From: Herbidospora cretacea
GTDB taxonomy: Bacteria > Actinomycetota > Actinomycetes > Streptosporangiales > Streptosporangiaceae
Direction: 5' to 3'
DNA: 64,000 nt
Assembly: GCF_001570605.1 (NCBI RefSeq)
Contig: NZ_BBXG01000020.1
Location: 1-64,000 of the forward strand
The notes under the pieces were generated by a model, which searched no databases, had not been told where the DNA came from, and was given only the letters and a program-made list of their open reading frames with translations. How positions within the stretch are numbered: position 1 is the stretch's first letter; every line of letters begins with the position of its first letter. A program made the position numbers and the translations under genes. This document shows, piece by piece, positions 1 through 64,000 of this stretch.

Positions 1-544
1 GCCGTAACCATCGTCGCGCCGTTTGGCGCTCCTGCACTACCGGGCCGGCTTCGTCTTGACGGGTGATTCGCCCCTTTGGCGTAGCCCCTTTTCCTGGTCG
101 AGGGCCTCGGCCAGCGCTGCGGCCAGCTCGCCGTCCAGGACCATCCCGGCGGCGTGCTGATGCGCCCGGACAGTCGTGGAGTCCACGCTGATCAGTCCCA
201 GATCGACCTGCCCACGAGCGGCGGCCTCGGCGATCATCGCCTGCATCAGGTCTTCGAAGACACCGGCCTTGGCCCAGGACCGGAACCGGTCATAGGCGGT
301 GGACCACGGCCCGTACTCCACCGGCAGGTCCCGCCACGGGCTGCCCGTCCGGAACCGCCACATCACGGCATTGAACTGATGCCGCAGGTCCGGGATCGGG
401 CCCCGCTCACCCAAGGGCAGGTGAGGCTCGATCAAGGACCACTCTGCGTCGTTGAGGTCTCCACGCGCCATGGCGATGACCTATCAGGACCTGCAGATCA
501 CCCGCACGCGAATCCCTCTGATCTCAACTCCGTACAGACCCTAG
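1..544 (-). mobile_element. Right part of an IS5-family insertion sequence
   Basis: The first ~540 bases carry the start of an IS5-type transposase reading leftward out of the window. Upstream of its start, the minus strand ends in GGTCTGTACGGAGTTGAGAT (about 521-540), which fits an IS terminal inverted repeat. It is followed at 541-544 by CTAG, which fits the 4-bp target duplication of the IS5 group. The other end lies outside the window, so neither the inverted repeat pair nor the duplication can be confirmed. The boundary is therefore an inference from one end only. Confidence 0.6.
37..471 (-). CDS. IS5-family transposase, N-terminal frame (orfA)
   Basis: This frame encodes the helix-turn-helix half (DUF4096-type) of an IS5-family DDE transposase. 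It has the usual DAEWSLIEPHLP opening, then FNAVMWRFRTGSPWRDLP and YDRFRSWAKAGVF. The segment LISVDSTTVRAHQHAAG contains the first catalytic aspartate. The frame stops after 144 residues, while the remaining catalytic residues would lie in a second frame that leaves the window at base 1. Such elements usually make the full enzyme by a programmed frameshift; whether that happens here cannot be seen. ATG at 471 is the start. Confidence 0.85.
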   Translation of the reverse strand: MARGDLNDAEWSLIEPHLPLGERGPIPDLRHQFNAVMWRFRTGSPWRDLPVEYGPWSTAYDRFRSWAKAGVFEDLMQAMIAEAAARGQVDLGLISVDSTTVRAHQHAAGMVLDGELAAALAEALDQEKGLRQRGESPVKTKPAR

Positions 545-1689
545 GACGGCGGTATGGCAACGCACCGTCGATCGGATCGAATTGGCGATCCGGCCAACGC
601 GGGGCTCGTGAACCTGGATCGGGTTTCTCTCCGGGTCTGTGCCCTAATATCTGGCAACCTGTCGGCCTCGGCGAACTCACAGGTCACGGCTGGATAGTTC
701 TTGGCTATCTGCGCCTGCCAGCCCTCCCTCGGCCTGCTGATCACCTTCACGGCCGGGCACCTGACCGCTGGAAAGCCTGCTGCCGCCCCACCCGCCTGCC
801 CGCCCGGCACGTCACCACCAGCCTGGACGCCGGGCACGTCACCACCAGCCTGGACGCCGGGCACGTCACCACCCGTCCGACCGCCCCGAGCACCCTCACC
901 GAAGCCGCAGCTCGGCCACACCCCGCGGCTACGCACCCCCAACGGGGATATGGAATCCGGGCGTCTTGCCCGTCAGACCGAATCTCAGAAGTCGCTCAAC
1001 GGCACCGCGACTGACCTGTCCGTCCACACCGTGCTGGTGTTCGCCCAACACCCGGCAGATACGAAGTCCAGCCAGCTCGGCGACCGCGAAGGGTCACGTT
1101 GGTGAAGGAGATGCTCAGCGACTTCCGCGACGGAATGAACCAGGACGAATTAACCAGAGCGTCCCGATGGTCGGCTCGCACACCCAGACCGTCAACATCA
1201 ACCGCGTCCCGTACTGCTGCTGCCGTCGTCCGGCAAGACTCTTACAGCGTGCCGGTCCGCAGCGATTCCACCGGCTGGGTAATTACGCGGACGAGCGGTG
1301 GATCGAAGCTCAGGTGCAGGCGTTCGCGCAGTCCATCACGCTCAGTACCCCGGCGTCGGTCGAGGCAGGCAGACGGCCGAGCTGTCCGGCAGTGTCATGC
1401 AACGATCAGGCGCGTTGATGGGCTCGCGCGTGATGCAACTGCGCTACCCGACGGCGGTCGGCTGGGGCGAATCGGTCAACCAGCCGATCGGCAGTGGCGC
1501 AGACTTCGTAGACGCGGGCCGTGACGTGGACAAGGTCGGAATCCTCGACCTGCGGACCCCGCTGCTCCCCCCGCTGAACGCCGGCACCGTCGCCGTGTCG
1601 GTCACCAACGACGCGACGCGCGCCCACACCGGGGGCACCCCGATCCCCACCTCGACGACCATCGAGGTCGTCAGGTAGTCCTCTTCACC
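545..1689. other. Decayed region with no convincing intact gene
   Basis: No open frame in this 1.1-kb stretch has a convincing start, ribosome site and recognisable domain together. Protein-like fragments sit in different forward frames. One begins near 1099 (VKEMLSDFRDGMNQDELTRAS). Another is around 1285-1340 (NYADERWIEAQVQAFAQ). A third runs to a stop at 1678 (ILDLRTPLLPPLNAGTVAVS). This fits a gene broken by frameshifts beside an insertion sequence, but the parent family is not recognised. A minus-strand fragment near 600-770 (KVISRPREGWQAQIAKNY) is similar in character. Confidence 0.35.
806..873. repeat. 27-bp tandem repeat, about 2.5 copies
   Basis: The unit starting GGCACGTCACCACCAGCCTG begins at 806, 833 and 860, so the period is exactly 27 bp. 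The first two copies are nearly identical and the third is partial. On the minus strand it would encode the nonapeptide GGDVPGVQA repeated. The surrounding frame is not recognised, so I treat this as a minisatellite in decayed DNA. Confidence 0.8.
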
Positions 1690-2778
1690 TCACACCGCCG
1701 GGATGGACGCCGCCAACGTCCGCGCCGGCGGGGCCTCAAGTGCGTCGAGCACGATCTGGTGCACCACCAGGTCGAAGTTGACGGCGAAATGGCCGCTGAA
1801 GTCGAGCGGGGCGCGGTCCTGGAGCAGGATGTTGGTGACGTTGTCGCCGGTGAGGAAGCTTGACGTGTACGGCGTGACCACCGTGTCGTACCGAGTGGCG
1901 ATCACCGTGTAGTCGACTCCGGGCACCGTGTCGCCCCCGCCGTTCAACAGCTTCATGAAGTCGGAGTCGACCATCTGCTGCTGGCAGGCCCGGCACACCA
2001 GCGCGATCGCCGGGCTGAGCCCGAGCAACCGAGCGAGGTTGACCATCCCGTTGGAACTGGAGCCGTGGTTGGACGGCGTGATGGCGATCAGCCGGTGGAC
2101 CTTGTCGGCGCCGTTCAGGAACTTCAGGTAGTAACGCGGCATCATCCCGCCCTGCGAATGACCGACGATGTCCACCTCGGCCGCTCCGGTCGCCGTCAGC
2201 ACCCGGTCGACGAAGTCCGAGAGCTGCTGGGCCGACTGGGCGATGTCCCCCACGCCCTGGAGCGGCCCTGTGGCCTGCACGCGGCCGTAGTTGAGCGCGA
2301 AGACACAGTGACCTCTGGCCTTCAGCCTCGGTGAGAGCGTCGCGAAGGCGCCCGCCATGTGGTCGAACGTCCCATGGACCAGAACCACCGGACGCGGACG
2401 GACCGGTGACGGCTTGCAGTTCCAGATGTTGGCCCCAAGGGGCGAGATGTCAGCGACGGCAGGCACGGCGTTCAGGCCGACACCGGCGGCCAGAACCACG
2501 GCCACCGCGACGGCCTTGGCTGCGGCGCCGAGAGCTCTGGCGCGGAGAGCTCTGGCACGGAGAGCTGCGGCACGGAAAGCTCCGACACGGGGAGCCTCCA
2601 CTTGGAGGGCATCAACCTGGAGGGCATCCACCGGGGAAGCAGTAACCCGGCGACTTGGGGCCCGAAGAACTGCGGCCCGCAGAATCTCGAAACGGAGAAC
2701 CGTAGCTGGACGGCGGGCACGATGGTGGATCGTCATCCCCCTATTGCGGCGCGGAGCCGAGAGGAGGCCGGGCAGCAC
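1690..2778 (-). CDS. Secreted triacylglycerol lipase/esterase (alpha/beta hydrolase)
   Basis: This is an exported alpha/beta-hydrolase of the actinomycete lipase type. The mature part begins after a hydrophobic segment (AVAVAVVLAAGVGLNAVPAVA). It shows the oxyanion region VVLVHGTFDHMAG, the nucleophile elbow VDIVGHSQGGMMPRYYL with the catalytic Ser, and a C-terminal SGHFAV with the likely catalytic His. About 90 residues precede the signal-like segment, far longer than a normal n-region. They are built from 5-residue periods encoded by a 15-bp repeat. The start is uncertain: GTG at 2778 gives the longest frame, ATG at 2736 is an alternative, and a start closer to the hydrophobic stretch is possible. 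Confidence 0.85.
   Translation of the reverse strand: MLPGLLSAPRRNRGMTIHHRARRPATVLRFEILRAAVLRAPSRRVTASPVDALQVDALQVEAPRVGAFRAAALRARALRARALGAAAKAVAVAVVLAAGVGLNAVPAVADISPLGANIWNCKPSPVRPRPVVLVHGTFDHMAGAFATLSPRLKARGHCVFALNYGRVQATGPLQGVGDIAQSAQQLSDFVDRVLTATGAAEVDIVGHSQGGMMPRYYLKFLNGADKVHRLIAITPSNHGSSSNGMVNLARLLGLSPAIALVCRACQQQMVDSDFMKLLNGGGDTVPGVDYTVIATRYDTVVTPYTSSFLTGDNVTNILLQDRAPLDFSGHFAVNFDLVVHQIVLDALEAPPARTLAASIPAV
2530..2709 (-). repeat. 15-bp degenerate tandem repeat, 12 units, inside the lipase 5' end
   Basis: Read on the plus strand, units start every 15 bp from 2530 (GAGAGCTCTGGCGCG, GAGAGCTCTGGCACG, GAGAGCTGCGGCACG and so on). They drift steadily but stay in phase to about 2709. In the lipase frame they encode pentads such as RARAL, RAAAL, QVDAL and QVEAP. 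The periodicity is visible at both DNA and protein level. Confidence 0.8.
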
Positions 2779-2853
2779 TCACCGCCCAAAGAGATCATTT
2801 GCACTGATCATTACTTTGGCAGGTCATGGCCTGCCCGTGGGCGGGCGACCGCT

Positions 2854-3480
2854 GGATCAGCACACGCCCTCTATCGGTCGAAACCAACCAGTCGCCGCGC
2901 CCTGAAGCCCATCAATGCTCGCCTTCAGCACTTCACATGGCACGGGCTCGCACGTAGGCAAGCACCACTCTGGATCACCAGGCGTCCTCGGCCAGCCAAG
3001 ACAAACCGACCACCGCTCCCGAAAGCCCACCGATGCCAACTCCGGCATATCCAGTAACTCGGGATGCAACTGAGCACGCAGCCACTAGATCAGCGCACGT
3101 CCTCGGCCAACTGAGACAAACCGACCACCGCGACCGGAAGCGCACCCATGCTCAGCTTCAGCGCGTTCGATGGCCCGAACTCGCGCATGGGAGCGGCTAC
3201 CAAATCCGCATATCCTCGGCCCGCTGAGACGAACCGCACCCATAAAGGCACCGGTGCTCGGCTTCGGCAGGTTGATTGGCACGGGCTCATACGTGAGAAC
3301 GACCACTACATCAGCGCACGTCAGCGGCCCGCTGAGACAAACCGGCCGACGCGACCGGGAGCGCACCCATGCTCAGCTTCAGCATGTTCGGTGGCCCGGG
3401 TTTCCACGTGGAAGCGGTCGCCACGTCAGCGCATCCTCGGCCAGTTGGGAAGTACCGGCCCCCGTACCCCAAGGGACACG
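2854..3480. repeat. ~115-bp degenerate tandem repeat array, five full units plus a partial
   Basis: A shared core of the form ATCAGCGCACGTCCTCGGCC, then CTGAGACAAACCGACC, recurs at about 2854, 2972, 3087, 3203, 3308 and 3423. The spacing is 105-118 bp. Between cores, units also share GCACCCATGCTCAGCTTCAG and GGCACGGGCTC-like segments. Copies differ by substitutions and small indels. No frame stays open through the array, so it looks non-coding. It lies between two divergent or outward-reading genes and occupies nearly the whole 711-bp gap. Function unknown. Confidence 0.8.
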
Positions 3481-3489
3481 ATTCTCGGC

Positions 3490-4092
3490 TCAGCCAGGTC
3501 GACCCTCGTCCGCAGCCGTGTGCACCTGGAGCAGCCCGTCGACCCCCCGCAGAAACGTGTCACTCACCAGCGCCGGATCGAACAGACACCCAGCAGCCAT
3601 GGCCCCGTCCCGCAACATCACGAAGTGCCGCGCGGCGGGCGCCGCGCCTGATTCGCGGATCTCGGCCAGCAGGTCGGTGACGGTCTCCAGGAACCACGTC
3701 CGGTGGGCGAGCACGGCCTTCCGGACGGGCGAATCCAGCTCCGGATACTCCGCGGCCGCGTTGAGGAAGGCGCACCCGCGGAACCCAGGTGACTGGATGC
3801 TCTGCGCGATCGCCCTGCTCAGGGCTCGGACCGTCTCCGCAGGCGGGAGCGCGGCGGCGACGGCCTCACCCGCCCGGCTCCGGATCCCCTGGTCCACCTC
3901 GTGCAGGTAAGCGAGGACAAGGTCCTCTTTGCCAGGAAAGTGCCGATAAAGGGTGGCCCGCGTCACCTGGGCTTCGGCCACGATGCGGTCGATGCCGACG
4001 GCGTGGATGCCCTCCGCGTAGAAGAGCCGGGTGGCCGTGTCGAGCAGCCGGGATCGCGCCTCGGAGGTCCGGCCTGCGGATGAGCTGCGCAT
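3490..4092 (-). CDS. TetR-family transcriptional regulator
   Basis: The N-terminal helix-turn-helix is clear (LLDTATRLFYAEGIHAVGID, then VTRATLYRHFPGKEDLVLAYL), followed by an all-helical ligand domain; about 200 residues, normal for TetR. ATG at 4092 is preferred over an in-frame GTG at 4098. The gene is divergent from a small membrane-protein gene at 4206. Two matching palindromes in the shared promoter (see 4110-4178) make autoregulation and control of the neighbour likely. The ligand is unknown. The family is certain; the target is inferred from position and operator. Confidence 0.93.
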   Translation of the reverse strand: MRSSSAGRTSEARSRLLDTATRLFYAEGIHAVGIDRIVAEAQVTRATLYRHFPGKEDLVLAYLHEVDQGIRSRAGEAVAAALPPAETVRALSRAIAQSIQSPGFRGCAFLNAAAEYPELDSPVRKAVLAHRTWFLETVTDLLAEIRESGAAPAARHFVMLRDGAMAAGCLFDPALVSDTFLRGVDGLLQVHTAADEGRPG

Positions 4093-4109
4093 ACCCACAC
4101 TCTAGTAGG

Positions 4110-4178
4110 TAGAACGTTCGGTCTTGACAGCCCCAGCCGCCACTCGCCATGCTGATGCCGAGATAGAACGTTCTGTCT
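4110..4178. promoter_or_regulatory. Twin TetR-type operators between 3490-4092 and 4206-4751
   Basis: TAGAACGTTCGGTCT (4110-4124) and TAGAACGTTCTGTCT (4164-4178) are two copies of one site with a palindromic AGAACGTTCT core, 54 bp apart. A TTGACA hexamer at 4124-4129 directly follows the first copy and could be the -35 box for the rightward gene. Placement suggests binding by the adjacent TetR protein. Confidence 0.7.
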
Positions 4179-4205
4179 CCCACAACGAAAAAGAGAAGGA
4201 TCATC

Positions 4206-4751
4206 ATGAGCGCTGTCGCCACCGTCTCCGGGACCGCGTCTGTCCTGCGGCGGCTGTATTTCGTCCGGTTCGGGTTCGCCATCGTCTGGGCCCTGGCGAT
4301 GTTCACGACCGCCTCGGAGCTCGGTCCGCTCGCGGTCACCCTGCTGGTGCTCTACCCGCTGTTCGACGTCGCCGCCGCGGTTGTCGACGCCCGTGCGTCC
4401 CGCGCCACCGGGTCACCCGTTCTTCTGTACGTCAACATCGCGGTCAGCCTGGTCACCGCCGTCGCCGTGGCGATCGCGGCCGCGTCGGGCATCCCGGCGG
4501 TGCTGCGGGTGTGGGGCGCGTGGGCCATCGCGGCGGGGCTCGTGCAGCTGGTCGTGGGGGTCACCCGCCGCGCGATGGGCGGGCAGTGGCCGATGATCAT
4601 CAGTGGTGGCCTGTCCGTGGTCGCCGGTGTGACGTTCGTCCTCGGCGCCTCCATGGTCGACCCTACGCTGTTCAACGCGGCCGGTTACGCCATCCCCGGC
4701 GGCATCCTGTTCCTCGTCTCGGCCATCCGCCTCGGCCGCCGGGACCGTTAG
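4206..4751 (+). CDS. DUF308-like integral membrane protein
   Basis: A 181-residue protein with about six hydrophobic segments and almost no loops, resembling the HdeD/DUF308 group of small membrane proteins. AGAAGGATCATC precedes the ATG at 4206, giving a good ribosome site. It is the divergent neighbour of the TetR gene and carries the twin operator upstream, so it is probably the regulated target. The stop codon overlaps the stop of the opposite ComB-like gene by 2 bp. The molecular role is unknown for this family; stress or membrane-homeostasis functions have been suggested for relatives. Confidence 0.75.
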
Positions 4752-5413
4752 GAAGCCGGGCGCAGGACCATGAGCGCGTCTTCCCGGCGAGCCGCCATGG
4801 CGAAGGGGAAGCGGTCGAGTTCCAGGCAGAGCGCGACGTCATCAGGATGAACCCCCAGACGCACACCCTCCCTCAGTTCGGTGGCGGCGCGCGACGCCTC
4901 CGCACGGTGGAGGAACTCCGCGGCGTCAGGGTCGGTCCCGGCCACCCTCCCGGCGATGTACTGGGCACAAGCCAGATCCTCGTCGGCCCGGCCGTCCTCG
5001 CCGGTGACCACGAACGTCAAGCCCTCCGTCCCGGCCGACCGCAGGACCCGGGCCGTGGCTTCCGCGACCACGAAGCTCGCGCAGAGCACCAGGGGCGCGT
5101 CCTTGACCGCGAGCACGCCGACCGTCCCCGCCGTGGTCTTCTGGACGACGGTCCGTCCGCTCAGGTCGGCGGATCGCAGCAAGCCCGGTGAGTTGACCAG
5201 GTCGAAGCCGGGCGCGGCCGGGCCGTCCTTGAGCGCCAGCCACTCCGGATGGGACGCCTTGAGCGCCAGCGCCTCCTCCAGCGACCCGGCCAGCACGATC
5301 TTCTCCGCGCCCCGGGCGAAGGCCCAGGCGGCGACGGTGAAGGCCCGCATGACGTCGACCACGACCGCCACGGCCGGGGGCTCGGCCAGGTCACCGATCC
5401 CGAGGAAGCGCAT
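4748..5413 (-). CDS. 2-phosphosulfolactate phosphatase-like protein (ComB family)
   Basis: The sequence fits the ComB family: [20 protein letters not shown] near the start, then [16 protein letters not shown] and [20 protein letters not shown]. In archaea ComB dephosphorylates 2-phosphosulfolactate during coenzyme M synthesis. Actinomycetes do not make coenzyme M by that route, so the substrate here is uncertain. ATG at 5413 is favoured over GTG at 5419 because GGAGGT sits 5-6 bases upstream. The start overlaps the end of the response-regulator gene by 23 bp, so it is probably the last gene of that operon. Confidence 0.8.
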
Positions 5414-6050
5414 GTCCACCTCCGAGGTTCTCGTGGGCGTAGACGGCGGCCTCCGTGCGGTTGCGGACGCCGATCTTGGCGAAGGCGTTGTTGATGTGGG
5501 TCTTCACGGTGGTCTCCGCGATGAACAGGGCCGCGCCGATCTCGGTGTTGCTCAGGCCGCCGGCGACGAGCCGGAGCACTTCGGCCTCCCGCGCGGTCAG
5601 CCCGTCGGGCCAGGTCGTGACCGTCGGCGGGGCCGCCCGGGACAGCGCGTCGACCAGCCGCCGGGACACCGAGGCCGTGAAGGTCGACTGGCCGGAGGCG
5701 GCCGAGCGGAGCGCGGCGGCGATCTCGGTCCGCCCGGCGTCCTTGGTGAGGTACCCGCGGGCGCCGGCCAGCAGCGCGGAATCGACCGACTGGTCGTCGT
5801 CATAGGTCGTGAGGACGACCACGGCCACCTCCGGGTACTGCCGCACGATGCGGCGGGTGGCCTCGGCGCCGTCCATGACGGGCATGCGCAGGTCCATGAG
5901 CACCACGTCGGGGCGCAGGTCGGCGACCAGCGCCAGGGCCCTCTCGCCGTCGGGCGCGTCGCCGACGACCTCGACGTCGTCGACCAGGCCGAGCAGGGCG
6001 ACCAGGCCTTCGCGCATGAGCTGCTGGTCGTCCACGACCACGACTCTCAC
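5391..6050 (-). CDS. NarL/LuxR-family response regulator
   Basis: The receiver domain has [13 protein letters not shown], the phosphorylated Asp in [13 protein letters not shown], and the conserved Thr and Lys regions ([17 protein letters not shown]). The C-terminal LuxR helix-turn-helix is [20 protein letters not shown] followed by [15 protein letters not shown] place the start at GTG 6050, giving [10 protein letters not shown] and a 4-base GTGA overlap with the kinase stop; the frame is open further upstream but that part is not receiver-like. It pairs with the kinase at 6047-7150. Target genes are not visible. Confidence 0.93.
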
Positions 6051-7150
6051 CCGGGCACCTCCGCTCTGACCTCCCACCCGCCGTCGTCAGGTCCGGCGCG
6101 CAGGGTGCCGCCCGCCAGGGCCAGGCGTTCGGACATGCCCTGCAGTCCGTGCCCGTACGAGAGGGGCGGTGTCACCTGGCAGGGGTTGCGCACCACCAGG
6201 CGCACAGCGCCCTCACCGTAGCCGAGTTCCACCGTGACCGGCTGACGCGGCGCGTGTCTCGCGGCGTTGGTGAGGGCCTCGCGGGCGGTTCTGAGCAGGC
6301 AGACCTCGGCAGCGGGGCTGATGGGCCGGCGGACGCCGGTCGTGCGCAGGACGGCGGGGACGTCGTGGTCGGCGCGGAAGTCGGCGACGAGCAGGCCGAG
6401 GGCGTCGGGCAGCGGCGGGACGTCCTCGCGGAGCGCCGCCACGGCCGACCTGGCCTCGACGAGGCCCTCCCGGGCGAGCGCGCGTGACCTGCGGATGCGG
6501 CTCACCGCGCCGTCGACGTCGCCGCGTTCGGTGAGGAGGGCCTCGGCGACCTCCAGCTGGACGCCGAGCGCGCCCAGCGAGTGGGCCAGGACGTCGTGGA
6601 GTTCCCTGGCGATGTGGGCGCGTTCGTCCAGGGCCATGGCTCTGGCCCTGTCCTGCTGGGCGCGGCGGTAGTGGCGGCGGTGCAGCGCGAACAGGACCGT
6701 GCAGAGGATCACCACGGCCCGGACGCCGATCTCCTCGCGCGGCCGGTCCCACCAGATCATGCTGACGGCGGTGAGGGCGAGGTCGGCGGCGGTGACCGCG
6801 ACGATGGCCGCCATCGTGGGGGTGACGTGCGCGGCGAACAGGAGCAGGGCCGCGAACAGGAAGACCGTGGGGGCCGCCTGCTCCGACCCCGACACCGAGG
6901 CGGCCGCCGCCGACCCTCCCGCCAGCAGCGCCGCGGCGGTTCTCGGGGCGCGCCGGTCGAGCAGGACGAAGGCCAGCCAGCACCCCATCGACGCCGCCAG
7001 CGCCGGCCACACGAGAACCGCCGCCTCGGCCGGTGACGTGGTGGCGAGCGACCAGATCAGGACGAGCGTCATCAGCAGCCTGACCAGCCGACCGGTTTCC
7101 GGGTCGTCGGCCGCCAGCAGCCGCACGACCCGGGCTCGCACCTCGCGCAT
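6047..7150 (-). CDS. Sensor histidine kinase (HisKA_3 type)
   Basis: A 367-residue kinase with about six N-terminal membrane segments. The dimerisation/phospho-acceptor helix is ARELHDVLAHSLGALGVQLE (about residue 185 for the His). The ATPase domain has TAREALTNAARHAP (N box) and YGHGLQGMSERLA (G box). There is no large extracellular sensor, so it probably senses through its membrane part. It is coupled to the response regulator downstream and lies 3 bp after a 59-residue membrane-protein gene, so all three are likely one transcript. Confidence 0.92.
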   Translation of the reverse strand: MREVRARVVRLLAADDPETGRLVRLLMTLVLIWSLATTSPAEAAVLVWPALAASMGCWLAFVLLDRRAPRTAAALLAGGSAAAASVSGSEQAAPTVFLFAALLLFAAHVTPTMAAIVAVTAADLALTAVSMIWWDRPREEIGVRAVVILCTVLFALHRRHYRRAQQDRARAMALDERAHIARELHDVLAHSLGALGVQLEVAEALLTERGDVDGAVSRIRRSRALAREGLVEARSAVAALREDVPPLPDALGLLVADFRADHDVPAVLRTTGVRRPISPAAEVCLLRTAREALTNAARHAPRQPVTVELGYGEGAVRLVVRNPCQVTPPLSYGHGLQGMSERLALAGGTLRAGPDDGGWEVRAEVPG

Positions 7151-7153
7151 GGC

Positions 7154-7333
7154 CTAGCGGGAGTCCCGCAGGGTCAGAATCATGTCGACCAAGATAATCC
7201 GGAAGACGACGAACCCGACGATGACGAGCACGGCGACCACGACGATCGCCAGCAGCAGCTTGCCGTTCAACTTCCCCCCGTTGGCGTCCAGGAACCGGTG
7301 CAGAAGATCGAGCCAGAGGCCCCGTTTGTCCAT
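7154..7333 (-). CDS. Small single-span membrane protein ahead of a two-component system
   Basis: ATG at 7333 opens a 59-residue protein: a short charged N-terminus (MDKRGLWLDLLHRFLDANGG), one long hydrophobic span (LLLAIVVVAVLVIVGFVVF) and a short tail. The longer upstream extension of the frame is proline-rich and not protein-like, so I exclude it. It stops 3 bp before the kinase start. The position suggests an accessory or input subunit for the kinase, but no homologue is recognised. Confidence 0.65.
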   Translation of the reverse strand: MDKRGLWLDLLHRFLDANGGKLNGKLLLAIVVVAVLVIVGFVVFRIILVDMILTLRDSR

Positions 7334-7424
7334 GGGCGAGACGGTAGGGACGGGCCGGGGTGGAGCGGCACCTCCGAAGGGTGGAGCGGGGGGTGGATCC
7401 CCGGTACTCCGTGCTACTTTGTAG

Positions 7425-7449
7425 TGGTACTCGGTGGCACCGAGTACCA
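7425..7449. promoter_or_regulatory. 25-bp perfect palindrome upstream of padR-like gene
   Basis: The arms TGGTACTCGGTG (7425-7436) and CACCGAGTACCA (7438-7449) are exact inverted repeats around a single G. It lies 16 bp before the ATG of the PadR-type gene. A partial extra copy (GGTACTCCGTG) lies at about 7403-7413. This is the expected place for an autoregulatory PadR operator. Confidence 0.8.
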
Positions 7450-7465
7450 AGCGAAGAGGACGCAG

Positions 7466-7792
7466 ATGGACGACCTGACGGAGATGCTGAAGGGCACGCT
7501 CGAAGGCTGCGTGCTGGAGATCATCGGCGGCGAGGAGACCTACGGGTACGCCATCACCCGCCGCCTGAACGAGCTCGGCTTCGCCGACGTCGTCGAGGGG
7601 ACCGTCTACACCATCCTGATGCGGCTGGAGAAGAACAAGCTGGTCCAGGTGACGAGACGACCGTCCGGGGTGGGGCCGCCGCGCAAGTTCTACGCCCTCA
7701 ACGACGCGGGCCGCAGGGAGCTCGCGACGTTCTGGGCGAAGTGGGAGTACGTCACCTCACGGATCGACAAGCTCAAGGAAGGCGGGAGATGA
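7466..7792 (+). CDS. PadR-family transcriptional regulator
   Basis: A 108-residue PadR protein: a winged helix with LEIIGGEETYGYAITRRLNE and VEGTVYTILMRLEKNKLVQV, ending in a short helical tail. ATG at 7466 follows AAGAGGA; the frame is open further upstream, but that part overlaps the palindrome. The stop overlaps the next start (ATGA), so it is co-translated with two DUF1048 genes. PadR proteins normally repress their own operon, and the 25-bp palindrome fits this. Confidence 0.93.
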   Translation: MDDLTEMLKGTLEGCVLEIIGGEETYGYAITRRLNELGFADVVEGTVYTILMRLEKNKLVQVTRRPSGVGPPRKFYALNDAGRRELATFWAKWEYVTSRIDKLKEGGR

Positions 7793-8145
7793 ACCTCTGG
7801 GACGCCATGACCGGAAACGATCTCAACAGGGAATGGCAGGCGTTCGAAGGACGGGCCAAGGCGCTGCCGGCCGACTACCAGGCGGCCTGGGGCCAGATCA
7901 TCGCGCATCTGTTCCCCTACGGCGACTTCACCGGCCGCAACCTGATGCCGATCCTCGACGGCGCCCTGGGGCTGCTCGAAGAGACGGCGGCCGACGGGCG
8001 GGGCGTCGACGAGGTGCTGGGTGACGACATCGCGGGCTTCTGCGCCGCGCTGGCCGGCGGAGAGGGCGCGGAGACCTTCCGCGACCGGTGGCGCAGGCAG
8101 CTGAACAGGAACGTCGCGAGGAAACTGGGCCGGCTGGGAGGCTGA
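7789..8145 (+). CDS. DUF1048 family protein, first copy
   Basis: A 118-residue cytoplasmic protein. The pattern AKALPADYQAAWGQIIAHLF, then LLEETAADGRGVDEVLGDDI and AGFCAAL matches DUF1048, a helical family usually encoded right after PadR genes. No catalytic motif or membrane span is visible. The start overlaps the PadR stop by 4 bases and the next gene follows after 1 base, so expression is tightly coupled. Biochemical function unknown. Confidence 0.85.
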   Translation: MNLWDAMTGNDLNREWQAFEGRAKALPADYQAAWGQIIAHLFPYGDFTGRNLMPILDGALGLLEETAADGRGVDEVLGDDIAGFCAALAGGEGAETFRDRWRRQLNRNVARKLGRLGG

Positions 8146-8146
8146 C

Positions 8147-8455
8147 GTGGGCATCCGGGACATCATCGAGGGCAAGAGGCAGTGGCGGGCGCACCTGGCA
8201 CGGGTGAAGGAGCTCCCGCCGGACTACCAGATCGTCTACAAGGAGATCCAGAAGTACTACTTCAAGGTCGGGCCGGTCGACCTGCTCGACGGGAGCCTGC
8301 TCACGGGCATCCTCGACTTCTTCGAGGAGGGGGTCGCGGCGGGCAAGGGCGTGCTGGAACTCGTCGGCGACGACGTCGCCGCCTTCTGCGACGATCTGAT
8401 CAAGGACTCGCGCACGTTCGCGGAGATCTACCAGGAGTCCGTCAAGGAGACGTGA
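8147..8455 (+). CDS. DUF1048 family protein, second copy
   Basis: A second DUF1048 protein of 102 residues, diverged from the first copy but with the same order of motifs: VKELPPDYQIVYKEIQKYYF, then FFEEGVAAGKGVLELVGDDV and AAFCDDL. GTG at 8147 follows the previous stop by one base. It ends 2 bp before the convergent SDR gene. Two unequal copies in one operon suggest hetero-oligomers or separate partners, but this is inference. Confidence 0.85.
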   Translation: MGIRDIIEGKRQWRAHLARVKELPPDYQIVYKEIQKYYFKVGPVDLLDGSLLTGILDFFEEGVAAGKGVLELVGDDVAAFCDDLIKDSRTFAEIYQESVKET

Positions 8456-8457
8456 GG

Positions 8458-9273
8458 TCAGCCCGCCGCCCTGCGGCTGAGGTGCTCCCAGGCGCGATAC
8501 TCCCCCATCCGGGCTCCGAGGCTCTGCTGGACGATGTCGAACGACGCGCCGCCCACGATGAGCCGCCGCGGCGGGTCGGGCAGATCCACGAGTTCCATGA
8601 TGACCGGGGCCGCGGTGGCGGGGGCGGGTCCGGCCTCCTCGCCCCACATCTCGATCAGCTGGTCGCGGAGTTTTTGGTAGTTAGGGTCGGGGGTGGTCGC
8701 GGTGGTGCCGGTGGTGAACAGGCCGGTGTCGTAGCCGCCCATCTGGACGATGGTGAGCTTGACGCCGAACTGCTCGGCCTCCATCGCCACGGCGTCGGAG
8801 ATCGAGTCGAGGGCCGACTTGCCGGCCGCGTACAGACCGACCATCGGGAATCCCCCGCCGGTGCCCATGGTCGTGATCTGCAGGATCCGGCCCGAGCCCT
8901 GATCGCGCAGGTGCGGGAGCACCGCCTGGGTGACCCAGAGCGCGCCGAAGACGTTGACGTCGAAATGGGCTCTGATCTGCTCCTCGGTCGCCTCCTCCAC
9001 CATGCCGAGCAGCAGGGCGCCGGCGTTGTTGACCACGACGTCGAGCCGGCCGAAGGCCGCCACCGCCTTGCCGACGGTCGCGAACACGGCGGCGCGGTCG
9101 GTCACGTCGAGCGGCAGGCGGACCAGGTCGGCGGGGTGCCGCCCGGCGAGGTCGTCGAGCGGTTCGAGGTTGCGGGCGACCGCGACGACGCGGTCTCCGG
9201 CGTCGAGGGCCGCCTCGGTGAACGCGCGGCCGAGGCCTCGGGACGCACCGGTGATGAACCATACGCGGGTCAC
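8458..9273 (-). CDS. Short-chain dehydrogenase/reductase
   Basis: A 271-residue classical SDR. The NAD(P)-binding motif is VWFITGASRGLGRAFTEAAL, followed by VVNNAGALLLGMVEEA and the catalytic Tyr-Lys in LYAAGKSALD. GTG at 9273 is chosen because AGAAGGAA sits just upstream; the frame continues through the operator region, which is unlikely to be translated. It is divergent from a TetR gene with two matching operators between them, so it is the probable target. The substrate cannot be read from sequence. Confidence 0.9.
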   Translation of the reverse strand: MTRVWFITGASRGLGRAFTEAALDAGDRVVAVARNLEPLDDLAGRHPADLVRLPLDVTDRAAVFATVGKAVAAFGRLDVVVNNAGALLLGMVEEATEEQIRAHFDVNVFGALWVTQAVLPHLRDQGSGRILQITTMGTGGGFPMVGLYAAGKSALDSISDAVAMEAEQFGVKLTIVQMGGYDTGLFTTGTTATTPDPNYQKLRDQLIEMWGEEAGPAPATAAPVIMELVDLPDPPRRLIVGGASFDIVQQSLGARMGEYRAWEHLSRRAAG

Positions 9274-9301
9274 GGGGTTCCTTCTCTCTGGGATACAGGC
9301 A

Positions 9302-9345
9302 AGACGGTACGTCTCGTTTCGCAGGATTGTCAAGACGCAACGTCT
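9302..9345. promoter_or_regulatory. Twin operators between SDR and TetR genes
   Basis: AGACGGTACGTCT (9302-9314) and AGACGCAACGTCT (9333-9345) are two copies of an AGACG-N3-CGTCT palindrome. They are 31 bp apart, about three helical turns, so two dimers could bind the same DNA face. Both sit in the 101-bp divergent promoter. Confidence 0.75.
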
Positions 9346-9374
9346 CGTCTCAGACACGTGGTAGGGTCCGGGGC

Positions 9375-9986
9375 ATGGTGAAGCAGCCCGATCCCGCCCG
9401 TCGCAGCGAGCGCTCGCGGCAGGCCATCCTCACCGCGGCGCGCGAGCTGATCCCCGAGGTGGGCTACGCCAAGCTGACCATCGAGGCCATCGCGGCGCGG
9501 GCCGGCGTGGGCAAGCAGACCATCTACCGCTGGTGGCCCTCCAAGGGCGCGGTGATCTTCGACGCATTCCTCGCGCTGAGCGAGGCCGGGCCCGAGCAGG
9601 ACATGGCGCTGCCCGACACCGGCGACCTGGAGGCCGATCTCAAGCAGGTGATGCGGGCGACGGCGGCCGAGTTCGCCGACCCCGTGTTCGAGGGGCCGAT
9701 CCGCGCGCTCAACATGGAGATCATCGAGAACCCCGGCCTGGCCGCCCAATATCGCGAGAAGCTGGCGGGGCCGCTCGACGAGGCGAAGAAGGAGCGGCTG
9801 CGCAGCGCGCAGCGGGCCGGGCAGCTCGCGGCCGACGCCGACCTCGATCTCGCGCTGGAGTTGCTCTACGCGCCCCTCTACCAGCGGTGGCTGCTCCGCT
9901 CCGGCCCGCTGACCTCGGACTACGCCGACAGCCTGGTCGACGCCTTCCTCAGGGCGATGGGTAAGAATTCCGTGACCCCTTGTTGA
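9375..9986 (+). CDS. TetR-family transcriptional regulator
   Basis: A 203-residue TetR protein. The DNA-binding part is AILTAARELIPEVGYAKLTI then VGKQTIYRWWPSKGAVIFDA, where the YRWWPSK turn is typical of the TetR_C_11 subgroup. ATG at 9375 is only about 30 bp from the second operator; there is no strong ribosome site. It probably represses itself and the divergent SDR gene. It ends 25 bp before a secreted 5'-nucleotidase gene with its own start. Confidence 0.92.
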   Translation: MVKQPDPARRSERSRQAILTAARELIPEVGYAKLTIEAIAARAGVGKQTIYRWWPSKGAVIFDAFLALSEAGPEQDMALPDTGDLEADLKQVMRATAAEFADPVFEGPIRALNMEIIENPGLAAQYREKLAGPLDEAKKERLRSAQRAGQLAADADLDLALELLYAPLYQRWLLRSGPLTSDYADSLVDAFLRAMGKNSVTPC

Positions 9987-10011
9987 CGCGGCTTCACTAG
10001 CGTCACCGGCC

Positions 10012-11778
10012 ATGTCCTCCTTAACGTCTCGGGCCCTCGCCGCGGTCACCCTCGCCGCGGTCGCCCTGGCACCCGCCGTCCCGGCGAACGCCGACCTCGA
10101 TCGTGAGGTCAAGGTCACGGTCATGGCCAGTTCCGACATCCACGGAAACGCGCTGAACTGGGACTACTTCAAGAACGCCGAGTACGACGACAGCGCCCAC
10201 AACGACGTCGGCCTGGCCAAGATCTCCACCCTGGTCAACCAGATCCGCGCGGATCGCGGGGAAGACCACACCCTGCTCTTCGACTCCGGGGACACCATCC
10301 AGGGCACGCCGCTGGCCTACTACTACGCCAAGGTCGAGCCGATCACCGAGTCCCGTGAGACCCACCCCATCGCCAAGGCCATGAACGCCATCGGCTACGA
10401 CGCCGTCACGCTGGGGAACCACGAGTTCAACTACGGCATCCCGCTGCTGGCCAAATGGGTCAAGCAGATGAAGGCGCCGGTGCTGGCCGCCAACGCGGTG
10501 TCGGCGAAGAACGGCAAGCCCGCCTACGAGCCCTACATCATCAAGACGATGAAGGTCCGGGGCGAGGAGAGCCCGATCAAGGTCGGCGTCCTCGGCCTGA
10601 CCAATCCGGGCAGCGCCATCTGGGACAAGGCCAACGTCGAGGGCCGGCTAGAGTTCCTCGACCTGGTCGAGACGGCCAGGAAGTATGTCCCGATCATGCG
10701 CAACAAGGGCGCCGACGTCGTGCTCGTCACGGCGCACGCCGGTGACAACGGGCTGTCGTCCTACGGCACGGAGCTGCCGGTCGAGAACGCCTCCGCGCTG
10801 GTCGCCGAGCAGGTGCCGGGCATCGACGCCGTCCTGTTCGGGCACGCCCACAACGACGTGCCGCAGCGGTTCGTCACCAACATCGCCACCGGCAAGCAGG
10901 TGCTGCTGACCGAGCCGGGACGCTGGGGCCAGCGGCTGTCGGTCGTCGACTTCACCCTCACCAAGAAGCGGCGGACGTGGGAGGTCACCGCGAAGTCCTC
11001 GACCACGCTGAACGCCAACACCGTCGCCGAGGACCCGAAGATCGTCGAGCTCATGAAGGAGCAGCACGACACCACGGTCGGCTACGTCAACCAGGTCGTC
11101 GCGCAGTCGAAGGAGCAGCTCTCGGCGGCGGAGTCCCCCTACAAGGACACCCCGATCCTCGACTACATCCAGAAGGTGCAGACCGACGTCGTCACCCAGG
11201 CCGTGGCGGGCACTCCCGACGCCGGTCTGCCGGTGCTGTCGATCGCGGCGCCGTTCAGCCGGAGCGCGGTCTTCCCGGCCGGCCCGGTGAGCGTGCGGGA
11301 CATGGCCGGTCTGTACGTCTACGACAACACCCTGCTCGGCATCAAGCTGACCGGGGCCCAGGTCAAGGACTTCCTGGAGTACTCCGCCAAGTACTTCGCC
11401 CAGGTCGCGCCGGACGCGCCGATCAACCTCGGCACCCTCACCAACGCGAGCGGGACGCCCGACTACAACTACGACCAGCTCTCCGGCGTCGACTACGACG
11501 TCGACATCTCCCAGCCGGTCGGGTCGCGCATCGTCGGCCTCAGCTTCAACGGCGCCCCGGTCACGGCCGGCCAGCAGTTCGTGGTGGCCATCAACAACTA
11601 CCGCCAGTCGGGCGGCGGCGGCTTCCCGCACGTCACGACCGCTCCGGTGGTCTACAACGGGCAGGTGGAGATCCGCCAGGCGCTGATCGACGCCGCCACC
11701 GCCTCGGGCACCATCGACCCGGCGACCTTCGCCGACGTCAACTGGAGGCTCGTGCGCGCGGGCGTGCCGGTCTTCTAG
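10012..11778 (+). CDS. Secreted 5'-nucleotidase / cyclic-nucleotide phosphodiesterase family
   Basis: A 588-residue exported enzyme of the UshA/CpdB family, which hydrolyses nucleotides outside the cell to recover nucleoside and phosphate. A signal peptide (ALAAVTLAAVALAPAVPANA) precedes the metallophosphoesterase domain. Metal ligands are in ASSDIHGNALNW, FDSGDTIQG, GNHEFNYG, TAHAGDNG and FGHAHND. The C-terminal substrate domain has INNYRQSGGGGFP. There is no LPXTG or other wall anchor, so it is likely released. A strong hairpin follows the stop. Confidence 0.93.
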   Translation: MSSLTSRALAAVTLAAVALAPAVPANADLDREVKVTVMASSDIHGNALNWDYFKNAEYDDSAHNDVGLAKISTLVNQIRADRGEDHTLLFDSGDTIQGTPLAYYYAKVEPITESRETHPIAKAMNAIGYDAVTLGNHEFNYGIPLLAKWVKQMKAPVLAANAVSAKNGKPAYEPYIIKTMKVRGEESPIKVGVLGLTNPGSAIWDKANVEGRLEFLDLVETARKYVPIMRNKGADVVLVTAHAGDNGLSSYGTELPVENASALVAEQVPGIDAVLFGHAHNDVPQRFVTNIATGKQVLLTEPGRWGQRLSVVDFTLTKKRRTWEVTAKSSTTLNANTVAEDPKIVELMKEQHDTTVGYVNQVVAQSKEQLSAAESPYKDTPILDYIQKVQTDVVTQAVAGTPDAGLPVLSIAAPFSRSAVFPAGPVSVRDMAGLYVYDNTLLGIKLTGAQVKDFLEYSAKYFAQVAPDAPINLGTLTNASGTPDYNYDQLSGVDYDVDISQPVGSRIVGLSFNGAPVTAGQQFVVAINNYRQSGGGGFPHVTTAPVVYNGQVEIRQALIDAATASGTIDPATFADVNWRLVRAGVPVF

Positions 11779-11791
11779 GACCGGCTCCTTC

Positions 11792-11821
11792 GGCGGCATC
11801 GTGCGCGAGCACGGTGCCGCC
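11792..11821 (+). terminator. Hairpin after the 5'-nucleotidase gene
   Basis: GGCGGCATCGTGC (11792-11804) pairs with GCACGGTGCCGCC (11809-11821) over a GCGA loop, with one mismatch. It lies 14 bp after the stop. There is no clear T-tract, which is common for actinomycete terminators. Confidence 0.7.
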
Positions 11822-11833
11822 GTCGTCGTAGCG

Positions 11834-11915
11834 GGGGACATAACACGGGGACATAACACGGGGCTTGAAGATCCTTGACATGTGCCGTTATTTGTTAGGA
11901 AACTTTCTTAAGAAA
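11834..11915 (+). promoter_or_regulatory. Promoter and operator-like palindromes for the ThuA-lectin gene
   Basis: A direct 14-bp repeat with GGGGACATAACACG occurs at about 11834-11862. TTGACA lies at 11875-11880. It is followed by the overlapping palindromes TTAGGAAACTTTCTTAA (11895-11911, one mismatch) and TTTCTTAAGAAA (11904-11915, perfect). This kind of AT-rich palindrome is common before secreted carbohydrate-acting genes in actinomycetes; which repressor binds is not known. Confidence 0.55.
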
Positions 11916-11942
11916 AGACGCACCCCCCAAGGGCAGGTACTC

Positions 11943-13193
11943 GTGAAACGTCTGTTCTCCGCCTTACTCGGCCTCGTCCTGATCGCCGTCCTCAGTCCGC
12001 CCGCGCACGCCGCGCCGTTCAAGGTCCTCGCCTTCTACAACGGCACCTGGGACGCCGCGCACATCGACTTCACCAAGGAGGCCAAGGAGTGGTTCCCGGC
12101 GGCGGGGGCCCAGAACGGCTTCACCTGGGAGGCGACCACCGACTGGTCGCGGCTGAGCTCGTCGACGATCTCCCAGTACAAGGTGGTCATGTTCCTCGAC
12201 GACGCCCCGCCTGCCAGTCAGCGGGCGGCGTTCCAGACGTACATGAACAACGGCGGGGCGTGGATGGGGTTCCATGTGAGCGCCTGGACCAACGACCCCA
12301 ACTCCTGGAGCTGGTACTACAACACGTTCCTCGGGTCGGGGGCGTTCGCCACGAACACATGGGGGCCGACGGCCGAGACGCTGAAGATCGAGAACCGGAA
12401 CCACCCGTCGACCGCCGGGCTGCCCGCCACGGTCCAGTCGTCGGTCAGCGAGTGGTACTCGTGGAGCCGGGACCTGCGGCAGAACCCCGCCATCAACATC
12501 CTGGCCTCGATCGACACCTCCAGCTTCCCGGTCGGCACCGACCCCAACCAGCAGTGGCGCAGCGGGTTCTACCCGATCATGTGGACGAACACGAACTACA
12601 AGATGCTCTACACGAACTTCGGCCACAACGGGATGAACTACTCGACCAACACCCGCACCTCGTCGACGTTCGCCAGCGCCCAGCAGAACCAGTGGCTCAT
12701 CCAGGGCATCCGCTGGCTCGCCGGTGAGGGCTCCACCCCGCCGCAGACCGGCCCCATCTCCCCCACGACCTGGTATTCGGTCGTGAACGAGAACAGCGCC
12801 AAGTGCCTCGACGCCCGCGCCGCCGGGACGGTCAGCGGAACGGCGATCCAGCAGTACACCTGCAACGCGACCAACGCCCAGCAGTACCAGTTCGTCCCGA
12901 CCAGCGGGGGTTACGTCCGGATCAACAACCGGGGCAACTCCGCCCAGGCCCTGGACGTCACCAACGTGTCGACGGCCGACAACGCGCCCATCCAGACCTG
13001 GACCTACGGCGGCGGCAACAACCAGCAGTGGCTGCCGGTCTCCGAGGGCGACGGCTACTACCACCTGGTCAACCGCAACAGCGGGAAGTGCCTGGACGTC
13101 CCGGCGGCCTCGCTGGCCAACTCGGTGCAGCTGGTGCAGTACACCTGCAACGGCACGGCGGCGCAGTCGTTCCGCCTGGTGGCGCAGAGCTAA
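11943..13193 (+). CDS. Secreted ThuA-domain protein with ricin-type lectin domain
   Basis: A 416-residue exported protein. GTG at 11943 follows AAGGGCAGG and opens a signal peptide (FSALLGLVLIAVLSPPAHAA). Residues ~25-270 form a ThuA-like domain (VLAFYNGTWDAAHIDF, MFLDDAPPASQRAAFQTYM, WMGFHVSAW), a glutamine-amidotransferase-like fold linked to trehalose or glycan use. Residues ~280-415 form a ricin-B/CBM13 lectin with NENSAKCLDARAAG and NRNSGKCLDVPAAS. The reaction is not established. The operator-like palindromes upstream suggest control by sugar supply. Confidence 0.88.
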   Translation: MKRLFSALLGLVLIAVLSPPAHAAPFKVLAFYNGTWDAAHIDFTKEAKEWFPAAGAQNGFTWEATTDWSRLSSSTISQYKVVMFLDDAPPASQRAAFQTYMNNGGAWMGFHVSAWTNDPNSWSWYYNTFLGSGAFATNTWGPTAETLKIENRNHPSTAGLPATVQSSVSEWYSWSRDLRQNPAINILASIDTSSFPVGTDPNQQWRSGFYPIMWTNTNYKMLYTNFGHNGMNYSTNTRTSSTFASAQQNQWLIQGIRWLAGEGSTPPQTGPISPTTWYSVVNENSAKCLDARAAGTVSGTAIQQYTCNATNAQQYQFVPTSGGYVRINNRGNSAQALDVTNVSTADNAPIQTWTYGGGNNQQWLPVSEGDGYYHLVNRNSGKCLDVPAASLANSVQLVQYTCNGTAAQSFRLVAQS

Positions 13194-13308
13194 GAAGGGT
13201 GATTCGGGTCCGGTTGGTCATATATCGCCACATCTCGTGATCAACCGGGCTTGCCTCGGCGACAAGTGGGCAGGGGAAGGGTCCGCATCGCTCAGAGGGG
13301 AGACCGAC

Positions 13309-13851
13309 ATGCTCGAAGGCAAGACCATCGCCTTCCTCGTGGCACCCGCAGGCGTCGAGCAGGTGGAACTCACCGAACCCTGGAAGGCCGTCGAGGACGC
13401 GGGCGGCACGCCCAAGCTGATCTCCACGAAGGAAGGGGAGATCCAGGCGTTCGACCACCTCGACCGGGCCGACAGGTTCCCGATCGACGCGACCGTCGGC
13501 CAGGCCGAGGCGGCCGAGTTCGACGGGCTGGTGCTGCCCGGCGGGGTCGCCAACCCCGACTACCTGCGGATGAATCCGAAGGCGGTCCGGTTCGTCCGGG
13601 ACTTCTTCGACATGGGGAAGCCGGTCGCGGCGATCTGCCACGCGCCGTGGACGCTGATCGAGGCCGACGTGGTCCGGGACCGCACGATGACCTCCTGGCC
13701 GAGCCTCCAGACCGACCTGCGCAACGCGGGCGCGATCTGGCAGGACAGGGACGTCGTGGTCTGCACGGAAGGTCCGTCGACCCTGGTCACCAGCAGGATG
13801 CCGGATGACCTGAAGGCCTTCTGCGAGGCCACGCTCGACGCCTTCGCCTGA
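13309..13851 (+). CDS. DJ-1/PfpI family protein
   Basis: A 180-residue cytoplasmic protein of the PfpI group (deglycase/peptidase-like). The catalytic elbow is PVAAICHAPWTLIEADVV with Cys110 and His111. GLVLPGGVANPDYLR is the conserved acidic and glycine region. AGAGGGGAGACCGAC supplies the ribosome site for ATG 13309; the longer upstream frame is rejected. It stands alone between two terminator-like hairpins. Relatives act in stress defence, but activity on glycated proteins is disputed in the family. Confidence 0.9.
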   Translation: MLEGKTIAFLVAPAGVEQVELTEPWKAVEDAGGTPKLISTKEGEIQAFDHLDRADRFPIDATVGQAEAAEFDGLVLPGGVANPDYLRMNPKAVRFVRDFFDMGKPVAAICHAPWTLIEADVVRDRTMTSWPSLQTDLRNAGAIWQDRDVVVCTEGPSTLVTSRMPDDLKAFCEATLDAFA

Positions 13852-13865
13852 TCTCCGGCAGGGAC

Positions 13866-13889
13866 GGGGCCCGGCCTGCGCCGGGCCCC
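13866..13889 (+). terminator. Strong hairpin after the PfpI-like gene
   Basis: GGGGCCCGGC (13866-13875) and GCCGGGCCCC (13880-13889) form a perfect 10-bp stem with a CTGC loop. It separates the PfpI-like gene from the peptide-exporter locus. Confidence 0.8.
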
Positions 13890-13937
13890 ATGTCATGGAC
13901 AAGTCGGGCCCAAGTCGGCGCTGCCACGATCTCGTGA

Positions 13938-16061
13938 GTGAACGTGAGAGTACCGGTCCGTCTCCAGTCCGGTCTGGCCGAGTGCGGGGCCGCCTGCCTG
14001 GCCATGGTGCTCAGTCACCACGGCCGGCACACCGGGGTCCGCGAGGTGTCCGAGCAGTGCGGGGTCGGCCGCGACGGCCTGTCGGCGCTGGCGATCGTCA
14101 AGGCGGCCCGCGGCTACGGGCTGACCGCGACCGCCTACAAGGCCGAGGCCATCGCCGACGCCCCCCTCCCCGCCGTGGCGCACTGGCGGCGCAACCACTT
14201 CGTCGTGGTCGAACGGCAGACCGCCCGGCACGTCGACGTCGTCGACCCCGCGATGGGCCGCCGCAGGCTGACCAGGGACGAGTTCGCCGAGGGCTACTCG
14301 GGGGTGCTGCTCACCTTCACCCCGGCCGAGACATTCCAGCCGCGCGGGCGGGCCAGAAGGACATGGGTGGGGCCGCTCGCCAGAACCGCCCTGCAGAAGG
14401 GCCTGGTCGCCCGGATCCTGCTGGCGTCGCTGATCCTCCAGGTCGTCGGGCTGGGCGTGCAGACGTTCTCGGGGATCCTCATCGACGGGGTGCTGCCGGG
14501 CAGGGACGTCTCGCTGCTGGGCCTGCTCGGGGTGGCGCTGGCGGTGGCCGGAATCGTGCATCTCGGGCTGACGTATCTGCGCGCGGCGACCGTGCTCAAG
14601 CTGCGGCTGCGAGCCGACCGGCTGCTGACGACCGAGGTGGTCGGGCATCTGTTCCGGCTCCCCTACCGCTATTTCGCCACGCGCGGCGCGGGGGACCTGG
14701 CCCAGCGCAGCGCGAGCGTGAGCCGGTTGCGGCAGCTCATCTCCGGGCCGATCACCACGGCGCTGCTCGACGGACCGCTCGCGGTCGGCTACGTGACCAT
14801 CGTGCTGATCTCCTCGCCGCCGCTGGGGCTGTGCCTGCTGGGGCTGGCGTCGGTGCAGGCCGTCCTGCTGCTGACGACGCGCCGGAAGCGGGCCGACCTG
14901 AACCTGGCGGCGCTGTCGGCGCAGGTCCAGACGCAGGGGCAGCTCATCGAGGCGATCAAGGGCGTGGAGATCCTCAAGGCCGGGGCCATCGAGGACGCCG
15001 CGCTGAGCCGCTGGTCACGGCTGTTCATGGACCAGCTCAAGGCCGACGGGCAGCACGGCCGGACCGAGAACCTGGTCACCTCGGTGCTGGAGAGCATGCG
15101 CCTGCTCGCCCCGGCGGCGCTGCTGTGGACGGGCGGCTGGCAGGTCCTCGACGGCCGCCCCCTCGGCCAGACACTGACGCTGGTCGCGCTGGCCGGGGCG
15201 GCGCTGGCGCCGATCACGTCGCTGGTGGCGACGGTCCGGACGCTCCAGGAGGCGGGCACCCACCTGGAGCGGCTGGCCGACATCCTGGAGTTCACCCCCG
15301 AGCCGTACGGAGAGGTGAAGGTCGGCCACCTGCGCGGCCAGATCGAGCTCAGCGACGTGTCGTTCCGGCACGCCCCCAACGCGCCCTGGATCCTGTGGCG
15401 GATCTCGCTGACCGTCGGCCGGGGCCAGAAGGTCGCCCTGGTGGGCGGGAGCGGCTCGGGCAAGAGCACCCTGGCCAGGATCATGGTGGGCCTGTACGAA
15501 CCCACCTTCGGCGCCGTCAGCTACGACTCGGTCCGGATGGAGGCGCTCCAGCGCTCGTCGCTGCGGCGCCACTTCGGGGTGGTCACCCAGGAGGCCCACC
15601 TGTTCACCGGCACCATCAGGGAGAACATCTCCCTCGGCCGCCCCGGCGCGACGCCCCGCGAGATCGTCGAGGCGGCGAGGATCGCGTGCGTGCACGACGA
15701 GATCATGGCCATGCCGATGAACTACGAGACCAACCTGTCGGAGGGCATGGGCCTGTCGGGCGGCCAGAAACAGCGGCTGGCGCTGGCCAGGGCGGTGCTC
15801 GGGCGGCCGAAGGTGCTGCTGTTCGACGAGGCCACCAGCCACCTCGACACCGTCACCGAGGCCGCCATCGAACGCAATCTCGCCGCGCTGACCCAGACCC
15901 GCATCGTGATCGCCCACCGGCTGAGCACGGTCCGCGACGCCGACCTGATCGTCGTCATCGACGACGGCCGGGTGGTCGAACAGGGCACCCACGACGAGCT
16001 GCTGGACCTCGGCGGGCACTACACCCGGCTGGTGGCGCACCAAGAGAAGGCCCTGCCGTGA
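13938..16061 (+). CDS. Peptidase-containing ABC exporter (C39 peptidase, double-glycine type)
   Basis: A 707-residue exporter that cleaves double-glycine leaders and exports the mature peptide. Residues 1-135 are a C39 peptidase with Gln10, Cys16 (GLAECGAACLAMVL), His87 (NHFVVVE) and Asp103 (VVDPAMG) all present. Residues ~150-440 are the membrane domain. The ATPase domain has Walker A GGSGSGKST, Q-loop VVTQEAHLFTGTIRENI, signature LSGGQKQRLALARA, Walker B VLLFDEATSHLD and H-loop VIAHRLST. GTG at 13938 is the start. Two double-glycine peptides lie directly downstream and are the obvious substrates. No HlyD-type partner is seen. Confidence 0.95.
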   Translation: MNVRVPVRLQSGLAECGAACLAMVLSHHGRHTGVREVSEQCGVGRDGLSALAIVKAARGYGLTATAYKAEAIADAPLPAVAHWRRNHFVVVERQTARHVDVVDPAMGRRRLTRDEFAEGYSGVLLTFTPAETFQPRGRARRTWVGPLARTALQKGLVARILLASLILQVVGLGVQTFSGILIDGVLPGRDVSLLGLLGVALAVAGIVHLGLTYLRAATVLKLRLRADRLLTTEVVGHLFRLPYRYFATRGAGDLAQRSASVSRLRQLISGPITTALLDGPLAVGYVTIVLISSPPLGLCLLGLASVQAVLLLTTRRKRADLNLAALSAQVQTQGQLIEAIKGVEILKAGAIEDAALSRWSRLFMDQLKADGQHGRTENLVTSVLESMRLLAPAALLWTGGWQVLDGRPLGQTLTLVALAGAALAPITSLVATVRTLQEAGTHLERLADILEFTPEPYGEVKVGHLRGQIELSDVSFRHAPNAPWILWRISLTVGRGQKVALVGGSGSGKSTLARIMVGLYEPTFGAVSYDSVRMEALQRSSLRRHFGVVTQEAHLFTGTIRENISLGRPGATPREIVEAARIACVHDEIMAMPMNYETNLSEGMGLSGGQKQRLALARAVLGRPKVLLFDEATSHLDTVTEAAIERNLAALTQTRIVIAHRLSTVRDADLIVVIDDGRVVEQGTHDELLDLGGHYTRLVAHQEKALP

Positions 16062-16074
16062 CGGGGGCCGACTT

Positions 16075-16108
16075 GTACGCGGCTGGGATCTCGGCCCGAG
16101 CCGCGTAC
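16075..16108 (+). terminator. Stem-loop between exporter and first peptide gene
   Basis: GTACGCGGCT (16075-16084) and AGCCGCGTAC (16099-16108) form a perfect 10-bp stem around a 14-base loop. It lies 13 bp after the exporter stop. It could be a partial terminator or a processing site that uncouples peptide from exporter expression. Confidence 0.6.
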
Positions 16109-16165
16109 CAGAGGCTGCTGGAAGTCTTCGGAGCGCAAGATTCACGCACGACGAAAGGAATCGCC

Positions 16166-16297
16166 ATGAGCGACTTCGAGACCACCGCGCAGCGGCTCGA
16201 CGACACCGACCTCGCCGAAGTCACGGGCGGCATGTGGGCGAACTACGACTGGATGAACTACGACTGGCGCGACGCCGTCATGATGGCCCTGCCGTAA
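16166..16297 (+). CDS. Double-glycine leader peptide 1, NYDW-type (unrecognised family)
   Basis: A 43-residue peptide with ATG at 16166 after GAAAGGAA. The leader MSDFETTAQRLDDTDLAEVT ends in GG at residues 21-22, matching the double-glycine processing pattern. The predicted mature part is 21 residues and contains MWANYDWMNYDWRDAV, in which NYDW occurs twice. It has no Cys, Ser or Thr, so lanthionine or thiazole rings are excluded, and its net charge is about -2. It is the probable substrate of the exporter just upstream. I do not recognise this family; bacteriocin, pheromone or substrate of a distant aromatic-crosslinking enzyme are all open. Confidence 0.85.
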   Translation: MSDFETTAQRLDDTDLAEVTGGMWANYDWMNYDWRDAVMMALP

Positions 16298-16300
16298 CCA

Positions 16301-16329
16301 CGCTCCGCTTGGAGCGGGCCGCGCGCGGC
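16301..16329 (+). terminator. Two adjacent hairpins between the peptide genes
   Basis: CGCTCC (16301-16306) pairs with GGAGCG (16311-16316). GCCGCGCGCGGC (16318-16329) is self-complementary. Together they form a GC-rich structured spacer directly after peptide gene 1. A terminator or RNA-stability element is plausible. Confidence 0.5.
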
Positions 16330-16416
16330 TTGCGAGTCAGGCACAAGTGATCGCCAAGTGGGCGCTGGGATCTTGGGTCTCGCAAGGTTCACGGAACGAG
16401 ACACAAGGGGGTTGTC

Positions 16417-16548
16417 ATGAACAACTTCGAGAACACCGCCCAGGAGCTCGGCGACAACGAGCTCGCCGAAGTCACGGGCGGCATGTGGGCGAACTACGAC
16501 TGGATGAACTACGACTGGCGCGACGCCGTCATCGACGCTCTTCCGTAA
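16417..16548 (+). CDS. Double-glycine leader peptide 2, NYDW-type (paralog of peptide 1)
   Basis: A second 43-residue peptide. Its leader MNNFENTAQELGDNELAEVT differs from peptide 1 at several positions and again ends in GG. The predicted mature 21 residues differ from peptide 1 only near the end (VIDALP instead of VMMALP) and keep MWANYDWMNYDWRDAV exactly. Net charge is about -3. ATG at 16417 follows AAGGGGG. The 5' flank (CGCAAGGTTCACG) is also shared with peptide 1, so the duplication included the leader region of the mRNA. A terminator follows. Confidence 0.85.
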   Translation: MNNFENTAQELGDNELAEVTGGMWANYDWMNYDWRDAVIDALP

Positions 16549-16567
16549 CCCTGACACCCAGGGGGTG

Positions 16568-16599
16568 AACGGGGCCGTCCCTTTCGGGGCGGCCCCGTT
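16568..16599 (+). terminator. Terminator after the peptide genes
   Basis: AACGGGGCCGTCCC (16568-16581) pairs with GGGGCGGCCCCGTT (16586-16599), 13 of 14 positions, around a short TTTC loop. It closes the exporter-peptide locus before the next gene. Confidence 0.8.
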
Positions 16600-16619
16600 C
16601 CGCGTGTCAGGCTAGGCAC

Positions 16620-17267
16620 ATGATCGAAGCCGTCGTTTTCGACCTCGACGGAGTCGTCGTCGACTCCGAGCCCGTCTGGGAAGAGGTCCGCCGTGCCGTC
16701 GTCGCCGAGTTCGGCGGCACCTGGATGCCCGACACGCAGAAGCGCCTGATGGGCATGAGCACCCCGGAATGGGCCGACTACCTGACCGGTGAGCTGGGCG
16801 TCTGGCTCTCGCCCGACGAGACCGCCGACACCGTCATCGAGCGGATGGCCGAGCGCTACCGCCACCACCTGCCGCTGCTCCCGCACGCCGCGGCGACCAT
16901 GCGCGCCATCGCCGACCAGTGGCCGGTCGGGGTGGCCAGCTCCTCCCCCGCCGTCCTGATCGAGACCGTGCTGACGGCCCTCGACGTGGACGTGCGGGTG
17001 GCGATCTCGACCGAGACGATGAAGCGCGGCAAGCCCGCGCCCGACGTCTACCTGGCCGTGGTCGAGCAGCTCGGGGTCGAGCCCGGCCGGGCGGTCGCGG
17101 TGGAGGACTCCAGCAACGGGCTGCGGTCGGCCGCGGCGGCCGGGCTGATCGTCGTCGCGGTGCCGCAGGCGGCCTACCCGCCCGACGACGACGCGCTGGC
17201 CGGAGCCTCGCTGGTGCTGACCGACCTGGCCGAGCTCACGCCCGAAGCGGTGGCACGGCTGGCCTAG
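16620..17267 (+). CDS. HAD-family phosphatase (beta-phosphoglucomutase-like)
   Basis: A 215-residue HAD hydrolase. Motif I is VVFDLDGVVVDSEPVW (Asp8 nucleophile, Asp10 acid/base). Motif II is VGVASSSPAVLIE, the Lys is in MKRGKPAPDVYLAV, and motif IV is AVAVEDSSNGLRSAAAAG. The helical cap fits subfamily I, which acts on small phosphorylated sugars or metabolites; substrate unknown. A terminator separates it from the peptide locus, so a link to it is unlikely. Its stop overlaps the convergent gene's stop by 4 bp. Confidence 0.9.
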   Translation: MIEAVVFDLDGVVVDSEPVWEEVRRAVVAEFGGTWMPDTQKRLMGMSTPEWADYLTGELGVWLSPDETADTVIERMAERYRHHLPLLPHAAATMRAIADQWPVGVASSSPAVLIETVLTALDVDVRVAISTETMKRGKPAPDVYLAVVEQLGVEPGRAVAVEDSSNGLRSAAAAGLIVVAVPQAAYPPDDDALAGASLVLTDLAELTPEAVARLA

Positions 17268-18244
17268 TGGCGGGCCAGCCCGGGGATGACGACGCCGCCC
17301 TGGGGCGGGTACTCGCCGACGAGTTTCTCCTCCTGGCCGATCTCGTAGAGGCGCTGCGTCCGGTCGCCGGGCTCGACCACGACGAACCCGGTCGCGGTCG
17401 GGCCCACCGGCCAGCGGCCCTCCGGGATCCTCAGGTAGGCCTCGGCCCGCCCGTCGGGGCCGAACATCCGGATCACCGGCTCCTTCCCGTATTCGTGGAG
17501 GTAGAGCTGGTCGCCCCGGGTCTGGATCCACAGTCCGTGGTCCTCGTCGGCGAACGGGCCGGTCTCGGCGCGGAGGACGACCGGCCGCCCGGCGACGGTC
17601 AGGGTGAGCTCGTCGGTGGCCTTCTGGGGCGGCTGGAGGATCAGGTCGCCGCCGGCCGTCAGGCCGACGATCTCGTCGCCCTCCGGCACCTCCGGACGGG
17701 TCACCCCGCCGGTGCGCAGGTCGACGTCGAGGTAGTGGAAGACCTCGCCGTCGCGGTGGTTGGCCAGGATGATCCGGCTGGAGTCGGCCGCCCACACCCA
17801 GGGGCCGTAGACACCGCTCAGCTCGGCCGGGATCCGGAGGTCGGGGCCGCCGAGCAGGTCGCTCATCAGGTAGCCGCCGTCGTCGTCGGGGACGCCGAGC
17901 CAGCGGCCGTCCGGGGAGATGGTGTAGTTGCCGGGCGGGTAGATCGTGTCGATCCCGATCTCGATGTCCCGGCCGTCGGTCAGCCGCAGCATGGTCGAAC
18001 AGCCGGTGCGGCAGGCGGAGTAGAGGGAGTGGGCCCGCGCGCTGGCATAGGGCGGCTTGTTGAGGACGGGGGCCGGTTCCGGCTGGGGGCGCAGCCACGT
18101 GAACAGGGCGATCACCACGGCCGCGACCGCCACGGCGCTCCAGCGGGCGGTCCGGCGGCGTCCGGCGGTGTCGATGGCCCGGTCGGGGTCGCCGTAGTCG
18201 CGGGCGTCGTCGGCGAGGTCCCGGTAGGCCTCACGCGGGTTCAT
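17264..18244 (-). CDS. Membrane-anchored beta-propeller-like protein, partner of the sigma factor
   Basis: A 326-residue protein with a basic cytoplasmic stretch (RRRTARWSAVAVAAVVIALF covers the single span near residues 30-50) and a large external domain. The external part shows repeated segments such as NYTISPDGRWLGVPDDDGG and WVWAADSSRIILANHRDGE, typical of TolB/WD40-like propellers. Its start overlaps the ECF sigma gene by 14 bp. It could act as an anti-sigma factor or an envelope sensor, but no zinc-binding anti-sigma motif is present, so this rests on gene order only. Confidence 0.7.
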   Translation of the reverse strand: MNPREAYRDLADDARDYGDPDRAIDTAGRRRTARWSAVAVAAVVIALFTWLRPQPEPAPVLNKPPYASARAHSLYSACRTGCSTMLRLTDGRDIEIGIDTIYPPGNYTISPDGRWLGVPDDDGGYLMSDLLGGPDLRIPAELSGVYGPWVWAADSSRIILANHRDGEVFHYLDVDLRTGGVTRPEVPEGDEIVGLTAGGDLILQPPQKATDELTLTVAGRPVVLRAETGPFADEDHGLWIQTRGDQLYLHEYGKEPVIRMFGPDGRAEAYLRIPEGRWPVGPTATGFVVVEPGDRTQRLYEIGQEEKLVGEYPPQGGVVIPGLARH

Positions 18245-18713
18245 GGATGCCTGCCTTTCTCAGCCGCTTCAGGGCGTCGTGGGTGTGGCGTTTGACCGTG
18301 CCGACCGAGCAGCCGAGCCGGGCGGCGATCTGCGCCTCGGGCAGGTCTTCGTAGAAGCGCAGGTAGAGGACGATGCGCTGTTTGGCGGTGAGGGTGGTCA
18401 GGGCGTGCCGGAGCACGATCTTCAGCTCGGTGTCGGGGGACGGCGCGGCGGTGTCGGGGGGCTGGGAGGTGGGGAAGAAGACCAGGCTGCGGGGACGGTG
18501 CCAGGTCCGTAACTGGTTGATCATGATCTTCTTCAGGTACGCCTCCGGGTCGTCGGCGGCCGAGATCCGCCGCCACTTGGCCGCCGCCTTGGCCAGCGTC
18601 TCCTGCATGAGGTCCTCGGCCTTGCCGTGGTCGCCGGTGAGCAGGTAGGCGGCGCGCGACAGCGCGCGGCCGCGTACGGCCACGAACTTCCGGAATCCCT
18701 CGGCGTCATGCAT
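18231..18713 (-). CDS. SigE-family ECF RNA polymerase sigma factor
   Basis: A 160-residue ECF sigma factor. Region 2 is FVAVRGRALSRAAYLLTGDH then AEDLMQETLAKAAAKW. Region 4 is LTAKQRIVLYLRFYEDLPEA followed by LGCSVGTVKRHTHDALKRLR. The size and the AYLLTGD pattern match the actinomycete SigE-type subgroup. It starts at ATG 18713, 4 bp after the stop of the upstream oxidase gene, and overlaps the membrane partner downstream. The promoters it serves are unknown. Confidence 0.92.
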   Translation of the reverse strand: MHDAEGFRKFVAVRGRALSRAAYLLTGDHGKAEDLMQETLAKAAAKWRRISAADDPEAYLKKIMINQLRTWHRPRSLVFFPTSQPPDTAAPSPDTELKIVLRHALTTLTAKQRIVLYLRFYEDLPEAQIAARLGCSVGTVKRHTHDALKRLRKAGIHEPA

Positions 18714-18717
18714 CGTC

Positions 18718-21396
18718 CTAAGGACTCCGCGGGGGGCCGGAAGGTTGAGACGCCAGGAACTCCGCGAGGTGGACGGCGTGGATCCCGGTGCCGTGCTCGA
18801 TCTGGGTGCGGCAGCTGAAGCCGTCCGCGAGGACCCGGGCCCCCGAGGACGCGCGCAGGGCGGGGAAGAGGGCCTGTTCGCCGACGGCCATCGAGAGGTC
18901 GTGGTGGCCGGGCTCGAAGCCGAAGTTCCCGGCCAGGCCGCAGCAGCCCGCGTCGAGCTGGGTGACGTCGGCGCCGGACCTGCGCAGGACGCGGAGGTCG
19001 GCGTCGGCGCCCATGATCGCGTGCTGGTGGCAGTGGGGCTGGGTGACGACCCGGCCCGGGACGTGCGGCGGGTCGACGTCGTGGTCGTCGAGGAGCTCGG
19101 CCAGGGTCCTGGTCCGGTCGGCCAGCCTCCTGATGTCGGCGTCGCCGGGCAGGAGCTCGGGGGCGTCGGAGCGGAGGACGGCCGTGCAGGAGGGTTCGAG
19201 GCCGACGAACGGGACGCCGCTGTCGAGGTCGTCGCGCAGGACGCGGGCGGTCCGGCGCAGCACGAGCCTGGCCACGCCGAGCTGACCGGTGGAGATCCAG
19301 GTGAGGCCGCAGCAGATGGGGGCGCGCGGGATGCGTACCGAGAAACCGGCTCTGGTCAGCACTCTCGTGGCGGCCACCGCGACCCGGGGGGTGAAGTTGT
19401 CGGTGAACGTGTCGGGCAGCAGGAGGACCTGCGGGCCGCGCTGCTCGGCGCGGAAGGTGTCGCTGAAGCGGACGCGGGCCGGGCGCGGCAGGTCGCGTTC
19501 CCGGGCCAGGCCGGGCGGGCGCGGGGCGCGCAGCAGCAGGGGGACGCGGGCCCAGAGCGGGAGCCAGCCCAGGGCGTAGTGGGAGAGTGGCCGGATCCGG
19601 CCCCGGTAGTAGTGGTGCAGGAACTCGGCCTTGTAGGTGGCCATGTCGACGTGGACCGGGCAGTCGGAGCGGCAGCCCTTGCACGACAGGCACAGGTCGA
19701 GGGCGTCCTTGACCTCCTCCGAGCGCCAGCCGTCGGTGATCACGTCGCCCTGGAGCATCTCGAAGAGCAGCCGGGCCCTGCCCCGGGTGGAGTGGCGCTC
19801 GTCGCGGGTGACCCGGAAGCTGGGGCACATCACGCCGCCGGTGTCGCGGCGGCACTCGCCCACCCCGGCGCAGTTCGTCGTCTCGGCCGCGAAGCCGTTC
19901 CGGAAGGTGAAGACGGTCTCGACGTCGGGCGGGCGGGTCTTCAGGTGGTCGTCGAGCCGGTCGGGGTCGATCAGGCGGCCGGGGCTCATCCGGTTGCGCG
20001 GGTCGAAGATCTCCTTGAAGCGGGTGAACGCCGCCATGACCCGGTCGCCGAACATCCTCGGCCACAGCTCGCCCCGGGCCAGGCCGTCGCCGTGCTCGCC
20101 GGAGAACGAGCCGCCGTAGGAGACGACCAGGTCGGCGGCCTCCTCGACGAAGGCGCGGTAGCCGGCGCGGCGGAACGGGATCCGCGTGTGGACGCAGCCG
20201 TGCCCGAAATGGCCGTAGAGGGAGGAGGCTCCGTAGCCGTGGTCCTCCTGGAGCCGGCGCAGGTCCCGGAGGTAGGCGCCGACGCGGTCGGGCGGGACGG
20301 CCGAGTCCTCCCAGCCGGGCCAGGCGTCGCCCGCCGTCGCGCCGACCGCCGCCTCGCGGATGGCGGCGACCGAGGCGACGTCGCGGCTGATGACGGGCCG
20401 CACGCCCAGGTCGGCGGCCATGTGGCGGGCCTGGGCCTCGGCCTCCTCCAGGGTGTCGGCGCCGAACTGGACGACCAGCCAGCCGCCGCCCCTGGGCAGC
20501 CTGTCGATCGCGGCCAGGTTGAGGCGGCGGGCGCGTTCGTACCGGATGAGCCGGTCGTCCATGCCCTCCACGGCGATCGGGTGGTAGGCCGCCATGGCGG
20601 GGGCGAGGTCGGCGGCCTCGAAGACGTCGCGGAAGCCGAGGATCGCGACCGCGCCCGCCCTCGGCTGGGGGACCATCTTCAGGCGGGCCTGGAGGACGGT
20701 GACCAGGGTGGACTCGGAGCCGACCAGCGCCCTGGCGAGGTCGCGGCCGTTCTCGGGGAGGAGGGCGTCGAGGCCGTAGCCGGAGACCCGGCGCGGGATC
20801 CGGGGGAACCGGGCGCGGATGTCGTCCTCGTAGTCGTCGGCCAGGGCTCTGACGGCGCTTCCCAGGGGTTCCGGCGGGTCCGACGTCCAGAATCGGGTGC
20901 CGCCGTAGGTGAGGACCTCCAGGTCCAGGACGTTGTCGGAGGTCTTCCCGTAGGCCTGGGCGGTGGCGCCGCAGGCGTCGTTGCCGATCATGCCGCCGAT
21001 GGTGCAGTGGTTGTGGGTGGCCGGTCTCGGGCCGAACATCAGGCCCCCGGCGGTGAGGTCGTCGAGGACCGTGCCGGGTTCGGTGATCACGGTGCCGTCG
21101 CCGCCGTCGCGGGTCCGGGTGCAGTGGGCCGACCAGTCGATGATCACCGCGGTGTTGCAGCACTGCCCGGCCAGGCTGGTGCCGCCGCCTCTCGACAGGA
21201 TCGGCACGTCGTGGTCGGCGCAGATCTCCACCGTGCGGGCCGCGTCGTCGACGGATTCCGGTACGACCACACCGATCGGCACCTCGCGATAGTTCGAGGC
21301 GTCGGTCGAATAGGCCGCCCTGGTCCCCCGGTCGAAACGGATCTCGCCGTTCACGTGGTCGCGCAGGGCGCTTTGGAGGCGGTCGAAGAGCGCCAT
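18718..21396 (-). CDS. FAD-linked oxidase with Fe-S and CCG domains (D-lactate/glycolate dehydrogenase-like)
   Basis: An 892-residue fusion. The FAD-binding domain comes first (VPILSRGGGTSLAGQCCN, then ATHNHCTIGGMIGNDACGA). An FAD-oxidase C-terminal domain with SFSGEHGDGLARGELWPRMF follows. Then come two Fe-S segments (NCAGVGECRRDTGGVMCPSF and CLSCKGCRSDCPVHVDM) and two CCG motifs (PICCGLTW, DAGCCGLAGNFG). This is the single-chain form of Dld/GlcDEF enzymes that oxidise a 2-hydroxy acid and pass electrons to the membrane chain. ATG at 21396 is the start. The substrate cannot be fixed from sequence. Confidence 0.92.
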   Translation of the reverse strand: MALFDRLQSALRDHVNGEIRFDRGTRAAYSTDASNYREVPIGVVVPESVDDAARTVEICADHDVPILSRGGGTSLAGQCCNTAVIIDWSAHCTRTRDGGDGTVITEPGTVLDDLTAGGLMFGPRPATHNHCTIGGMIGNDACGATAQAYGKTSDNVLDLEVLTYGGTRFWTSDPPEPLGSAVRALADDYEDDIRARFPRIPRRVSGYGLDALLPENGRDLARALVGSESTLVTVLQARLKMVPQPRAGAVAILGFRDVFEAADLAPAMAAYHPIAVEGMDDRLIRYERARRLNLAAIDRLPRGGGWLVVQFGADTLEEAEAQARHMAADLGVRPVISRDVASVAAIREAAVGATAGDAWPGWEDSAVPPDRVGAYLRDLRRLQEDHGYGASSLYGHFGHGCVHTRIPFRRAGYRAFVEEAADLVVSYGGSFSGEHGDGLARGELWPRMFGDRVMAAFTRFKEIFDPRNRMSPGRLIDPDRLDDHLKTRPPDVETVFTFRNGFAAETTNCAGVGECRRDTGGVMCPSFRVTRDERHSTRGRARLLFEMLQGDVITDGWRSEEVKDALDLCLSCKGCRSDCPVHVDMATYKAEFLHHYYRGRIRPLSHYALGWLPLWARVPLLLRAPRPPGLARERDLPRPARVRFSDTFRAEQRGPQVLLLPDTFTDNFTPRVAVAATRVLTRAGFSVRIPRAPICCGLTWISTGQLGVARLVLRRTARVLRDDLDSGVPFVGLEPSCTAVLRSDAPELLPGDADIRRLADRTRTLAELLDDHDVDPPHVPGRVVTQPHCHQHAIMGADADLRVLRRSGADVTQLDAGCCGLAGNFGFEPGHHDLSMAVGEQALFPALRASSGARVLADGFSCRTQIEHGTGIHAVHLAEFLASQPSGPPRSP

Positions 21397-21473
21397 ACGT
21401 GCCGCCCTTGCCCGGGGGTGGTAGGTCCGAACGGGTGCTCCGGCAAAATTTCCCGGATGTCTAAAGTGGGATC

Positions 21474-21866
21474 ATGACGGAAACGCCGACGGTCATCCCG
21501 ACCATCCGCTACCACGACGCCGACAAGGCCATCGAGTGGCTGACCTCCGTGCTGGGGTTCACCTCGCCCGAGGTCTACCGCTCGGAGGAGGGCGTGATCG
21601 TCCACGCCCAGCTCAGCCGGGGCAACGGCATGCTGATGCTGGGCACGGTCGGCCAGGGTCTCGACCTGCCGACCGGCCCCGCGAGCACCTACGTCGTGGT
21701 CGACGACGACGAGATCGACGCCCTGTACGAGATCGCGACCGCCGCCGGGGCCGAGGTGATCCGGGAACTGCGCACCGAGGACTACGGCGGGCGGGGATAC
21801 ACGATCCGCGACGCCGAGGGGAACGTGTGGAGCGTCGGGAGTTATGACCCCGTCAATTCGGCGTAG
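21474..21866 (+). CDS. VOC-family protein (glyoxalase/bleomycin-resistance fold)
   Basis: A 130-residue VOC protein beginning IPTIRYHDADKAIEWLTSVL and ending with RGYTIRDAEGNVWSVGSYDP, the typical C-terminal strand with the conserved metal-site Glu region. It is divergent from the FAD oxidase by 77 bp. No substrate can be assigned; such small VOC proteins bind metabolites or antibiotics or act as epimerases. Confidence 0.85.
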   Translation: MTETPTVIPTIRYHDADKAIEWLTSVLGFTSPEVYRSEEGVIVHAQLSRGNGMLMLGTVGQGLDLPTGPASTYVVVDDDEIDALYEIATAAGAEVIRELRTEDYGGRGYTIRDAEGNVWSVGSYDPVNSA

Positions 21867-21918
21867 GAACGGCATATGGAGCCCGGTTTATTGCCAGATG
21901 GGTTCTTAGTGTCGATTC

Positions 21919-23121
21919 ATGTCATTCGCTGAAATCGCCCGGCGATTCGGGACCCCCGCGTATGTCGTCGACGAAGACGCCGTCCGGCGCCGGTGCCGTG
22001 AATACCGGGCCGCACTGCCCTCCTCGACGGTGGCCTACGCGGGCAAGGCGTTCCTGACGCAGGCCATGGCGTCGTGGGTGGCCGAAGAAGGCCTGTCGCT
22101 CGACGTCTGCTCCGGCGGGGAGCTCGCGCTCGCCCGATCCGTCGGGTTCCCCCTCTCGCGGATCATCTTCCACGGGAACGCCAAGACCCCCGCCGAGCTG
22201 CGGGAGGCCGTCGGGGTCGGGCGCGTCGTCATCGACAACGTCGCCGAGATCCACCGCCTGGCCGCGCTCGTGCCGCTCGACGAACGGCAGGACGTCTACC
22301 TGCGGGTGACCCCCGGCGTCGAGGCAGGGGCCCACGCGGCGATCCGCACCGGCTCGGAGACCCAGAAGTTCGGCATCCCCCTGGCCGAGCTGCCCGACGC
22401 GGTGGCGCGGGTGCTCAGCCAGCCGGAGCTGCGGCTGGCCGGGCTGCACTGCCACATCGGCTCGCAGATCACGTCGGTGGCGCCCTTCGAGGCGGCGGCC
22501 CGGATCATGGCCGACCAGCTGGCCATGGTGCGGGACCGGTTCGCCACCACCCTGCCCGAGCTCGACCTCGGGGGCGGGCACGGGGTGGCCTACCTGCCCG
22601 ATGACCACGGTCTCGACCTGGGCCACTTCGCGGCGGCGGTGCCGAAGGTGGTCGCCGAGCGGTGCCGGGCCCTCGGCGTGCCCGAACCCCGGCTGGTGTT
22701 CGAGCCGGGCCGGGCCATCGTCGCCGAGGCCGGGGTGACGCTCTATCGGGTGATCTCGGTCAAGCGGCAGGGCGGCCGGACCTTCGTCGCGGTGGACGGC
22801 GGCATGAGCGACAACCCCCGGCCCGCGCTCTACGGGGCGCGTTACGCAGTCTCGGTGCCCGGCAGGTCCGGCGGGCCGGTGACGGTCGTGGGGCGGCACT
22901 GCGAGGCGGGGGACGTGATCGCGGAGGACGTGCCCGCCGGGGACGCGCGGCCGGGGGATCTCGTGGTCGTGCGGGTGACCGGGGCCTACCACCACGCGAT
23001 GGGGTCCTCGTACAACCTGACCTGCCGGCCACCCGTCGTGGCGGTGCGGGACGGGGTGGCGCGGCTGGTCGTGCGGCGCGAGGAGCCCCTGGAGCTGCTG
23101 CGGCGCGAGGTCGGGCGCTGA
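21919..23121 (+). CDS. PLP-dependent decarboxylase, diaminopimelate decarboxylase type
   Basis: A 400-residue fold-III PLP enzyme. Lys43 (VAYAGKAFLTQ) binds PLP. GLHCHIGSQ, DLGGGHGVAY and EPGRAIVAEAG are cofactor and phosphate contacts, GRHCEAGDVI supplies the active-site Cys from the partner subunit, and GAYHHAMGSSYN is the C-terminal motif. All point to meso-DAP decarboxylase (lysine from DAP). It stands alone rather than with lysine or threonine genes, so it may be a second copy with a specialised role. ATG at 21919 is used; the ribosome site is weak. Confidence 0.87.
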   Translation: MSFAEIARRFGTPAYVVDEDAVRRRCREYRAALPSSTVAYAGKAFLTQAMASWVAEEGLSLDVCSGGELALARSVGFPLSRIIFHGNAKTPAELREAVGVGRVVIDNVAEIHRLAALVPLDERQDVYLRVTPGVEAGAHAAIRTGSETQKFGIPLAELPDAVARVLSQPELRLAGLHCHIGSQITSVAPFEAAARIMADQLAMVRDRFATTLPELDLGGGHGVAYLPDDHGLDLGHFAAAVPKVVAERCRALGVPEPRLVFEPGRAIVAEAGVTLYRVISVKRQGGRTFVAVDGGMSDNPRPALYGARYAVSVPGRSGGPVTVVGRHCEAGDVIAEDVPAGDARPGDLVVVRVTGAYHHAMGSSYNLTCRPPVVAVRDGVARLVVRREEPLELLRREVGR

Positions 23122-23129
23122 GACGCGGG

Positions 23130-23160
23130 AACGCCGCCCCGCGCGAGGCGGGACGGCGTT
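23130..23160. terminator. Bidirectional terminator between convergent genes
   Basis: The inverted repeat AACGCCG...CGGCGTT, with inner CCCGC/GCGGG pairs (23130-23160), ends in a TT and is followed by three tandem GTTTCCGGT-like units (about 23158-23186). It lies between the DapDC-type gene and the convergent collagen-like gene. Confidence 0.7.
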
Positions 23161-23193
23161 TCCGGTGTTTCCGGTGTTTCCGGCGTCAGGTGA

Positions 23194-24978
23194 TCAGACG
23201 GCGTTGACGCAGACCACTCGCGGGTTCAGCACGAGCGACAGCAGGCCGGCGTTGAAGACGCTGACCTCCCACGCGGTGCCGGCGGAGTTGGGAGCCGTGG
23301 TGACGGTGTGCAGCGGCGTGCCGGTCGGCTCCAGGGCGAAGCCGCCGCCGACGGCGCGCTTGCCAACCGGGCAGATCGCCGGGCCGGAGCACTGGCTGAG
23401 CGCGCCGCAGGTGACGGTCAGACCGTTGACGATCTCGTAGCCGGACACACCCGGGATGCCCTGCGGGCCGACCGGGCCGGTGAGGCCGAGCGGGCCCCTC
23501 GGACCTTCCGGGCCGGGCCATCCGGGCGGACCCTGGGGACCCTGCGGGCCCTCCGGACCACGCGGACCACGCGGGCCGCGGGGACCCTGGCAGCCCGGCT
23601 TGCACGGGTGCACGTCGCCCGCCGAGCGCTGCGCCTCAGCGGCGGCAGCGGCGACCTGACCGGCGGCGGGCAGCGCGGCGGCGGCCTCGTCCAGCAGGGT
23701 CGCGGCCTGCGCCGGAGCAGCCTTCACCGCGTCCGGAACGGTCTTCACAGCGTCCGGAGCAGCCTTCACAGCGTCCGGGACAGCCGGGAGAGCCGGAACG
23801 GCCGGGACCGCCGGAACCACGGCGGGAACGGCCGGGACCGCCGGGACCGCCGGGACGACGGGCGGCACCGGGACGACGGGCGGCACCGGGACGACGGGCG
23901 GCACCGGGTCGGCGGCCTTGATCGCGCCCTGAGCCGCGGCGGCCTTCATCGCCGCGGCGGCGGCGCGCTTCTCGGCGGCCTTGAGCATCATCTGGAACCG
24001 CTTCTCGGCGGCCCTGCGCATCATCTCAGCGCGCTTGGCGGCGGCCTTCTGCAGCGCCTCAGCCCGCTTCGCGGCGGCCGACGCGGCCTTGGCGACCTTG
24101 GCGGCCTTGGCGGCGGCGGCCTGAACGGCAGCCGAAGCCGGAGCAGCCTGGACCACAGCGGCCTCAACCGGAGCCGGCTTGGCAGCGGCCTCAGCCGGCG
24201 GCTCCGGGGCCTCGACCACGGCCGGAGCGATCCGAGCCGCGGCAGCCCGGACCGAAGCGGCCTTGGCGGCAGCCCGGACCGAAGCGGCCTTGGCAGCGGC
24301 CCGAGCCGGAGCAACCTTGACCGGAGCAACCGGGACCGCGAAAGGCTCGACCGGCACGACCAGGGCCCCGGCGGGCTTGACCGGAGCAGGCTTGGCCAGA
24401 ACAGGCTTGGCCGCAGCAGGCTTGGCCGCAGCAGGCTTGGTCAGAGCGGGCGAAATGGGGGCGGCCTTGGCCGGAGCGACCGGAGCCGCCCCCGGCTTGA
24501 CCGGCTTGGCCGGGGCTGGGGTGGTCTTGACCGGAGCAACAGGAGCCGGAGCGACCGGAGCCGGCGGAACCGGGGTCGGGGCGGCCTGAGGCCTGACCCC
24601 CCGGGCCGGAGCGGGAGCAACGGGAGCGGCCTGGGCCTTCTTGGCGGCCCTGGCGGCGGCCCTCTTGGCGGCCTTCGCGGCGCGGCGCTTCTGCTTCGCC
24701 CGAGCGGCGGCGTCGGCGGGGGCGGCGGCCGGGCCGGCCGTCGCGGGCGTCTCGCCGGTGGCGCCCGGGGTGGTCAGGAGGGCGCTGGCCTTCTTGGCGG
24801 CGGCCGCCGCGGCCTTCTGGGCCGACTTCTCGGCCGCGCCGGGGACGCTCTGCGCGGCAGGTGTCGGCGGGTCGATGGGGTTGACCTGCGCCGAGGCGGC
24901 CGCCCCGGAGAAGGTGACCAGGGCCGCGGCGAGAACGCCGCTCAGCCCGATACTCAATTTGCTGGCACGCGCGTGCAT
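23194..24978 (-). CDS. Secreted Ala/Pro-rich collagen-like protein
   Basis: About 594 residues. A clear signal peptide ([20 protein letters not shown]) is followed by a very long Ala/Pro/Lys-rich low-complexity region with PVVPVPPV and [10 protein letters not shown] runs, and a helical Ala/Lys/Arg stretch ([20 protein letters not shown]). Near residues 460-515 is a collagen-like block of Gly-X-Y triplets ([19 protein letters not shown]). The end is an ~80-residue globular domain with several Cys ([20 protein letters not shown]). ATG 24978 follows GGAAG by 5 bases; ATG 25002 is an alternative. There is no wall-anchor motif. Probably a surface or matrix filament. Confidence 0.8.
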
Positions 24979-25084
24979 GTGCACTTCCATACGGGTCGTC
25001 ATTGCTCAATGTCCGAACACCAGTGAGGCGTCCGGCCGGAAAGTACCCGTATGAATTCAGGAGTCAGCCCCGCACAACGCTAAC

Positions 25085-25489
25085 TCAGGACAAAGTCTTA
25101 TGGTGCGCAATTCGGTCTTTGCGCGGATATGCATAGACAACAGGAACCCGGGCGGGCACCCGCAACGGCATCGGCGTCCGCATCGCGGACCCCACCAGCC
25201 CGGCCCCGGCCAGCAGCGCCAGCCGCAGCCAGTCGGCCCGCGCGAACGTCAGCTCACCGAGGCCGTTGACCAGGAATCCCGTCATCAGGAACCATCCGAC
25301 CACCGCCGCCGCACCCGCCGCCACCGGCCGCCGCACGACCAGCCCGATCAGGGCCGACATCGCGGCCATCGCGGCGACCCGCTCGGACACCTGCGGCACG
25401 GCCATGGCCACCACGGCCACCGCGCCGACCGCCATCGCGGCACCGGCCGGAATGAGCATCTCCAGCGAACCAGCGCGCCGAGAAACCAT
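25085..25489 (-). CDS. Small four-span membrane protein, unrecognised
   Basis: A 134-residue protein with about four hydrophobic segments (AAMAVGAVAVVAMAVPQV, VAAMAAMSALIGLVV, AAAVVGWFLMTGFLVNGLG and LALLAGAGLVGSAM) and a short basic tail. An excellent ribosome site (AGGAGGAA) precedes ATG 25489. The arrangement is reminiscent of the DUF4118 membrane module of KdpD-like kinases without the kinase, but I cannot confirm this. Neighbours give no functional hint. Confidence 0.7.
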   Translation of the reverse strand: MVSRRAGSLEMLIPAGAAMAVGAVAVVAMAVPQVSERVAAMAAMSALIGLVVRRPVAAGAAAVVGWFLMTGFLVNGLGELTFARADWLRLALLAGAGLVGSAMRTPMPLRVPARVPVVYAYPRKDRIAHHKTLS

Positions 25490-25699
25490 TTCGAGTTCCT
25501 CCTCTCACCTCCATCCAACAAGCGCGCCGGCCGATGGCAAGCCATATTTATGCCGTTCCTACGCCGCCTTGACGCCGTGCCTACGCGTCAACGGGGCGTC
25601 AGCATTCTGCGGAGGGCCGTCAGATCGGCGTAGAGAAAGTCCCGCGGCCTTTTCCGCGCCCCTAACGTCGATGCCGTGAACGAGGAAGGGAATTCGACG

Positions 25700-25960
25700 A
25701 TGGACGTGCCGCTATTCGTGCCGGTCCGGAACTCCGGCTGCGCTGACGCCCTCCGGGTGTTCCGCACCCCCGACGGAGCCCGCACAGCGGTGGCCTTCAC
25801 CTCGCCGGTCCGGCTCGCTCTCGTGCTCGGCGCCGACCAGCGCTGGATCCGGCTCTGCGAACCGGCGCTCCGCGCCCTGCTCAGGGACATCGGTGTCACG
25901 GGCATCGTCCTCGACCCCCAGGCGACCGCCGCCCGACCGGCGCCGCACGCCGCCGCGTAG
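25700..25960 (+). CDS. SAV_915-family protein
   Basis: An 86-residue protein. The pattern VPLFVPVRNSGCADALRVFR, then TAVAFTSPVRLALVLGADQR and CEPALRALLRDIGVT matches the small actinomycete SAV_915 family, which has no known function. ATG 25700 is chosen over GTG 25676 because GAGGAAGGG lies 9 bases upstream. A hairpin terminator follows. Confidence 0.7.
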   Translation: MDVPLFVPVRNSGCADALRVFRTPDGARTAVAFTSPVRLALVLGADQRWIRLCEPALRALLRDIGVTGIVLDPQATAARPAPHAAA

Positions 25961-25973
25961 GCACACGAAAACG

Positions 25974-26007
25974 CGCCTCGGGGTGGCGCCGGAGCCACCC
26001 CGAGGCG
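25974..26007. terminator. Bidirectional terminator
   Basis: CGCCTCGGGGTGGC (25974-25987) and GCCACCCCGAGGCG (25994-26007) form a perfect 14-bp stem with a 6-base loop. It lies between the SAV_915-type gene and the convergent hydrolase gene and could serve both. Confidence 0.85.
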
Positions 26008-26026
26008 TACCAAAGATCTTGTTCGG

Positions 26027-26860
26027 CTACCGCTCCAGGAAGTCGAGCAGTTCCTTGTTGACCTCTTCCGCGTGGGTCCAGCCGATGTTGTGCGGGCCAC
26101 CCTCGATCGTGACGAAGGTCAGGTCCTTGATCAGGCCGGGCAGGCGGGCGGCGGTGCTGGCGTAGGGCAGGATGCGGTCCTGGTCGCCGTGGACCAGCAG
26201 GACCGGCACGTCGATCTTCGGCAGGTCGCCGCGGAAGTCCTCCAGCCAGGTGTCGACGCACTTGTAGGCCGAATAGGGGCTGCCGAGGCAGGCGGCCATG
26301 AAGCTGTTGTTCCAGGCCTCCTGGCTGATGCGGGTGCCCATGTACATGTCGACGTTGTTGAAGTCGTTCAGGAACTTGGTGAAGTAGGCGGGCCGGTCGT
26401 GCGCGACGGACTCCTTGATGCCGTCGAAGACCGACTTGTCGACGCCCTCGGGGTTGCCGGCCGTCTTGAGCAGGAACGGCGGGATGGCGGCCAGCAGGAC
26501 CGCCCGGCGGACCCGGTCGTTGCCGTAATTGCCCAGGTATCGCGTGACCTCGCCGGTGCCCATGGAGAAGCCGACCAGGTCGACCTCGGGGAGGTTGAGG
26601 TGGTCGAGCAGGATCTTGAGGTCGTGCGCGTAGGTGTCGTAGTCGTGGCCGCTGGTGGGCTGGCTCGACTTGCCCCAGCCGCGCCGGTCGTAGGTGATGA
26701 CCCGGAACCCGGCGTCGAGCAGGACCCGCTGCTGCTTCTCCCAGGACGCGCCGTTCAACGGGTAGCCGTGGATCAGGACGACCGGCCGTCCGGAGCCGTG
26801 GTCCTCGAAATGGATGTCGATCGTGTCGCTGTTCTCCCGGCCGACGGTGACCTTGCCCAT
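26027..26860 (-). CDS. Non-heme chloroperoxidase-type alpha/beta hydrolase
   Basis: A 277-residue hydrolase of the cofactor-free haloperoxidase/esterase group. VVLIHGYPLNGASWEKQQ is the oxyanion region, VDLVGFSMGTGEVTRYL holds the nucleophilic Ser, VLLVHGDQDRILPY holds the Asp, and IEGGPHNIGWTHAEEV holds the His. AGGGGGAACGAC precedes ATG 26860; the longer frame is rejected. The length matches the family. These proteins are usually esterases in vivo; halogenation is an in-vitro peracid side reaction. Confidence 0.92.
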   Translation of the reverse strand: MGKVTVGRENSDTIDIHFEDHGSGRPVVLIHGYPLNGASWEKQQRVLLDAGFRVITYDRRGWGKSSQPTSGHDYDTYAHDLKILLDHLNLPEVDLVGFSMGTGEVTRYLGNYGNDRVRRAVLLAAIPPFLLKTAGNPEGVDKSVFDGIKESVAHDRPAYFTKFLNDFNNVDMYMGTRISQEAWNNSFMAACLGSPYSAYKCVDTWLEDFRGDLPKIDVPVLLVHGDQDRILPYASTAARLPGLIKDLTFVTIEGGPHNIGWTHAEEVNKELLDFLER

Positions 26861-27005
26861 GTCGTTCCCCCTGACATCGATTGGCCCCGGCCACGCTAGC
26901 AATCCGACATTCAGCCGGTTTTACTGCCGAAACTCCCTTTCGTGGACGGACTGCGGCATGATCCCCGCCCGCATTCGCTTGACCTGGTTGGGGGAGACTT
27001 GTCTC

Positions 27006-27284
27006 ATGGCCAACGAACCGGTGGTGCTCGACGGCGGCGACCGTCGCTGCGTGCTGCTCCTCATCGAGCTGCGCGGGCTGGTCGACTCGCTCACGCCGGG
27101 GACGACCGTCCACCTGCGGGCCACCGACCCGGCGGCCCCCATCGACCTGCCGGCCTGGTGCCACCTGACCGGCCACACCTACCTGGGCGTCGTCGGCGAC
27201 CACGTCTACGGGGTCAGGGTCGCCGAGCGGGGCGCGGCCACTGAGCCCGACCGCCCCTGGCACGTGAAAGATTCATCGCGCTGA
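27006..27284 (+). CDS. TusA-like protein lacking the CPxP motif
   Basis: A 92-residue protein after GGGGAGA. Its layout follows TusA sulfur-transfer proteins: VVLDGGDRRCVLLLIELRGL aligns with the Cys-containing start, SLTPGTTVHLRATDPAAPID with the strand-turn, and DLPAWCHLTGHTYLGV with the second half. Cys15 is in the position of the active Cys, but the following Pro residues of CPxP are missing. The fold assignment is moderate. Sulfur transfer is possible but not supported by neighbours. Confidence 0.6.
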   Translation: MANEPVVLDGGDRRCVLLLIELRGLVDSLTPGTTVHLRATDPAAPIDLPAWCHLTGHTYLGVVGDHVYGVRVAERGAATEPDRPWHVKDSSR

Positions 27285-27341
27285 CCTGGGGTCATGCATC
27301 GTTCCATTGACCGTGTGGATCTCCCGCCGGACCATCCGCGC

Positions 27342-27743
27342 ATGAGGTTCCTGACCGCCCTCGCCGTCGCCGCCGCCCTCGTGCTCGGCACGTCCGCTCC
27401 CGCCCACGCGATGTCGTACTCCTGCGACGTCACCTACGACGCCACCAACTGGACCGGCGGCTTCGTCACATCCATCACCATCGAGAACACCGGGACGTCC
27501 ACCTTCAGCCCCTGGATCCTGCAGATCGTCTTCGCCGGGAACGAGACGATGAGCAGCGGGTGGACCGCCACCTGGACCCAGACTCCGCCGAGCCTCCAGG
27601 CCGTCAACCCGTCGTGGGCTCCGTCGATCGCCCCGGGGACCACCTCCGCGCCCATCGGCTTCGTGGCGACGCACACCGGGGCCTACGTGAACCCGACCGG
27701 CATCACGCTCAACGGCGTCCCCTGCACGGTCACCTACATCTGA
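27342..27743 (+). CDS. Secreted stand-alone CBM2 carbohydrate-binding protein
   Basis: A 133-residue exported protein. The signal peptide is FLTALAVAAALVLGTSAPAHA, and the rest is one CBM2-like domain. It has the terminal Cys pair (YSCDVTY and NGVPCTVTY), NWTGGFVTSITIENTGT, the surface Trp residues SGWTATW and VNPSWAPSIAPGTT, and PTGITLNGVPC. CBM2 domains bind cellulose or chitin and are normally attached to an enzyme; here none follows. ATG 27342 is preferred over ATG 27294 because it starts the signal peptide. Its end overlaps the convergent TetR gene by 14 bp. Confidence 0.8.
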   Translation: MRFLTALAVAAALVLGTSAPAHAMSYSCDVTYDATNWTGGFVTSITIENTGTSTFSPWILQIVFAGNETMSSGWTATWTQTPPSLQAVNPSWAPSIAPGTTSAPIGFVATHTGAYVNPTGITLNGVPCTVTYI

Positions 27744-28296
27744 GCGATTCCAGCAGTTCGGTGAGGGCTCGCCGGGTGTCGTCGAGGGCCGACGGCTCGG
27801 TGGCGAGCCACAGCGCGGCCTCGTTCATCGCGCCGGAGAGCAGGCGGGTGAGCGGGGCCGCCGGCCGTTCGGGGAGCAGGCCGAGGCGCATCAGGCCGGT
27901 GAGCGCCTCCTCCAGGTGGAAGGCCGAGGTCGCCTCGTCGAAGGCGCGCCACTCGGCCCAGCCGAGGACCGCCGGGCCGTCGACGAGCAGGATGCGCTGA
28001 AGCGCCGGGTCGGTGGTCGCGGTGAGGAAGGCCTGGCAGCCCGCGACGAAGGCGGCCCACGGATCGCCCTCGGCCGCCGCCACGACGCGGTCGGCGATCT
28101 CGCGGTGGACCGCCTCCAGCACCGCCCGGAACAGCGCCACCTTGCCGTCGAACTGGTGGTAGAGCGCGCCCTTGGTGACCCCGGCGGCGGCGGTGATCTC
28201 GCTCAGCCCCACGTCGGCGTAGCCGCGCGCGGCGAACAGCCGCCGGGCCTCGGCGATCAGGGCCAGGCGGGTGCGCTCTTTCTGTTCGGCTCGCAC
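27730..28296 (-). CDS. TetR-family transcriptional regulator
   Basis: A 188-residue TetR protein with ALIAEARRLFAARGYADVGL and VTKGALYHQFDGKVALFRAV. I choose GTG 28296 because GGGAG lies 7 bases before it. The ATG at 28317 is inside the palindromic operator (28315-28329) and would be a poor start. The gene is divergent from a VOC gene, and both promoters share the operator, so autoregulation and control of the VOC gene are likely. Confidence 0.9.
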   Translation of the reverse strand: MRAEQKERTRLALIAEARRLFAARGYADVGLSEITAAAGVTKGALYHQFDGKVALFRAVLEAVHREIADRVVAAAEGDPWAAFVAGCQAFLTATTDPALQRILLVDGPAVLGWAEWRAFDEATSAFHLEEALTGLMRLGLLPERPAAPLTRLLSGAMNEAALWLATEPSALDDTRRALTELLESLRCR

Positions 28297-28310
28297 GGGT
28301 GATCTCCCAA

Positions 28311-28340
28311 TTGACATACCGTCGGTATGCGAAATAGCGT
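28311..28340. promoter_or_regulatory. Promoter with embedded TetR operator
   Basis: CATACCG-T-CGGTATG (28315-28329) is a perfect 7+1+7 palindrome. It lies between TTGACA (28311-28316) and TAGCGT (28335-28340), spaced 18 bp, a good -35/-10 pair for the rightward VOC gene. A bound repressor would block both divergent genes. Confidence 0.8.
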
Positions 28341-28347
28341 ACCGGAC

Positions 28348-28746
28348 ATGAAGACGTCGAGTTTCTATCCCGTGATCGCCACTCCGGTCATCGCCGAGTC
28401 CCGCGACTTCTACGTGCGGAACTTCGGCTTCTCGATCGTTTTCGAGGCCGATTGGTACGTCAGCCTGAAGAACCCCAGCGGCTACGAACTGGCCCTGCTC
28501 GACCCGGCGCATCCGACGATCCCGGCCGGCTACCGCGAGCCGGCCCGCGGGGTGCTGCTCAACTTCGAGGTCGACGACGTCGACGCCGAATGGCGGCGGC
28601 TGGTCGTCGAGGGCGGCCTCGAACCCGCTCTGGACCTGCGCAGCGAGGAGTTCGGCCAGCGTCACTTCATCGTGGCGGCGCCCGAAGGCGTGTTGATCGA
28701 CGTCATCACCGAGATCCCGCCGACCGGGGAGTTCGCGGCCGGGTAG
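28348..28746 (+). CDS. VOC-family protein under TetR control
   Basis: A 132-residue glyoxalase-fold protein with [20 protein letters not shown] and the end [22 protein letters not shown] 28348 is preferred; ATG 28327 lies inside the operator. Its neighbour is a TetR repressor and the promoter carries the palindrome, so it probably responds to a small molecule and may bind or detoxify it. The substrate is unknown. Confidence 0.85.
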
Positions 28747-28838
28747 CGTGCGCCCACTCCCCGATCACCCTGACCATCTCCAGCAGTTCCCGTCGAAGCC
28801 CGGCGGCTCACCCGGACATCGGCTGGATAATCGGCCGA

Positions 28839-29414
28839 ATGACGACCATCGAGGCCGCCGTCGCCGACGTCGCCGGAATCAACGCGTTCTTCGCGCTCGG
28901 CGTGGGCGGCGGGCTCCCGCTCGTCGAGCACCTGAAGAGCGACGCGGTCATCGACGCGACCGCGAAGCGGCTGCTCACCCTCGACCGCAGGGTCGCCGCG
29001 TCCATCCTGTTCCAGGGGGTGCTGGCGCGGCTCTGGTCTCCGTACGTCGGCCTCCGGGCCACCCACGGCGTCTCGCTCGACCTGGCCGACGCGCGCTGGT
29101 CGGACGACGGGGTGAGCGTGCCGGAGCTGCGCGAGGGGCCGAGGTTCCCGCTCGGACCGCTGGTGGCGGCGCTGCCGTGGGTGTCGCCGCAGGTCCTCTA
29201 CGGCAACGCGGCCTCGGCGCTGGCCGGCGCGGTCGGCGCGGTCGCCCGGGCCCGGCCGGGGAGCGCGTCCCGGGCCGAGGCGCTGGGGCGGGAGCTGCTG
29301 GCCGAGGGTCCCCTCGCCGGCCGGCTCGACCGGCGGGGCGTCCGGCGGTCGTGCTGTCTCTACTACCGGGTGGGCGGCATCTGCGGCGACTGCGTCCTCA
29401 CCGCCGTGCGCTGA
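28839..29414 (+). CDS. FhuF-like (2Fe-2S) ferric-siderophore reductase
   Basis: A 191-residue protein of the FhuF group, which removes iron from ferric siderophores by reduction in the cytoplasm. The C-terminal Fe-S site is RRSCCLYYRVGGICGDC: Cys172, Cys173, Cys182 and Cys185, spacing CC-x8-C-x2-C, slightly shorter than the x10 of E. coli FhuF. The central part (ASILFQGVLARLWSPYVGL) also fits. ATG 28839 is used. It lies just upstream of a siderophore uptake operon, separated by one convergent gene. Confidence 0.85.
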   Translation: MTTIEAAVADVAGINAFFALGVGGGLPLVEHLKSDAVIDATAKRLLTLDRRVAASILFQGVLARLWSPYVGLRATHGVSLDLADARWSDDGVSVPELREGPRFPLGPLVAALPWVSPQVLYGNAASALAGAVGAVARARPGSASRAEALGRELLAEGPLAGRLDRRGVRRSCCLYYRVGGICGDCVLTAVR

Positions 29415-29418
29415 CGGG

Positions 29419-29802
29419 TCAGGCCTTGGTCCCCGACCACCGGCCGTCGGATTTGGCCTGGTCGACCTGGGCCTGCCCGGCGGGGCGCATCCGGCCCTCG
29501 TCGATGAGCCGCTGGGCCAGGTCGCTGTTGCGCGGCGACCACTTGGAGGTCTTCTTCCTGGGCTGGTAGCGCAGGATGTAGTAGTCGTCGTCGTAGCGGT
29601 ACATCTTCGAGTCGACCCAGCCGTAGCAGGCCGAGGTCTCCAGGGCCTCCTCGAAGGTGATCGTCGGGATGCCGCGCCCCTTCTTCGCGAACTTCAGCCA
29701 GAGGCCGGGTTCGTGGGCGTGGTTCTTCTCCAGCCAGTCGGCGAACGCCTCGGCGGAGGCGAACGGGATGATCAGGAATCCGTCGGACTCGTGGCGCTCC
29801 AT
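29419..29802 (-). CDS. YdeI/OmpD-associated family protein
   Basis: A 127-residue cytoplasmic protein with AFADWLEKNHAHEPGLWLKF, TFEEALETSACYGWVDSKMY, YILRYQPRKKTSKWSP and a C-terminal Arg/Lys helix, matching the YdeI/bacteriocin-protection-like family. The function is unclear in all bacteria; some members affect antimicrobial-peptide sensitivity. It is convergent with the FhuF-like gene and divergent from the iron-transport operon, so it may or may not share the iron box. Confidence 0.85.
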   Translation of the reverse strand: MERHESDGFLIIPFASAEAFADWLEKNHAHEPGLWLKFAKKGRGIPTITFEEALETSACYGWVDSKMYRYDDDYYILRYQPRKKTSKWSPRNSDLAQRLIDEGRMRPAGQAQVDQAKSDGRWSGTKA

Positions 29803-29895
29803 GGCGGGAAATCTGCCACCAGTGGTGGCGATCTAACGGGCGCGTGAGCAGATTCCCTGGGATGAAACCGATACGCCCGTCCTTTTTGCCCGAAC

Positions 29896-29926
29896 TTGAA
29901 CGTCAACAAAGGTTAGCCTAACCTAA
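29896..29926 (+). promoter_or_regulatory. Iron-box promoter of the siderophore uptake operon
   Basis: AAAGGTTAGCCTAACCTAA (29908-29926) matches the DmdR/IdeR iron-box consensus TTAGGTTAGCCTAACCTAA at 17 of 19 positions. TTGAAC (29896-29901) and TAACCT (29919-29924) with a 17-bp spacer form the promoter, so the repressor would cover the -10 box. Transcription would begin close to the GTG at 29932, suggesting a leaderless message. Confidence 0.85.
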
Positions 29927-29931
29927 GCCCC

Positions 29932-30738
29932 GTGACCGAAACCTCAGCGTTGCGCGGCTCCGGCCTGTCCCTCGCCTATCACGGCGCTCCCGTCGTCCGG
30001 GACGCCGGGATCGAGCTGCGGCCCGGCCGGGTGACCGCCCTCGTCGGCCCCAACGGCAGCGGCAAGTCGACCCTGCTGCGCGCGCTGGCCCGCCTCCACG
30101 AGCCGGTCTCCGGTTCGGTACGGCTCGGCGACGGCACCTCGGTCTTCGATCTCGCGCCCCGCGAGTTCGCCAGGAAGGTCACCCTGCTGTCCCAGTCACG
30201 CCCGACGCCTGCGGGGGTGATGGTGCGGGACGTGATCTCGTACGGCCGCCATCCCCACCGGGGGCGCTGGCGCGCCGACGACCCCGAGGGCGCGGCGGCG
30301 GTGGCGCGGGCCATGGACCTGACCGGGACCACCGCCATGGCCGACCGCCCGGCCGACGAGCTGTCCGGCGGCGAACTCCAGCGGGTCTGGCTGGCCACGT
30401 GCCTGGCCCAGGAGACCGGCGTGCTGCTGCTCGACGAGCCCACGACCTTCCTGGACCTGCGCTACCAGGTCGAACTCCTCGACCTGGTGCGCGACCTGGC
30501 CGACCACCACGACGTCGCCGTCGGCGTCGTGCTGCACGACCTCGACCAGGCCGCCGCCGTCGCCGACGAGATCGTGCTGCTGCACGGCGGCCGGATCAGG
30601 GCCGTCGGCTCCCCCGCCGGCGTCCTCACCGAGGCGAACCTGACCGAGGCCTACGGCATCCGCGTCGAGGTCACCGACGACGGCGCCGCGATCCGGACCC
30701 GCCCGGTCGGCCGTCACTCGCGCCGGATCAGCGTCTGA
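29932..30738 (+). CDS. Iron-siderophore ABC transporter, ATP-binding protein
   Basis: A 268-residue ATPase of the FecE/FepC type. Walker A is VGPNGSGKSTLLRAL, the Q-loop region VTLLSQSRPTPAGVMV, signature ELSGGELQRVWLATCLAQE, Walker B VLLLDEPTTFLDL, and H-loop VVLHDLDQAAAVAD. GTG 29932 has no ribosome site and lies 6 bases after the iron box, fitting a leaderless start. It is first in an operon with lipoprotein, permease and reductase genes and powers ferric-siderophore import. Iron repression is predicted from the promoter. Confidence 0.93.
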   Translation: MTETSALRGSGLSLAYHGAPVVRDAGIELRPGRVTALVGPNGSGKSTLLRALARLHEPVSGSVRLGDGTSVFDLAPREFARKVTLLSQSRPTPAGVMVRDVISYGRHPHRGRWRADDPEGAAAVARAMDLTGTTAMADRPADELSGGELQRVWLATCLAQETGVLLLDEPTTFLDLRYQVELLDLVRDLADHHDVAVGVVLHDLDQAAAVADEIVLLHGGRIRAVGSPAGVLTEANLTEAYGIRVEVTDDGAAIRTRPVGRHSRRISV

Positions 30739-30780
30739 GCGACCCGTCCCCCCGTTCCACCGTTTGAAGGACTGCCCTCC

Positions 30781-31767
30781 ATGAAGCCCCTGCGCACCGC
30801 GCTCCTCATCGCCGCCGTCCTGGGATTGGGCGCGTGCGGCACGACCGAGCCCGCCGCAGCCCCCGCTCCGGCCGCGCCCGCCGCGTCCGGCTCCGCCCAG
30901 CCGATCACCCTCACCGACTCGCTCGGCCGCGAGGTCACGCTGGCCAAGCCCGCCACCCGGGTCGTCGGCCTGGAGTGGGGCGAGATCGAGATGCTCGTCG
31001 GCCTCGGTGTGATGCCCGTCGGCGCGGCCGACGTGAAGGGCTACGCCACCTGGGTCACCGCCGCGCCGCTCGACCCGTCGGTCAAGGACGTCGGCACCCG
31101 GGGCGAGCCGAGCGTCGACGCGATCGCGGCGCTCCAGCCCGACCTGGTCGTCATGGAGGCCCCGGCCAACAGTCCGCTGGTGGCGCAGCTGGAGAAGTTC
31201 GTCCCGGTGCTGGTGCCCAAGGGCTCCTTCGCCACCGACAACCTCGGCCGCATGCGCGCCGACCTGAAGATGATCGCGACCGCCGTCGGCAAGCAGGCCG
31301 AGGCCGACAAGCTGCTGACCGACATGGACGCCAGGTTCGCCTCGGCGAAGTCGTCCCTGGAGGCCGCCGGTGCGGCGGGCAGCCCGTTCGCGATGGCCGA
31401 CGGCTGGTCGGAGGGCGGCAGCGTGTCGATCCGCCTGTTCGGCAAGGGCGCCCTGGTCGCCGAGACCGCCGAGGCCATCGGCCTGCGCAACGCCTGGGAG
31501 GGCGAGGTCGACCCCGACTGGGGCCTCGGCACCACCGACGTCGAGGGCCTGACCCCGCTCAAGGACGAGAACATCCGCTTCTTCTACAACGCCAGCGACG
31601 GCGCCGACGTCTTCGCCGACGACCTCAGGAACAACGCCATCTGGACGTCGCTGCCCTTCGTGAAGAAGGGCCGTCTCACCAAGCTCCCCGACGGCATCTG
31701 GACCTTCGGCGGCCCCCTCTCCCTGGGCCAGTACGCCGACGCGCTCGTGAAGGCCTACACGGCTTGA
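30781..31767 (+). CDS. Iron-siderophore ABC transporter substrate-binding lipoprotein
   Basis: A 328-residue lipoprotein. The lipobox LGLGAC gives Cys19 as the lipid site. An Ala/Pro linker follows, then a FepB/FhuD-type binding domain starting ITLTDSLGREVTLAKPATRV with VVGLEWGEIEMLVGLGVMPV and AALQPDLVVMEAPAN. It delivers ferric siderophore to the fused permease encoded next. Its stop overlaps the permease start (TTGA). The siderophore type (hydroxamate or other) is not readable. Confidence 0.93.
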   Translation: MKPLRTALLIAAVLGLGACGTTEPAAAPAPAAPAASGSAQPITLTDSLGREVTLAKPATRVVGLEWGEIEMLVGLGVMPVGAADVKGYATWVTAAPLDPSVKDVGTRGEPSVDAIAALQPDLVVMEAPANSPLVAQLEKFVPVLVPKGSFATDNLGRMRADLKMIATAVGKQAEADKLLTDMDARFASAKSSLEAAGAAGSPFAMADGWSEGGSVSIRLFGKGALVAETAEAIGLRNAWEGEVDPDWGLGTTDVEGLTPLKDENIRFFYNASDGADVFADDLRNNAIWTSLPFVKKGRLTKLPDGIWTFGGPLSLGQYADALVKAYTA

Positions 31768-33848
31768 ACACCGATCTCCGCCTGACGACCCCGGAAGCCG
31801 CGAGCCCCACGGGCACCCGGCGGCGTCTGGGTGTCGCCGGGGTCGGGCTGATCGCTGTCGGCGCGATCGTCGTGGTCGCGGCGGTGCACATCACCCAGGG
31901 CACCTCCTCGGTCGGGCTGTTCGAGCTGCTCGACACCGGGGACGAGGCCATGCGGGTGCTGCTGGCCTCCCGGTTGCCGCGTCTGCTGGCCGCCGTCGCG
32001 GTCGGGCTGGCGCTGGGCGCGTCGGGGGCGCTGCTCCAGTCGATCTCGCGCAACCCGCTCGCCTCGCCCGACACCCTGGCGGTCTCCTCCGGCGCGTACC
32101 TGGCCGTGGTGGCCGGGGCGGCGCTGGGCGTCAACCTGCCGACGCTGCCGTCGGGCGGGCTGGCGTTCCTCGGCGGGCTGGCGGCGGCCGGGCTGGTCAT
32201 GGCGGTGTCGGCGGGCGGGCGCAGCGGCACCACGCGGCTGATCCTGGCCGGGTCGGCGGCGGCGCTGGCGTTCACGGCGCTGACGAACCTGATGATGATC
32301 CTGTTCCAGCAGGAGACGACGGGCCTGTACGCCTGGGGTTCGGGCGCGCTGACCCAGAAGGACCTGTCGGTCGTGACGCAGGTCGGTCCGATCATCCTGG
32401 TCGCGCTGGCGGCCGGGACCCTGCTCGGGCCCCGGCTCGACGTGCTCGGGCTCGGCGACGAGGGCGCGACCGTGCTCGGCGTGAACGTGCGCCGGTTGCG
32501 GTTCGGGGTGACCCTGCTCGCCGTGCTGCTGGCCACCTCGGCGGTCGTGATCGCCGGGCCGGTCGGGTTCGTCGGGCTGTGCGCGCCGGTGGTCGTGCGG
32601 CTGGCCGGGCGTTGGCTGCCCGGTCTGCTGGCCCACCGGGTCCTGGTCCCGCTCTCCGGCCTGGCCGGGGTGCTGGTGGTGCTGGCCGCCGACGTGTCGC
32701 TGCGGGCACTGTTCGGCGGCCAGTCCGGGGTCGACGTGCCGCCCGGAGTGGTGACGGCGCTGGTCGGGGCCGGGGTGATGATCTATCTCGCCCGGCGGCA
32801 CCGCGACGCCGGGCCGGCCCGCCGCCCGCCCGGCATCCGGGCCGCCGCCCACCGGTCCCGCGCCGTCTTCACCCTGCTCGTCGCCGGCGGTACGGTCCTG
32901 CTCGCAGGGGCCGTCGTGCTCGGCATGCTCCTCGGGGACACCTTCCTGCGGACCGGTGACGTGGCGCTGTGGTTCCAGGGCCGGACGGGCATGGGCATCA
33001 CGTTCGTGCTCGACCAGCGCTATCCCCGCGTCCTGGCGGCGGTGCTGGCCGGGGCCGCGCTCGCGGTGGCCGGGACGATCATCCAGGCCGTCTGCCGCAA
33101 CCCGCTGGCGGAGCCGAGCGTGCTCGGCATCACCTCGGGCGCCGGGGCCGGCGCGATCTCGATCATCTCCTTCGCCCCGGCGGCCGGGCTGTGGGCCGTG
33201 ACCGGCGCGGCCGGGCTGGGCGCGCTGGTGTCGTTTGGGCTGGTCTACGGCCTGGCGTGGAAGGGCGGGCTGAGCTCAGACCGGCTGGTGCTGATGGGCT
33301 TCGCGGTCGCCTCGGCCGGCACGGCGCTGACCGTGCTGATCATCGTCGAGACCGACCCCTGGAACACCGCCACGGCGCTGACCTGGCTCTCCGGCTCGAC
33401 CTACGGCCGCACCCCGCTGCAACTGCTGCCGGTGGCGATCGCCCTGGCGGTCGTGGTGCCGCTGGTGGCCGGGCAGCGCAGGGAGCTCGACCTGCTCTCC
33501 CTCGACGAGCACACCCCGCGCATCCTGGGCGTGCCGGTCGAACCGGCCCGGCTCACCGCCCTGGCGGGCGCGGTCGTGCTCACCGCGACGGCGGTGTCGG
33601 CCATCGGCGTGGTCGGCTTCGTCGGCCTGGTCGCCCCGCACGCCGCCCGCGCCCTGGCGGGCGGCCGGCACACCCGCGTCCTGCCGGTCGCCGCCCTGCT
33701 GGGCGCGCTGCTGGTCAGCCTCGCCGACACCCTGGGCCGGACGGTCATCGCCCCCGCCCAGATCCCCGCCGGACTGGTCACCGCCATGCTCGGCACACCG
33801 TATTTCGTCTGGCTGCTGTGGCGGTCACGAGCGGGACAGGAGTCCTGA
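31764..33848 (+). CDS. Fused double-domain iron-siderophore permease (FhuB-like)
   Basis: A 694-residue permease made of two FecCD-type halves in one chain, as in FhuB. Each half carries the conserved coupling region: RNPLASPDTLAVSSGAYLAV in half one and RNPLAEPSVLGITSGAGAGA in half two. Each also has GFVGL (VGFVGLCAPVVVRLAGR and VGFVGLVAPHAARALAG). About 18-20 hydrophobic segments are visible. The start is TTG 31764, overlapping the lipoprotein stop by 4 bases; the frame is open upstream but only antisense-like. It works with the ATPase at 29932 and the lipoprotein. Confidence 0.93.
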   Translation: MNTDLRLTTPEAASPTGTRRRLGVAGVGLIAVGAIVVVAAVHITQGTSSVGLFELLDTGDEAMRVLLASRLPRLLAAVAVGLALGASGALLQSISRNPLASPDTLAVSSGAYLAVVAGAALGVNLPTLPSGGLAFLGGLAAAGLVMAVSAGGRSGTTRLILAGSAAALAFTALTNLMMILFQQETTGLYAWGSGALTQKDLSVVTQVGPIILVALAAGTLLGPRLDVLGLGDEGATVLGVNVRRLRFGVTLLAVLLATSAVVIAGPVGFVGLCAPVVVRLAGRWLPGLLAHRVLVPLSGLAGVLVVLAADVSLRALFGGQSGVDVPPGVVTALVGAGVMIYLARRHRDAGPARRPPGIRAAAHRSRAVFTLLVAGGTVLLAGAVVLGMLLGDTFLRTGDVALWFQGRTGMGITFVLDQRYPRVLAAVLAGAALAVAGTIIQAVCRNPLAEPSVLGITSGAGAGAISIISFAPAAGLWAVTGAAGLGALVSFGLVYGLAWKGGLSSDRLVLMGFAVASAGTALTVLIIVETDPWNTATALTWLSGSTYGRTPLQLLPVAIALAVVVPLVAGQRRELDLLSLDEHTPRILGVPVEPARLTALAGAVVLTATAVSAIGVVGFVGLVAPHAARALAGGRHTRVLPVAALLGALLVSLADTLGRTVIAPAQIPAGLVTAMLGTPYFVWLLWRSRAGQES

Positions 33849-33849
33849 C

Positions 33850-34740
33850 ATGCACGACCCCTGGCACGTCTTCCAGGTGCGGGTCCGCCGCGTCGACCGG
33901 CTCAGCCCGGCGTTCCTCCGCGTCACCTTCACCGGCGACGACCTGGAACACTTCGCCGACCCCGGCTACGACCAGCGGATCAAGCTGGTCCTGCCGATCC
34001 CCGAGTACGGCACCCTGCTGTTCCCCGACGGCCCCGACTGGTACGAGCGCTACCGCGCCCTGCCGCCGGACCGGAAGAACCCGTTCCGGACCTACACCGT
34101 CCGCGCCGTCCGCCCCGAGAAGGCCGAGGTGGACGTGGACGTCATCATGCACCCCGACGACGGCCACCTGGGCCCGGCCGTGAGGTGGGCGGCCAACGTC
34201 CAGGAGGACGACCGCTGCGCGCTGTGGGGCCCGGACGCCCGGCACGGCGGCCCCTACGGCGGCCTGGAGTTCAAGCTCCCCGCCGAGGGCGGGACCCTGC
34301 TGCTCGCGGGCGACGAGACGGCGGTCCCGGCGATCATGCGCATCCTGGAGCAGCTCCCCGCCGACGTCACCGGCGAGGCGCTGATGGAGGTGCCGCAGGC
34401 GGTGGACGTCCTGACGGAGACCGCCCCCGCCGGAATGCGGGTGACCTGGCTCCCCCGCGACGGCGCGGAACACGGATCGCGGCTGGTCGAGGCGGTTGAG
34501 GCCGCGGCGGCCCGCCTCATCCCGCCGGCCGCCCCCGCTCAGGTCGAGGACGTCGACATAGACGAGGACATCCTGTGGGAGATCCCCGAGACGCCCCCGG
34601 CGGCCTGTTCCGTGTGGCTGGCCGGGGAGGCCGGAGTGGTCAAGACGCTCCGCCGCCACCTGGTGGGAGAGCGCGGCCTCGACCGGAAGGCGGTCGCCTT
34701 CATGGGCTACTGGCGGAAGGGCAGGGCCGAGTCGATCTGA
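33850..34740 (+). CDS. Siderophore-interacting protein (FAD-dependent ferric reductase)
   Basis: A 296-residue SIP/ViuB-type flavoprotein. The FAD-binding barrel has FLRVTFTGDDLEHF, DQRIKLVLP and RTYTVRAVRPEKAEVDVD. The NAD(P)H-binding C-terminal half has LLLAGDETAVPAIMRILEQL, CSVWLAGEAGVVKTLRRHL and the closing AVAFMGYWRKGRAE. It reduces the imported ferric siderophore to release iron. It starts 1 bp after the permease stop, so it is the last gene of the iron operon. With the FhuF-like protein the region holds two kinds of ferric-siderophore reductase. Confidence 0.93.
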   Translation: MHDPWHVFQVRVRRVDRLSPAFLRVTFTGDDLEHFADPGYDQRIKLVLPIPEYGTLLFPDGPDWYERYRALPPDRKNPFRTYTVRAVRPEKAEVDVDVIMHPDDGHLGPAVRWAANVQEDDRCALWGPDARHGGPYGGLEFKLPAEGGTLLLAGDETAVPAIMRILEQLPADVTGEALMEVPQAVDVLTETAPAGMRVTWLPRDGAEHGSRLVEAVEAAAARLIPPAAPAQVEDVDIDEDILWEIPETPPAACSVWLAGEAGVVKTLRRHLVGERGLDRKAVAFMGYWRKGRAESI

Positions 34741-34779
34741 GGCCAGGTTCTGACCGCATCGGTTCCTAGGGTCGGCGGC

Positions 34780-35571
34780 ATGACACGCATCCTGGTCACC
34801 GGCGCGACGGGCAACGTCGGCCGCCCCCTGGTGACCCAGCTCATCGAGGCGGGCCACGAGGTCCGCGCGCTCACCCGGAACCCCGCGCAAGCGAACCTCC
34901 CCGACGGCGTGGAGATCGTCGAGGGCGACCTGTCCCACCCCTCGGGCCTCTTCGACGACGTGGACGCCGCCCACCTCATCACCTTCGCCGGCGACCCCTC
35001 GGCCATCGCGACGGCGGCCAGGGCCCTGAAACGGGTGACGCTGCTGCGCGGCTCCCCCGACGCCGACCCGCTGGAACTCGCCCTCCGCGAGGCGGGCCTG
35101 CGCCCGACGGGCCTGGCCCCCGTCGAGTTCATGTCCAACGCCCTGGACTGGGCCGACACCATCAGGACGGAGGGCGTGGTGAGACACGGCTTCGCGACCG
35201 TGCCCAGCTCGACGGTCCACGAGTCCGACATCGCGGCCGTGGCGGCCGCCGCCCTGACGGAGGACGGCCACCAGGGCGAGGAGTACTGGATCACCGGCCC
35301 CGAGGCGCTGACCGTCCCGGAGAAGGTGGCGGTGCTGTCGAAGGTCCTCGCCCGCGACATCCGCTACGAGGAACTGACCGCCGAGCAGATGACGGCCCAC
35401 TGGGCGTCGTGGGGCTTCGACGAGGACGACATCGCCTTCATGCTCCAGATGAGCACCGACCCACCCGTCCAGGGCCGCACGGTCCTGCCCACGGTCGAAC
35501 AGGTCACGGGCCGCCCGGCCCGCACGTTCGCCGACTGGGTCCGCGAGAACGCGGCGGCCTTCACGGGCTGA
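34780..35571 (+). CDS. NAD(P)H-binding NmrA-like protein
   Basis: A 263-residue atypical SDR. ILVTGATGNVGRPLVTQLIE is the dinucleotide motif, followed by VRALTRNPAQANLPDGVEIV. EEYWITGPEALTVPEKVAVL fits NmrA/NAD(P)H-quinone-reductase-like family members. The classical SDR Tyr-Lys pair is absent, as usual in NmrA types. It stands 39 bp after the iron operon and could be read from it, but no functional link is evident. Confidence 0.88.
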   Translation: MTRILVTGATGNVGRPLVTQLIEAGHEVRALTRNPAQANLPDGVEIVEGDLSHPSGLFDDVDAAHLITFAGDPSAIATAARALKRVTLLRGSPDADPLELALREAGLRPTGLAPVEFMSNALDWADTIRTEGVVRHGFATVPSSTVHESDIAAVAAAALTEDGHQGEEYWITGPEALTVPEKVAVLSKVLARDIRYEELTAEQMTAHWASWGFDEDDIAFMLQMSTDPPVQGRTVLPTVEQVTGRPARTFADWVRENAAAFTG

Positions 35572-35690
35572 GACGGGCCGTCGTCGCGGCGGGGAGCCCG
35601 CGCGGCCGGTTGCCGCCGGACGCGCGGAGGACGCGGGTGCGGCGGGCGGCGCCGGGGTGGGCGGAGCCGTAACGGAGAAGGGCCTGAAAG

Positions 35691-35728
35691 GCGGTCGCCC
35701 GCGTTCTCCGGGGAGGACGCGGGCGACC
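35691..35728. terminator. Bidirectional terminator
   Basis: CGGTCGCCCGCGT (35691-35703) and ACGCGGGCGACCG (35716-35728) form a perfect 13-bp stem with a 12-base loop. It lies between the NmrA-like gene and the convergent giant surface-protein gene. Confidence 0.85.
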
Positions 35729-35746
35729 GTGTGGAGTGTTCTTCGG

Positions 35747-38700
35747 TCAGAGCGCCAGGCGGGCGACCGCGAGGGTGCCCAGGCCCGGGACGTACTGGCT
35801 GGTGCCGTCGCCCAGGGGGGCGCAGGTGGCCTCGGCGGTCATGGTGCGGCAGGCCCACGTCTTCCTGGCCTTGACCTTGACCTTCTTGGCGACCTTCACG
35901 AACTTGTGGGGCTTGTGGTGGTGCTTCCAGCCCCACTCGCCCCAGCCGCGGTGGTGGTGACGGTGGTGCCACTTGTGGTGGTGGCGGTGACCGTGGTGCC
36001 ACTTGTGATGGTGATGGTGGCCGTGGTGCCACTTGTGGTGATGGTGGTGGCGGGGCTTGTGGTGGTGGCGGCCCTCGTCGAGGTCGTCGTCCTCATCCTC
36101 GCGCTCCTCCTCGGCCTCTTCCTCGTGGTCGACCGGGTCGATCGGGAAGGGCTTCACCGGCTTGTGCGGCCGGGGCCACCAGCAGTGCTTCTTCTTCTTG
36201 TCCCAGCCCCACTTGCAGTGGTGGTGCGGCGGGCGGGGCGGGAAGGCGCGGCTGACGCCGACGGTCACGGTGCACGGCGCGGCGGTCGAGCCGGGCAGGC
36301 AGATCGTGTCGGCGACGGTGGTGCTGACCTCGTCGACCAGGTTGCGGCCGGCCGCGTTGCTGTTCGCCCTGATCTGGAAGGTGATGACGACGTTCGCGTT
36401 GTTCGCGAGCGAGCCCTCCCAGTTGAGGGTGGTGCCGGTGATCGTGGCGGCGCCGGTCGAGCTGGCGATCGAACCCGGGACGAGCGTGCCGTTGTTCAGC
36501 ACGTCGACCAGGGCGGTGTGGATCTGCAGCGGCGAGAGCGCGTACCCGGAGAGGTTGGTGATGGTCTCCGTGATGGTGACGATCTGGCCGGCGCGGACCG
36601 GGTTCGGGGTGGCGGTCTGCGCGACCGACACATTGGGCAGCAGGATCTTGACCGGGACGGTGGCCTGGCTCTGGTTCGAGGCCAGCGGGCCGTCCGTGTC
36701 GGTGCCCGACGCCTGGGCGTAGGTGGTGAACGTGCCGGTCTTCGCCTCTTCGCCGGTGATGACGTGCGAGGCGGTGCACACCATTGTCGCCGACGGGGTG
36801 CCCTGCGGGCCGAGCGTGGTGCTCGGGCAGACGATGTTCGACACGGTCGGGTCGTCGACGACGATCCCGGTGACGTTGCCGATGCCCTGGTGGGTCAGCG
36901 TGAACCGGTACTGGACGGTGTCGCCGACCTGGAACGGGTTGTCGGGCGTGCGCGGGTTCAGCACCGTGGTGGTGAGCTGCAGCTCCTGCGGGTCGGCGTT
37001 GATCGTGACGACCGGGCCGCACGGAGTGGTGCAGGTCGCGCCCGGCGTGGCCGAGCTGACGTGGTCCTGCATGGTGTCGCCGCCGGCGTCCTGGCGGGCC
37101 GTCACCGAGAACGTGATGGTCTCGGTCTCACCCGGGACGAGCGAGTCGACCCAGGTCAGGTTGGTGCCGGAGATGCCGGCCACGCCCGACGAGAACGCCA
37201 GGTCGTTGTTGTAGTTGGCGTGGTTGAACACGTTCGACAGGTTGTCGACGAGCTGCGCACCCGGGATGTCGAGCAGACCCGCGTTGGTCACGTGGATCGT
37301 GTACGTGACCACGCCGCCCGGGTGGGTCGAGGTGGTGCTGACCGACTCGGCGATGTGCAGGATCGGCCTGACGACGACGGTCCGGACCGAGGTCTCGGTC
37401 TGGTTCGACGCGATCGGCGCGCCACCGTCGTTGCCCTGTGCCTGGGCCAGCGTGGTGAAGGTGCCGTCCCGGGCGTCCTCGGCGGTGATGACGTGCGATG
37501 CGGTGCAGGTCATCGTGGCCGTCGGGGTGCCCTGCGGGCCGAGCTCGGTGCGCGGGCAGGTGATCGGGCTGACGTTCTGGTCGAAGATCTGCACGCCGGT
37601 CACCGACCCGATGCCCTGGTGGGTCACCGTGAAGGTGTAGTTGACCGTGTCGCCGACCTTGAACGGGTTGTCGGGGAGACGCGGGTTCGAGACGGCGGCC
37701 GTCAGGATCAGCTTCTGCGGCGCGGCGGCGACCGCGACCGTGCTGGTGCACGGAAGCGCGGTGGTCGGGCCGGTGGCGCAGGTCGCGCCGGTGACCGGCG
37801 AGGTGATCGAGTCGGTCAGGCTGGTGCCGCCGGCGCTCTGGTCGGCGGTGACCGAGAACGTGATCTGCTCCGACTCACCAGGCGCCAGGTTCGACGTCGA
37901 CCAGGTCAGCGTGTTGCCGTTGATCGCGGCCGTGCCGTGCGTCGCGGTGAGGTCGTTGTTGTAGGAGGCGTTGTTCAGCACGTTCGACAGGTTGTCGGTG
38001 ATGCTCGCCGGCGCGATCGCCAGCTTGCCGGTGTTGGTCACCGTGATGGTGTAGGTGACCGTGCCGCCGACGTCGATCGTCTTGGCCGAGACGGTCTCGG
38101 CGATCGTCATCTGCGGCTTCTCGACGACGACCGGGACAGAGGTGGTCGTCTGGTTCGAGGTCTCCGTGGCGCCGTTGTAGGTGCCGGTGGCCGTCGCCTT
38201 CGTGGTGAAGGTGCCGGTCAGCGTCTCGTTCGGCTGGATGACGTGCGAACCGGTGCAGGTCATCGTCGCCGACGGGGTGCCCTCCGGGCCGAGCGTGGTG
38301 CTCGGGCAGACGACGTTGGTGACGTCCGGGTCGTTGATCTTGACGCCGGTGACCGTGCCGACGCCGCCGTGGGTGACGGTGAAGCTGTAGTCCACCTCGT
38401 CACCCGCCTTGAACGGGTTGGTCGGCGGACGCGGGTTGGTGACCGTGGTGGTCAGGGTCAGCGACTGCGGGTCGGGCGTGATCGGCACCGACTTGCCACA
38501 GGGCAGCGGGGCCTGACGGCCGGCGCGGCGCTGGACCGAGAACTCCGCCGACGGGGTCACGACACAGTCGGCTCCGGCGGTCGAGGAGGTGATGACGTCG
38601 GTCAGCGTCTGGCCGCCCGAGTCGAGGTGCGTCGTCACCGAGAAGGTGATCTTCGTCTGCGCGTTGACCGGCAGGTTGCCGAACCAGGTCAGCGTGGTGC

Positions 38701-40444
38701 CGGTGATCGAGGCGGTGCCGACCGTCGCGGTGAGGTCGTTGTTGTACGTCGCCTTGTCCAGCACCTTCGACAGGTCGTCGCTCAGCGTGGCCGGGTTCAG
38801 CGCGACGCCGCCGGTGTTGGTGGCCGTGATGGTGTAGGTCACCTTCTGGCCGACCTTCGCCGGGTCGGGCGTGACGGTCTCCGCGATGTCCAGCATCGAG
38901 GTGAGCTGCTTGACCGGGACCGTGGCCGACGACGGGTTCGAGCTGATCGGCCCGCCGATCGAGGTCGCGTTCGCGGTCGCCGTCGTGGTGAAGGTGTCCT
39001 TGCCGGTCGCGTCCGCGACGGTGATCGTGTGCTCACCGGTGCAGGTCATCGACGCCGACGCGGTGCCCGCCGGGCCGAGCGTGGTCGTCGGGCAGACGAT
39101 GTTCGTCGCCGTCGGGTCGCTCACCGAGACGCCGGTGAGCGGGCTCGGGCCGGTGTTGGTCACCAGGAAGTCGTAGTGGACGACGTCGCCCACGACGTGC
39201 GGGTCCGACGGCGGCCGCTGGTCCTGCTTCTGGACGGTGGTCACCAGGTCCAGGAGCTGGAGCGGCGTCACCGAGCCGACGACCAGGTTCCTGATCAGGT
39301 GGGTGTCGATCAGACCGCCGGTGGAGGCGCTGAAGCCGAACTTGACCGTCGGCGGGGCCGGCTCGTCGAGCTGCTTGTCCAGCACGCGCTGGTAGCCGTT
39401 GCCGTCGTTGAAGTCGATGTCGACGTGCAGCAGTTCGGCGGAGCTGAGGGTGATGCGGACCCGGCGCAGCGCCGGGCCGGGGCCGGCGCCCGGGTCACGG
39501 AGGCTGCCGGGCAGCGTGGTGACGAAGCCGGCCGGCTTGGTGGCGTCGGGCGTCATCGTGGTCGCGATCCAGCAGTAGTCGATCAGACCCTGGCCGGGGC
39601 CGCGCACCGTGACGGTGTCGGGGACCTGGATGGTGGTCGCGATCGGCGACTTCTTGTTCGCGGGGCACTGGTTGCCGCGGTTCTCGCCGTCGTTGACGAA
39701 GTTGCCGTAGGCGTCGAGGCCGACGCCGAGGTAGCCGGAGTCGACGCCGGGTGTCAGGTTGCGCTGGGCGTAGCCGAGCGAGCCGCCGTCGGCGCCGTCG
39801 TCCTTCAGCTCGGCCGCGCCGTCGACCAGGAAGAAGCCGATGCCGTCGGCGCCGTTGCCGCCGTACTGGAACTGGTCGAACTCGACGACGAGGCCGTTGT
39901 TGTTCGACAGGGCGCGGTTGTAGACGACGCCGCCGACCCGGTAGTTCGCGTTGTCGGTCAGCTGCAGATAACCGGGGATCACGCCGGGCGCGGGAACCGG
40001 CGGGGTCGTCTGCGTCGGCTGATTGCACGGCCCGGTGGCGGAGACGCCGGGGGGCGGTACGACGGTCGCGCCGGTGAGGCAGACCGTGCCGAGCGGCACG
40101 AAGCCGGAGTCGGCGATGGTCGCGCCGGTGAAGGTTTCATTGAGCAGCAGCGACGCGGGCTGGAGCTGCTTGCGAACCTTGAAGACCTGGGTCTCCTTGC
40201 GGAGCCTGTTCGCGACCGCCTGCTGGTACCGGTTGAGGGTGACCGGCTTGACCTTCTTCGCCGTCTTGACGGCCTTGGCCGGCTTGGCCGTGACGACTGC
40301 ACGGCTGACCTGCGACCGGACACCGGAGGGGTTCTTCTCCCCCGGGTCGGCGAGGGCGACGGTCGAACCCGTCGTCCCCGCCAGGAAAAACGCCAAAGTG
40401 GCGGTGGAAAGAGGTCGAACGAGCGACCTTGATGCGAAGATCAC
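35747..40444 (-). CDS. Giant secreted repeat protein: lectin-like head, DUF11-type repeats, His-rich tail
   Basis: A 1565-residue exported protein. The signal peptide (PLSTATLAFFLAGTTGSTVA) leads to a basic segment, then residues ~105-400 resemble an L-type lectin (NNNGLVVEFDQFQYGGNGAD, GIGFFLVDG, SGYLGVGLDAYGNF). Residues ~410-1385 are four pairs of A (~115 aa, with VTGVxxxDPxxxNVVCPSTT-like) and B (~125 aa, with AETVTPDPAKVGQKVTYTIT-like) immunoglobulin-like DUF11 repeats. The tail has an acidic run, three HHHHHKWHHG-type decapeptides and a Lys-rich end with Cys. There is no LPXTG or C-terminal span. GTG 40444 is the start, weakly supported. Likely an adhesin or sheath protein; metal binding is inferred. 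Confidence 0.85.
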   Translation of the reverse strand: MIFASRSLVRPLSTATLAFFLAGTTGSTVALADPGEKNPSGVRSQVSRAVVTAKPAKAVKTAKKVKPVTLNRYQQAVANRLRKETQVFKVRKQLQPASLLLNETFTGATIADSGFVPLGTVCLTGATVVPPPGVSATGPCNQPTQTTPPVPAPGVIPGYLQLTDNANYRVGGVVYNRALSNNNGLVVEFDQFQYGGNGADGIGFFLVDGAAELKDDGADGGSLGYAQRNLTPGVDSGYLGVGLDAYGNFVNDGENRGNQCPANKKSPIATTIQVPDTVTVRGPGQGLIDYCWIATTMTPDATKPAGFVTTLPGSLRDPGAGPGPALRRVRITLSSAELLHVDIDFNDGNGYQRVLDKQLDEPAPPTVKFGFSASTGGLIDTHLIRNLVVGSVTPLQLLDLVTTVQKQDQRPPSDPHVVGDVVHYDFLVTNTGPSPLTGVSVSDPTATNIVCPTTTLGPAGTASASMTCTGEHTITVADATGKDTFTTTATANATSIGGPISSNPSSATVPVKQLTSMLDIAETVTPDPAKVGQKVTYTITATNTGGVALNPATLSDDLSKVLDKATYNNDLTATVGTASITGTTLTWFGNLPVNAQTKITFSVTTHLDSGGQTLTDVITSSTAGADCVVTPSAEFSVQRRAGRQAPLPCGKSVPITPDPQSLTLTTTVTNPRPPTNPFKAGDEVDYSFTVTHGGVGTVTGVKINDPDVTNVVCPSTTLGPEGTPSATMTCTGSHVIQPNETLTGTFTTKATATGTYNGATETSNQTTTSVPVVVEKPQMTIAETVSAKTIDVGGTVTYTITVTNTGKLAIAPASITDNLSNVLNNASYNNDLTATHGTAAINGNTLTWSTSNLAPGESEQITFSVTADQSAGGTSLTDSITSPVTGATCATGPTTALPCTSTVAVAAAPQKLILTAAVSNPRLPDNPFKVGDTVNYTFTVTHQGIGSVTGVQIFDQNVSPITCPRTELGPQGTPTATMTCTASHVITAEDARDGTFTTLAQAQGNDGGAPIASNQTETSVRTVVVRPILHIAESVSTTSTHPGGVVTYTIHVTNAGLLDIPGAQLVDNLSNVFNHANYNNDLAFSSGVAGISGTNLTWVDSLVPGETETITFSVTARQDAGGDTMQDHVSSATPGATCTTPCGPVVTINADPQELQLTTTVLNPRTPDNPFQVGDTVQYRFTLTHQGIGNVTGIVVDDPTVSNIVCPSTTLGPQGTPSATMVCTASHVITGEEAKTGTFTTYAQASGTDTDGPLASNQSQATVPVKILLPNVSVAQTATPNPVRAGQIVTITETITNLSGYALSPLQIHTALVDVLNNGTLVPGSIASSTGAATITGTTLNWEGSLANNANVVITFQIRANSNAAGRNLVDEVSTTVADTICLPGSTAAPCTVTVGVSRAFPPRPPHHHCKWGWDKKKKHCWWPRPHKPVKPFPIDPVDHEEEAEEEREDEDDDLDEGRHHHKPRHHHHHKWHHGHHHHHKWHHGHRHHHKWHHRHHHRGWGEWGWKHHHKPHKFVKVAKKVKVKARKTWACRTMTAEATCAPLGDGTSQYVPGLGTLAVARLAL
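35961..36050 (-). repeat. 30-bp tandem repeat encoding the His/Trp decapeptides
   Basis: The plus-strand unit containing GTGGTGCCACTTGTG starts at 35963, 35993 and 36023, an exact 30-bp period. In the gene frame each unit encodes a His-rich decapeptide with KWHH at its centre. Flanking sequence extends the His-rich character to about 35910-36065. Confidence 0.8.
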
Positions 40445-40622
40445 GCATTCACGCTAAGAGTGTGACCTCGTAATACTACGGAGCGCATCCGTCCGTGTTC
40501 GGTCAACGATCACCAATAGGCCGATGTGCCGGTAATCGAACGGCCGGGGCCTCTGTCGCGTATCTCCGGTTGTGAGCGCTTGAGGCCTTGCCTCTCTGAT
40601 CGTTTCTGGGAGCATTGCGGTC

Positions 40623-41162
40623 GTGGACATCGGCGGGCCCGGCTTACGCGTCGCACGCGCGGCGGTCTTCGCCGTCGTCTGCGTGGTCGCGTCGCTCGCC
40701 ATGCACGTGCTCGCCGGGGGTTCCCCCGTCCACCTGCCGCTCGTGGGGGCGGCCACGTTAGCGACCGGCTGCGTCGCCTTCGCGCTGGCCCGGCGCCGCC
40801 TGTCCGGCCCGGTGCTGCTCGCCTTCTCCTTCCTCTTCCAGTACGGCATGCACCACCTGTTCGCCCTGGGGGCCGTGACGCCCCCGGCCGACCACCACAC
40901 CGGCGGGGCCGCGGCCGCGCTCGGCATGGCGGTCGCCCACGGCGTGGTCGCGGTGCTGTCGGCGGCCTGGCTGTCGCGGGGCGAGAACGCCCTGGCGGAG
41001 TTGCTGCACCTGCTGGTGGCGCGTCTGTTCGTGCTGCTGCGGCCCCGGATCCCGGCCGTCGGGGTCGTGGTGTTCCGGGGCGAGGCGGCCGCCGTTCCGC
41101 AGGAGAGGTTCCTCGCGTCCGTCCTCCGGCGGAGAGGTCCACCGGTTCAGCCCGCCCGCTGA
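40623..41162 (+). CDS. Small membrane protein upstream of PepSY gene, unrecognised
   Basis: A 179-residue protein with about four hydrophobic segments (AAVFAVVCVVASLAMHVLAG, LVGAATLATGCVAFALA, VLLAFSFLFQYGMHHLFALG, ALGMAVAHGVVAVLSAAWLS). His residues occur in or near the membrane (MHHLF, PPADHHTGG, MAVAHGV), which could bind metal or heme. GTG 40623 is the start. It is followed 31 bp later by a PepSY membrane protein on the same strand, a pairing that suggests a shared role in metal handling. Confidence 0.7.
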   Translation: MDIGGPGLRVARAAVFAVVCVVASLAMHVLAGGSPVHLPLVGAATLATGCVAFALARRRLSGPVLLAFSFLFQYGMHHLFALGAVTPPADHHTGGAAAALGMAVAHGVVAVLSAAWLSRGENALAELLHLLVARLFVLLRPRIPAVGVVVFRGEAAAVPQERFLASVLRRRGPPVQPAR

Positions 41163-41193
41163 ACCTCGTCGACCTCTCATCCGGAGAAAAAAC

Positions 41194-42594
41194 ATGACCA
41201 CGATCGACGTGCGTCCGACGACGCCCGATTCCGACTCCACATCGTCAACGCACAACTACCGCCTGCTGTGGCGGTGGCACTTCTACGCCGGGGTGTTCGT
41301 CGCCCCGATCCTGTTCGTGATGGCCGTGACCGGCTCGATCTACCTGTTCAAGCAGCCCTTCGACGCGGCGATGCAGCGGGACGTGCGCGAGGTGGCCGCC
41401 GTCGCGAACCCGGTGCCGCTCGCCGACCAGGTCGCGGCTGCCCAGGCCGTGAAGCCGGGCGTCGCCATCCGGGCGGTGATCCCGCCCTCGGGGCCCGACC
41501 GCTCCACCCGGGTCATCTTCCAGGGCGCCGACCCGGGCCCGTTCGCCGACGGCGTCTCCGTGTACGTCAACCCGGCCGACGCCACGGTCCTCGGCACGGT
41601 CGACGACGCGGCGACGTTCATGACGATGATCCGCAAGATCCACGGCGAGCTGATGGCCGGGGTCGTCGGCGACCGGATCGTGGAGACGGCCGCCTGCTGG
41701 TCGCTGATCCTCATCGCCACCGGCACCTACATGTGGTGGACGACCAGGAAGCGGGCCGCCCCGAAGAGGCGGACCCGCGCCTCGCTGCGCCGCCTGCACA
41801 TGTGGACCGGCGTCGGCGCCGGTGTGGCGATCGTGTTCCTGGTCCTGTCGGGGCTGCCGTGGTCGGGCTTCTGGGGCGACTACGTGAACAAGGCGCAGGC
41901 CTATTTCGACTCCGGCTACCCCGAGGTGACCTCGTCGTCGACGCTCACCGGCGACCTGTCGCACCACCCCGACGTGAAGGTGCCGTGGGCGGCCGAGAAC
42001 CTGCCGGTGCCCGAGTCGACGGCGCACCACGGCGGGGGCGGCGGCGTGCTCCAGCCGGGCGCGATCGCGCTGGAGGCGGCGCTGACGGCGGCCCGGCCGG
42101 CGATCCGCGACTGCCCGCCGGGACAGTGTGACCTGAAGATGCTGCTGCCCGCCGAGCCGACCGGCGTCTACACGGTCGTCACCGACCACTACCGCGACCC
42201 GTCGGCCGGGCAGACCCTGCACATCGACCAGTACAGCGGGAAGATCCTCACCGACTACGGCTGGAACGAGTACGGCGTGATGGCCAAGGCCGTCGAACTG
42301 GGCATCGCGATCCACGAGGGCCGCCGCTACGGCCTGGTGAACCTGCTCGTCATGCTCGGGGCGTGCCTGGCGCTGATCACGCTGATCGTGACCGGTGTGT
42401 GGATGTGGTGGAAGCGCCGCCCGAAGGGCCGGATCGGCGCGCCGCGCCGCCCGGCGAACGGGCGCACCACCTGGGGCGTGGTGGCCCTGCTCGCCGTGCT
42501 GGGGCTGCTGTTCCCGCTGGCCGGGCTGACGATGGTCGTGATGGTGATCATCGACAGAGTGGTCGACAGGGTGGTCGTGAAGGTGCGCGGCTGA
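41194..42594 (+). CDS. PepSY-associated membrane protein (PiuB-like)
   Basis: A 466-residue membrane protein of the iron-regulated PiuB/PepSY_TM family. Four spans are clear: YAGVFVAPILFVMAVTGSIY, WSLILIATGTYMWW, GVAIVFLVLSGLPWSGFWG and LVMLGACLALITLIVTGVWM, plus a final hydrophobic stretch. Large external loops carry PepSY-like segments (TLHIDQYSGKILTDYGWNEY). GGAGAAAA precedes ATG 41194. Family members are linked to iron or copper availability and may act in cell-surface metal reduction; the function is not established. Confidence 0.88.
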   Translation: MTTIDVRPTTPDSDSTSSTHNYRLLWRWHFYAGVFVAPILFVMAVTGSIYLFKQPFDAAMQRDVREVAAVANPVPLADQVAAAQAVKPGVAIRAVIPPSGPDRSTRVIFQGADPGPFADGVSVYVNPADATVLGTVDDAATFMTMIRKIHGELMAGVVGDRIVETAACWSLILIATGTYMWWTTRKRAAPKRRTRASLRRLHMWTGVGAGVAIVFLVLSGLPWSGFWGDYVNKAQAYFDSGYPEVTSSSTLTGDLSHHPDVKVPWAAENLPVPESTAHHGGGGGVLQPGAIALEAALTAARPAIRDCPPGQCDLKMLLPAEPTGVYTVVTDHYRDPSAGQTLHIDQYSGKILTDYGWNEYGVMAKAVELGIAIHEGRRYGLVNLLVMLGACLALITLIVTGVWMWWKRRPKGRIGAPRRPANGRTTWGVVALLAVLGLLFPLAGLTMVVMVIIDRVVDRVVVKVRG

Positions 42595-42598
42595 CCTC

Positions 42599-43495
42599 TC
42601 AGGCCGCCGGGGTCAGCTCGGCCTCGGCGGCCTTGGTCTTGCGGTGCTCGCCGACCGAGTAGGCGATCGCCCCGACCCAGACGAGCGCGAGGATGACGTA
42701 CACGACGGTCTGGGTCCCGCTGGAGGCGGCGATCCAGTCACTGCGCAGGAGCGTGCGCACGTTGGTGAGGATGATCAGGCCGCCGACGGCGGAGCCGAGG
42801 ATGCGCGGCGCGACGTAGCGCACGATGAAGGCGGCGATCGGCGCGGCGATGACGCCGCCGAGCAGCAGCACGCCGACCCAGGCGAAGTCGATGTTCTCCG
42901 AGCCGATGCCGAACAGGAAGCCGAGCGAGGCGGCGATGGCGACGAGGAACTCGCTGGCGTCGATCGAGCCGATGACCTTGCGCGGCTCCATCCGGCCGCT
43001 GGCCAGGATCGCCGGGGTGCCGACCGGGCCCCAGCCGCCGCCGCCGGTCGCGTCGACGAACCCGGCGAACAGCCCGAGCGGGGCCAGGAACCGCTTGCGC
43101 ATGGGCTTGCCGAGGTTCTTCTTCGGCAGGCCGAAGGCGGTGAAGCGGATCAGGATGTAGAGGCCGAGCGTGAGCAGGATCAGCGACATGATCGGCGCGC
43201 CCGACTCGGTGGACAGGCTCGACAGGAAGGTCGCGCCCGCGAAGGCGCCGATGGCGCCCGGGATGCCGATCTTCGCGACGACCTTCCAGTCGATGTTGTT
43301 GAAGCGCCAGTGGGCGACGCCCGAGGCGAGGGTTGTGCCGATCTCGGCCAGGTGCACGGTCGCCGACGCGGCGGCGGCGTTGGTGCCGATGGCCAGCAGC
43401 AGGGTGGTGGAGGTGACGCCGTAAGCCATGCCGAGGCTGCCGTCGACGAGTTGGGCCGCGAATCCGACGAGCCCGAGCAAGAGCAGTGACCGCAC
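42599..43495 (-). CDS. TauE/SafE-family membrane exporter
   Basis: A 298-residue protein with about eight spans and the two duplicated family signatures: DGSLGMAYGVTSTTLLLAIG near the start and GFVDATGGGGWGPVGTPAIL in the second half. Members move sulfite, sulfonates or other small anions. AAGGAG 5 bp before GTG 43495 fixes the start. It is convergent with the PepSY gene, 4 bp apart. A sulfite link to the molybdoenzyme near 45.8 kb is possible but speculative. Confidence 0.9.
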   Translation of the reverse strand: MRSLLLLGLVGFAAQLVDGSLGMAYGVTSTTLLLAIGTNAAAASATVHLAEIGTTLASGVAHWRFNNIDWKVVAKIGIPGAIGAFAGATFLSSLSTESGAPIMSLILLTLGLYILIRFTAFGLPKKNLGKPMRKRFLAPLGLFAGFVDATGGGGWGPVGTPAILASGRMEPRKVIGSIDASEFLVAIAASLGFLFGIGSENIDFAWVGVLLLGGVIAAPIAAFIVRYVAPRILGSAVGGLIILTNVRTLLRSDWIAASSGTQTVVYVILALVWVGAIAYSVGEHRKTKAAEAELTPAA

Positions 43496-43649
43496 GGCAT
43501 CTCCTTGTCTTCCTACTTTGCCCCTAGGTTAAATGAAGACCTTTCTGGGATGAAACTGCCGTTCTGTGCCATCTGCAAAAGGCCAGGTCGGGGTAACGGT
43601 CTCGCCAGTCCCCCGGCCTCCGGTCCCGCGCCTTCCTAATGTCAGCCGT

Positions 43650-44027
43650 GTGAACGCACTGACGAGCGGAGACCTCGCCCTGGGCGCGGCGGTCGGGGTC
43701 GGCGGCCTGGGTCTGAGCATGGTCGGCCTGCTGGTGAACCGGCGGGTTCTCGAAGAGCCGGGGCCGCCTCCGGTGGCGTGGCGGATCGCCCGCGTCCGCG
43801 GCACCCAGTCACTCTGCTGGCTGACCAACACGGGCACCGACCGGGCTCTGTCGGTGACGGCCGACCGGCGCAAGGCCGGGCCTGGCCTCGGCGACCTGCC
43901 CTCGGCGGTGGCCATCGGGCCGGGGTCGAGCTGGCAGTTCCTGCTGCGCCCGGCGGCCCGGCACCCCGGGGTCATCTGGCTGACCTGGGAGGGGCAGCCG
44001 GAGCCGGTGGCCGTGCCGATGCCTTGA
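43650..44027 (+). CDS. Small N-terminally anchored protein, unrecognised
   Basis: A 125-residue protein. GTG 43650 gives a short N-terminus and one membrane span (DLALGAAVGVGGLGLSMVGL), followed by a ~90-residue soluble domain with AWRIARVRGTQSLCWLTNTG and WQFLLRPAARHPGVIWLTWE, which looks like a small beta-sandwich. The longer upstream frame is proline-rich and rejected. No family is recognised and neighbours do not help. Confidence 0.6.
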   Translation: MNALTSGDLALGAAVGVGGLGLSMVGLLVNRRVLEEPGPPPVAWRIARVRGTQSLCWLTNTGTDRALSVTADRRKAGPGLGDLPSAVAIGPGSSWQFLLRPAARHPGVIWLTWEGQPEPVAVPMP

Positions 44028-44063
44028 CCCCGGTTTGACGGCTGGCTCGCTAGTTTCGGAGTT

Positions 44064-44978
44064 ATGACCGTTAAAACGCCTTTTGGGGCAGATTCCACGG
44101 CGAGTGAGGTCATCGAAGGCATCGACCTCGGCGGCAGACGCGCCATCGTCACCGGCGCCAACTCCGGCATCGGCCTGGAGACCGCCCGGGTCCTGGCCGA
44201 CGCGGGGGCCGAGGTCATGCTCGCGGTCCGCGACGTCGACGCCGGCATCCGCGCCGCCGACGAGATCGGCGGCAAGATCGCCATCGCCCATCTGGACCTC
44301 TCCGACCAGGCCTCGGTCCGCGACTTCGTCGCCGGGTGGGCCGGGCCGCTCGACATCCTGGTCGACAACGCGGGCATCTCGGCGCCCCCGCTGACCCGGA
44401 CGCCCGAGGGCTGGGAGCTTCAGTTCGCCACCAACCACCTGGGCCACTTCACCCTGACCACCGGCCTGCACGAGGCGCTGGCCATGCGCCCGGGAGCGCG
44501 CGTGGTGGTGCTGAGCTCGGTCGCCAACCTGCGGTCGCCGGTGGTGTTCGACGACATCCACTACATGCGCCGCGAGTACGACCCGATGGAGGCCTACGGC
44601 CAGTCGAAGACCGCCAACGCGCTGTTCGCGGTCGGCGCGGCCGGGCGCTGGGCGGGCGACGGGATCATGGTGAACGCGGTGATGCCCGGGGTGATCCGCA
44701 CCGGCATCCAGCGCCACTTCACCGAAGAGGGCTTCCAGAGCCTCATGGACAACACCGGCCGCCCGGCGGGCAAGACCATCCCGCAGGGCGCCGCCACCAG
44801 CGTCCTGGTGGCGACCTCACCGCTGCTCGACGGGGTCACCGGCCGCTACTTCGAGGACTGCAACGAGGCCGAGCCCTACCCGGGCACCGGCCCGAAGCGC
44901 GGCTACGCGCCCTACGCGGTCGACCCGGAGCTCGCCATGCGGCTCTGGTACGTCTCCCAGGAGATGCTCGGAACCTGA
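44064..44978 (+). CDS. Short-chain dehydrogenase/reductase (retinol dehydrogenase-like)
   Basis: A 304-residue SDR with AIVTGANSGIGLETARVLAD, ILVDNAGISAPPLTRTP, NHLGHFTLTTGLHEAL and the catalytic pair in YGQSKTANALFAVG. The long form with this NHLGHF motif is typical of retinol-dehydrogenase/WW-oxidoreductase-like enzymes; such actinomycete copies have unknown substrates. ATG 44064 is the start. A PEP-mutase-like gene follows after 12 bp. Confidence 0.9.
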   Translation: MTVKTPFGADSTASEVIEGIDLGGRRAIVTGANSGIGLETARVLADAGAEVMLAVRDVDAGIRAADEIGGKIAIAHLDLSDQASVRDFVAGWAGPLDILVDNAGISAPPLTRTPEGWELQFATNHLGHFTLTTGLHEALAMRPGARVVVLSSVANLRSPVVFDDIHYMRREYDPMEAYGQSKTANALFAVGAAGRWAGDGIMVNAVMPGVIRTGIQRHFTEEGFQSLMDNTGRPAGKTIPQGAATSVLVATSPLLDGVTGRYFEDCNEAEPYPGTGPKRGYAPYAVDPELAMRLWYVSQEMLGT

Positions 44979-44990
44979 TCTACTGGCCTC

Positions 44991-45776
44991 ATGTCCACCG
45001 ACAAGGCACGACTTTTCCGTTCACTGCACGTCCCCGGTGACCCGCTGCTGCTGCCCAACGCCTGGGACGCCGCCAGCGCCCGGCTGATCGAGCAGGCCGG
45101 CGCCAAGGCGGTCGCCACGACCAGCGCGGGCGTCGCGTGGAGCCTCGGGGTGGCCGACGGCGACCACCTCGGCCGCGACCGCGCCGCCGAGGCCGTGCGG
45201 CGGGTGGCCGCGACGGTCGGGGTGCCGGTCACCGCCGACGTCGAGAGCGGCTTCGGCGACACGCCCGACGACGTGGCGGTGACGATCGCCCGGATCATCG
45301 AGGCGGGGGCCGTGGGCGTCAACATCGAGGACGGCGTGCGGGACATCGCCGACCAGCAGGCCCGGCTCGCCGCCGCCCGCCGGGCCGCCGACGACGCCGG
45401 AATCCCGCTGTACATCAACGCCCGCATCGACGTCTTCCTCCGGGGCGGCGACGACCTGGCCGACACCCTGCGCCGGGCCTCGGCGTTCCTGGAGGCGGGC
45501 GCGACGGGGATCTTCGTGCCGGGCGTCACCGACCCGGGCCTGGTGTCACAGCTCGTCAAGGAGATCGACGCGCCGCTCAACGTGCTGCTGGGGCCGGGCG
45601 CGCCGCCGGTCGCGGCCTTCGCCGAGGCCGGGGTGGCCCGGATCAGCCTGGGCTCGTCGGTGGCCTCGGCCGCCTACGCCGTGGCCAGGGCCGCGACGCT
45701 GGAACTGCTCACCGACGGGACGTACACCTCGATCGCCGGGGGTCTGTCCTTCCGCGATCTCAACAACCTTCTCTAA
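44991..45776 (+). CDS. Isocitrate lyase/PEP mutase-superfamily enzyme
   Basis: A 261-residue barrel enzyme with LPNAWDAASARLIEQAGAKA, the metal-binding VPVTADVESGFGD, GAVGVNIEDGV, NARIDVFLRG and GATGIFVPGVTDP. These are the hallmarks of the PEP mutase/2-methylisocitrate lyase superfamily, probably a C-C or C-P bond-cleaving oxaloacetate-hydrolase-like member. The catalytic KKCG-type loop of true isocitrate lyases is absent. Substrate unknown. ATG 44991 lies 12 bp after the SDR gene. Confidence 0.88.
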   Translation: MSTDKARLFRSLHVPGDPLLLPNAWDAASARLIEQAGAKAVATTSAGVAWSLGVADGDHLGRDRAAEAVRRVAATVGVPVTADVESGFGDTPDDVAVTIARIIEAGAVGVNIEDGVRDIADQQARLAAARRAADDAGIPLYINARIDVFLRGGDDLADTLRRASAFLEAGATGIFVPGVTDPGLVSQLVKEIDAPLNVLLGPGAPPVAAFAEAGVARISLGSSVASAAYAVARAATLELLTDGTYTSIAGGLSFRDLNNLL

Positions 45777-45795
45777 ATGGGGTAAGACGGCACCT

Positions 45796-46395
45796 ATGGG
45801 GATCATCTCGCGCGCTTTCAGTGGCCGCCCACGGGAACCGGACGCCAAGCTGCCGCCCGGCCAGTACCTCGTCCACGACTTCCCGGTCCTGTCGGCCGGG
45901 CCGACCCCGCGGGTGCCGCTCGACCGGTGGGAGTTCTCCATCGACACGGCCGAGGGCCAGGTTCACCGCTGGTCGTGGGAGGAGTTCCAGGCCCTTCCGC
46001 AGGAGACGCCGACGGTCGACCTCCACTGCGTGACGAAGTGGTCGAAGTTCGGCACCGGGTGGAAGGGCGTCAGCCTCGACGTGCTGATGGAGGACGTCGA
46101 GTCGGCCGCCGAGTACGCGCTGGCCTACAGCTACGGCGGTTACACGACCAACCTGCCGCTGGAGGACCTCCTCGACGGCAAGGCCTGGATCGTGCACGAG
46201 TACGACGGCGAGGAGCTCGCCCCCGCCCACGGCGGCCCGGCCCGGCTCCTGGTGCCGCACCTCTACCTGTGGAAGTCGGCCAAGTGGATCAAGGGCCTCC
46301 GCCTCCTCGACGAGGACTGGCCGGGCTTCTGGGAGACCGCGGGCTACCACAACTACGGCGACCCGTGGCGCGAGCAGCGCTACCAGGGTGATTAA
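45796..46395 (+). CDS. Sulfite oxidase-like molybdopterin oxidoreductase
   Basis: A 199-residue single-domain member of the sulfite oxidase/MsrP fold. VDLHCVTKWSKFGTGWKGVS contains the Cys (about residue 76) that should ligate Mo. FSIDTAEGQVHRWSWEEFQA, YGGYTTNLPLEDLLDGKAW and LLVPHLYLWKSAKWIKGLRL are the pterin and substrate surfaces. There is no Tat signal, heme or dimerisation domain, so it is cytoplasmic. It overlaps the flavin reductase gene downstream by 8 bp, which probably supplies or takes its electrons. Confidence 0.9.
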   Translation: MGIISRAFSGRPREPDAKLPPGQYLVHDFPVLSAGPTPRVPLDRWEFSIDTAEGQVHRWSWEEFQALPQETPTVDLHCVTKWSKFGTGWKGVSLDVLMEDVESAAEYALAYSYGGYTTNLPLEDLLDGKAWIVHEYDGEELAPAHGGPARLLVPHLYLWKSAKWIKGLRLLDEDWPGFWETAGYHNYGDPWREQRYQGD

Positions 46396-47110
46396 GCGCC
46401 TGAACTGGCGGGTGGCCACCCTCGTGTCCACCCGTCAGGAGACCCCGACGGCGCGAACGCTGGTCTTCGACGTGCCCGGCTGGCCCGGCCATCTGCCCGG
46501 CCAGCACGTCGACGTGCGGCTGACCGCCCCCGACGGCTACAGCACCCAGCGCAGTTACTCCATCGCCAACGCCTCGTCCGAGGACCGGCTGGAGCTGACG
46601 GTCCAGACGGTCGGCGACGGCGAGGTGTCGCCCTACCTGACCGAGGTGCTGGAGCCCGGCGACCAGATCGAGCTGCGCGGCCCGGTCGGCGGCTGGTTCG
46701 TCTGGCGGCCCCACTCCTCCCCGCCGGTGCTGCTGGTCGGGGGCGGGTCGGGCATCGTGCCGCTGATGGCGATGGTCCGCTCGCGGGGCAAGAGCGACAC
46801 CCCGTTCCGGCTGCTCTACTCGCTGCGCGACCCCGGCCAGCTCTTCTACGCCGACGAGCTGGAGAAGGTGATGGCGGGGGTCGAGGTGGCCTATCTCTAC
46901 ACCCGGATCGCCCCGCCCGACGCGGGCCGCGCCGCCGGGCGTCTCCAGGCGGCCGACCTAATCGCCTACGGCTGGCCGCCGGAGACCGCACCCGACGTCT
47001 ACGTCTGCGGCCCGACGGGGTTCGTCGAGGCCGCGGCCGACCTGCTGACCGGGCTGGGCCACGACCCGGCCAAGATCAGAACCGAGCGTTTCGGACCCAC
47101 CGGAGGCTGA
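46388..47110 (+). CDS. FAD/NAD(P)H ferredoxin reductase-like oxidoreductase
   Basis: A 240-residue FNR-family reductase. QRSYSIANASSEDRLELTVQ is the FAD motif. GPVGGWFVW and VLLVGGGSGIVPLMAMVRSR form the NAD(P)H site, and VYVCGPTGFVEAAADLL is the C-terminal nicotinamide region. There is no plant-type ferredoxin domain. The GTG 46388 start overlaps the molybdoenzyme stop, and a DUF6510 gene follows 3 bp after, so the three act together. It is the probable electron partner of the molybdoenzyme. Confidence 0.9.
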   Translation: MIKRLNWRVATLVSTRQETPTARTLVFDVPGWPGHLPGQHVDVRLTAPDGYSTQRSYSIANASSEDRLELTVQTVGDGEVSPYLTEVLEPGDQIELRGPVGGWFVWRPHSSPPVLLVGGGSGIVPLMAMVRSRGKSDTPFRLLYSLRDPGQLFYADELEKVMAGVEVAYLYTRIAPPDAGRAAGRLQAADLIAYGWPPETAPDVYVCGPTGFVEAAADLLTGLGHDPAKIRTERFGPTGG

Positions 47111-47113
47111 CCC

Positions 47114-47374
47114 ATGGACTACCAGGACGGCAACGCCCTCGCCGGGCCGCTGAGCGAGATCTTCACCCTCGACGTCACCGTGGCGCAGGGCACCTGCGCG
47201 GGCTGCGGCCTGCGGGGCCCGCTGGCCGGGCTGCACGTCTACGGCGCCGCCCCCGGCCTGGTGGCCCGCTGCCCCGGGTGCGAGGAGGTCGTGCTGACGC
47301 TGGTCAGGGGGCCGAAGGACGTCTGGCTCGACATGCGGGGGGCGGTGTCGCTCAGGATCCCGGTCACTGAGTAG
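47114..47374 (+). CDS. DUF6510 zinc-ribbon-like protein
   Basis: An 86-residue protein with two Cys pairs, GTCAGCGLRG and VARCPGCEEVV, that should bind zinc or an Fe-S cluster. The rest (LSEIFTLDVTVAQ at the start, VWLDMRGAVSLRIPVTE at the end) matches the DUF6510 family, found next to sulfite-oxidase-like and flavin-reductase genes in actinomycetes. It is the third gene of that operon, starting 3 bp after the reductase. Role unknown; an electron-transfer or chaperone subunit is plausible. Confidence 0.8.
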   Translation: MDYQDGNALAGPLSEIFTLDVTVAQGTCAGCGLRGPLAGLHVYGAAPGLVARCPGCEEVVLTLVRGPKDVWLDMRGAVSLRIPVTE

Positions 47375-47419
47375 CCCCATACTCAAGCGCGCGACCGGAA
47401 ATGGGCGGATAGTCGGCAC

Positions 47420-48550
47420 ATGCCCATCATTCGCGCGCGCCGCGTCTTCGACGGCAGGGATCTGACCGCCAAGCGGGCCGTCGTCGTCTCGGACGGCAGG
47501 ATCGTCGAACTGCTCGACGACGCGCCCGAGAGCGGCGACGTCCGCGACCTCGGCGACGTCACCCTGCTGCCGGGGCTCGTCGACACCCACGTCCACCTGG
47601 CCTTCGACGCCTCCCCCGACCCGATCGCGGCCCTCGACGCCCCGGGCCTGCTCGACCGGATGCGCGCCGCCGCCCACGCCCACCTGGCCGTCGGCGTCAC
47701 CACGGTGCGCGACCTGGGCGACCGCGGCTACCTGGCCTTACGCCTGGCCCGGGAGATGACCGACGGGCCGGAGATCCTCAGCGCCGGAGCCCCGATCACC
47801 TCGGTCAGAGGGCACTGCTGGTTCCTCGGGGGCGAGGCCGAGGGGGTCGACGGCGTGCGCAAGGCCGTCCGCGAACGGGCCGACAAGGGCGCCCACGCCG
47901 TCAAGATGATGATCACGGGCGGCGAGATGACGCCCGGGACCTTCTCCCACCTCAACCAGTTCAGCCGGGCCGAGATCGAGGCGGCGGCCGACGAGGCGCG
48001 CCGTCACGGGCTGCCGATCGCCGGGCACGCCCACAGCGGGCCGGGCATCCTGGCCGCGGCCGAGGCCGGGTTCGACACGGTCGAGCACGTCACCTTCCTG
48101 ACCGAGGACGGCGTCGCCCCCGACCCCGGGATCATGGCGACCATGGCCGCGAACGGCGTGGCCGCCTCGCTGACCGTCGGCGTCCAGCCCGGCTTCCCGC
48201 CGCCGCCGAGGATCGCCGCGCTGCTGCCCCGGCTCCACGAGAGCCTGCGCCTGCTGTACGAGTCGGGCGTCACCATCGTCGGCGGCAGCGACTCGGGCAT
48301 CGGCCCGCCCAAGCCCCACGGCATCCTCACCCGCGGCGGGGAGATGCTGTCCATGTCCGGGATGACCCCGGTCGAGATGCTGCGCGCGTTCACCTCCGAC
48401 GCCGCCAGGGTCTGCCGGATCGACCGCAGGAAGGGCCGGATCGCGCCCGGCTTCGACGCCGACCTCCTCGCCGTGCACGGCGACCCCACGATCGATCACA
48501 CCGCTCTCCGGAACACCGCCGCCGTGTTTCGGAAGGGCGCACCACTCTGA
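47420..48550 (+). CDS. Amidohydrolase-family metal-dependent hydrolase
   Basis: A 376-residue enzyme of the imidazolonepropionase-like/prolidase subgroup. The N-terminal metal motif is LPGLVDTHVHLAFD. HAVKMMITGGEM holds the Lys region, IAGHAHSGPGI and DTVEHVTFL hold metal His residues, and VGGSDSGIGPPKPHG holds the catalytic Asp. RIAPGFDADLLAVHGDPT is the composite-domain end. ATG 47420 is used. The substrate (cyclic amide, dipeptide or lactone) is unknown. Confidence 0.9.
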   Translation: MPIIRARRVFDGRDLTAKRAVVVSDGRIVELLDDAPESGDVRDLGDVTLLPGLVDTHVHLAFDASPDPIAALDAPGLLDRMRAAAHAHLAVGVTTVRDLGDRGYLALRLAREMTDGPEILSAGAPITSVRGHCWFLGGEAEGVDGVRKAVRERADKGAHAVKMMITGGEMTPGTFSHLNQFSRAEIEAAADEARRHGLPIAGHAHSGPGILAAAEAGFDTVEHVTFLTEDGVAPDPGIMATMAANGVAASLTVGVQPGFPPPPRIAALLPRLHESLRLLYESGVTIVGGSDSGIGPPKPHGILTRGGEMLSMSGMTPVEMLRAFTSDAARVCRIDRRKGRIAPGFDADLLAVHGDPTIDHTALRNTAAVFRKGAPL

Positions 48551-48628
48551 GTGTCTGCCGATGACCTGATGTGATCACGGCCTAGCATGCGGAACCGGAC
48601 TGCTTGTCTTTCCCGGGGGGGAAATCCG

Positions 48629-49432
48629 ATGACGCATGCGCTCGCGCACCAATATGTCTTCGACAACGACGGCGACCACTCCGCCGACCAGCACCGCTGC
48701 CTGGCCGACCTGCTCGACCCGCTGACCTTCGCCCGGCTCGCCCAGACCGGCGTCCGGGACGGCTGGAACTGCCTGGAGATCGGGGCCGGCGGCGGCAGCG
48801 TCGCGCGGTGGCTGGCCGACCGGGCCGCGCCGCGCGGCCACGTCTTCGCCACCGACATCAAGCCGGGGCTCATCCCGCCGCACGACGGGCTCACCGTCAC
48901 CCGGCACGACATCGTGCACGACCCGCTGCCAGAGGCGGCGTTCGACCTGATCCACGCCCGGCTCGTGCTCAGCCACCTGACCGAGCGGGCGGCGGTCCTG
49001 CGGCGGCTGCGCGACGCGCTGAAGCCGGGCGGCTGGCTGCAGGTCGACGAGATCGACGTCACCCACTGGCCCGCCCTGATGACGCCCGACCACACCGCCC
49101 GGGAGCTCTACGAGACGTTCCTGCGCGCGATGGCCTCGGTGCTGGTCGACGTGGGCAGCGACCCGACGTGGGGGCGTTCGGCCGCCCAGGAGATCGCCGA
49201 GGCCGGGTTCGTCCAGATCGACCCGTGGTGCCACGTCGAGGTGTGGGGGCCGAAGTCGCCCGGCCTGGAACTGCTCACCAGCAACAGCTTCCACCTGGAG
49301 GACCACTTCCTGGCCACCGGCCTGACGAAGGACCAGCTCGGCGAGGTGCGGGCGGTCATGGCCGACCCGGGGTTCCGCGCGGTCTCCTTCACCGTCCACT
49401 CGGTGCTGGCGCGCCGGCCAGAGGGGACCTGA
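48629..49432 (+). CDS. Class I SAM-dependent methyltransferase
   Basis: A 267-residue methyltransferase with motif I NCLEIGAGGGSVARWLADRA, the acidic loop VFATDIKPGL and LIHARLVLSHLTERAAVLRR. GGGGGGGAAA precedes ATG 48629. The stop codon shares one base with the menF start, so it is translationally coupled to the menaquinone genes. Its sequence does not look like MenG/UbiE (which methylates demethylmenaquinone), so it may modify another substrate; this is uncertain. Confidence 0.87.
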   Translation: MTHALAHQYVFDNDGDHSADQHRCLADLLDPLTFARLAQTGVRDGWNCLEIGAGGGSVARWLADRAAPRGHVFATDIKPGLIPPHDGLTVTRHDIVHDPLPEAAFDLIHARLVLSHLTERAAVLRRLRDALKPGGWLQVDEIDVTHWPALMTPDHTARELYETFLRAMASVLVDVGSDPTWGRSAAQEIAEAGFVQIDPWCHVEVWGPKSPGLELLTSNSFHLEDHFLATGLTKDQLGEVRAVMADPGFRAVSFTVHSVLARRPEGT

Positions 49433-50616
49433 TGGACCTGGTGCGGACGGTTCCGATCCAGGATCCGGGCCCGCTGATCGACGCCGTGCCCTTCTCCGAC
49501 AGCCTGCTGTGGCTGCACGGCGACGAGGGCATGGCCGGGTGGGGGGTCGCGGCCCGGTTCGAGGTGAGCGGGCCCGGCCGGTTCGAGCACGCCCGCCGCT
49601 GGTTCCGGCGCTGGCTGGCCCAGCGCAACGTCGACGACCGGGTGGGCCTGCCGGGCTCGGGTCCGGTCGCGTTCGGCAGCTTCACCTTCGACCACGGGCC
49701 GGGGCGGTCGGTGTTCGTGATCCCGCAGGTCCTCATCGCCAAGCGCGGCCGCGCGTCGTGGATGACGACCGTGGGCGACCCCTGCCATCCCGATGGAACG
49801 GTCCCGGACCCGCTGCCGAACGTCCGCTGGCTGGCGCAGCCCGACGCCCGCGACCGCTTCCACAAGCAGGTGAGCAGGGCGGTCGAGGACATCCGCGCCG
49901 GGCGGCTGCACAAGGTCGTGCTGGCCAGGGACGTGCGGGGGCTGCTGGGCGGGCCCTTCGACCCGCGCACGGCGGTCTCCCGGCTGAACGAGAGGTTCCC
50001 CGGCTGCTGGACGTTCGCCGTCGACGGCCTGGTGGGCGCCTCGCCCGAGCTGCTGACCGGGCGGTTCGGCCGGATGGTGAAGTCGCTGGTGCTGGCCGGC
50101 ACCGAGTGGCCCGGCGGGGCGATCGGCCTGGGCACCGAGAAGACCGCGGTGGAACACGAACTGGCCGCCGACTCGGCCGAGGACGTGCTGCGGGCCCACT
50201 GCCTGGAGCTCGACGTCCACGAGCCGCACGAGCTGCAACTGGCCAACGTCACCCACCTGGCGACCCGGATCAGCGGCACGCTCAGCCACAACGTCGACGC
50301 GCTCACCCTGGCCTCGCGGCTCCATCCGACCGCCGCCGTCTGCGGCACCCCGTTCCGGGAGGCCCTGGCGCTGCTGCGCGAGCTGGAGAACCTCGACCGG
50401 GGGCGCTACGCCGGCCCCGTCGGCTGGCAGGACATGCGCGGCGACGGCGAGTGGTGCATCGCGCTGCGCTGCGCCGAGGTGAAGGGGCCCGACCTCCGGC
50501 TGTTCGCCGGATGCGGCATCGTGGGCGACTCGAACCCCGCCTCGGAGTGGCACGAGACCGAGGCGAAGCTCGGCGCCATCCGGGATCTGTTCGCCGAACC
50601 CTCCTGCGTAAAGTGA
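49432..50616 (+). CDS. menF: Isochorismate synthase (menaquinone pathway)
   Basis: A 394-residue chorismate-binding enzyme that turns chorismate into isochorismate, the first menaquinone step. The C-terminal catalytic half is typical: KQVSRAVEDIRAGRLHKVVL ARD-type segment, then FAVDGLVGASPELLTGR, HPTAAVCGTPFREAL and VGWQDMRGDGEWCIALRCAE. The gene is followed by menB and menD on the same strand with 6-bp and overlapping junctions, which favours a respiratory role over siderophore synthesis. ATG 49432 overlaps the previous stop by one base. Confidence 0.93.
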   Translation: MDLVRTVPIQDPGPLIDAVPFSDSLLWLHGDEGMAGWGVAARFEVSGPGRFEHARRWFRRWLAQRNVDDRVGLPGSGPVAFGSFTFDHGPGRSVFVIPQVLIAKRGRASWMTTVGDPCHPDGTVPDPLPNVRWLAQPDARDRFHKQVSRAVEDIRAGRLHKVVLARDVRGLLGGPFDPRTAVSRLNERFPGCWTFAVDGLVGASPELLTGRFGRMVKSLVLAGTEWPGGAIGLGTEKTAVEHELAADSAEDVLRAHCLELDVHEPHELQLANVTHLATRISGTLSHNVDALTLASRLHPTAAVCGTPFREALALLRELENLDRGRYAGPVGWQDMRGDGEWCIALRCAEVKGPDLRLFAGCGIVGDSNPASEWHETEAKLGAIRDLFAEPSCVK

Positions 50617-50622
50617 GACAGC

Positions 50623-51501
50623 ATGGTTTCTGAACTGTTCGACGAGAAGGCGTGGCGCCCTGTCGAGGGCTTCGACTTCGCCGACATCACCTACCACCGG
50701 GCGGTTGATCAGGGCACGGTTCGGATCGCCTTCAACCGTCCCGAAGTGCGCAACGCCTTCCGCCCGCAGACGGTCGACGAGCTCTACCGGGCCTTCGACC
50801 ACGCCCGCCAGCAGGTCGACGTGGGCTGCGTGCTGCTGACCGGCAACGGCCCCTCGCCCCGCGACGGCGGCTGGGCGTTCTGCTCCGGCGGCGACCAGCG
50901 CATCCGGGGCAAGGACGGCTACCAGTACGCCGACGGCACCCCGGCCACCGGCCGCCTCCACATCCTGGAGGTGCAGCGGCAGATCCGCTTCATGGGCAAG
51001 GTCGTCATCTGCGTGGTGCCGGGCTGGGCGGCGGGCGGCGGCCACAGCCTCCACGTGGTGGCCGACCTGACGCTCGCCAGCCGTGAACACGCCAGGTTCA
51101 AGCAGACCGACGCCGACGTCGCCAGCTTCGACGGCGGTTTCGGCAGCGCCTACCTGGCCCGCCAGGTGGGCCAGAAGTTCGCCCGCGAGATCTTCTTCCT
51201 GGGCGACACCTACAGCGCCGACGACGCCCACCGCATGGGCATGGTCAACGCGGTCGTGCCCCACGAGGAGCTGGAGGTCGTCGCGCTGGAGTGGGCCCGC
51301 AAGATCAACGGCAAGAGCCCGACCGCGCAGCGGATGCTCAAATACTCGTTCAACCTGATCGACGACGGACTGGTGGGCCAGCAGGTGTTCGCGGGGGAGG
51401 CGACGCGGCTGGCGTACATGACCGACGAGGCGGCCGAAGGCCGCGACTCCTTCCTGGAGAAACGCTCACCCGATTGGAGCCCGTTCCCATGGCACTTCTG
51501 A
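50623..51501 (+). CDS. menB: 1,4-dihydroxy-2-naphthoyl-CoA synthase
   Basis: A 292-residue crotonase-fold enzyme that closes the ring of o-succinylbenzoyl-CoA. IAFNRPEVRNAFRPQTVDEL opens the fold. WAFCSGGDQRIRGKDGYQY, VVPGWAAGGGHSLHVVADLT and FKQTDADVASFDGGFGSAYL are diagnostic for MenB. SPTAQRMLKYSFNLIDDGLV and the closing SPDWSPFPW also match. ATG 50623 follows menF by 6 bp and the end overlaps menD by 13 bp. Confidence 0.96.
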   Translation: MVSELFDEKAWRPVEGFDFADITYHRAVDQGTVRIAFNRPEVRNAFRPQTVDELYRAFDHARQQVDVGCVLLTGNGPSPRDGGWAFCSGGDQRIRGKDGYQYADGTPATGRLHILEVQRQIRFMGKVVICVVPGWAAGGGHSLHVVADLTLASREHARFKQTDADVASFDGGFGSAYLARQVGQKFAREIFFLGDTYSADDAHRMGMVNAVVPHEELEVVALEWARKINGKSPTAQRMLKYSFNLIDDGLVGQQVFAGEATRLAYMTDEAAEGRDSFLEKRSPDWSPFPWHF

Positions 51502-53138
51502 GCGGGAACGGCTCGACGGCGCTGGCCGGGGTGGTCGTCGACGAACTGGCCCGCTGCGGGCTGGCCGAGGTCGTCGTCTCCCCCGGCTCACGGTCCACCG
51601 CCCTCGCGCTGGCCTTCCACAACAGCGACGACATCCGGCTCCACGTGCGGGTCGACGAGCGCTCGGCGGCGTTCCTGGCGCTGGGCCTGGCCCGGCGGTC
51701 GGGCCGCCCGGTGGCTCTGGTCTGCACGTCCGGCACCGCCGCCGCCAACTACCTGCCCGCCGTGGTCGAGGCCGCCGAGTCGGGCGTCCCGCTGCTGCTG
51801 CTGACGGCCGACCGGCCGCCGGAGCTGCGGGCGACCGGTGCCAACCAGACGGTCGACCAGATCAAGCTCTACGGCGGCCACGTGCGCTGGTTCTGCGAGA
51901 TGGGCGCGGCCGAGCCCGGCCAGATGCCCTACTGGCGGACCACGATCGACCGGGCCTGGGCGGCCATGCTCCACCCCGACCCGGGGCCGGTCCACCTCAA
52001 CCTCGCCTTCCGCGACCCGCTCATCCCGTCGGGCGACGCCGACAAGCTGCTGGAGGGCCGGGCCGACCGCCAGCCGTGGACGGCCATGGTCCCGCCCGCG
52101 CTCACGGGCGATCCGGTGGAGCTGCCGCAAGAGGAGCGCGGGGTCATCCTGCTCGGCGACGGCGCGGAGGACGACGACTGGGAGGGCCTGGCCGAGGCGA
52201 CCGGCTGGCCGATCCTGGCCGAGCCGACCAGCGGTTTCCGGCGCGGCCCGGCGGCGATCTCGACCTACCGCAGCCTGCTCGGCGACCCGGCGTTCGCGCG
52301 GGTTTTCCGCCCCGGCCTGGTCGTGACGTCGGGCCGGGTGGGCCTGTCGCGGGCGGCGCTGGCCTACATCCGGTCGGCCGAACGCCACGTCGTGGTGTCG
52401 CGGCAGGGCCGCCACCCCGACCCGACGCGGACCGCCTCGGCCGTGGTCCCGTCGGTCCGGGCCGGTGCGCCGATCGGCCCGACCGACTGGACGGCCACCT
52501 GGCACGAGGCCGAGAAACGCGCCCGCGACGCCATCGACCTGCTGCTCGACACGATCCCGGTGAGCGAGCCCCGGCTGGCCCGCGACCTGGTGGCGGCGCT
52601 GCCGTCCAACGCGCTGCTGTTCGCCGGGTCGAGCATGCCGATCCGCGACCTCGACCTGGCCATGCGGCCGCGCGACGGGATCAGGATCCTGGCCAACCGG
52701 GGCGCCTCGGGCATCGACGGCCTGGTGTCGTCGGCGATCGGCGCGGCGCTGGCCCACGACGGCCCGTCGTACGCCCTGCTCGGCGACCTGTCCCTGATCC
52801 ACGACCAGAACGGCCTGGTCATGGGCCCGATGGAGCCCCGGCCCGACCTGACGATCATGGTGATCAACAACGACGGCGGCGGCATCTTCTCGACCCTGGA
52901 ACCGGCCGGCCGCCCGGAGTTCGAGCGCCTGTTCGGCACGCCCCACGGCGTCAGCGCCCGCGACGTCGCCGCGATGGCCCAGGTGCCCTACGCCCGGGTC
53001 AACGCCGTCAGCGAGCTGCAGCCGTCCACCGGCCTGTGGGTCGTCGAGACGGTCACCGAACGCGACGAGCAGGCGGCCGTGCGGCGGCGGCTCCAGGAGG
53101 CGGTGTCTCAGACGCTGGCGACCGGGCGCTTGCTGTAG
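51489..53138 (+). CDS. menD: SEPHCHC synthase (ThDP-dependent)
   Basis: A 549-residue ThDP enzyme that joins isochorismate and 2-oxoglutarate. VVVSPGSRSTALALAFHNSD with RVDERSAAFLALGLARRSGR, then VCTSGTAAANYLPAVVEA and ADRPPELRATGANQTVDQIK, are diagnostic for MenD. The ThDP motif is LLGDLSLIHDQNGLVMG to MVINNDGGGIFSTLE. ATG 51489 lies inside the end of menB. Its 3' end overlaps the end of the convergent cvnD gene by 31 bp. Confidence 0.96.
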   Translation: MALLSGNGSTALAGVVVDELARCGLAEVVVSPGSRSTALALAFHNSDDIRLHVRVDERSAAFLALGLARRSGRPVALVCTSGTAAANYLPAVVEAAESGVPLLLLTADRPPELRATGANQTVDQIKLYGGHVRWFCEMGAAEPGQMPYWRTTIDRAWAAMLHPDPGPVHLNLAFRDPLIPSGDADKLLEGRADRQPWTAMVPPALTGDPVELPQEERGVILLGDGAEDDDWEGLAEATGWPILAEPTSGFRRGPAAISTYRSLLGDPAFARVFRPGLVVTSGRVGLSRAALAYIRSAERHVVVSRQGRHPDPTRTASAVVPSVRAGAPIGPTDWTATWHEAEKRARDAIDLLLDTIPVSEPRLARDLVAALPSNALLFAGSSMPIRDLDLAMRPRDGIRILANRGASGIDGLVSSAIGAALAHDGPSYALLGDLSLIHDQNGLVMGPMEPRPDLTIMVINNDGGGIFSTLEPAGRPEFERLFGTPHGVSARDVAAMAQVPYARVNAVSELQPSTGLWVVETVTERDEQAAVRRRLQEAVSQTLATGRLL

Positions 53139-53692
53139 GCGTGCTGCACGAGGGTGATCAGCACCTCCTTGCCGGAGGCGCGGCGGCGCGCGTCGCACAG
53201 CAGCACCGGGATGTCCGGTGGCAGGCTGAGCGCCAGCTTCACCTCGGCCAGGTCGTAGACCGGGGCGCCCTCGAAGCAGTTCACCGCGACCACGAACGGC
53301 GTGCCGCGCCGCTCGAAGTAGTCGACCGACGGGAAGCAGTCGGACAGACGCCGGGTGTCGGCCAGCACGACGGCGCCCAGGGCGCCCTTGGCCAGCTCGT
53401 CCCAGACGAACCAGAACCGCTCCTGGCCGGGGGTGCCGAACAGGTAGAGCACGTAGTCGTCGCCGACGCTGATCCGGCCGAAGTCCATCGCCACCGTGGT
53501 GGTCGTCTTCTTCTCGACGCCGGACAGGTCGTCGACGCCGACGCTGCGGTCGGTCAGCACCTCCTCGGTGCGCAGCGGCCGGATCTCCGACACCGCGCCG
53601 ACCATCGTCGTCTTGCCCACCCCGAAGCCGCCCGCGATCAGCAGCTTCACCGGGGTGGGCAGGTGAGGCTTGTCAGAGGGCACGGAGGCCAT
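53108..53692 (-). CDS. cvnD: Conservon GTP-binding protein CvnD
   Basis: A 194-residue small GTPase-like protein. P-loop LLIAGGFGVGKTTMVGAVSE, switch region TTTTVAMDFGRISV, G3-like LYLFGTPGQERFWFVWDELA and the Asn-containing FVVAVNCFEG. It is the last of the cvnABCD conservon, where it is thought to act as a G-protein-like output for the CvnA kinase-like sensor with CvnB and CvnC. ATG 53692 overlaps cvnC by 20 bp. Its 3' end overlaps menD on the other strand. Confidence 0.94.
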   Translation of the reverse strand: MASVPSDKPHLPTPVKLLIAGGFGVGKTTMVGAVSEIRPLRTEEVLTDRSVGVDDLSGVEKKTTTTVAMDFGRISVGDDYVLYLFGTPGQERFWFVWDELAKGALGAVVLADTRRLSDCFPSVDYFERRGTPFVVAVNCFEGAPVYDLAEVKLALSLPPDIPVLLCDARRRASGKEVLITLVQHAYSKRPVASV

Positions 53693-54032
53693 CGAGCACC
53701 GCCCTGTACATTCGCTCGTCGAGGACGTCCACCTCGGGCTGCGGATCCTGGACCGCCACGAAACCGGCGTCGAGCAGGTCGCCGAGCAGCACCCGGACCG
53801 TGCCCGCGGGCAGGTCGAGGGTGGCCGCGATCTCGGCGACCGACAGCGGGCGGACGCACATCTTCACGATCGCCACGTGTTCGGGGTCGAGCCCGACCTC
53901 CAGGCCGGTCGGCTGCCTGACGGCCACCGCCAGGGAGATCAGGTCGAGGTTCGCGCGGGCCTCGGTTCGGCCGCGCGAGATGACATAGGGACGGACGACC
54001 TGCTCGTCGTAGAGTTGCTCGTCAGGGTTCAC
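53673..54032 (-). CDS. cvnC: DUF742 protein CvnC
   Basis: A 119-residue DUF742 protein with VVRPYVISRGRTEARANLDL and a winged-helix-like VAEIAATLDLPAGTVRVLLGDLLD part. It is cvnC by family and position. GTG 54032 overlaps the cvnB stop (GTGA). In studied conservons CvnC joins the membrane complex with CvnA, CvnB and CvnD. The helix-turn-helix-like segment suggests DNA or protein binding, not proven. Confidence 0.92.
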   Translation of the reverse strand: MNPDEQLYDEQVVRPYVISRGRTEARANLDLISLAVAVRQPTGLEVGLDPEHVAIVKMCVRPLSVAEIAATLDLPAGTVRVLLGDLLDAGFVAVQDPQPEVDVLDERMYRAVLDGLRAL

Positions 54033-54442
54033 GGGTCGCTCCTGACCGAAGAAGACGCCACGGACCGTGCGGGAGACGTCAGGTACTGCCCGACGCGGAC
54101 CACGAGCATCGCCATCTCGTAGGCGACCAGGCCGACGTCGGCGTCCTCCTCGCAGAGCACGGCGAGGCAGGCGCCCTTGCCGGCGACCGTCACCAGCAGG
54201 TAGGCCGACCGCATCTCGATGATGGTCTGCCGGACGGCGCCGCCCTCGAACCGTTCGCTCACGCCGCGCGCCAGCGACTGCACCCCGGCGGCGACCGCCG
54301 ACAGGTGCTCGGCGCTGGCCATCTCCAGGTCGCGTGAGCTCGCCAGCAGCAGCCCGTCGGAGGACAGCACGATGCCGTGCCGCACCTCCCTGACGTTGCT
54401 GACCAGGTCGTCGAGGAGCCAGGCGAGGTCGGCCGCGGTCAC
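54029..54442 (-). CDS. cvnB: Roadblock/LC7-domain protein CvnB
   Basis: A 137-residue Roadblock/LC7 protein: LAWLLDDLVSNVREVRHGIV, LSSDGLLLASSRDLEMASAE, QTIIEMRSAYLLVTVAGKGA. Such proteins are dimeric regulators of small GTPases, here the partner CvnD. GTG 54442 overlaps the cvnA stop by 4 bases and cvnC overlaps its end, so the set is translationally coupled. Confidence 0.94.
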   Translation of the reverse strand: MTAADLAWLLDDLVSNVREVRHGIVLSSDGLLLASSRDLEMASAEHLSAVAAGVQSLARGVSERFEGGAVRQTIIEMRSAYLLVTVAGKGACLAVLCEEDADVGLVAYEMAMLVVRVGQYLTSPARSVASSSVRSDP

Positions 54443-56688
54443 CGATCGTCCCCTTCGTTCTGTTGGAGTTCGCGGGCCGCGGTCCGGCCGCGCCGGGTGC
54501 CCGACTGGAACGAGCCCATGATGCGCATGATCTCTTCGGGCGACCGTTCGTCGTCGTCTTCTTCGAGTTCGGCGTAGTCGTCGGCCGCGTCGCGCAGCGG
54601 CGCGGCGATGTTCGCCTGGGGGACGCGGAAGGGCAGACCTGAGGGGGTGAACTCGGTCACTGTGGCCTCCGGGACGCGCGGAGCGACAGGGGTGTCCTGC
54701 ACGGGCTCAGGGCGGCGCTGGGTCAGCTGCGCCGCCGGCGCGGCGAGCATGGTGACCTCGGCGAGCCTCTGGGGCGCCTCGGGCAGCAGCTCAGCCGGGG
54801 GGATCTCGGCGGGCCGGTCGTCGACGACCAGATCGCGCGGCAGCAGCACGACGGCGGTCGTGCCGCCGTAGGGGGAGCTCTTGAGCGAGACCCTGATGCC
54901 GTGGCGTTCGGCCAGGCGGCTGACCACGTAGAGGCCGAGCCGGGCGGTGCTCGAGAGGTTGAACTCCGGCGGGTTGAGGATGCGGGCGTTGGCCTCGTCG
55001 AGGTCCTCCTGGGACATGCCCAGGCCCCGGTCCTCGATCTCGATGGCGTAGCCGCTGGCGACCGGGTGGCCGCCGACCTGCACGACCGTGTAGGGCGGCG
55101 AGAACGACACGGCGTTCTCGATCACCTCGGCGAGCAGGTGGATGACGTCGCCGACGGCCCGTCCGGTCAGGTCGACCTGGCCCATCGGCATGATCGTCAC
55201 GCGGGTGTAGTCCTCGACCTCGGCGAGCGCGCCGCGCACCACGTCGACCATCGGGACGGACCGGCGCCAGGCGCGGGCCGGGGTCGCGCCGGAGAGCACG
55301 ATGAGGTTCTCGGCGTTGCGGCGCATGCGGGTGGCGAGGTGGTCGACCCGGAACAGGTCCTTGAGCTCCTCGGCGTTGGTCTCGCGGCGCTCCATGACGT
55401 CGAGCAGGGTGAGCTGGCGGTGCACGAGCGACTGGGTGCGCCGGGCCAGGCTGAGCAGGATGTCGCGGATCGACTGCCGGAGCTCGGCCTCCTCGACGGC
55501 GGTCCGGATCGCGGTCTCCTGGACGGCGTTGAACGCCTGGCCCACCTGGCCGATGACGTCGTCGCCGAACTCCAGCGGCGGCGCCTCCTTGGCGACGTCG
55601 ACCTTCTCGCCGTGGGCGAGCCGCTCGACCACGCCGGGCAGCCGCTCTTCGGCCAGTTCGAGGGCGGCCTCGCGGAGCTTCTCCAGCTGCGCGACCAGCC
55701 GCCGCGCGGTGGTGATCGACAGCACGATGGACGCGATGACGGCCACCAGGCCGAGACCGCCGGCCAGCGCCAGCCGCACGAACACGCCCATCGCGACCGG
55801 GGTGGCCCGCTCGACCACCCGGTCGCCGCCGGCGACGACCTCGTCCATCATCTGGCCGAGCGCGACGGAGGTGGTCTGCTGCCACTGGGCCGCCGTGACG
55901 GGCGGCACCTCCAGCGTCCGGCCGCGTTCCATCACGGCGTTCTCGGTCTGGCGGAGCCGGGTGAACGCGTCGCCGTCGAGCAGGGCGTCGAAGTGGCCCC
56001 GGTCGGCGGGCTGCAATTCGGCGACCTGCTCGCCGGTGTGAAAACGCTGGGCGCCGACGATCTGCACGAATTTGGCGTGTTCACCGGCACTGAAACGGCC
56101 GGCCGCAATTGCTCCGGCGAGGAGCGCGTCTTCCTGTGAGAGAACTTCGCGGGCGCGCTGGAGGCTGATGAGAGTGCGGGCGTCCTTCGCGATTTGGTCG
56201 TCGTCGAGCGTCGCGACGGAGAAATAGGTGCGGAAGATGGCGTCGAGCACCTTGGTGTAGGCCTCGGCCGCCTCGTCGCGGTTGATCTTGCCCTGGTCGA
56301 TCGACTGACGAACTCCGGCCAGCCCGCCCAGCAGGCCGAACAGCTCGTCGAGGCGCTTGCGCGTGTCGGGGCTGGCGGCGAAGGCGACGTCGTCGCCCCT
56401 GGCCAGGGTCTCGAAGTGGGCTCTGGTCTGGTCGGTCCGGACGCGGATCCGGGCCAGGTCGGCCTGCGGCCGGCGGATGGCGAGCTGGACGACCGACGCG
56501 CGCCGTTCGTCCTGGAGGGCCAGCATGAGCGGGTCGCTGGGCTCGGCGACACCCTGGTCGAAGGTGTTCACGAAAAGGAGGTTGACGCCTTCCCGAAGGG
56601 TGACCCAGGCCGCGAACCCCCAAAGAGCCGCGAGGGACAGGAGGAGCGCCACCACCTTGGTCCGCACTCGGGAATTGCGTAAGCGCAT
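54439..56688 (-). CDS. cvnA: Conservon sensor kinase-like protein CvnA
   Basis: A 749-residue membrane protein. Span one is VVALLLSLAALWGFAAWVTL. Next comes an external nitrate/sulfonate-sensing (NIT) domain to residue ~300, and span two is LALAGGLGLVAVIASIVLSI. A HAMP region and a dimerisation/ATPase part follow (EVIENAVSFSPPYTVV N box, EIEDRGLGMSQEDLDEAN G1 box, LGLYVVSRLAERHGIRVSL G2 box). There is no obvious phospho-acceptor His in a standard H box, as is usual for CvnA. The C-terminal ~110 residues are low-complexity. ATG 56688 has AAGGTGG 5 bases upstream and is preferred over GTG 56697. Confidence 0.93.
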   Translation of the reverse strand: MRLRNSRVRTKVVALLLSLAALWGFAAWVTLREGVNLLFVNTFDQGVAEPSDPLMLALQDERRASVVQLAIRRPQADLARIRVRTDQTRAHFETLARGDDVAFAASPDTRKRLDELFGLLGGLAGVRQSIDQGKINRDEAAEAYTKVLDAIFRTYFSVATLDDDQIAKDARTLISLQRAREVLSQEDALLAGAIAAGRFSAGEHAKFVQIVGAQRFHTGEQVAELQPADRGHFDALLDGDAFTRLRQTENAVMERGRTLEVPPVTAAQWQQTTSVALGQMMDEVVAGGDRVVERATPVAMGVFVRLALAGGLGLVAVIASIVLSITTARRLVAQLEKLREAALELAEERLPGVVERLAHGEKVDVAKEAPPLEFGDDVIGQVGQAFNAVQETAIRTAVEEAELRQSIRDILLSLARRTQSLVHRQLTLLDVMERRETNAEELKDLFRVDHLATRMRRNAENLIVLSGATPARAWRRSVPMVDVVRGALAEVEDYTRVTIMPMGQVDLTGRAVGDVIHLLAEVIENAVSFSPPYTVVQVGGHPVASGYAIEIEDRGLGMSQEDLDEANARILNPPEFNLSSTARLGLYVVSRLAERHGIRVSLKSSPYGGTTAVVLLPRDLVVDDRPAEIPPAELLPEAPQRLAEVTMLAAPAAQLTQRRPEPVQDTPVAPRVPEATVTEFTPSGLPFRVPQANIAAPLRDAADDYAELEEDDDERSPEEIMRIMGSFQSGTRRGRTAARELQQNEGDDR

Positions 56689-56746
56689 ATCAACCACCTT
56701 GGGCGTTTCCCGGCGATTTCCAACGGTTCACCGCTTAGCGGGATTA

Positions 56747-56773
56747 CCGGGGCGCAAGCCGCAAGCGCCCCGG
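56747..56773 (-). terminator. Hairpin between the cyclase gene and cvnA
   Basis: CCGGGGCGC (56747-56755) and GCGCCCCGG (56765-56773) form a 9-bp stem with a 9-base loop. It sits in the 139-bp gap between the class II cyclase stop and the cvnA start. It may end or weaken transcription from the terpene operon into the conservon. Confidence 0.6.
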
Positions 56774-56827
56774 GGAACCTTAGCAATGCCGGGAAACACA
56801 CTCAACTCACGTGTCTCATTTATGTGC

Positions 56828-58324
56828 TCATATCTGAAGGTAGGCCGCCGCATTCTGTCGTGTAAGATGACGCGCTGCGATCATGGCCGCCCGGACGATC
56901 GAAACAGGCAGGTACAGGTCCTTGTCATGCCACAGCGGCGGCCATTCCGAGACGTCGTCCTCTTCGGACAGGAAAACGTGCCCGCGGGCCGCCGCCTCGC
57001 GGTGACGGGCGTCGCCGGCCAGCAGGAGCGTCTGCAGGGCGTAGGCCGTCTCCTCCTGAGTGCCGGCCCACCTGCCCCACGACCCGTCCTCCCGCTGACT
57101 GGCGAGGATCCAGGTCAGCGCCCTCTCGACCGGGAGCCGGGCGGCCGGGCCGCCGTACTCGTGCAGGGCGAGGGCGGCGCAGGCGGTGGCGTAGAAGGGG
57201 CTGGCGTGCCAGCGGTCGGTCCAGGAGCCGTCGGGGAGTTGCCTCTCGGTGAGCCAGGTGACCACCTTGTCCATCCGGGGGCGATAGCGGACGGCGTCCG
57301 GCACGAGGGTCAGGTAACGGCCGAGCGCGTCGAGGACGTGGGCGTTCGTGCTGGTGGAGGCGCCTTCTTCGCCTTGCCAGGTGCAGAAGTGGGTGTCGAG
57401 CTCGTAGGCGAGCAGGCACTCGGGGTCGTACGGGACGCCGAGCAGCCCCAAGGCGTAGAGGGCCACCGACGTGGTGTCGCAGTCGGGCGGCAGACCCGGT
57501 CCGGCCGGGGTGCCCACCGGACCGAGACTGGCCACCAGGTCGGCCGCCATCTCGGCCGGCGGGTCGACGGGGACACCCGCCCTGACCAGTGTGCTCAACA
57601 CCCAGCCGCGCTCGAAGACGGTGATCGGCAGGCCCACCGGCACCGGCCCGCCGAACCTGCGGGCCACCGCCTCCAGGTGCAGGCGGGCCGGGTTGCCGGG
57701 CTCCAGGAGCCCCCGGTCCCCCAGGTAGGCCGCGGTCGCGGCGGGAGAAGCGCCGACCGTGCCAATAGAAGAAACTCCTGTTTGCGCAAAAGACGCGGAA
57801 TCCCCAGCTATTTCCAAGGCATGGAGCAATTTCTGTGGAACTTGCGCGCCGGATTTCATCCGGACGCGAATTCTTTCGATCGGGGCGGTGCTCATGCCGG
57901 GCGGGAGGGGCAGGGCCGACGGGCCGAGACGATCGTTGATCAGGCTGATCAGGTACGGCACGATCAGCTCGATCGCCGGCATGTCGGGCAGCGGCCGCCA
58001 CGGCTCGGCGGCCAGCAGGCGCGCCAGCGCGGCCACGCCCCGGTGGGCGGCGGCCTCCGGATCGCCCCGGCGCGGGGCCGGATCTCCCCGGTCGAGCGCG
58101 GACAGCAGGCCCTCGGTCGCGGACAGGGTCGGCACCAGGTCGTAGCCGTCGGGCAGGCCCCAGCCGCCGTCGGGCCGCTGCCGGGCGCACAGGTAGTCGA
58201 GGCGTTCGGTGTGCCCGGCCAGCCAGGGGGCCAGGGTGACCAGGCGGCCGGTCTCGTAGACCGACGGCGACACGTCGCCCCACGGCTTGGCCATCAGATC
58301 GCCGACCAGGTCGTCGGCGCTCAC
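56828..58324 (-). CDS. Class II (type-B) diterpene cyclase
   Basis: A 498-residue cyclase that should protonate geranylgeranyl diphosphate to a bicyclic labdane- or halimane-type diphosphate. The key acid motif is Asp281-Cys-Asp283-Thr-Thr (LPPDCDTTSVALYALGLLG), the DxDD/DxDTT position of class II enzymes. Helical-barrel QW-like repeats are seen (CARQRPDGGWGLPDGYDLVP, TERQLPDGSWTDRWHASPF, ASQREDGSWGRWAGTQEET). Length and lack of class I DDxxD fit bacterial type-B cyclases. GTG 58324 overlaps the class I synthase stop (GTGA). The exact product is unknown. Confidence 0.9.
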   Translation of the reverse strand: MSADDLVGDLMAKPWGDVSPSVYETGRLVTLAPWLAGHTERLDYLCARQRPDGGWGLPDGYDLVPTLSATEGLLSALDRGDPAPRRGDPEAAAHRGVAALARLLAAEPWRPLPDMPAIELIVPYLISLINDRLGPSALPLPPGMSTAPIERIRVRMKSGAQVPQKLLHALEIAGDSASFAQTGVSSIGTVGASPAATAAYLGDRGLLEPGNPARLHLEAVARRFGGPVPVGLPITVFERGWVLSTLVRAGVPVDPPAEMAADLVASLGPVGTPAGPGLPPDCDTTSVALYALGLLGVPYDPECLLAYELDTHFCTWQGEEGASTSTNAHVLDALGRYLTLVPDAVRYRPRMDKVVTWLTERQLPDGSWTDRWHASPFYATACAALALHEYGGPAARLPVERALTWILASQREDGSWGRWAGTQEETAYALQTLLLAGDARHREAAARGHVFLSEEDDVSEWPPLWHDKDLYLPVSIVRAAMIAARHLTRQNAAAYLQI

Positions 58325-59115
58325 AGGCTTCCCCAGTAGTCGGCGACGCCGTAGAAGCCGGAGCTGTAGCCGATCTGGCGGCCCAGATATCCGGCCTGGG
58401 GGCCGTCGCCGATGAGCTCGCGCGCGCTGCCGACCAGGACGCGGATGTGGGCGCGGATCTCGTCGGGGGTCGGGCCGAGCATCAGGGCGTTGAGGTCGCC
58501 CCAGGTCACGTCCCGGTGGTGGGTGGCCAGGTCGTTGAGCAGGCGCAGCACCTTCTGCACCTCGTCGCTGGCCGGGATCAGCGCGGGCACCCCGGTGACG
58601 CCGCCGGCGATCCAGTGGGCGACGTTGACCAGCGTCGATCCGAAGTTGGCGGCGTTGTCGAGATAGGCGGCGAAGGTGGGCAGCTCGTCGCCGGTCTTCC
58701 AGGCGAACTCCTGGCGCATGGCGTGCAGCGTCCGGGCGAGCTCGGCCTCGAAGAGGCCGCTGCCGTCGGCGACCTCGGCGCGGATCTCACCCAGGAAGGC
58801 GGTCAGCGGGCTCTCCTCCTCGCCTTCGAGGCACTCCTCCACGATCGCGTCGACCTCGGAGAGCTTCTCGGCGCGGTGGTCGACCAGCCAGTCGACCGCG
58901 AAGATCCAGAGCGACAGCCGGTTGGCCACCCGCAGATCGGCCACGCTGGCGTCGGGCGAGCCGAAGGCGTTGGCCAGCGAGACGGCGGTGAACAGGGTCG
59001 CGTCGAACGGCTGGGCCGGGAAGAGCCCGGGATGGGCGGCGGCGCAGGCGGTCAGGTCGCGCGCGGAGGCCGCCGCCAGGCCGCTCACCCGGCCGGCGCT
59101 GTGGGCGTCGATCAC
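58321..59115 (-). CDS. Class I terpene synthase (diterpene synthase-like)
   Basis: A 264-residue all-helical synthase. The first metal motif is Asp75-x3-Asp79 (SLWIFAVDWLVDHRAEKL), a variant of DDxxD. The second is NDLATHHRD (Asn194, Asp195, Thr198, Asp202), an NSE/DTE motif. It likely ionises the bicyclic diphosphate made by the class II enzyme. GTG 59115 overlaps the P450 stop (GTGA) and its own stop overlaps the cyclase start, so the three genes are coupled. It is shorter than typical microbial class I synthases (~300-340 aa). Confidence 0.85.
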   Translation of the reverse strand: MIDAHSAGRVSGLAAASARDLTACAAAHPGLFPAQPFDATLFTAVSLANAFGSPDASVADLRVANRLSLWIFAVDWLVDHRAEKLSEVDAIVEECLEGEEESPLTAFLGEIRAEVADGSGLFEAELARTLHAMRQEFAWKTGDELPTFAAYLDNAANFGSTLVNVAHWIAGGVTGVPALIPASDEVQKVLRLLNDLATHHRDVTWGDLNALMLGPTPDEIRAHIRVLVGSARELIGDGPQAGYLGRQIGYSSGFYGVADYWGSL

Positions 59116-60464
59116 TTCTTCACCGGGCGCAGGATCATCTCGATCTTCTTGCGGCTGCGCAGCGTGCCGGCCGGCTGCACCGGGAACGGCCCCTCGGTCA
59201 CCAGCTCGGGCCGGAACCGCTTGAGCAGCCCGGCGATCAGCAGCGGCGCCTCGATGTAGAACAGGTGCTGCCCGAGGCACTGGTGCGGGCCCGCTCCGAA
59301 CGGCAGGTAGACGTAGCGGCTGCGGCGCTGCTCGGTGTGCGGGTCGAACCGCTCGGGCCGGAAGGCCAGCGGGTCGGGCCAGAAGTCGTCCAGGCGGTGG
59401 GTGACATAGGGGCTGATGAGCACCTGCGACCCGGCCCTGATGGTGACCCCGCCGATCTCGCGGGTCCGCACGACCATGCGCGGCATCGCCCATCCGGACG
59501 GGTAGAGGCGGAGCATCTCGCGCAGCACCATGGTCAGGTAGCGCAGCTTCGGCAGGGTCCGGGCGTCGACCGGGCCGTCGCCGGTGACCTCGTCGATCTC
59601 GGCGTAGAGCTTCGCGGCCACCTCGGGGTGGTCGTGCAGGATCGGCCACAGCCAGGTGAGCGCGACCGCGGTGGTCTCGGCGGCGGCGCCGTAGATGCTG
59701 GCCAGGTCGTCTCTCAGCTTGACGTCGGTGAGCTCGCGACCCTCGCCGTCGCGGGCTCGGACCAGCGCCGAGATGATGTCGGGCCCGTCGCTCTTCTCCG
59801 TGCGGGCCTGCCGGATCAGCGGGTAGATCACGTCGTCGATGACCTGCCGGGCGCCCATGAACTTCCGGTCGCCGGGCAGCGGCACCCGGTCGGGCACGAA
59901 CGGCAGCGCGATCCGGAAGCCGAAGGAGGTGTTCGCGGTGGCGTACGCGGGCCCGAGGACCTCGGCGTCGCGCGGGGAGATCCGGTCGCCGAACAGCACC
60001 GAGATGACCGCGCGGGTGACGATGCGGTTCATCTCCTCCATCGCGTCGATCGTCACGCCGGGGGTGAGTTCGTCGAGGCCCTCGTCGATCGTCGCCGCCA
60101 TGTCGGCGGTGAGCGAGGAGACGTACCGGGAGGTGAAGAGCGGCTGGAGGACCTTGCGGCTGTCGGCCCAGCCGGGCCCCTCGCCGATCACGCTGTCGCC
60201 GAGCAGCCGCTCGATGGGCTTCCAGAACATGCCCTTGCGCAGGTAGCTCGTCCAGTCGCCGCGCAGCGCCTGCTGGAGGTGGTCGGGGTGGCTCAGCAGA
60301 TAGGGCCGGAACGGCCCGACGTCCAGCCGGACGATCTCACCCCGGGCCTCTCGTGCCACCTCGGCCAGGCCCTCCAGGGGCGCTCGGACGACCATCGGCA
60401 GCAGCCGGCGCAACGGCAGGTTGCGCTGGGGCCGGGCGGGTCTCGCGGATGTCTCGACGGACAT
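59112..60464 (-). CDS. Cytochrome P450 of the diterpenoid operon
   Basis: A 450-residue soluble P450. The I-helix motif is IYGAAAETTAVALTW (Glu-Thr-Thr as acid/alcohol pair), ExxR is LREMLRLYPSG, and the heme loop is LPFGAGPHQCLGQHLF with Cys396. It is the first gene of a three-gene coupled operon and probably oxidises the terpene made by the next two gene products. ATG 60464 follows GGGGAG by 10 bases; the longer frame is not P450-like. Redox partners are not encoded nearby, though a flavin reductase is at 46.4 kb. Confidence 0.94.
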   Translation of the reverse strand: MSVETSARPARPQRNLPLRRLLPMVVRAPLEGLAEVAREARGEIVRLDVGPFRPYLLSHPDHLQQALRGDWTSYLRKGMFWKPIERLLGDSVIGEGPGWADSRKVLQPLFTSRYVSSLTADMAATIDEGLDELTPGVTIDAMEEMNRIVTRAVISVLFGDRISPRDAEVLGPAYATANTSFGFRIALPFVPDRVPLPGDRKFMGARQVIDDVIYPLIRQARTEKSDGPDIISALVRARDGEGRELTDVKLRDDLASIYGAAAETTAVALTWLWPILHDHPEVAAKLYAEIDEVTGDGPVDARTLPKLRYLTMVLREMLRLYPSGWAMPRMVVRTREIGGVTIRAGSQVLISPYVTHRLDDFWPDPLAFRPERFDPHTEQRRSRYVYLPFGAGPHQCLGQHLFYIEAPLLIAGLLKRFRPELVTEGPFPVQPAGTLRSRKKIEMILRPVKK

Positions 60465-60843
60465 TTCTTGGTGCTCCCCACAGGTATGGATACGCGCAGC
60501 GCAAACAGCGCTCACGGCGGATGAGCGCTTGAATGGTCCAAGAGAGTCGTGCGGTGGATGACATTCCGTGGAGTGTCGGATACCTCCATTTCACTGGCAA
60601 TATGTCGTACCTGTGATGCTTTGCCATCTCTACTGCACCACCGGCGCAGTATCACATGATCAAATGACGATGATCAATATTGCAGGGTAGTGACACCTTT
60701 GTGGGCACCTGACCGAAATACATGGATCGGTCCCAATTGCCGGATTTGAGATACCAAAATGGGAATCTGACCCGCCGGAACACCTCTAGTCGAGAGGCCT
60801 GTGGGGCTGGTTGGATCACGGGGTGCCCCGTCACGTCCCTGTG
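60465..60843. other. AT-richer divergent intergenic region
   Basis: This 379-bp gap between the P450 and the membrane/GH5 gene is clearly less GC-rich than its surroundings. ATGATCAA occurs twice, 13 bp apart (about 60657-60677), a possible direct-repeat operator. I see no convincing small gene and no strong terminator. It should hold the promoter of the terpene operon. Confidence 0.5.
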
Positions 60844-63063
60844 ATGTCCGGCGTGACGTCCCGCGTGTCGTCCGCCATGAGATCCGCTGTGGACCCCGCC
60901 GCCCTCCGCGCCGCCGGTGCCGGATCTGCCCTGCTCACGGCGCTGCTCCTGGCCCTGAACGCGGCCGACCCCACCGGCCTGCTGGCCCCCGGTCCCGTCG
61001 AGGGCGGGCTGACCGTCACCGCCTTCCTCGGCGCCTCCTACCTGCTGCGGCGGGGTTTCCTCGCGACGTGGGGCCTGGTCGTGCTGGCCGCCGTCGCGGG
61101 GCGCTTCGTTGGGACCGTTCCGCAGGGCGAGGGGCCGCTGACCACCGCGTGGGCGACCGGGTTCACCGGGGTCTACCTGGGCTTTCTCTGCTGGCCCGCC
61201 GCGATCCCGGCTTGGATCGTGACACGCCGGGCCCGCCCCGCGCGGGGACGGCCGGTGCCGGAGTTCACGCTGATGGCGGCGTTCGCGGCGATCGGCGGGC
61301 TGCTCGTGCTCGGGCACTCGTGGTGGACGCACTCCCCCGTCGGCTACGCCTTCGGCGGCGGCTGGTGGTTCTTCGCGCCGACCCCCGACGCCGGGGTCGT
61401 CGGCGGGGTCATGGGGCTCGTGGTCTTCCTCGCCGTCGTCCACCTCGCCTCGGCCCGGCTGGCGGCGGGCCCGGGGCGGTTCGTCGGGTGCTGGCTCGCG
61501 TGCGTCTGCGGCGGGCTGTTCCTGGGCTTCGCCCAGACGGTCACGGCCCTTTTCGCGTACGGCCCCGCCGACGCCCTGACCACCGACCTGTGGCCGCTGT
61601 TCTCCCTGGTCATCAGGATGGCGGTGGGCGTCTCCTACGGCGCGGTGATCGGCCTGTTCGCGGCCACGGCCACCGTCCTGCTGCCCGGCCGGAAGAGGGT
61701 GGTGCCCGCGCTGGCCCTGGCGATGGCGCTGTCACCGGAGGCCACCGCCCTGGCCGGTCCGGCGATCAGCGACGCCCACGGCCGCCAGATCCTCTTACGC
61801 GGCGTCGGGGTGAACCAGCTCGTCGACTACTGGAGCGGCGACTCCACCAAGGAGACCGTACGCCCCCTGACCGAGGCCGACTTCGGGCAGATGGCCGCGA
61901 TGGGCTTCTCGGTGGTCCGCCTGGCCGTCTCCTGGTCGCTGCTCGAACCCGTCCCCGGCACGCTCGACGCCGGCTACGTCGCCCGCATCCGCCGCGCGGT
62001 CGACCAGGCCGCCGCCCACGACATGGTCACCGTCATCGACCTGCACCAGGACGCCTGGGGCCGGGGCGTCGTCGCCCCGATGGGCACCACCTGCCCGATC
62101 GGCACCACCCCGCTGACCGGCGGGGACGGCGCGCCCGGCTGGGCCACCCCGTTCGACGGCAGCAGGCGCTGCGCGTTCCTGCGCAGGGAGCTGGCCCCGG
62201 TGGTCAGCCGGGCCTTCACCGACTTCTACGCCGACCGCGACGGCGTCCAGTCGCGGCTGGTCGCGACCTGGGGACGGCTGGCCCGCGAGTTCGCCACCTC
62301 GACCGCGGTCGCCGGGTTCGAGCTCTTGAACGACCCCAGTCTCGGCGAGACCCCGCCGCTGACCTCCTCGGCCGCCCTCGGCCGTTTCTACGCCCGCGCC
62401 GTCGCGTCCATCCGGGCCGCCGAACGGGCGGCGGGCGGCCACCGCCACCTGATCTTCTTCGAGCCGGCCGACCTGTGGTCGCCCTGGCCCGGCTTCGCCC
62501 GCGATCCCGCCCTGGTGCTGACCGTCAAGACAGACAACCTGCCGATCGACCCGGCCCGCGCGGTCGCCCTCGCCGCCCGGATGGCCGAGCGCTACGGCAC
62601 CCCGCTGTGGACCAACGCGTGGGGCGAGGGGCGGCTGGAGGCGTACGCGAAAGCGGAGGACGACGCCCTGATCGGCGGCGCGTTCTGGGTGTGGAAGCGG
62701 GCCTGCGGCGACCCCGAGCTGTTCGGCGCCGGCGCGGCGACCGCCGGGAACCTGATGGTCGTCGACTGCGCGACCGGCGCGGAGATCGCCCCGTCACCCT
62801 CCGTGACCAAGGTGGTGAGCAGGGCCTACCCGAGGGCGGTGCCGGGCCGCCTCGCCTCGGTGTCGTCGGACCCGGAGCGTCGCCACCTGCGGCTGACCGG
62901 AACCGGGGGAACCGGACGGTGCGATCTCGACGTGTGGGCGCCGGGCGCGGCCCGCCCGGCGGTGACGTCGTCGGGGATCTCCGGCGTGAGGTTCCGTGAA
63001 GTGCCCGGCGGCTGGCGGATCTCCGGCTGCCCGGCGGGCGATTTCACGCTGGAACTGCGGTGA
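60844..63063 (+). CDS. Multi-span membrane protein fused to a GH5 (endoglycosylceramidase-like) domain
   Basis: A ~739-residue fusion. The first ~300 residues contain about eight membrane spans (GSALLTALLLALNAA, LVVLAAVAGRFVG, GVMGLVVFLAVVHLA, LWPLFSLVIRMAVGVSYGAV). The remainder is a GH5 barrel starting DAHGRQILLRGVGVNQLVDY, with VVRLAVSWSLLEPVPGTLDA and VIDLHQDAWGRG. The acid/base motif normally NEP reads FELLNDPSLG (Asp instead of Glu), and the nucleophile region is PLWTNAWGEGRLEA without a clear match. Start is uncertain (TTG 60811, ATG 60844 or 60877). It may be a sugar-binding or altered-activity protein. Confidence 0.75.
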   Translation: MSGVTSRVSSAMRSAVDPAALRAAGAGSALLTALLLALNAADPTGLLAPGPVEGGLTVTAFLGASYLLRRGFLATWGLVVLAAVAGRFVGTVPQGEGPLTTAWATGFTGVYLGFLCWPAAIPAWIVTRRARPARGRPVPEFTLMAAFAAIGGLLVLGHSWWTHSPVGYAFGGGWWFFAPTPDAGVVGGVMGLVVFLAVVHLASARLAAGPGRFVGCWLACVCGGLFLGFAQTVTALFAYGPADALTTDLWPLFSLVIRMAVGVSYGAVIGLFAATATVLLPGRKRVVPALALAMALSPEATALAGPAISDAHGRQILLRGVGVNQLVDYWSGDSTKETVRPLTEADFGQMAAMGFSVVRLAVSWSLLEPVPGTLDAGYVARIRRAVDQAAAHDMVTVIDLHQDAWGRGVVAPMGTTCPIGTTPLTGGDGAPGWATPFDGSRRCAFLRRELAPVVSRAFTDFYADRDGVQSRLVATWGRLAREFATSTAVAGFELLNDPSLGETPPLTSSAALGRFYARAVASIRAAERAAGGHRHLIFFEPADLWSPWPGFARDPALVLTVKTDNLPIDPARAVALAARMAERYGTPLWTNAWGEGRLEAYAKAEDDALIGGAFWVWKRACGDPELFGAGAATAGNLMVVDCATGAEIAPSPSVTKVVSRAYPRAVPGRLASVSSDPERRHLRLTGTGGTGRCDLDVWAPGAARPAVTSSGISGVRFREVPGGWRISGCPAGDFTLELR

Positions 63064-63073
63064 TACGCCCGGA

Positions 63074-63166
63074 TCAGGCGGTCGCGGTGATCAGCCAGGC
63101 GAGGCCCAGCAGGATGACGACCGGGATCAGCCAGACGACGACCTCGATCGCGAACTCCTTGTACAT
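63074..63166 (-). CDS. 30-residue single-span membrane peptide
   Basis: A short frame from ATG 63166 to TGA 63074 with a strong ribosome site (AAGGAAAGGAAGG 3-15 bases upstream). It encodes MYKEFAIEVVV followed by a hydrophobic stretch (WLIPVVILLGLAWLIT) and ATA: one short amphipathic start plus one membrane helix. It converges on the GH5 fusion gene, 10 bp from its stop. The size resembles small membrane-complex regulators, but no family is recognised. Confidence 0.6.
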   Translation of the reverse strand: MYKEFAIEVVVWLIPVVILLGLAWLITATA

Positions 63167-63299
63167 GAGCCTTCCTTTCCTTGAGGTCCGCAGTTTTCGA
63201 TCCGCAGCATATTGGGTGACCCGAAATCCGCAGTAGTCAGCGTTCCGCCGTCACGGTGACGGAACTCTCCGTGACGGCGAAGCCGGGCAGAATCGGCGC

Positions 63300-64000
63300 A
63301 TGCGCTACATCATCATCGGAGCCGGCGGCATCGGGGGCACCATCGGCGCCCGCCTCTTCCGGTCCGGCCACGACGTCGTCGTATCCGCCCGAGGGTCTCA
63401 TCTCGCCGCGCTCCGCTCAACCGGACTGCGTTTCGTGACGCCGAACGGCTCGGAAACTCTGCCGATCCCCGCCGTGGGCGGCCCTGCCGACCTGGAGCTG
63501 CGCGAGGGCGACGTGCTGATCGTCGCCACCAAGACGCAGGACACGACCGCGGCGCTGGAGGCGTGGGCGCCCCACGCCGACGGCCTGCCGGTGGTGTGCG
63601 CCCAGAACGCCGTCGAGAACGAACGCCTGGCCCTGCGCCTGTTCTCCGACGTCTACGGGATGCTGGTCTGGATGCCCGCCCTCCACCTGGAGCCCGGCAC
63701 GATCGTCGCCTACGGCACCCCGAAGTCCGGCATGCTCCCCCTCGGACGTTATCCACAGGGTGTGGACAAACTGGCCGAGACGATCGCCGCCGACCTCGAC
63801 CGCAGCGGCTTCGCCTCGTGGGCCGACCCCGCGATCATGCGCTGGAAGTACGGCAAACTCCTCGGCAACCTCGGCAACGCCGTCGAGGCGCTGGCCGGCC
63901 CGGGTCCCGCCGGTCGCGACCTCGCCCGGCGCGCCCGCGAGGAGGGCCTCGCGGCGCTGACCGCCGCCGGCGTCGACGTGACCACCCCGGCGGAGGAGCG
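63300..64000 (+). CDS. Ketopantoate reductase-family protein, 3' end outside window
   Basis: An open frame from ATG 63300 to the window end (233 codons, no stop). The dinucleotide motif is MRYIIIGAGGIGGTIGARLF. VLIVATKTQDTTAALEAW, VVCAQNAVENERLALRLF and MRWKYGKLLGNLGNAVEAL (with the catalytic Lys of WKYGK) match the ApbA/PanE fold. True PanE makes pantoate for coenzyme A, but this family has many paralogs with other substrates, so panE is not assigned. Confidence 0.88.
   Translation, partial: MRYIIIGAGGIGGTIGARLFRSGHDVVVSARGSHLAALRSTGLRFVTPNGSETLPIPAVGGPADLELREGDVLIVATKTQDTTAALEAWAPHADGLPVVCAQNAVENERLALRLFSDVYGMLVWMPALHLEPGTIVAYGTPKSGMLPLGRYPQGVDKLAETIAADLDRSGFASWADPAIMRWKYGKLLGNLGNAVEALAGPGPAGRDLARRAREEGLAALTAAGVDVTTPAEE

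Follow-up and report, generated by a model that had tools for sequence, protein, structure and literature searches.

A rare promoter element was found to be common to small double-glycine peptide genes, the gene of their exporter and a DUF5685 gene in Streptosporangiaceae genomes, which is a new observation. The system was located at positions 13938-16599 of the window, the 64,000-nt stretch of Herbidospora cretacea DNA analysed here (contig NZ_BBXG01000020.1 of GCF_001570605.1, positions 1-64,000), and its gene anatomy, conservation, operator and exporter kinship were established computationally. Overall, we consider it probable that these genes form a peptide secretion system that is conserved in Streptosporangiaceae and under common control, and whose C39 peptidase-ABC exporter (PCAT) is related to graspetide exporters.

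The exporter had been described in the initial annotation as complete, with Gln10, Cys16, His87 and Asp103, and we found all four residues intact together with all ABC motifs (Walker A, LSGGQ, Walker B and H-loop). Pfam matches to Peptidase_C39 (E 1.6e-33), ABC_membrane and ABC_tran were obtained. As befits a PCAT, the N-terminal C39 peptidase with its Gln/Cys/His/Asp residues is fused to TMD and NBD, and adjoining substrates with double-glycine leaders (ending in ELAEVTGG and DLAEVTGG) are kept in relatives. The solved chains of ComA and PCAT1 matched the exporter over near full length, and its best NCBIfam match was TIGR03796, under the cut-off of that model. When up to three candidates were scored in each of the 297 family genomes, an exporter with at least 71% identity was found in exactly 11; all 11 bear a peptide ORF, albeit frameshifted in the single copy detected in G146, so the case against which the initial annotation had cautioned, a conserved exporter without the peptides, was not encountered in this set. 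These 11 exporters formed one clade in the tree (support 100/100). Orphan peptides were also found in G155 and G239, where no exporter exceeded 58% identity, and in G065, where the exporter at 68% identity was only a fragment with a TAG; more distant C39 exporters were present in these genomes.

The two double-glycine peptides with an identical block that had been noted in the window were confirmed as ORFs with leaders and, leaders apart, they are identical in the final 20 residues as far as DAV (block VTGGMWANYDWMNYDWRDAV). Their cores comprise 21 residues, carry net charges of -2 and -3 and lack Cys, Ser, Thr and Lys. The peptides had been called unrecognised, and this agrees with our scans, as no Pfam or PADLOC model names them and NCBIfam reaches only the general leader motif bacteriocin_sig, and this with peptide 2 alone. 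In a literature search on the NYDW string, no listed title concerned such peptides, and no title on these taxa was found among the papers matching at least three of six terms on double-glycine peptides. The AlphaFold peptide model was of low confidence (mean pLDDT 63.8, pTM 0.29). An artefactual ORF was ruled out by conservation, leader and operator. The range end at 16599 falls in the gap ahead of the next gene.

Table 1 Features of the proposed peptide secretion locus and its surroundings (window positions).
Feature	Position	Strand	Description and evidence
Exporter operator/promoter	13900..13930	+	CAAG-N7-CAAG-N7-TGNNANNNT; strict site
C39 peptidase-ABC exporter (PCAT)	13938..16061	+	707 aa, GTG start; ORF, Pfam, catalytic residues, structure homologues, clade
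Peptide 1 operator	16097..16127	+	Degenerate, two mismatches; first repeat 69 nt before start, as in relatives
Peptide 1	16166..16297 (stop included)	+	43 aa; leader MSDFETTAQRLDDTDLAEVTGG, core MWANYDWMNYDWRDAVMMALP; ORF, leader, conservation
Peptide 2 operator	16344..16374	+	Strict site
Peptide 2	16417..16548 (stop included)	+	43 aa; leader MNNFENTAQELGDNELAEVTGG, core MWANYDWMNYDWRDAVIDALP; ORF, leader, conservation
HAD-type hydrolase gene	from 16620		Next gene after peptide 2

The peptide family was matched in 15 of the 297 family genomes (E ≤ 0.1), one of which was discounted (G063, whose hit with E 0.008 falls within a 1439-aa frame). At class level, the four matching genomes out of 394 were all Streptosporangiaceae, as were all confident peptide relatives found. 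In total, 20 loci were obtained from 14 named species of Herbidospora, Acrocarpospora, Microbispora and Nonomuraea, and the core GGxxx[ND]Y[DN]Wxx[YW]DWRDAVxx[AS]LP is kept across genera. Residues F4, L16, G21, G22, Y27, W29, D33-V38, L42 and P43 are invariant in 18 distinct peptides hand-picked for alignment. The designation of the peptides as twins fits the two copies in the window and is too narrow for the family, since genomes hold one to four copies, some of them orphans far from the exporter. The reported lack of Cys, Ser and Thr likewise holds for the window peptides and not for the family, in which Cys (always single) occurs in 4/18 and Ser in 3/18 distinct cores, and Thr or Lys in none of the 18; the orphan copy of the host itself has both Cys and Ser in its core. 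One peptide copy (L052) is frameshifted. The pN/pS values were 0.75 for the leader and 0.68 for the core, which does not indicate strong purifying selection, a reading clouded by codon bias. Orphan copies, the operator common to peptides, exporter and DUF5685, and the kinship with graspetide exporters all lie beyond what can be viewed in the window.

The relatives of the exporter were found mostly in rosaritide-type graspetide clusters, which combine a synthetase, a TIGR04500 partner and a PCAT; the exporter shares roughly 44-59% identity with PCATs beside graspetide genes, and a synthetase plus TIGR04500 gene was present in 13 of 14 hand-picked related-exporter loci. None of the 21 NYDW loci contained a graspetide-type maturation gene, in line with the earlier statement that no modification gene is adjacent. 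A graspetide was ruled out because the loci have no synthetase and the window cores no donors (Lys, Ser or Thr), the family cores offering Ser alone in the fraction given above. The residues expected of a lanthipeptide or disulfide peptide are lacking in the window cores as well, and no family core contains more than one Cys. Given that the loci are devoid of synthetase and partner and that most cores are devoid of Lys, Ser and Thr, the peptide would leave the cell unmodified, or else with a modification introduced by an enzyme whose gene lies elsewhere. The second option, a RiPP modified at Trp, Tyr or Asp (e.g. by cross-linking) and exported as such by the PCAT, is a real but minor possibility. 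It is consistent with the graspetide-type clusters in which most of the related exporters examined sit, an enzyme acting on aromatic residues would fit the doubled NYDW and the fixed spacing of YDWRD, and the orphan precursors show that parts of the system can be dispersed. However, besides the absence of graspetide-type genes from the loci, TIGR04187 (E ≤ 1e-10) had no match in G027 and G146 and only partial matches in the host, G109 and G163 among the 14 peptide genomes. A host YcaO was not matched (E ≤ 1e-15) in any of the four Acrocarpospora peptide genomes, which ruled out YcaO/TfuA modification as a requirement, and only a 38% homologue was found in G033 and G155.

The operator pattern was recovered strictly in 26 of 31 peptide upstream regions, in 29 with at most one mismatch and in all 31 with at most two, its first repeat lying 65-73 nt before the start, compared to 0/9300 strict hits and 0.4% hits with at most two mismatches in mononucleotide-shuffled controls (duplicates L062 (= L045) and L065 (= L046) and G063 were dropped, the frameshifted L052 was kept). 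Because these peptide promoters had served to define the pattern, the exporter, host-genome and other-genome counts represent the independent tests. All 11 exporter loci had the element 6-7 nt ahead of the first in-frame start codon; in the window, the T of the -10 sits 7 nt 5' of the GTG, from which a leaderless exporter mRNA is predicted. The host genome (8.28 Mb) contained four strict sites, each ahead of one such gene, and none in the reversed control, and 14 further genomes contained 44 strict sites compared to two control sites; sorted by hand according to place, these 44 comprised 10 exporter, 23 peptide, 8 DUF5685 and 3 other sites. Within the window, two strict sites were observed compared to none in 100 shuffles, and the degenerate peptide 1 site is weak alone, as 5/100 shuffles reach three matches. 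In a search with a profile of the peptide promoters (R1), the exporter site (E 0.028) ranked behind a site on C12 (E 0.014), and the DUF5685 site was absent from the list. In genomes that bear no peptide, the pattern occurred at about background level: a slightly relaxed version was found in 70/297 family genomes and its reversed control in about 65 (hand count), so a lone site in such a genome means little.

In the alignment, the element matched the geometry of SARP operators, with direct repeats 11 bp apart and the 3' repeat situated some 8 bp ahead of the -10. The available portion of PMC10936776 gives repeats 11 bp apart close before the -10 as the rule for SARP operators, and that of PMC5930380 gives the heptamer CGGCAAG as recognised by PimR, SanG and PolR. 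We predict that the two CAAG repeats just 5' of the extended -10 would be bound by a winged-helix activator of the OmpR type, in all likelihood a SARP, which would jointly turn on the exporter gene, the peptide genes (linked copies as well as orphans elsewhere) and the DUF5685 gene. Cleavage and export are predicted as well: the C39 domain would cut the 43-residue precursors after Gly-Gly, and the ABC part would export a peptide of about 21 residues that is acidic, rich in Trp, Tyr and Asp and ends in the fixed DWRDAVxx[AS]LP. The host has 35 BTAD matches, none linked to the operator. An alternative explanation, which we find somewhat unlikely, is that an OmpR/PhoB-type or NarL-type response regulator reads the operator instead. 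Such repeats also serve regulators other than SARPs, since PMC10972967 describes overlapping direct repeats for AfsR and PhoP, and a host NarL-type response regulator gene has a copy of the element with one mismatch 6 nt before its ATG. However, it is SARPs that are documented, in the portions of the literature at hand, with CAAG-containing heptamers at such spacing and position.

The proposal of a secreted-peptide system is sustained by the adjoining C39 exporter and by conservation in relatives, and its product may be a bacteriocin, a pheromone or a cross-linked RiPP, as originally listed. We tentatively prefer a conserved signal or communal factor outside the cell to an arms-race bacteriocin, since the core is near-constant from genus to genus and the neighbours, most of which were read rather than profile-scanned, showed no recognisable immunity gene. 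An unmodified multi-peptide (class IIb-like) bacteriocin is unlikely. The double-glycine leader reached the cut-off (15.7 bits) of bacteriocin_sig (TIGR01847) in peptide 2 (15.8 bits; peptide 1, 13.1 bits), the class IIb profile TIGR03949 gave 15.3 bits in the NCBIfam scan of the peptides, under its cut-off of 21.5, and unlike core pairs (LPWNYDWAN.. beside MWANYDWMN.. or MYPNYDWMN..) were found in 6/7 Herbidospora genomes. However, Microbispora and Nonomuraea hold single orphan copies, and the core is acidic, with a hydrophobic moment at 100 degrees that was insignificant compared to shuffles; at 80 and 150 degrees it was reached by about 5% of shuffles, uncorrected across nine angles.

The strict operator was also found before DUF5685 in nine genomes, i.e. 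all seven Herbidospora and two Acrocarpospora, despite differing upstream genes. That DUF5685 is a working part of the peptide system (maturation, storage or immunity) is nevertheless very improbable, as its operator, with one C relaxed to T, also occurs in three peptide-less genomes (G015, G044 and G058) and in just 6 of the 28 DUF5685 upstream regions examined (from 30 loci, two of which gave no start), and as DUF5685 itself is present in 27/61 family genomes, mostly without a peptide. Conserved sites outside the peptide-bearing genomes also precede unrelated genes (kinases, an HPP-domain protein, a graspetide-like cluster and PKS-like genes), so a shared operator is no proof that DUF5685 serves the peptide. 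The match found in the literature search on DUF5685 was a C. difficile annotation study.

A broader and rather speculative reading is that of an undescribed, genus-spanning regulon, in which a PCAT derived from graspetide exporters might have lost its maturation enzymes and would export near-fixed acidic Trp/Tyr peptides, with scattered peptide genes co-switched with the exporter (leaderless mRNA) and the Cys-tailed DUF5685 by a SARP-like operator; the peptides could then represent a novel class of extracellular signal or co-factor conserved in actinobacteria, not an antibiotic. To our knowledge, little is known about peptide signalling in filamentous actinomycetes. The locus offers defined precursors, an adjoining exporter and a promoter element sufficiently rare in these genomes to locate scattered regulon members, so that dispersed peptide genes can be found by operator search rather than as a gene cluster. 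Should the peptide turn out to be modified, this operator or patterns of co-occurrence might lead to the missing enzyme.

We know of no relationship between the mature sequences of the streptococcal Com, Blp and rtg peptides and those of the NYDW peptides. The streptococcal systems are similar in that double-glycine peptides are exported by a PCAT (PMC7018657 and PMC7595303, in the parts available), and the solved homologues of full length include ComA; in contrast to these systems, no Rgg regulator or peptide-sensing kinase was recognised beside the NYDW loci. Compared to the SARP operators of PimR/SanG/PolR and AfsR, as described in parts of PMC5930380 and PMC10936776, the 11-bp direct repeats, the CAAG heptamer and the position near a weak -10 are alike, whereas the targets here are a PCAT, small peptides and DUF5685, the -10 is extended and the regulator is only predicted. 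Rosaritide-type (group 21) graspetide clusters, as far as the accessible part of PMC13097080 describes them, consist of the precursor MirA, the TIGR04187 synthetase MirB, the TIGR04500 partner MirC and the PCAT MirD (TIGR03796). They share with the NYDW system an exporter of the same NCBIfam kind, a double-glycine-type precursor leader and the actinobacterial setting, while the NYDW system differs by lacking synthetase and TIGR04500 partner, by cores mostly without Lys, Ser or Thr, by its several precursors, orphans included, and by its CAAG operator.

The window exporter carries the catalytic residues Gln10, Cys16, His87 and Asp103 together with the NBD motifs, matches the Pfam models Peptidase_C39, ABC_membrane and ABC_tran, and aligns by sequence over nearly its whole length with the PDB chains of ComA (query residues 11-699) and PCAT1 (10-704). 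Both window peptides consist of a 22-residue leader with a VTGG end and a 21-residue core free of C, S, T and K. Neither reached the cut-off of any Pfam model, while among NCBIfam models bacteriocin_sig, a general leader motif, alone passed its cut-off, for peptide 2 only and by a margin of 0.1 bit.

Coordinates of the exporter, the peptide genes and the element upstream of peptide 1 in the window
Feature	Position	Remark
C39-ABC exporter, 707 residues	13938-16061	ORF
Peptide 1 ORF, 43 codons	16166-16297	
Peptide 2 ORF, 43 codons	16417-16548	
Degenerate operator of peptide 1	16097-16127	no strict site there

Searching 297 genomes of the host's family with the peptides gave a match at E ≤ 0.1 in 15 genomes, one of which (G063) seems to be a chance match and was dropped. 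A profile search across 394 genomes of the class yielded four positives, all from the same family as the host. Within the named collection, 20 loci were recovered, spread over 14 species from the genera Herbidospora, Acrocarpospora, Microbispora and Nonomuraea. In 29 copies, core residues Y5, W7, D11-V16, L20 and P21 were invariant, with synonymous codons at R13, A15, V16 and L20, and the variation in the core fell chiefly at positions 1-3, 8, 9 and 18. Overall pN/pS was 0.68 for the core and 0.75 for the leader, values that do not by themselves show strong purifying selection. The Nonomuraea spiralis core is shortened and has one NYDW only (MWANYDWRDAVIDALP). Among the papers listed by literature searches on these taxa, GG peptides, DUF5685 and NYDW, in a library with few subscription-journal papers, none described the family.

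Copies adjacent to the exporter number two in the window, two or three in six other Herbidospora genomes and one in Acrocarpospora. Six of seven Herbidospora genomes, including the host, additionally carry a distant orphan whose core is of the HS/HA type; in the host a GNAT gene is among its neighbours, and an exporter is absent within ~10 kb on either side of these Herbidospora orphans. Further orphans occur in G127 (contig C160), G239, G155, Nonomuraea antri and N. spiralis; in the last, a large SARP gene (BTAD + HTH; L069:10660-12588) lies one gene from the single-NYDW peptide, which may be coincidence. The peptide in Microbispora amethystogenes (G065) has beside it an exporter fragment that contains a TAG stop. 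Other C39 exporters in G065, G155 and G239, of 58% identity at most, might serve the orphan peptides. In G146 a frameshift after NYDW breaks the peptide ORF (L052:9820-10093), with the exporter intact and both operators present; this reflects either an assembly error or decay.

Alignment of the peptide upstream regions revealed a common element, CAAG-N7-CAAG-N7-TGNNANNNT, often with an extra repeat-like AG upstream. The strict form occurred in 26 of 31 upstream regions (29 with at most one mismatch, all 31 with at most two), its first repeat lying 65-73 nt upstream of the peptide start. Two strict sites were found in the window, versus none in 100 shuffles, and four in the 8.28-Mb host genome, versus none for the reversed control; these four precede peptide 2, the orphan peptide on contig 17, the exporter and a DUF5685 gene. 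In 14 further genomes, picked for their peptide match, 44 sites compared with 2 control sites (23 before a peptide, 10 before an exporter, 8 before DUF5685 and 3 before other genes), and G063 had none. All 11 of the exporter loci have the T of the -10 element 6-7 nt upstream of the first in-frame start, so the exporter mRNA is predicted to be leaderless. When the peptide-promoter profile was run on the host, the exporter site ranked fourth (E 0.028), after a site on contig C12 (E 0.014), and the DUF5685 site was not among the matches. On the same contig, a NarL-type response regulator gene (L080:1450-1570, strand -) has a one-mismatch operator 6 nt before its ATG and is a candidate regulon member.

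A relaxed operator (one C to Y) was present in 70 of 297 family genomes. Its reversed control matched ~65 of 297 by hand count, so the pattern is near background outside the 14 peptide genomes; there it is the conservation of sites that stands out, not the pattern itself. Conserved sites precede DUF5685 in several genera and a peptide gene in genera g44 and g58. The operator-bearing DUF5685 genes span several genera, both with and without an NYDW peptide, and L077:9734-10777 and other DUF5685 loci encode Cys-rich protein tails (e.g. CDGCCDCCDCCKCDC). In other genera the operator also precedes paralogous protein kinase genes, three in G179 (L174, L176 and L177; genus g6) and one in G201 (L182), an assignment from a Pfam run on the L176 gene only; another G179 site precedes DUF5685 (L181). 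It is likewise found before an HPP-domain protein gene and, as judged from reading the sequence, PKS-like genes.

As to what reads the operator, its geometry agrees with published SARP sites, described in an excerpt of PMC10936776 as direct repeats spaced 11 or 22 bp, with 8 bp separating the final repeat from the -10; CGGCAAG repeats are used by PimR, SanG and PolR (excerpt of PMC5930380). By analogy with this literature, a SARP would activate transcription through the operator. The host has 35 BTAD matches, none tied to the operator, and response regulators with similar repeats may read it instead.

Gene anatomy, conservation, the common promoter element and exporter kinship were established by computation. 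By analogy with the PCAT family, the C39 domain would cleave the precursors after GG and the exporter would export them. Because the core is conserved and no immunity gene was recognised for the NYDW peptides, our judgement favours a conserved extracellular partner over an arms race.

With up to three candidates scored in each of 297 genomes, exporters of at least 71% identity came from exactly 11 genomes, and all 11 have the peptide ORF, broken in G146. They form a single clade (100/100) neighbouring lower-identity exporters in a midpoint-rooted tree of 25 rows. No complete ATP-grasp maturase of the TIGR04187 family was found in the host at E ≤ 1e-10; its sole match is partial, within an ATP-grasp/SARP fusion. 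This fusion joins an ATP-grasp peptide-maturase-like domain to a SARP (OmpR-type HTH + BTAD) in a frame of 597-602 aa in six of seven Herbidospora genomes (host contig C30, L255:8188-9966, strand -; L256:6839-8647), and adjoins a YcaO/TfuA pair with a lasso-PqqD-like gene nearby, possibly a thioamidated-RiPP locus with an unusual regulator. In g44 and g58 (L189:2740-8301 and L196), the CAAG operator recurs where a C39 exporter gene ends, upstream of a GG peptide with core APRLIAMTHVDPPGYCAMD; a second peptide (RPRILVIEVGGTQIDPPGVCVED) is next, followed by ATP-grasp and TIGR04500 genes, which points to a graspetide-like cluster under the same operator control.

On the simplest reading, with the root of the tree not fixed, the NYDW exporters would have arisen from a graspetide exporter through loss. 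Of 14 related-exporter loci, hand-chosen from the matches, 13 encode both a TIGR04187-like ATP-grasp and a protein of the TIGR04500 type, a gene set matching the rosaritide cluster with its ATP-grasp (TIGR04187), TIGR04500 and PCAT genes (excerpt of PMC13097080), whereas the NYDW loci differ in carrying neither ATP-grasp nor TIGR04500 (0 of 21 loci, 11 of them with the exporter).
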